A stretch of DNA of 13,636 nt from Halobacteriales archaeon QS_9_70_65 (GTDB taxonomy: Archaea > Halobacteriota > Halobacteria > Halobacteriales > Haloarculaceae), in NCBI GenBank assembly GCA_003023535.1, contig PXSC01000025.1, positions 1-13,636 of the forward strand. The letters are read 5' to 3'. Below, piece after piece: positions 1-13,636 of the stretch. The number at the start of each line of letters is the position of its first letter. The first letter of the stretch is position 1. The notes beneath the pieces were generated by a model. That model was not told the DNA's origin. It worked only from the letters and a program-made list of their open reading frames with translations, and searched no databases. Position numbers and translations under genes: made by a program.

Positions 1-520
1 GAAGGTCACGGGCGCCCGCTCGCGCGTCGAGAAGTTCAACCGCGGCTACGTCAAGCACAACGGCGAGCCCGCCGAGGAGATCGTCGACAGCGGCGTCGGC
101 ACCGCCGTCATGAAACTCGGCACCATCGGCGTCCGCGTGAAGATCATCCCGCCGAACGCGGAGCTGCCCGACGACTTCGAGGTGTACGAGGACGTCGAGG
201 TCGCCGAGTTCGTCGAGGAGCCGGACGGCGACGTCGAGGAGCTGCTCGAGAAGCCCGAGGAGGCCGAGGCCGAGTCGGTCGGCGCCGACCCCGAGGAGAT
301 CGTCGACACCAGCGCCGAGCCGCCCGACGAGGAGATCATCGACGAGGAGCTCGAGGAAGAACTCGTCGACGCCAACGGCGACGAGGTCGACGCGGCCGAC
401 GCGGCCGACGCTGCCGACGCGACCGGCGAGCCGGCGGAGGACCTCGACGAGGACGTCGAGGCGGAAGCCGCGGAGCTCGTCGAGGAGATGGAAGCCGAGA
501 CCGACGGGGAGGCCGAGTGA
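1..520 (+). CDS. rps3: 30S ribosomal protein uS3 (S3), 3' part
   Basis: The gene enters from the left edge; codons run from base 2 to the TGA at 518-520, giving 172 visible residues. uS3 sits at the mRNA entry side of the small-subunit head. Seen: the C-terminal domain with [19 protein letters not shown] and then [15 protein letters not shown], which is the family's conserved C-terminal block. The N-terminal KH domain lies outside the window. After about residue 55 comes a tail of roughly 115 residues that is almost entirely Asp, Glu, Ala and Val, including an Ala-Asp run ([14 protein letters not shown]) encoded by 9-bp repeats around 390-420. Long acidic tails on S3 are usual in haloarchaea, as I recall. 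One base separates the stop from the uL29 start, consistent with coupled translation. Identity is secure; only the 5' part is missing. Confidence 0.95.
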
Positions 521-521
521 G

Positions 522-731
522 ATGGCCATCCTGCGCGTCCAGGAGATCCGCGACATGACGCCCGCCGAGCGAGAGGCGGAGCTGGAGCAGCTGGAGACCG
601 AGCTGCTCAACGAGAAGGCGGTGCTGGCGGCCGGCGGCGCCCCGGAGAACCCGGGACGGATCGGCGAGCTGAAGCGCACCATCGCCCGCGTGAAGACGAT
701 CAGACGCGAGGAGGGCGATCTCGACGAATGA
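522..731 (+). CDS. rpl29: 50S ribosomal protein uL29 (L29)
   Basis: Small 69-residue protein of the large subunit that lies near the peptide exit tunnel. The sequence is two predicted helices: an N-terminal one ([20 protein letters not shown], continuing to about residue 32) and a C-terminal one containing [19 protein letters not shown], joined by an [10 protein letters not shown] turn. This is the antiparallel helical hairpin of the family at the family's usual length. The start ATG at 522 overlaps nothing but is one base after the rps3 stop. The gene ends in ATGA shared with rnp1 (728-731), so the two are probably translationally coupled. Position between rps3 and rnp1 is the standard haloarchaeal order. 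No anomaly seen. Confidence 0.95.
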
Positions 732-1021
732 CCCCCGAGTCGCTCGTCCGCCACGAACTGGCCGGCCTCGACGTCGAGGTCGCCGAATCGCCCAATCCCG
801 ACCTGGTCGGGGTAGCCGGGCGTGTCGTCGACGAGACGACCAACACGCTGCTGGTGGCGACGGACGACGGGGTCAAACAGGTGCCGAAGGCGGCGGCGAC
901 GTTCCGGTTCCGTCTCGACGGCGAGACGCGTGGCACCACGCGCGTCGTCGTCGACGGCGACCGACTGCTCGCCCGACCGGCCCGACGCACCGAAACGAAA
1001 GGAGGTTCACTATGGCAATAG
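728..1021 (+). CDS. rnp1: Ribonuclease P protein component 1 (Rpp29/Pop4 family)
   Basis: Protein subunit of archaeal RNase P, which removes 5' leaders from pre-tRNAs together with the catalytic RNA. At 97 residues it is a single Sm-like beta-barrel of the Rpp29 family. Seen: [10 protein letters not shown] near the N-terminus, then [20 protein letters not shown] (about residues 23-42), the [12 protein letters not shown] strand pair, and a C-terminal [13 protein letters not shown] ending. The GxVxxETxNTL stretch is the family hallmark. The gene overlaps uL29 by four bases (ATGA) and its 3' end overlaps the start of uS17 by ten bases. Embedding rnp1 in the spc operon is a known haloarchaeal arrangement that ties tRNA processing to ribosome synthesis. 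Confidence 0.92.
1001..1006 (+). promoter_or_regulatory. Shine-Dalgarno site for uS17
   Basis: GGAGGT lies six bases before the ATG at 1012, inside the last codons of rnp1. It complements the CCUCC at the 3' end of archaeal 16S rRNA. It supports ATG 1012 as the uS17 start and indicates that uS17 can be initiated independently of rnp1 termination. Similar GGAGGTGA sites precede uL14 (1348-1355) and uL5 (2842-2849). Confidence 0.7.
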
Positions 1022-1362
1022 GACTCGACGTACCACGGCCTCCGGAGCCCGACAACCCGGAGGAGTACGACTACGAGACGTGTCCCTTCTACGGTGAGCT
1101 GTCCGTCCGCGGACAGGTCATCGAGGGGGAAATCGTCTCGACCGACATGGACCGTACGGTCGTCGTCGAGCGAGAGTACGACGTGAAGGTACCCAAGTAC
1201 GACCGCCAGATGAAGCGGCGGTCGCGGATTCCGGCGCACACGCCGGAGGTACTGGAGCCGCTCTCGGTCGGCGACGACGTGAAGATAGCGGAGACACGAC
1301 CGCTGTCGAAGACGAAACACCACGTGGTCGTCTCGGTCGACGAGAACGGAGGTGACGACTGA
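1012..1362 (+). CDS. rps17: 30S ribosomal protein uS17 (S17)
   Basis: Primary 16S rRNA-binding protein of the small-subunit body, 116 residues, the normal length for archaeal S17 with its N-terminal extension. Seen: an N-terminal extension with LDVPRPPEP and [20 protein letters not shown], then the OB-fold core with [18 protein letters not shown] (about residues 38-55), [17 protein letters not shown], and the C-terminal signature [19 protein letters not shown]. The [15 protein letters not shown] stretch is the classical S17 pattern. The start is supported by GGAGGT upstream. The stop TGA shares its A with the ATG of uL14 (TGATG at 1360-1364). Regulation is presumably that of the whole operon. 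No anomaly. Confidence 0.96.
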
Positions 1363-1760
1363 TGGAGGCGCTCAACGCCGACGTCACGCAGGGCCTCGAG
1401 AAGGGGTCGCTGGTCACCTGTGCCGACAACACGGGTGCCCGGGAGCTGAAGGTCGTCTCCGTTGCGGGGTACTCCGGCACGAAGAACCGCCACCCGAAGG
1501 CGGGACTCGGCGACAAGGTGACCGTCTCGGTCACCAAGGGGACCCCCGAGATGCGCCGGCAGGTGCTGGAGGCGGTCGTCATCCGCCAGCGAAAGCCCAT
1601 CCGTCGACCGGACGGCACGCGACTGAAGTTCGAGGACAACGCGGCCGTCGTCGTCGACGAGAACGAGGACCCCCGCGGTACCGAACTCAAAGGCCCCATC
1701 GCCCGCGAGGTCGCCGAGCGGTTCGGCACCATCGCGAGCGCGGCGACGATGATAGTATGA
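1362..1760 (+). CDS. rpl14: 50S ribosomal protein uL14 (L14)
   Basis: Large-subunit protein at the subunit interface, where it contributes to an intersubunit bridge and to the GTPase-factor side. 132 residues, matching archaeal L14. Seen: [20 protein letters not shown] (about residues 23-42), the highly conserved N-terminal beta-barrel motif; then [40 protein letters not shown], and the C-terminal [13 protein letters not shown], all diagnostic. A GGAGGTGA site at 1348-1355, six bases before ATG 1362, fits the start. The gene overlaps uS17 by one base and uL24 by four bases (ATGA, 1757-1760), so it is in a tightly coupled translation chain. Nothing unusual. Confidence 0.97.
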
Positions 1761-2113
1761 CACGACAACCACACGAACAGCGCAACCGACAGGAGCGCGC
1801 CCCGCTGCACGAAAAGCAGAAACAGGTCCGGGCGCCGCTGGCCTCGGAACTCCGCGAGGAGTACGGCCGGCGGTCGGTCCGGGTCAACGTCGGCGACACC
1901 GTCGAGATCCAGCGCGGCGACTTCGCCGGCGAGACCGCCGAGGTCGTCGACGTCGACCTCCGGGCGACGGAGATCGAAGTCGAGGACGTCACGATCGAAA
2001 CGGCCGACGGCGAGGAGGTGCCGCGGGCGCTCGACGCCAGCAACGTGCAGGTGACGGAGCTGGACCTCGAAGACGAGCGGCGCGAGACGCGCCTCGAGGA
2101 GGATGACGAATGA
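1757..2113 (+). CDS. rpl24: 50S ribosomal protein uL24 (L24)
   Basis: Assembly-initiating 23S rRNA-binding protein located close to the exit tunnel; 118 residues from the ATG at 1757. That start is chosen because it overlaps the uL14 stop as ATGA, the pattern used throughout this operon, and because the N-terminus [20 protein letters not shown] matches the archaeal family. A longer frame upstream (from 1352) is only the out-of-frame shadow of uL14. Seen: a basic N-terminal arm, the [23 protein letters not shown] motif (about residues 39-58), then a beta-rich acidic second half ending in [14 protein letters not shown]. It overlaps eS4 by four bases. No anomaly. Confidence 0.95.
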
Positions 2114-2859
2114 GCAACCACCAGAAGCGACTCTCGGTTCCGAACTCGTGGCCGGTCGAACGGAAGGCCGAAACGTACACGACGAAGGCGGGCGCGGGCC
2201 CGCACGGCGAGGACGGCGTGCCGCTTTTGATCGTCCTGCGGGACGTGCTCGGCTACGCCGACTCGACAAAGGAAGCACGGTACGCCCTCGACCAGGACAG
2301 CGTGCTGGTCAACGGCACGCCGGCCGCCGACGAGCGCCGCCCCATCGGGATGTTCGACATCCTGGCGTTCCGGGAGCGGGAGGAGTACTACCGCGTCTTC
2401 CCGGACGAGGGCGGTCGGCTCTCGCTGACGCCGGTCGACGCCGACGCCGCGGGCTCGAAGCTCGGGAAGATCGTCGGCAAGCGACAGATCCCCGGCGGCG
2501 ACACACAGCTGACGCTGCACGACGGCCGGACGCTGCTCGTCGACGACGACGCGAGCTACGGCAGCAACGACTCCGTCGTCGTCGTTTCCGACGACGAGGA
2601 AGTCGTCGCGCACTTCACCTACGAGGAGGGTGCGCTGGTGACGGCGGTCCGAGGGGCCCACGCCGGCCGGATCGGCCGCATCGAGGAGATCCAGGTGACG
2701 CCCGGCTCGTCGGACAACAACGTTCGCATCGAGGACTTCGAGGGCGACGACGACTTCGAGACGATCGAGGAGTACGTCGTCGTCATCGACGAGAACTTCG
2801 TGGAGGGCGGCGCCGGCGACGACGAGGCCGACGCCGACGACGGAGGTGACGACGAATGA
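2110..2859 (+). CDS. rps4e: 30S ribosomal protein eS4 (S4e)
   Basis: Archaeal/eukaryotic-type small-subunit protein, 249 residues. Seen: N-terminal [20 protein letters not shown] and KAGAGPHG (residues ~4-33), the family signature; an S4-like RNA-binding segment with [18 protein letters not shown] and [19 protein letters not shown] (~42-83); a central domain with [13 protein letters not shown]; and a C-terminal KOW-type stretch [20 protein letters not shown]. It ends in [15 protein letters not shown] followed by a short acidic tail. The start overlaps the uL24 stop (ATGA) and the end overlaps the uL5 start (ATGA). Length and order are as expected for haloarchaea. No anomaly seen. Confidence 0.96.
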
Positions 2860-3410
2860 GCTCGGAGTCGGAGTCCGACGCCGGCGAGTTCCACGAGATG
2901 CGGGAGCCGGACATCGAGAAGGTCGTCGTCCACATGGGGATCGGCCGCGGCGGCGAGCCGCTGGCGCAGGCCGAGGAGATCCTCGGCGAGATCACGGGTC
3001 AGCAGCCGGTCCGGACGGTCGCCGAGCGCACCATCCAGGACTTCGGGGTCCGGCAGGGCGACCCCATCGGCGCGAAAGTGACGCTGCGCGGCGACGACGC
3101 CGAGTCGTTCCTCGAGACGTCGCTGCCGCTCGCCGAGGTCTCGGCGTCGCAGTTCGACGAGACCGGCAACTTCAGCTTCGGTATCGAGGAACACACCGAC
3201 TTCCCGAGCCAGGAGTACGACCCCGAGATCGGCATCTACGGGCTGGACGTGACGGTGAACCTGGTTCGGCCGGGCTACCGGGTGAGCAAGCGGGACAAGA
3301 TGTCCCGGTCGATCCCCGCCCGGCACCGGCTGAACGCCGAGGACGCGGTCGCGTTCCTCGAATCGAACTTCGGCGTCGACGTCGACGTCGACGTGGAGGG
3401 CGAACGATGA
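2856..3410 (+). CDS. rpl5: 50S ribosomal protein uL5 (L5)
   Basis: 5S rRNA-binding protein of the central protuberance, working with uL18, which is encoded further down the same operon. 184 residues. Seen: [20 protein letters not shown] near the N-terminus, [20 protein letters not shown] (about residues 50-69) with the conserved [28 protein letters not shown] and [18 protein letters not shown], then RRxx-type [13 protein letters not shown] near the end. These are standard archaeal L5 blocks. GGAGGTGA at 2842-2849 lies six bases before the ATG. The 3' end reads as alternating Val-Asp codons ([10 protein letters not shown]) before the ATGA overlap with uS14. Length and motifs are normal. Confidence 0.96.
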
Positions 3411-3574
3411 CGGAACAGGAGACGGGCGAACGGGCCGCCAAGCGGACCGGCGGGCTGGAAGCGTGTCAGCGCTGCGGGCGCGAGCAGGGACTCGTCGGCA
3501 AGTACGACATCTGGCTCTGCCGGCAGTGTTTCCGCGAGGTCGCCCGCGGCATGGGATTCAGGAAGTACAGCTAA
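3407..3574 (+). CDS. rps14: 30S ribosomal protein uS14, zinc-binding type
   Basis: Small-subunit head protein of 55 residues, the size of the zinc-containing archaeal S14. Four cysteines, C20 and C23 (CQRC) and C38 and C41 (CRQC), are spaced as a zinc ribbon, followed by the conserved end [14 protein letters not shown]. The start at 3407 is preferred because it overlaps the uL5 stop (ATGA) and is preceded by GGAGGG; the much longer frame upstream of it is a shadow of uL5. Two bases separate its TAA from the uS8 start. The gene is short and easily missed, but motif and position make the identification firm. Confidence 0.96.
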
Positions 3575-3576
3575 CG

Positions 3577-3969
3577 ATGGCGGACAACGATCCACTGGCC
3601 AGCGCGCTGTCGGGACTCGACAACGCCGAGAGCGTCGGCCACCTCGACCAGACGATACAGCCCGCCTCGAACGAGATCGGCTCGGTGCTCGAGGTCCTCT
3701 ACGACCGCGGGTACATCGACGGATTCCAGTTCGTCGAAAACGGCAAAGCCGGCCGGTTCGAGGTCGAACTGAAAGGAGCGATCAACGAGTGTGGCACGGT
3801 CAAGCCCCGCTACTCGGCGGGCGCCGACGAGTTCGAGAAGTGGGAAAAGCGGTTCCTCCCCGCCCGCGACTACGGGACGCTCGTCGTCACGACCAGCCAC
3901 GGCATCATGAGTCACTACGACGCCCGCGATGCGGGCGTCGGTGGCCAGGTGATCGCATACGTCTACTGA
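3577..3969 (+). CDS. rps8: 30S ribosomal protein uS8 (S8)
   Basis: Primary 16S rRNA-binding protein of the small-subunit platform, 130 residues, exactly the archaeal S8 size. Seen: MADNDPLASALSGLDNAESV at the N-terminus, PASNEIGSVLEVLYDRGYID (about residues 28-47), the central VELKGAINECGTVKPRYS, and the C-terminal RDYGTLVVTTSHGIMSHYDA followed by GVGGQVIAYVY. The TTSHGIMSH motif is the RNA-binding S8 signature. ATG 3577 is chosen as it follows the uS14 TAA by two bases; the upstream open frame overlaps uS14 out of phase. The bacterial homologue represses its own operon; whether that happens here cannot be seen. No anomaly. Confidence 0.96.
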   Translation: MADNDPLASALSGLDNAESVGHLDQTIQPASNEIGSVLEVLYDRGYIDGFQFVENGKAGRFEVELKGAINECGTVKPRYSAGADEFEKWEKRFLPARDYGTLVVTTSHGIMSHYDARDAGVGGQVIAYVY

Positions 3970-3971
3970 CG

Positions 3972-4544
3972 ATGCGCGAGGAAATCGACATACCGGACGA
4001 GGTCACGGCGACGATCGACCACCTCGAGTTGACCGTCGAGGGGCCGAACGGGAGCGTCACGCGACGGCTCTGGTACCCCGACATCGCGGTCGACGTCGAG
4101 AGCGTTCCGGCTCCGCCGGAACGAGAAGACGGTGAAACCGTCGAGGCGGTCGTCGTCGAGACCCGATCCGACGACGCCGAGACCCGTGCGACGGTCGGCA
4201 CCTTCCGCAGCCACGTCACCAACATGATCCACGGCGTGACCGAGGGCTGGGAGTACGAGATGGAGGTCTTCTACTCCCACTTCCCGATGCAGGTCTCCGT
4301 GGAGGGCGGCGAGATCGTCATCGAGAACTTCCTCGGGGAGACGGCCCCCCGGCGGACGCCGGTCCGCGGCGACACGGAGGTCTCGGTCGACGGCGAGGCG
4401 CTGACGGTCCACGGCCCGAGCATCGAGGACGTCGGCCAGACGGCGGCCGACATCGAACAGCTGACCCGCGTCCCCGACAAGGACACGCGCGTCTTCCAGG
4501 ACGGCGTCTACATCACGGGGACGCCCGAGCGAGGTGAAGTCTGA
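3972..4544 (+). CDS. rpl6: 50S ribosomal protein uL6 (L6)
   Basis: Large-subunit protein beside the sarcin-ricin loop and factor-binding region; 190 residues. Seen: two L6 repeats. The N-terminal part has [19 protein letters not shown] and [20 protein letters not shown]; the second has [34 protein letters not shown], then [20 protein letters not shown] and [11 protein letters not shown], which is the L6 C-terminal signature. Between IAVDVES and the VETRSDD strand there are about a dozen extra residues ([13 protein letters not shown]) compared with the haloarchaeal L6 I remember. This is probably a surface hairpin extension. ATG 3972 follows the uS8 stop by two bases. Overlaps eL32 by one base. 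Confidence 0.95.
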
Positions 4545-5578
4545 TGACGGACGAAGACGAGCACGAAGAACTGACGGACATCAGTGGCATCGGCGAGGCG
4601 AAGGCCGAGTCGCTCCGGGAGGCCGGCTTCGAGTCCGTCGCGGACCTCGCGGCGGCCGACCAGGACGACCTCGCGGCGGCCGACGGCATCAGCGACGCGC
4701 TGGCGGCTCGCATCCGGGCCGACGTCGGCGACCTCGAGGTCTCCGAGGAGACCGACGCCGAGGTCGACGAAGAGGACGACGCCGAGGTCGACGCCGACGC
4801 GGAAGGCGAAGACGCCGGAACGGAGACGGACGCCGACACGGACGACGAAGACGACGAGGCCGACGAGGCCGACGACGTCCCCACCGAGCTGGTGGAGATC
4901 GCCGGCGTCGGCGAGGCGAAGGCGGAGTCGCTCCGGGAGGCCGGCTTCGACTCGGTCGACGACGTTCGCGGCGCCGACCAATCGGCGCTGGCAGACGCCG
5001 AGGGCATCGGTAACGCCCTGGCGGCCCGCATCAAGGCCGACGTCGGCGACCTCGAGGTCTCCGAGGAGACCGACGCCGAGGTCGAAGAGGAGAAGCCGGA
5101 GTCCGAGGCCGACGTCGACGAGGACGTCGAGACCGAGCTGCGGCCCCGCGGGCTCGTCGAGAAGACGCCCGAGCTGACCGACGAGGAAAAGCGCCTGCTC
5201 GAGCGGCGACGGAGCGAGGGCAAGCCGCAGTTCAACCGGCAGGACTACCACGTCAAAAAGCGGACGCCGGAGTCGTGGCGCAGCCCGCGCGGTCAGCTGT
5301 CGAAGCAGCGCCGCGGCGTGAAGGGCAAGGGCCCGACGGTCGAGGCGGGCTTCCGGACGCCGACGGCGGCCCGCGGCAAGCACCCCAGCGGCTTCGAGGA
5401 GGTCCGCGTCGAGAACGTCGACGACCTCGACGGCGTCGACGGCGACCGGGAGGCCGTCCGGATCGGCTCGACCGTCGGCGCTCGCAAGCGCGAGCGCATC
5501 GAGGAGGTCGCCGAGGAGGAAGAGATTCGCGTGCTCAACCCGACGTACGTCGAAGTGGAGGTGGAGGCCGAAGAATGA
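4544..5578 (+). CDS. rpl32e: 50S ribosomal protein eL32 (L32e) with duplicated N-terminal helix-hairpin-helix module
   Basis: Archaeal/eukaryotic large-subunit protein. The C-terminal core (from about residue 205) is typical: [60 protein letters not shown] and the [11 protein letters not shown] ending. Haloarchaeal eL32 normally carries one Rad51-like helix-hairpin-helix extension and is about 240 residues, from memory; this one has 344. Residues ~9-77 and ~115-183 are two copies of that module, each with [13 protein letters not shown] followed by a second GI-containing hairpin and [16 protein letters not shown]. They are joined by a ~38-residue acidic linker. The copies align with a constant 318-bp offset. 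The C-terminal copy resembles the usual haloarchaeal module more. Start is TGATG-coupled to uL6; stop overlaps eL19. Confidence 0.95.
4568..4773 (+). repeat. Direct repeat, copy 1 of HhH module in eL32
   Basis: First copy of a roughly 205-bp in-frame direct repeat; copy 2 lies 318 bp downstream. The opening part (from GCGAGGCGAA at 4593) and the closing part (from about 4721, encoding [15 protein letters not shown]) are nearly or fully identical at base level, while the middle has drifted ([19 protein letters not shown] in copy 1). Confidence 0.85.
4886..5091 (+). repeat. Direct repeat, copy 2 of HhH module in eL32
   Basis: Second copy of the direct repeat, offset exactly 318 bp (106 codons) from copy 1; GCGAGGCGAA recurs at 4911. 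Encodes [20 protein letters not shown], a middle with [18 protein letters not shown], and the same [15 protein letters not shown] end. Its middle matches the single-copy haloarchaeal module from memory, so this is probably the ancestral copy. Confidence 0.85.
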
Positions 5579-6024
5579 CCGACCTGAAGGCACAGAAGCG
5601 ACTGGCGGCGGACATCCTCGGCGTCGGCGAGAACCGCGTCCGGCTCGACCCCGACGAACAGGGCGAGATCGCCGACGCGATCACCCGCGACGACGTGCGG
5701 GAGCTGATCGACGAGGGGGTCATCGAGGCGAAGACGACCGAGGGCAACTCCCGCGGTCGGGCCCGCGAGCGCGACGAGAAGCGCGCCTACGGCCACCGGA
5801 AGGGACACGGCTCCCGGAAGGGGACGGCCGGCGGGCGACAGGACGAGAAAGGCGACTGGCAGAGCCGCATCCGCGCCCAGCGCGAGGAGCTGCGCGAGCT
5901 GCGGGACGGCGGCGACATCACCCGCTCGCAGTACCGGGAGCTGTACGACCAGGCCAGCGGCGGCGAGTTCGACAGTCTCGCGGACCTGCGGCGGTACATC
6001 GACGACAACTACGGTGATCAATGA
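5575..6024 (+). CDS. rpl19e: 50S ribosomal protein eL19 (L19e)
   Basis: Archaeal/eukaryotic large-subunit protein that contributes to an intersubunit bridge; 149 residues, the usual archaeal size. Seen: N-terminal [20 protein letters not shown] (about residues 4-23), then [20 protein letters not shown] and [20 protein letters not shown], the basic middle [20 protein letters not shown], and a C-terminal helix with [20 protein letters not shown] and [20 protein letters not shown]. All are diagnostic eL19 blocks. ATG 5575 overlaps the eL32 stop (ATGA), which decides the start over a longer out-of-phase frame. Ends two codons past the GGTGATC that serves as ribosome-binding site for uL18. No anomaly. 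Confidence 0.96.
6013..6019 (+). promoter_or_regulatory. Extended Shine-Dalgarno match before uL18
   Basis: GGTGATC, complementary to the GAUCACC just inside the 16S rRNA 3' end of haloarchaea, lies within the final codons of eL19. It is one base before ATG 6021 but four before ATG 6024. The spacing, and the conserved [11 protein letters not shown]-terminus, favour 6024 as the true uL18 start. Confidence 0.55.
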
Positions 6025-6578
6025 TGGCGACAGGACCACGATACAAGGTGCCGATGCGGCGTCGCCGCGAGGCCCGAACGGACTACCACCAGAGGTTGCG
6101 CCTGCTGAAATCCGGCAAACCCCGTCTGGTCGCTCGCAAGAGCAACAGCCACACCAGGGCGCAGCTGATCGTCACGGGTCCGCAGGGCGACGAGACCGTC
6201 GTGAGCGCGACCTCGGGGGACCTCGAGGCGTTCGGCTGGGAGGCGCCGACGGGCAACCTGCCCGCGGCCTACCTGACCGGACTGCTGGCCGGCGTGCGGG
6301 CCGTCGACGCCGGCCTCGAGGAGGCGGTGCTCGACATCGGGCTCAACACGGCGACGCCCGGCAACAAGGTGTTCGCGGTACAGGAAGGTGCGATCGACGC
6401 AGGGCTGGAGATTCCGCACAACGAGTCGGTGTTCGCCGACCCGGAGCGGACCCGTGGCTCCCACATCGCGGCGTACGCCGAGGACCTCGACGAGGACCTC
6501 TACGGCGGCGACTTCGACGCGACGGAGCTGCCGGCCCACTTCGACGAGGTGCGAGAGCGCCTGGAGGACGAACTATGA
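6024..6578 (+). CDS. rpl18: 50S ribosomal protein uL18 (L18)
   Basis: 5S rRNA-binding protein of the central protuberance and partner of uL5; 184 residues from ATG 6024. An ATG also stands at 6021 and would add one Met; 6024 is preferred because it gives the conserved [20 protein letters not shown] and sits in a TGATG overlap with the eL19 stop. Seen: [20 protein letters not shown] (about residues 24-43), [40 protein letters not shown] and [15 protein letters not shown], all strongly conserved in haloarchaeal L18, then [20 protein letters not shown] and [15 protein letters not shown]. Length normal. Overlaps the uS5 start by four bases (ATGA). Confidence 0.96.
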
Positions 6579-7091
6579 GCAACGGATGGGAGCCGCGAAC
6601 GCGGCTCGGACGACGCGTCGCAGAGGGCGAGATAACGTCGATGCGGGACGCCCTGCGGACGGGGCTGCCGCTGAAGGAACCGGAGATCGTCGACCAGCTC
6701 CTACCGGGGCTGGAGGACGAGGTGCTGGACATCAACATGGTCCAGCGGATGACCGACTCCGGTCGTCGGGTGAAGTTCCGGTGTGTCATCGTCGTCGGCA
6801 ACCGCGACGGCTTCGTCGGCTACGCGCAGGGCCGCGACGACCAGGTCGGCGGCGCGATCCAGCTCCGTCGAGGTCGAGCTCCAGCCCGCCCCGCGCGGGC
6901 TGGGGCTGGCCGGCGGCGAAACCGTCCGGCACGTGCTGGAGCTGGCCGGCATCGAGGACATCTGGACGCGCTCGTCGGGCACCACCCGGACCACGGTCAA
7001 CTTCGCGAAGGCGACGTTCAACGCCCTGACGGCGACCGCCGAGTCCCGGGTGCCCGAGCGCACCCTCGAGAAGCGCGAGGTGGTCGAGTGA
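6575..7091 (+). pseudogene. rps5: 30S ribosomal protein uS5, internal deletion with frameshift
   Basis: uS5 is an essential small-subunit protein near the mRNA channel. Frame A (6575-6862, 96 codons) is normal: [53 protein letters not shown] and ending [11 protein letters not shown]. Frame B (6864-7091, 75 codons and TGA) resumes as [20 protein letters not shown] and runs through [15 protein letters not shown] to REVVE. In haloarchaeal uS5 about 39 residues lie between these points (KAIDVAKLNIIDV..., the Cys-rich CGCGRPHT loop and ...TTGKAG); they are absent, and one leftover base at 6863 shifts the frame. The total is 171 codons against about 212 expected from memory. Read as given, the product would be truncated after residue 96 with a random tail. 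A sequencing or assembly error is the most likely cause. The start overlaps the uL18 stop. Confidence 0.9.
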
Positions 7092-7097
7092 CATCTT
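7092..7097. repeat. Terminal inverted match CATCTT (left)
   Basis: CATCTT follows directly on the rps5 TGA and is the reverse complement of AAGATG at 7475-7480, so the insert is bounded by a 6-bp inverted match. The right copy contains the ATG start codon of uL30. Six bases is short enough to be chance. Confidence 0.4.
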
Positions 7098-7099
7098 CG

Positions 7100-7140
7100 C
7101 CCGCCGTAAACGGCGGGGCTTCCAACGCAGTTGGAACCCC
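7100..7140. repeat. Left-end double hairpin of the insert
   Basis: Two adjacent perfect stems. The first is CCCGCCG / CGGCGGG with a TAAA loop (7100-7117). The second is TTCCAAC / GTTGGAA with a GCA loop (7120-7136), extended by GGGG 7115-7118 against CCCC 7137-7140 across a bulged C. The two stems compete for the shared G run, so they may be alternative structures. Confidence 0.75.
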
Positions 7141-7189
7141 GGCCCGGTGCCGAGGGAGGTTTCGGGGCGTGACGTTCCGAGCGTCGGAC

Positions 7190-7345
7190 GGCAGGGTTCC
7201 TGCCTTGGCCCGAAGTGCCCCGCGGTGCTGTCACGGGCACTCCCATCCGCACGCGTGTCATCGCCGTCCGGTTTCAGCGGCCGGCTCTCACCCACGCACA
7301 CGACCGTATGCGTGATAATTCCTCCGGCTGGGGTTCGTCCCAGCC
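7190..7345. repeat. Internal hairpins of the insert
   Basis: Four further perfect inverted repeats lie in the middle of the insert: GGCAGG / CCTGCC with a 3-base loop (7190-7204), GTGCCC / GGGCAC (7215-7240), CACGCA / TGCGTG (7293-7314), and GGCTGGG / CCCAGCC with a 6-base loop (7326-7345). This density is much higher than in the surrounding coding DNA and suggests a folded RNA or single-stranded DNA. Confidence 0.65.
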
Positions 7346-7376
7346 ACCGACAGCAGTTGCACAGTACCGTGTCGAC

Positions 7377-7475
7377 TTCCTCCCCGTCCCCAGAAATCGG
7401 AGATTTCTGGTGTGCGAACGAATCGCAGAGCGATTCGTTAACGCCGCAAGCGACGGGGTTTCCGCCTCGGAGGAA
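7377..7475. repeat. Right-end cruciform of the insert
   Basis: An outer stem pairs TTCCTCC (7377-7383) with GGAGGAA (7469-7475); alternatively CCCCGTC (7382-7388) pairs with GACGGGG (7452-7458). Inside are two perfect hairpins: CCAGAAATC / GATTTCTGG (7390-7410, GGA loop) and AACGAATCGC / GCGATTCGTT (7417-7439, AGA loop). The A/T-rich arms differ clearly from the surrounding GC-rich operon. Confidence 0.8.
7469..7473 (+). promoter_or_regulatory. Shine-Dalgarno site for uL30 supplied by the insert
   Basis: GGAGG stands four bases before ATG 7478. It belongs to the right-end outer stem (pairs with TTCCTCC at 7377-7383), so the ribosome-binding site could be sequestered when that stem forms. The presumed former site, GAGGTGG at about 7077-7083 near the end of rps5, is now almost 400 bases away. 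Confidence 0.6.
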
Positions 7476-7477
7476 AG

Positions 7478-7942
7478 ATGATCGCCGTCGTCCAGGTCCG
7501 CGGCGAGGTCAACCAGGAAGGCGGCATCGAGGACACCCTCGGGATGTTGAACCTCGGCCGCGTCAACCACGCCACCCTCGTCCCGGACACCGACGCCTAC
7601 CGCGGCATGGTCACGAAGGTCAACGACTACGTCGCCCACGGCGAGCCGTCCGAGGACATCGTCGCGCTGCTACTGGAGCGCCGCGCGGAACCCGCCGAGG
7701 GCGCCGGCGACGTCGACGATGAATGGGTCGCCGAGCACACCGACCACGACGGCGTGTCGGCGCTCGCGGCGGCGCTGCTCGCCGAGGAGACGACGCTACA
7801 GGAGCAGGGACTGTCGCCGACGCTGCGGCTCCATCCGCCGCGGGGCGGCCACGACGGGCTGAAGAACCCGACGGTCGACGGCGGCCAGCTCGGCCCCCAC
7901 TCGACCGAGGAGATCGACGCGCTACTGGAGGAGATGCGATAA
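7478..7942 (+). CDS. rpl30: 50S ribosomal protein uL30 (L30)
   Basis: Large-subunit protein, 154 residues, the usual length in haloarchaea. Seen: N-terminal AVVQVRGEVNQEGGIEDTLG (about residues 3-22), then MLNLGRVNHATLVPDTDAYR and GMVTKVNDYVAHGEPSEDIV, the core ferredoxin-like L30 fold; the archaeal C-terminal extension includes LSPTLRLHPPRGGHDGLKNP and VDGGQLGPHSTEEIDALLEE. ATG 7478 gives the conserved N-terminus and is preceded by GGAGG. Unlike every other gene in the operon it is not adjacent to its upstream neighbour: the 386-bp insert lies between uS5 and this gene. Its stop codon overlaps the uL15 start by one base (TAATG). The coding sequence itself is intact. Confidence 0.96.
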   Translation: MIAVVQVRGEVNQEGGIEDTLGMLNLGRVNHATLVPDTDAYRGMVTKVNDYVAHGEPSEDIVALLLERRAEPAEGAGDVDDEWVAEHTDHDGVSALAAALLAEETTLQEQGLSPTLRLHPPRGGHDGLKNPTVDGGQLGPHSTEEIDALLEEMR

Positions 7943-8499
7943 TGACTTCGAAGAAACGACGACAGCGCGGCTCCCGCACGCACGGCGGCGGCTCCCACAA
8001 GAACCGCCGCGGCGCCGGCCACCGCGGCGGGCGCGGGCGTGCCGGCCGCGACAAACACGAGTTCCACAGCTACGAACCGCTCGGCAAGTCCGGCTTCGAC
8101 CGCCCCCAGAAGGTCACGCGGGACGTCGAAACGATCAACCTCCGGACGCTCGACGAGGATGCGGTCGTCCTGGCCGCGGAGGGCGTCGCCGAGGAGACCG
8201 ACGACGGCTACCGGGTCGACGCCCGCGACGTCGTCGAGGACGGCTTCGAGGTCGACGTCGTGAAGGTGCTCGGCGGCGGCCGCGTCCACGACGAGCTGGA
8301 GGTCGTCGCCGACGACTTCTCGGCGGACGCCGCCGAGACGCTCGAAGCCGCCGGCGGCGCGGCCGTCCTCTCGGAGCGCGCCGAGTCGTCGGAAGACGCC
8401 TCGAGCAGCCGGACGGAATCCGGCGACGGGGAGGAGCTGGCCGCCGAGGCGGAGGAAGCCGACAGAGATACAACGGGCGAGGCCAACGAGGAAGCGTAA
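7942..8499 (+). CDS. rpl15: 50S ribosomal protein uL15 (L15)
   Basis: Early-assembling 23S rRNA-binding protein, 185 residues. Seen: a very basic, glycine-rich N-terminal arm KKRRQRGSRTHGGGSHKNRR and GAGHRGGRGRAGRDKHEF (residues 4-41), which in L15 threads into rRNA; SYEPLGKSGFDRPQKV; then a folded domain with DVVKVLGGGRVHDELEVVAD and ETLEAAGGAAVLS. The tail after residue ~150 is acidic and low in complexity and makes the protein about 20 residues longer than the Haloarcula L15 I remember. Start overlaps uL30 (TAATG); the secY ATG follows its TAA with no gap. No disruption seen. Confidence 0.95.
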   Translation: MTSKKRRQRGSRTHGGGSHKNRRGAGHRGGRGRAGRDKHEFHSYEPLGKSGFDRPQKVTRDVETINLRTLDEDAVVLAAEGVAEETDDGYRVDARDVVEDGFEVDVVKVLGGGRVHDELEVVADDFSADAAETLEAAGGAAVLSERAESSEDASSSRTESGDGEELAAEAEEADRDTTGEANEEA

Positions 8500-10014
8500 A
8501 TGAGCTGGAAGGAGGCCGCCGAACCGGTACTGACGCGCCTGCCCGCCGTCCAGCGCCCGACGGGCCACGTTCCGTTCAAGCGCAAGCTCGGCTGGACGGC
8601 CGGCGTGCTGGTGCTGTATTTCTTTCTGACGAACGTGCCCATCTACGGGCTGCAGGGCGAGGGATCGGACATCTTCGGCCAGTTTCGGTCCATCCTGGGC
8701 GGTAACCAGGGCTCGCTGTTGCAGGTCGGCATCGGGCCGATCGTCACGGCGTCCATCGTGCTGCAGCTGCTCGGCGGCGCGGACCTCCTCGGGCTGAACA
8801 CCGAGGAGAACCCCCGCGATCAGGCGCTGTACCAGGGTCTCCAGAAAACGCTCGTGGTCGTGATGACGGCGCTGACGGCGGCCCCGATGGTGTTCGCCGG
8901 GTTTCTCGAGCCGTCCGGCGACGTAGCGCTCCGCCTCGGCATCAGCACGACCGCGCTGCAGTGGCTGATGTTCCTGCAGATCTTTGTCGGCGGGATGATG
9001 ATCCTCTACATGGACGAGATCATCTCCAAGTGGGGGGTCGGCTCCGGGATCGGGCTGTTCATCATCGCCGGGGTGAGCCAGCGACTCATCGGCGGGTTCT
9101 TCACCTGGAGCGGCATCGGCCAGGAGGGGTACATCGGCTTCTTCCCGCAGTGGTACAATATTTTCACGGGACAGATCGACGTCGGGTCGCCGCTGACGAT
9201 GTCGGGGCTATCGAACCTCTTCCTCGACGAGGGTCGGCTTCTCGCGCTCATCACGACGTTTCTCATCTTCGTGGTGGTCGTCTACGCCGAGTCGGTTCGC
9301 GTCGAAATTCCGCTGAGCCACGCCCGCGTGAAGGGCGCCCGCGGCCGGTTCCCGGTGAAGCTCATCTACGCCAGCGTCCTGCCGATGATCCTCGTGCGGG
9401 CGCTACAGGCCAACATCCAATTCGTGGGCCGCATCCTCTACTCCCGGGCGCCGCAGGGCGAGACGGCGATCGTACTGTTCGGCCGGCGGCTGCCGTGGCT
9501 CGGGCAGTACACCACCGGCGGCGGCAGAAACTTCGCCAGCCCGACCGGCGGGCTGTTCTACTACCTGGCGCCGATCTACTCGCCGGACGACTGGATGTGG
9601 TGGCTCGGCCGGACTGCCGCCGAACCGTGGCAGATCATGCTCCGGGTCGGCGTCGACCTGACGTTCATGATCGTCGGCGGCGGCATCTTCGCCATCTTCT
9701 GGGTCGAGACGACGGGCATGGGCCCGCGGGCGACCGCAAAGCAGATCCAGAACTCCGGGATGCAGATCCCCGGCTTCCGGCAGTCGCCGGGCGTCACCGA
9801 GAAGGTTCTGGAGCGGTACATCCCGCAGGTGACCGTCCTCGGCGGCGCCCTCGTCGGGCTGTTGGCTGTGGCGGCGAACATGCTCGGTACCATCGGCCAG
9901 GTCACCGGCACCGGCCTGCTGCTGACCGTCTCCATCACCTACAAGCTCTACGAGGAAATCGCCGAAGAGCAGCTGATGGAGATGCACCCGATGATGCGGG
10001 AGATGTTCGGCTAG
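8500..10014 (+). CDS. secY: Preprotein translocase subunit SecY
   Basis: Channel-forming subunit of the Sec translocon in the cytoplasmic membrane; 504 residues with about ten hydrophobic membrane spans. Seen: an N-terminal amphipathic part with LTRLPAVQRPTGHVPFKRKL before TM1 (GVLVLYFFLTNVPIYGL), the plug region around FGQFRSILGGNQGSLLQVGI and TM2 with GPIVTASIVLQLLGGADLLG. The cytoplasmic loop RVEIPLSHARVKGARGRFPV (~268-287) is followed by IYASVLPMILVRALQANIQF; the later loop is GMGPRATAKQIQNSGMQIPG (~405-424). The C-terminus LYEEIAEEQLMEMHPMMREM is the archaeal ending. Its position at the end of the ribosomal operon is standard. The stop codon lies in a terminator-like hairpin. Intact. Confidence 0.97.
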   Translation: MSWKEAAEPVLTRLPAVQRPTGHVPFKRKLGWTAGVLVLYFFLTNVPIYGLQGEGSDIFGQFRSILGGNQGSLLQVGIGPIVTASIVLQLLGGADLLGLNTEENPRDQALYQGLQKTLVVVMTALTAAPMVFAGFLEPSGDVALRLGISTTALQWLMFLQIFVGGMMILYMDEIISKWGVGSGIGLFIIAGVSQRLIGGFFTWSGIGQEGYIGFFPQWYNIFTGQIDVGSPLTMSGLSNLFLDEGRLLALITTFLIFVVVVYAESVRVEIPLSHARVKGARGRFPVKLIYASVLPMILVRALQANIQFVGRILYSRAPQGETAIVLFGRRLPWLGQYTTGGGRNFASPTGGLFYYLAPIYSPDDWMWWLGRTAAEPWQIMLRVGVDLTFMIVGGGIFAIFWVETTGMGPRATAKQIQNSGMQIPGFRQSPGVTEKVLERYIPQVTVLGGALVGLLAVAANMLGTIGQVTGTGLLLTVSITYKLYEEIAEEQLMEMHPMMREMFG

Positions 10015-10030
10015 AGAAGCCGAACATCTC
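10000..10030 (+). terminator. Perfect 13-bp hairpin at the secY stop codon
   Basis: GAGATGTTCGGCT (10000-10012) is exactly complementary to AGCCGAACATCTC (10018-10030), with a five-base AGAGA loop. The upstream arm encodes the last SecY residues and the TAG begins at the arm's last base. No long T tract follows, so it may act as an mRNA 3'-end stabiliser or processing site instead of a classical terminator. The next gene converges on it from the other strand, which makes a transcript end here sensible. The remaining bases to 10155 show no gene. Confidence 0.65.
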
Positions 10031-10155
10031 TCTGCCCCGTTGAGAATCGACGACTCCTATTCGTCCGCTGCCGGCTCGAAGCCGCGACGCCGTCGCACCG
10101 CGTGAACGTCCTGCGACCCGAGGCGGCGCGGAAAGAGCCGAGCCCGACGGCCCCG

Positions 10156-11295
10156 CTACGATCGGAGCGGGTCGGCGACGGTACTGACGCCGGAGAACGT
10201 GAAGCGCGTGCCGTCGTCGACGGTGACTTCGCCCTGCCAGCCGTGGCCGGAGACGACCCGCTCGACGATGAGGAGCCCGAGCCGGGAGGAATCGTAGTCG
10301 CCGTCGAAGGTCGAGTCGGCGACGTCGGCCGGCAGGCCGGGGCCGTCGTCGGCGACGACGAACCCGTCGTCGGTCCCCCGGACCGTCACCGTCGTCTCCG
10401 GGCCGCAGTGCTCGTCGACGTTCCGAAAGAGGTTTTCGAAGAGTTGCCGGAGCTGGGACCCGTCCGCGAGCAGCTCCCGGTCGGACTCGACGACGAGCGT
10501 CGCGGCCTCGGGGTCGACGATCGCCCAGGCGTCGCGGGCGACGGCGCCCAGCCCCACCGGCGTCCGCTCGCCGACGTCGGTGCCGTTACGAGCGAGCGCG
10601 AGCGTCTCGGAGATGAGCGTCTCCATCCGGTCGGTGGCGTCGAGCACCTGCCGGAGGTCCTCGGCGTCCGATTCCGAGATGGCGTCGGACTCCAGGACGA
10701 GTTCGGTGTAGCCGCGGACGGACGTCAGTGGGGTACGGAGGTCGTGTGCGAGGACGCCCGCGAACTCGTCCAGTCGCTCGTTCCGTCTATCCAGCGCCCG
10801 GTGGTGGCGTTCTCGCTCCAGCTCGTGGCCGATCCACCGCGTCAGCAGCCGCACGAACCGCCGTTCGTCGTCGGTGAAGTCGGTCTCCCGGGGCGTCTCG
10901 TCGAAGAAACACAGCGTTCCGTAGGTTTCGCCGTCGACCAGCACCGGCGCGCCGACGTAACACCGGACGTCCGTGGTCTCCCGGGCGCGGTCGTCCCGGA
11001 GCGGCGAGTCGTCGGCGTCGACGACCGTCAGAACCCGCCGGTCGCCGACGACGTGGCGGCACCACTGCTCGTCGAGGTCGTGAACCGAACCGGCGACGTA
11101 GTCGCCGCTCGAGACCGTCGAGTCGACGATCTCGTAGTCGCCGTCGTCGACGTGCGACAGCAGACCGCCGGAGACGTCGAGACGGTCCCGGCCGACGGTT
11201 ATCGTCCTCGCTATCTTCTCCTCCAGCGACAGCGACGGATCGGCCCCGAGCTCGTAGAGATCCCGGAAGTACTCCGTCGCGCTGGACTGCTCCAT
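10156..11295 (-). CDS. Soluble GAF-domain sensor histidine kinase
   Basis: Cytoplasmic two-component kinase of 379 residues without membrane segments. Residues ~15-160 form a GAF-like sensor (CYVGAPVLVDGETYGTLCFF is the typical late GAF strand pair; ERRFVRLLTRWIGHELE is its closing helix). HisKA box FAGVLAHDLRTPLTSVRGYT carries the phospho-acceptor His184. The HATPase domain shows the N box QLFENLFRNVDEH (~284-296), G1 DDGPGLP (316-322), and G2 RLGLLIVERVVSGHGWQGEV. No receiver domain is fused and no response regulator lies nearby, so partner and signal are unknown; many haloarchaeal kinases are such orphans. It converges on secY. Start ATG at 11295 is supported by a TATA-like box about 25 bases upstream. 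Confidence 0.9.
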   Translation of the reverse strand: MEQSSATEYFRDLYELGADPSLSLEEKIARTITVGRDRLDVSGGLLSHVDDGDYEIVDSTVSSGDYVAGSVHDLDEQWCRHVVGDRRVLTVVDADDSPLRDDRARETTDVRCYVGAPVLVDGETYGTLCFFDETPRETDFTDDERRFVRLLTRWIGHELERERHHRALDRRNERLDEFAGVLAHDLRTPLTSVRGYTELVLESDAISESDAEDLRQVLDATDRMETLISETLALARNGTDVGERTPVGLGAVARDAWAIVDPEAATLVVESDRELLADGSQLRQLFENLFRNVDEHCGPETTVTVRGTDDGFVVADDGPGLPADVADSTFDGDYDSSRLGLLIVERVVSGHGWQGEVTVDDGTRFTFSGVSTVADPLRS

Positions 11296-11315
11296 GCACG
11301 CATTTCGAGACGCGC

Positions 11316-11324
11316 GTATTTAGT
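11316..11324 (-). promoter_or_regulatory. TATA-like box of the histidine kinase gene
   Basis: On the minus strand ACTAAATAC is centred about 25 bases upstream of the kinase ATG, in an otherwise GC-rich stretch. This is the haloarchaeal TATA distance for a transcript starting at or next to the initiation codon, so a leaderless mRNA is likely. No Shine-Dalgarno sequence precedes the ATG, which agrees. Confidence 0.5.
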
Positions 11325-11511
11325 CTCACGTTCGACCGGGCCGGGAGGCGGGCGGACACCGGTCCCGGCGTCTCACCGGGCCAGCGAGCGGAGCCCGCCG
11401 CGGCGCAGCCGGATCGTCCGGTCGGCGACGGCGCGGATCGACTCGGAGACGGCCGGCAGGGCGCCGCCGAAGGCGACCGGAGAGGTCGTGTGCGGCGGCG
11501 CGGGGCCCCGA
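11325..11511. other. Gene-free spacer with a possible coding relic
   Basis: Between the kinase promoter and the membrane-protein gene I see no gene with a start codon. On the minus strand a start-less open stretch of about 50 codons ends in VADRTIRLRRGLRSLAR and TGA near 11375. It is in a different frame from the upstream membrane protein, so it could be a decayed gene end or just GC-rich chance. Confidence 0.3.
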
Positions 11512-11907
11512 CTACCGGAGGAGCGCGATCAGCACGGCCACGAGCAGGAGCTGTGCGATCTTGTCGACGGCGCCGATCGTCCCGACGTCCGCCGGGAACC
11601 GTGCCGGCGTGTTCGCGAAGGTGAGAACGTACCAGATGCCGACCTGGGCGAGCGTGAACGGGATGCCGGCGGCGTAGACGAGCCGGCGGCGCCAGCCGAT
11701 CAGGACGAGACCGATCGCGCCGAGGAAGCCGAGCCCCGCCAGAAGGAAGCTGGTTCCCAGCTGCGACGGGACGAGCCGGACGCCGAGCCGCAGGTGAATC
11801 ACGGCGGTCACCGTCGCCGCGAGGATGCCGACCCAGTGGAGCACGCCGAGCGATTCCGTCCGGAGCGAGAACGTCCCTCGTTCGACCGTCGTCACACGAC
11901 AGGACAT
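11512..11907 (-). CDS. Small four-helix membrane protein, haloarchaeal, function unknown
   Basis: 131 residues from the ATG at 11907; a longer frame from 11985 adds a low-complexity Arg/Pro stretch I consider non-coding. Four hydrophobic segments are visible: LHWVGILAATVTAVIHL (~23-39), FLLAGLGFLGAIGLVLIGW (~54-72), LVYAAGIPFTLAQVGIWYVL (~76-95) and AQLLLVAVLIALL at the C-terminus, with a conserved-looking GTIGAVDKIAQ before the last. A WRRR after helix 2 suggests a cytoplasmic loop. It resembles a family of short uncharacterised haloarchaeal membrane proteins with an LHWxGI start and an AVDKxAQ end. No enzymatic motif. Divergent from the phosphatase-superfamily gene. I do not recognise a function. 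Confidence 0.65.
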   Translation of the reverse strand: MSCRVTTVERGTFSLRTESLGVLHWVGILAATVTAVIHLRLGVRLVPSQLGTSFLLAGLGFLGAIGLVLIGWRRRLVYAAGIPFTLAQVGIWYVLTFANTPARFPADVGTIGAVDKIAQLLLVAVLIALLR

Positions 11908-11977
11908 GCGCGCGGGGAAACATATCGGTGGCGCCGGTGTGCGAAGCCGCCGCCGGTCCCCGCCGGCGGTCGACGCC

Positions 11978-11985
11978 GTTTTCAT
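11978..11985 (+). promoter_or_regulatory. Possible TATA-like box for the phosphatase-superfamily gene
   Basis: GTTTTCAT is the only A/T-rich patch in the GC-rich spacer and is centred about 26 bases before GTG 12008. This would suit a leaderless transcript starting at that GTG. The match to a TATA consensus is weak. Confidence 0.3.
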
Positions 11986-12007
11986 CGCCCGGGCCGCAGC
12001 GGAAGAC

Positions 12008-12892
12008 GTGACGGAACCAGGAATGAGCCGTCTCGGGACCGCCTACCTCCGGGCGCTACAGGCGGTCGGCCGGCGGCTCGACTACGGGACCAACGTCCTC
12101 GACCGCGAGTGGAACGTCCTCGTCGTGCTGGACGCCTGCCGGGCGGACCTGCTGTCGTCGGTCGTCGCCGACGGCGACCCGCTCGGGGAGGTCGGCCGGA
12201 TGCGGTCGGTCGGTAGCTCCTCCTCGGAGTGGCTCGAGAACACCTTCCCCGGCCACCCGGAGACGGCGCGGACGGCGATGGTGACCGGCAACACCTGGAC
12301 CGACAGGTACCTCGACGCCGACGCCTTCGCCGTCCTCGACGAGGTCTGGAAGTACGCCTGGAACGACGAGTTGGGGACGGTGCCGCCGGGGGCCATCACC
12401 GACCGCGCCGTCGCGACGGCCCGGCGCCGCTCGCCGGACCGGCTGGTGGTCCACTACATGCAGCCGCACCACCCCTTCGTCGCCGACCCCGTCGCGGGCG
12501 ACGAGGGGATGGCCCGGACCGGCGCCCACGGCACCCCGGCGAACCCGTGGACGATGCTCCGTCGCGGCGAGCTGTCGACCGACCGGGTGTGGGCGGCCTA
12601 CGATGCCACCCTGCGGTACGTCCTCCCCGAGGTGGAGACGCTGATCGAGAACGTCGACGGCCGGGTGGCGGTCACCGCCGACCACGGCAACCTCTTCGGG
12701 GAGTGGGGGCTGTACGGCCACCCGATGCACGCGCCGGTGCCGGCGCTGCTTGAGGTGCCGTGGGCGGTGACGACGGGCGAGGGCCGCCGGGACCGCGACC
12801 CGTCGCTGGAGCCGCCGGAACCGCTGCCGGTCGGCCGCGTCTACGGCGCCGAGGCCGACGAGGAGCGGCTGGCGGCGCTCGGCTACCGGTGA
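12008..12892 (+). CDS. Sulfatase/alkaline-phosphatase-superfamily protein
   Basis: 294 residues from GTG 12008, or 289 from ATG 12023 (MSRLGTAYLR); the GTG is preferred for its TATA spacing, with modest confidence. Seen: WNVLVVLDACRADLL (residues 35-49), the N-terminal metal-site Asp followed by a DxxRxD-type motif as in sulfatases; MVTGNTWTD; HYMQPHHPFVADP in the middle; RVAVTADHGNLFGEWGLYGH, the second metal-binding Asp-His pair; and a C-terminal ERLAALGY typical of these proteins. No signal peptide or membrane span, so it is cytoplasmic or peripheral. No CxPxR sulfatase cysteine motif is visible; Cys44 or a nearby residue might be the nucleophile, so a phosphatase or phosphotransferase is as likely as a sulfatase. 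Substrate unknown. Confidence 0.82.
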   Translation: MTEPGMSRLGTAYLRALQAVGRRLDYGTNVLDREWNVLVVLDACRADLLSSVVADGDPLGEVGRMRSVGSSSSEWLENTFPGHPETARTAMVTGNTWTDRYLDADAFAVLDEVWKYAWNDELGTVPPGAITDRAVATARRRSPDRLVVHYMQPHHPFVADPVAGDEGMARTGAHGTPANPWTMLRRGELSTDRVWAAYDATLRYVLPEVETLIENVDGRVAVTADHGNLFGEWGLYGHPMHAPVPALLEVPWAVTTGEGRRDRDPSLEPPEPLPVGRVYGAEADEERLAALGYR

Positions 12893-12946
12893 GCCGGCTT
12901 CCCGACCGATAGCGACCCACCTACCACGGGCCCGACACCTGCTGGT

Positions 12947-13393
12947 GTGCGAGTCGTCATCATCGGGGCTGGCAGGGTCGGCACCGCCATCGCCGACAGT
13001 CCTGACGCTCCGCACGACGTCGTCAGCGATGTCGTCGTCATCGACGTCGACGAGGCCCATACCGAGGAGTCGACGCACGAGTTCCACGTGACGACGCCGG
13101 CCGGCGACGGCATCTCGCAGTCGGTGCTCAAGGCTGACGTCGGGGTGGCCGACATGCTCGTCGTCAGCGCCGCCATCGCGACGCTCGACGACGTCGGTTT
13201 CGGGATCGGCTCGCTCGGCCCGTTCGGAAGTCACCTCCAGTGTTCCCGACTCCTCGAAGCTTCCGACGGTGTTCCCGGTGGGGATCGGCCGGCCGGAGAT
13301 CGCCCCCCGTCCCGACGCCGCTCGCCGGGACGACCCGCAATTAAGGCCGGAGGCCGAACAGCAGCGCCCGCCCGAACACGAGCACGGGAATGA
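12947..13393 (+). pseudogene. Decayed trkA-like NAD-binding (RCK) gene
   Basis: From GTG 12947 the frame opens with RVVIIGAGRVGTAIAD, the Rossmann GxGxxG of TrkA N-terminal domains, then VVVIDVDEAHTEE, AGDGISQSVLKADVGVADML and VVS, all recognisable TrkA blocks. The block between the ADML strand and the LQCSRLLEAS segment is heavily shortened (roughly 50 expected residues are reduced to about 25), and after about 13265 the frame degenerates into Arg/Pro/Gly low complexity. DAPHDVVSDVVVID also looks like a small internal duplication. The TrkA C-terminal domain is absent. The frame runs 53 bp into the 3' end of the convergent trkH. TrkA regulates Trk potassium uptake, so its neighbourhood with trkH makes sense. 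A truncated but functional protein is less likely. Confidence 0.6.
13308..13332 (-). terminator. Hairpin downstream of trkH
   Basis: CGTCCCG (13308-13314) is perfectly complementary to CGGGACG (13326-13332) with an 11-base loop, nine bases past the trkH stop codon on the minus strand. There is no T tract. It could mark the trkH transcript end, but in such GC-rich DNA it may be chance. Confidence 0.3.
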
Positions 13394-13636
13394 TCTCCAG
13401 GCGGCCGATCCACATGTTCAGGATGAACATCGCCTCGGCCAGCGGGTGCATCGACGGCCCGGCGATGCCGGTCGAGAGGCCGACGTTGCCCTGCGCGCTG
13501 GCCACCTCGAAGAGCGCGTCGGCGTACGTGAACTCCGGGCCGGCGACGTTGACGAGGACGAGACTCGAGGCCGCGAGCAACGACAGCCACAGCACGCCGA
13601 CGATGGCGGCCTCGCCGAACTCCCGGCTCATCTCCG
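13341..13636 (-). CDS. trkH: TrkH-type potassium transporter, C-terminal part
   Basis: The gene enters from the right edge on the minus strand and ends with TAA at 13343-13341; 97 residues are visible. Trk transporters are membrane channels for potassium uptake, important in salt-in haloarchaea. Seen: a membrane helix AAIVGVLWLSLLAASSLVLV, then GPEFTYADALFEVASAQGNV and GLSTGIAGPS, the fourth pore loop with the GNVGLSTG filter motif, followed by the last helix AEAMFILNMWIGRLEIIPVL and a short end LVFGRALLFGLRP. This is the expected TrkH C-terminus with nothing missing in the visible part. The upstream portion lies outside. The nearby trkA-like relic on the opposite strand suggests the locus was once a Trk pair. 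Confidence 0.9.
   Translation of the reverse strand, partial: EMSREFGEAAIVGVLWLSLLAASSLVLVNVAGPEFTYADALFEVASAQGNVGLSTGIAGPSMHPLAEAMFILNMWIGRLEIIPVLVFGRALLFGLRP

Follow-up and report, generated by a model that had tools for sequence, protein, structure and literature searches.

The gene for ribosomal protein uS5 in the window, a stretch of 13,636 nucleotides that holds a haloarchaeal ribosomal-protein operon, is broken at its centre. We conclude, with a probability of about 0.9, that the lesion is an assembly artefact, a false join made in a short-read metagenome assembly; this reading is strongly supported, though not proven, and in the living cell uS5 is most likely intact, at about 210 residues. 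Several lines of evidence favor it: the flanks of the lesion are 96-99% identical to the intact genes of two relatives (G001 and G014); like losses occur in a related series of metagenome-assembled genomes (MAGs); the closest named relative, QS_8_69_73 (G014), has two undersized N gaps near by; G015 and G009 have damage in the same part of uS5; and, upstream of the junction, the 25-mers of the operon that are shared by the most relatives stop about 100 bp away from it.

The broken gene and its intact relatives

The remnants of the uS5 reading frame (Table 1) span 6575-7091 on the + strand, the ATG at 6575 overlapping the stop codon of uL18. A functional uS5 has a single open frame over both S5 domains. 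In the window, the Pfam N-terminal domain (PF00333) is represented by only positions 1-51 of 65, in frame A, and the C-terminal domain (PF03719) lies apart from it in frame B, whose translated stop ends at 7091. The lone C at 6863 is a single leftover base between frame A, which runs to 6862, and frame B, which starts at 6864: translation thus confirms to the base the original prediction of a frame switch at 6862/6863 with one spare base. Since both ends of the junction have one G in common, the cut may lie one base earlier.

Table 1. Features of the uS5 locus, in positions of the window
Feature	Position	Strand	Evidence
uS5 5' part, residues 1-96, frame A	6575..6862	+	translation; PF00333 positions 1-51 of 65; DNA identity to relatives
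uS5 junction, 116 bp absent between 6862 and 6863	6862..6864	+	flank distances; G014 and G001 sequences
uS5 3' part, S136 (numbering of the intact protein) to stop, frame B	6863..7091	+	translation; PF03719; DNA identity to relatives
386-bp repeated element between uS5 and uL30	7092..7477		full-length copy in G014; partial copies in congeners

The distance from flank to flank is 116 bp longer in intact relatives than in the window, in all 12 of the best 12 rows, which represent five genomes (G001, G008, G013, G014 and G017), some as several loci. The absent DNA encodes 39 residues, counted by hand on the intact relatives' protein, and these include the loop that had been placed in the missing stretch; the size first proposed for the loss, about 39 residues or 116-118 bp, was therefore right. 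The nearest genome among the relatives is G001, which has 35% of sampled 31-mers in common with the window. Over the 285 bp of 5' uS5, the window shows 97.9% DNA identity to both G001 and G014, and in the 3' part 98.7% to G014 and 96.1% to G001; uS5 is intact in both genomes. In gene order, in both flanking parts and in its identity to these two relatives, the broken gene is like haloarchaeal uS5 (PF00333 plus PF03719), from which it differs by the 39 absent residues and the broken frame. The junction sequence of the window, with up to three mismatches, occurs in none of the 20 genomes of the genus. DNA present in relatives has dropped out here, and the relatives do not show the join itself, as would be expected of a metagenome scaffolding error. 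A displacement of the missing segment within the window was rejected, as the best ungapped match to the 116 bp on either strand covers only 56/116.

Elsewhere in positions 1-10013, indels relative to G001 and G014 come in multiples of three, or as groups of small neighbouring changes whose total is again a multiple of three (in the eL32 extension and in secY), with the exception of the 386-bp insert between uS5 and uL30. These other indels being frame-neutral or intergenic, uS5 carries the sole frame-breaking lesion of the region. A stretch of uL5 that is absent from the G014 comparison corresponds to an N gap in G014, and G001 aligns across it. The eL32 gene (4544-5578) encodes a protein extended at its N-terminus by a long acidic stretch, in which two similar blocks (SLREAGF...) cross-align from genome to genome.

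The 386-bp insert had been thought to raise the chance of a rearranged locus, a link for which we find no support. The insert is a repeated element in its own right: it has matches in 14 of the 20 genus genomes, full-length in G014 (84%) and partial elsewhere, and in G014 uS5 and uL30 overlap directly at a site without insert. Its presence requires no rearrangement of uS5. The element ends in GGAGGAAAG directly before the uL30 ATG, and presumably resembles a MITE of the IS200/IS605 kind. Further downstream, after secY (10014-11097), G001 is about 1.7 kb longer than the window, with which G014 aligns, and adk was not noticed 3' of secY in the window. Loss of adk was rejected as a second lesion of the window: G014 aligns through, so the difference is not window-specific.

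Losses and gaps in related assemblies

To set a base rate, 12 operon genes were surveyed in 80 named loci, leaving out uS5, which had served as bait, and counting as a loss any frame change whose net deficit is 30 bp or more. In the eight loci of the PXQ/PXR/PXS MAG series (titled PXQZ or with names beginning PXR or PXS), 3 of 96 gene-loci carry such frame-breaking losses. They measure 76-146 bp and lie in two of the eight loci: QS_1_69_70 (L077) lacks 146 bp of uL6 and 76 bp of secY, and QS_9_67_17 (L086) lacks 118 bp of secY, with no Ns at any of the three joins. None was seen in 90 gene-loci of 10 other MAG loci, among which L101 was placed because of its bin name, nor in 726 gene-loci of the remaining 62 loci, where the frame changes without loss were +2 in L114 and +101 in L144. 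Fisher's test gives p = 0.0015 if gene-loci are treated as independent, which they are not, because two of the three losses sit in one MAG. The secY of QS_1_69_70 also lacks about 32 residues in frame. Losses without Ns lie at 4245, 8723 and 9668 in L077 and at 8705 in L086, the secY losses of the two loci sharing a starting point after LGWTAG. Outside the base-rate counts, stops interrupt some uL5 and uL15 alignments, uL15 shows gaps of 16-21 residues, and there are two insertions.

Where Ns are present, their number can fall well short of the sequence they replace. In QS_8_69_73, 78 Ns stand for 159 bp inside uL5 and, further along, 96 Ns stand for 194 bp; in G009, 10 Ns stand for 115 bp. 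Gaps are not always undersized, as 190 Ns stand for 190 bp in L106 and 166 for 115 bp in L031 (one comparator each). If estimates run 80-100 bp below the real distance, a gap that truly measures about 100 bp would become zero and its contigs would be joined without Ns.

Damage to the same stretch of uS5 recurs in other assemblies of the genus. In the congener G015, 59 residues (177 bp, counted by hand) are lost without a change of frame, from a point 24 bp upstream of the junction point of the window. Within the order sample, 288 of 293 genomes (254/254 of good quality) have a uS5 match, with match coverage read for part of them. Two matching genomes in this table have a best E-value weaker than 1e-80, and both carry uS5 split over two contigs: the G009 pieces hold residues 1-69 and 155-207, residues 70-154 being missing at the split, and the G061 pieces overlap (residues 3-118 and 76-209).

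How a false join may have arisen

A short-read metagenome assembler probably broke off its contigs within the conserved centre of uS5 or shortly past it, where haloarchaea of the same community have identical DNA; the two flanking contigs were then joined, probably in a scaffolding step, without the 116 bp and without Ns. To judge from its nearest kin, the window probably comes from such a short-read, scaffolded assembly. The QS MAGs bear a scaffold naming style that we take to link them to an Atacama project. Together with the organisms and the sample type, this style suggests that they derive from the project of PMC5532433, which names BioProject PRJNA351262; a literature name search for a publication naming the QS MAGs turned up one unrelated paper and gave no support for the tie. 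In that project, Halobacteriales and Bacteroidetes are dominant in Atacama salt crusts, and sequencing used 100-base paired reads, 600-1000 bp libraries and IDBA_UD scaffolds (PMC5532433). Scaffolding errors of IDBA-UD are, in another study, recognised by read coverage (PMC5079060). The window is like the errors described there in that two contigs are apparently wrongly joined over a short region, here the centre of an essential gene, and its kin assemblies show like losses and mis-sized N gaps.

The distribution of shared DNA is consistent with contig ends near this site. The most widely common 25-mers of the operon (16/17 loci) start at 7087-7097 of the G001 locus and end upstream of the junction (7222); 4% of stretches of equal length attain this peak value, and a second profile, of 11 loci on G014, peaks at the same place. 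In a mixed community, such widely shared DNA would tangle the assembly graph. Sharing of the missing 116 bp themselves is only slightly above average (1.36 vs 0.96) and forms no peak, and 25-mer sharing does not peak at the losses in uL6 and secY, 0.51-0.72 of random places doing as well. A cause in shared DNA thus fits uS5 alone, and shared k-mers were rejected as a general cause of losses. A strong hairpin that had been skipped over was likewise rejected, the DNA fold of the intact region being no stronger than shuffles (z 0.19). As for a microhomology deletion, the junction ends have only the final G in common, by eye, which is uninformative.

Could the lesion be real?

The original prediction had left three options, namely an artefact, a mixed allele and an intact copy elsewhere. 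The artefact is favored here, and a second copy is unlikely by analogy with the relatives. A PF00333 profile search of 40 relatives gave a match at E 0.001 in 39 and exactly one above the cut-off in 38; G007, which is 67% complete, has no match, and none of the 40 has two above the cut-off. A fixed deletion backed by an intact uS5 elsewhere in the genome is therefore extremely improbable. Weak second matches (positions 35-63), below the cut-off, lie at G013:C20:32045-32131 and G015:C82:6848-6934, in 242-residue frames.

Haloarchaea are polyploid. A deletion in part of the population, or in some chromosome copies of a cell, with intact alleles alongside, could thus persist for a time even in an essential gene, and the normal conservation of both flanks is what a recent event would leave. 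We nevertheless consider it very unlikely: the junction is absent from all 20 genus genomes, comparable losses, seen in MAGs from a single series, are absent from all 62 records that belong to neither MAG group, and it leaves unexplained why the assembly shows the defective allele. It is also most unlikely that the broken gene persists as a standing allele, with intact chromosome copies or a second gene making up for it, and that deletions recur at the centre of uS5 within the genus, as the window and G015 might suggest. If real, the lesion would be a striking case of tolerated damage to a universal ribosomal protein.

That a short or recoded uS5 works without its central loop and is read via a frameshift finds some encouragement in G015, which encodes a shortened uS5 in one frame. 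The ends of the G015 loss differ from those of the window, however, and no frameshift can restore 39 residues whose DNA is not in the window. Protein searches for uS5 were followed through the best 120 of 1892 and the best 120 of 3681 matches; of the 120 listed in the first of these sets, 111 are 204-219 residues long (hand count). Ten sequences, picked mostly for odd length or domains, were inspected: one has a loss with a frameshift (P0083), two have in-frame losses (P0076, P0113), two late frameshifts (P0031, P0047) and four shortened ends (P0007, P0061, P0075, P0118), two being named 'partial' by the source. The tenth, P0001, is 320 residues long and carries the conserved central block of uS5 twice in tandem. 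The join of the window is absent from all 10, and because these odd forms differ mutually, they are probably errors. A family sharing the same short uS5 was rejected, since the junction is absent from the 20 genus genomes and none was recognised among the matches listed (best 120 of 1892, best 120 of 3681; 10 sequences inspected). A working short uS5 is thus hardly credible.

The false join preferred here carries a warning beyond this genome: in public MAGs of haloarchaea, roughly 75-180 bp of an essential gene can be lost with no Ns to mark the place, and such silent losses may mislead studies of ribosomal proteins that deal with gene loss, pangenomes or phylogeny.
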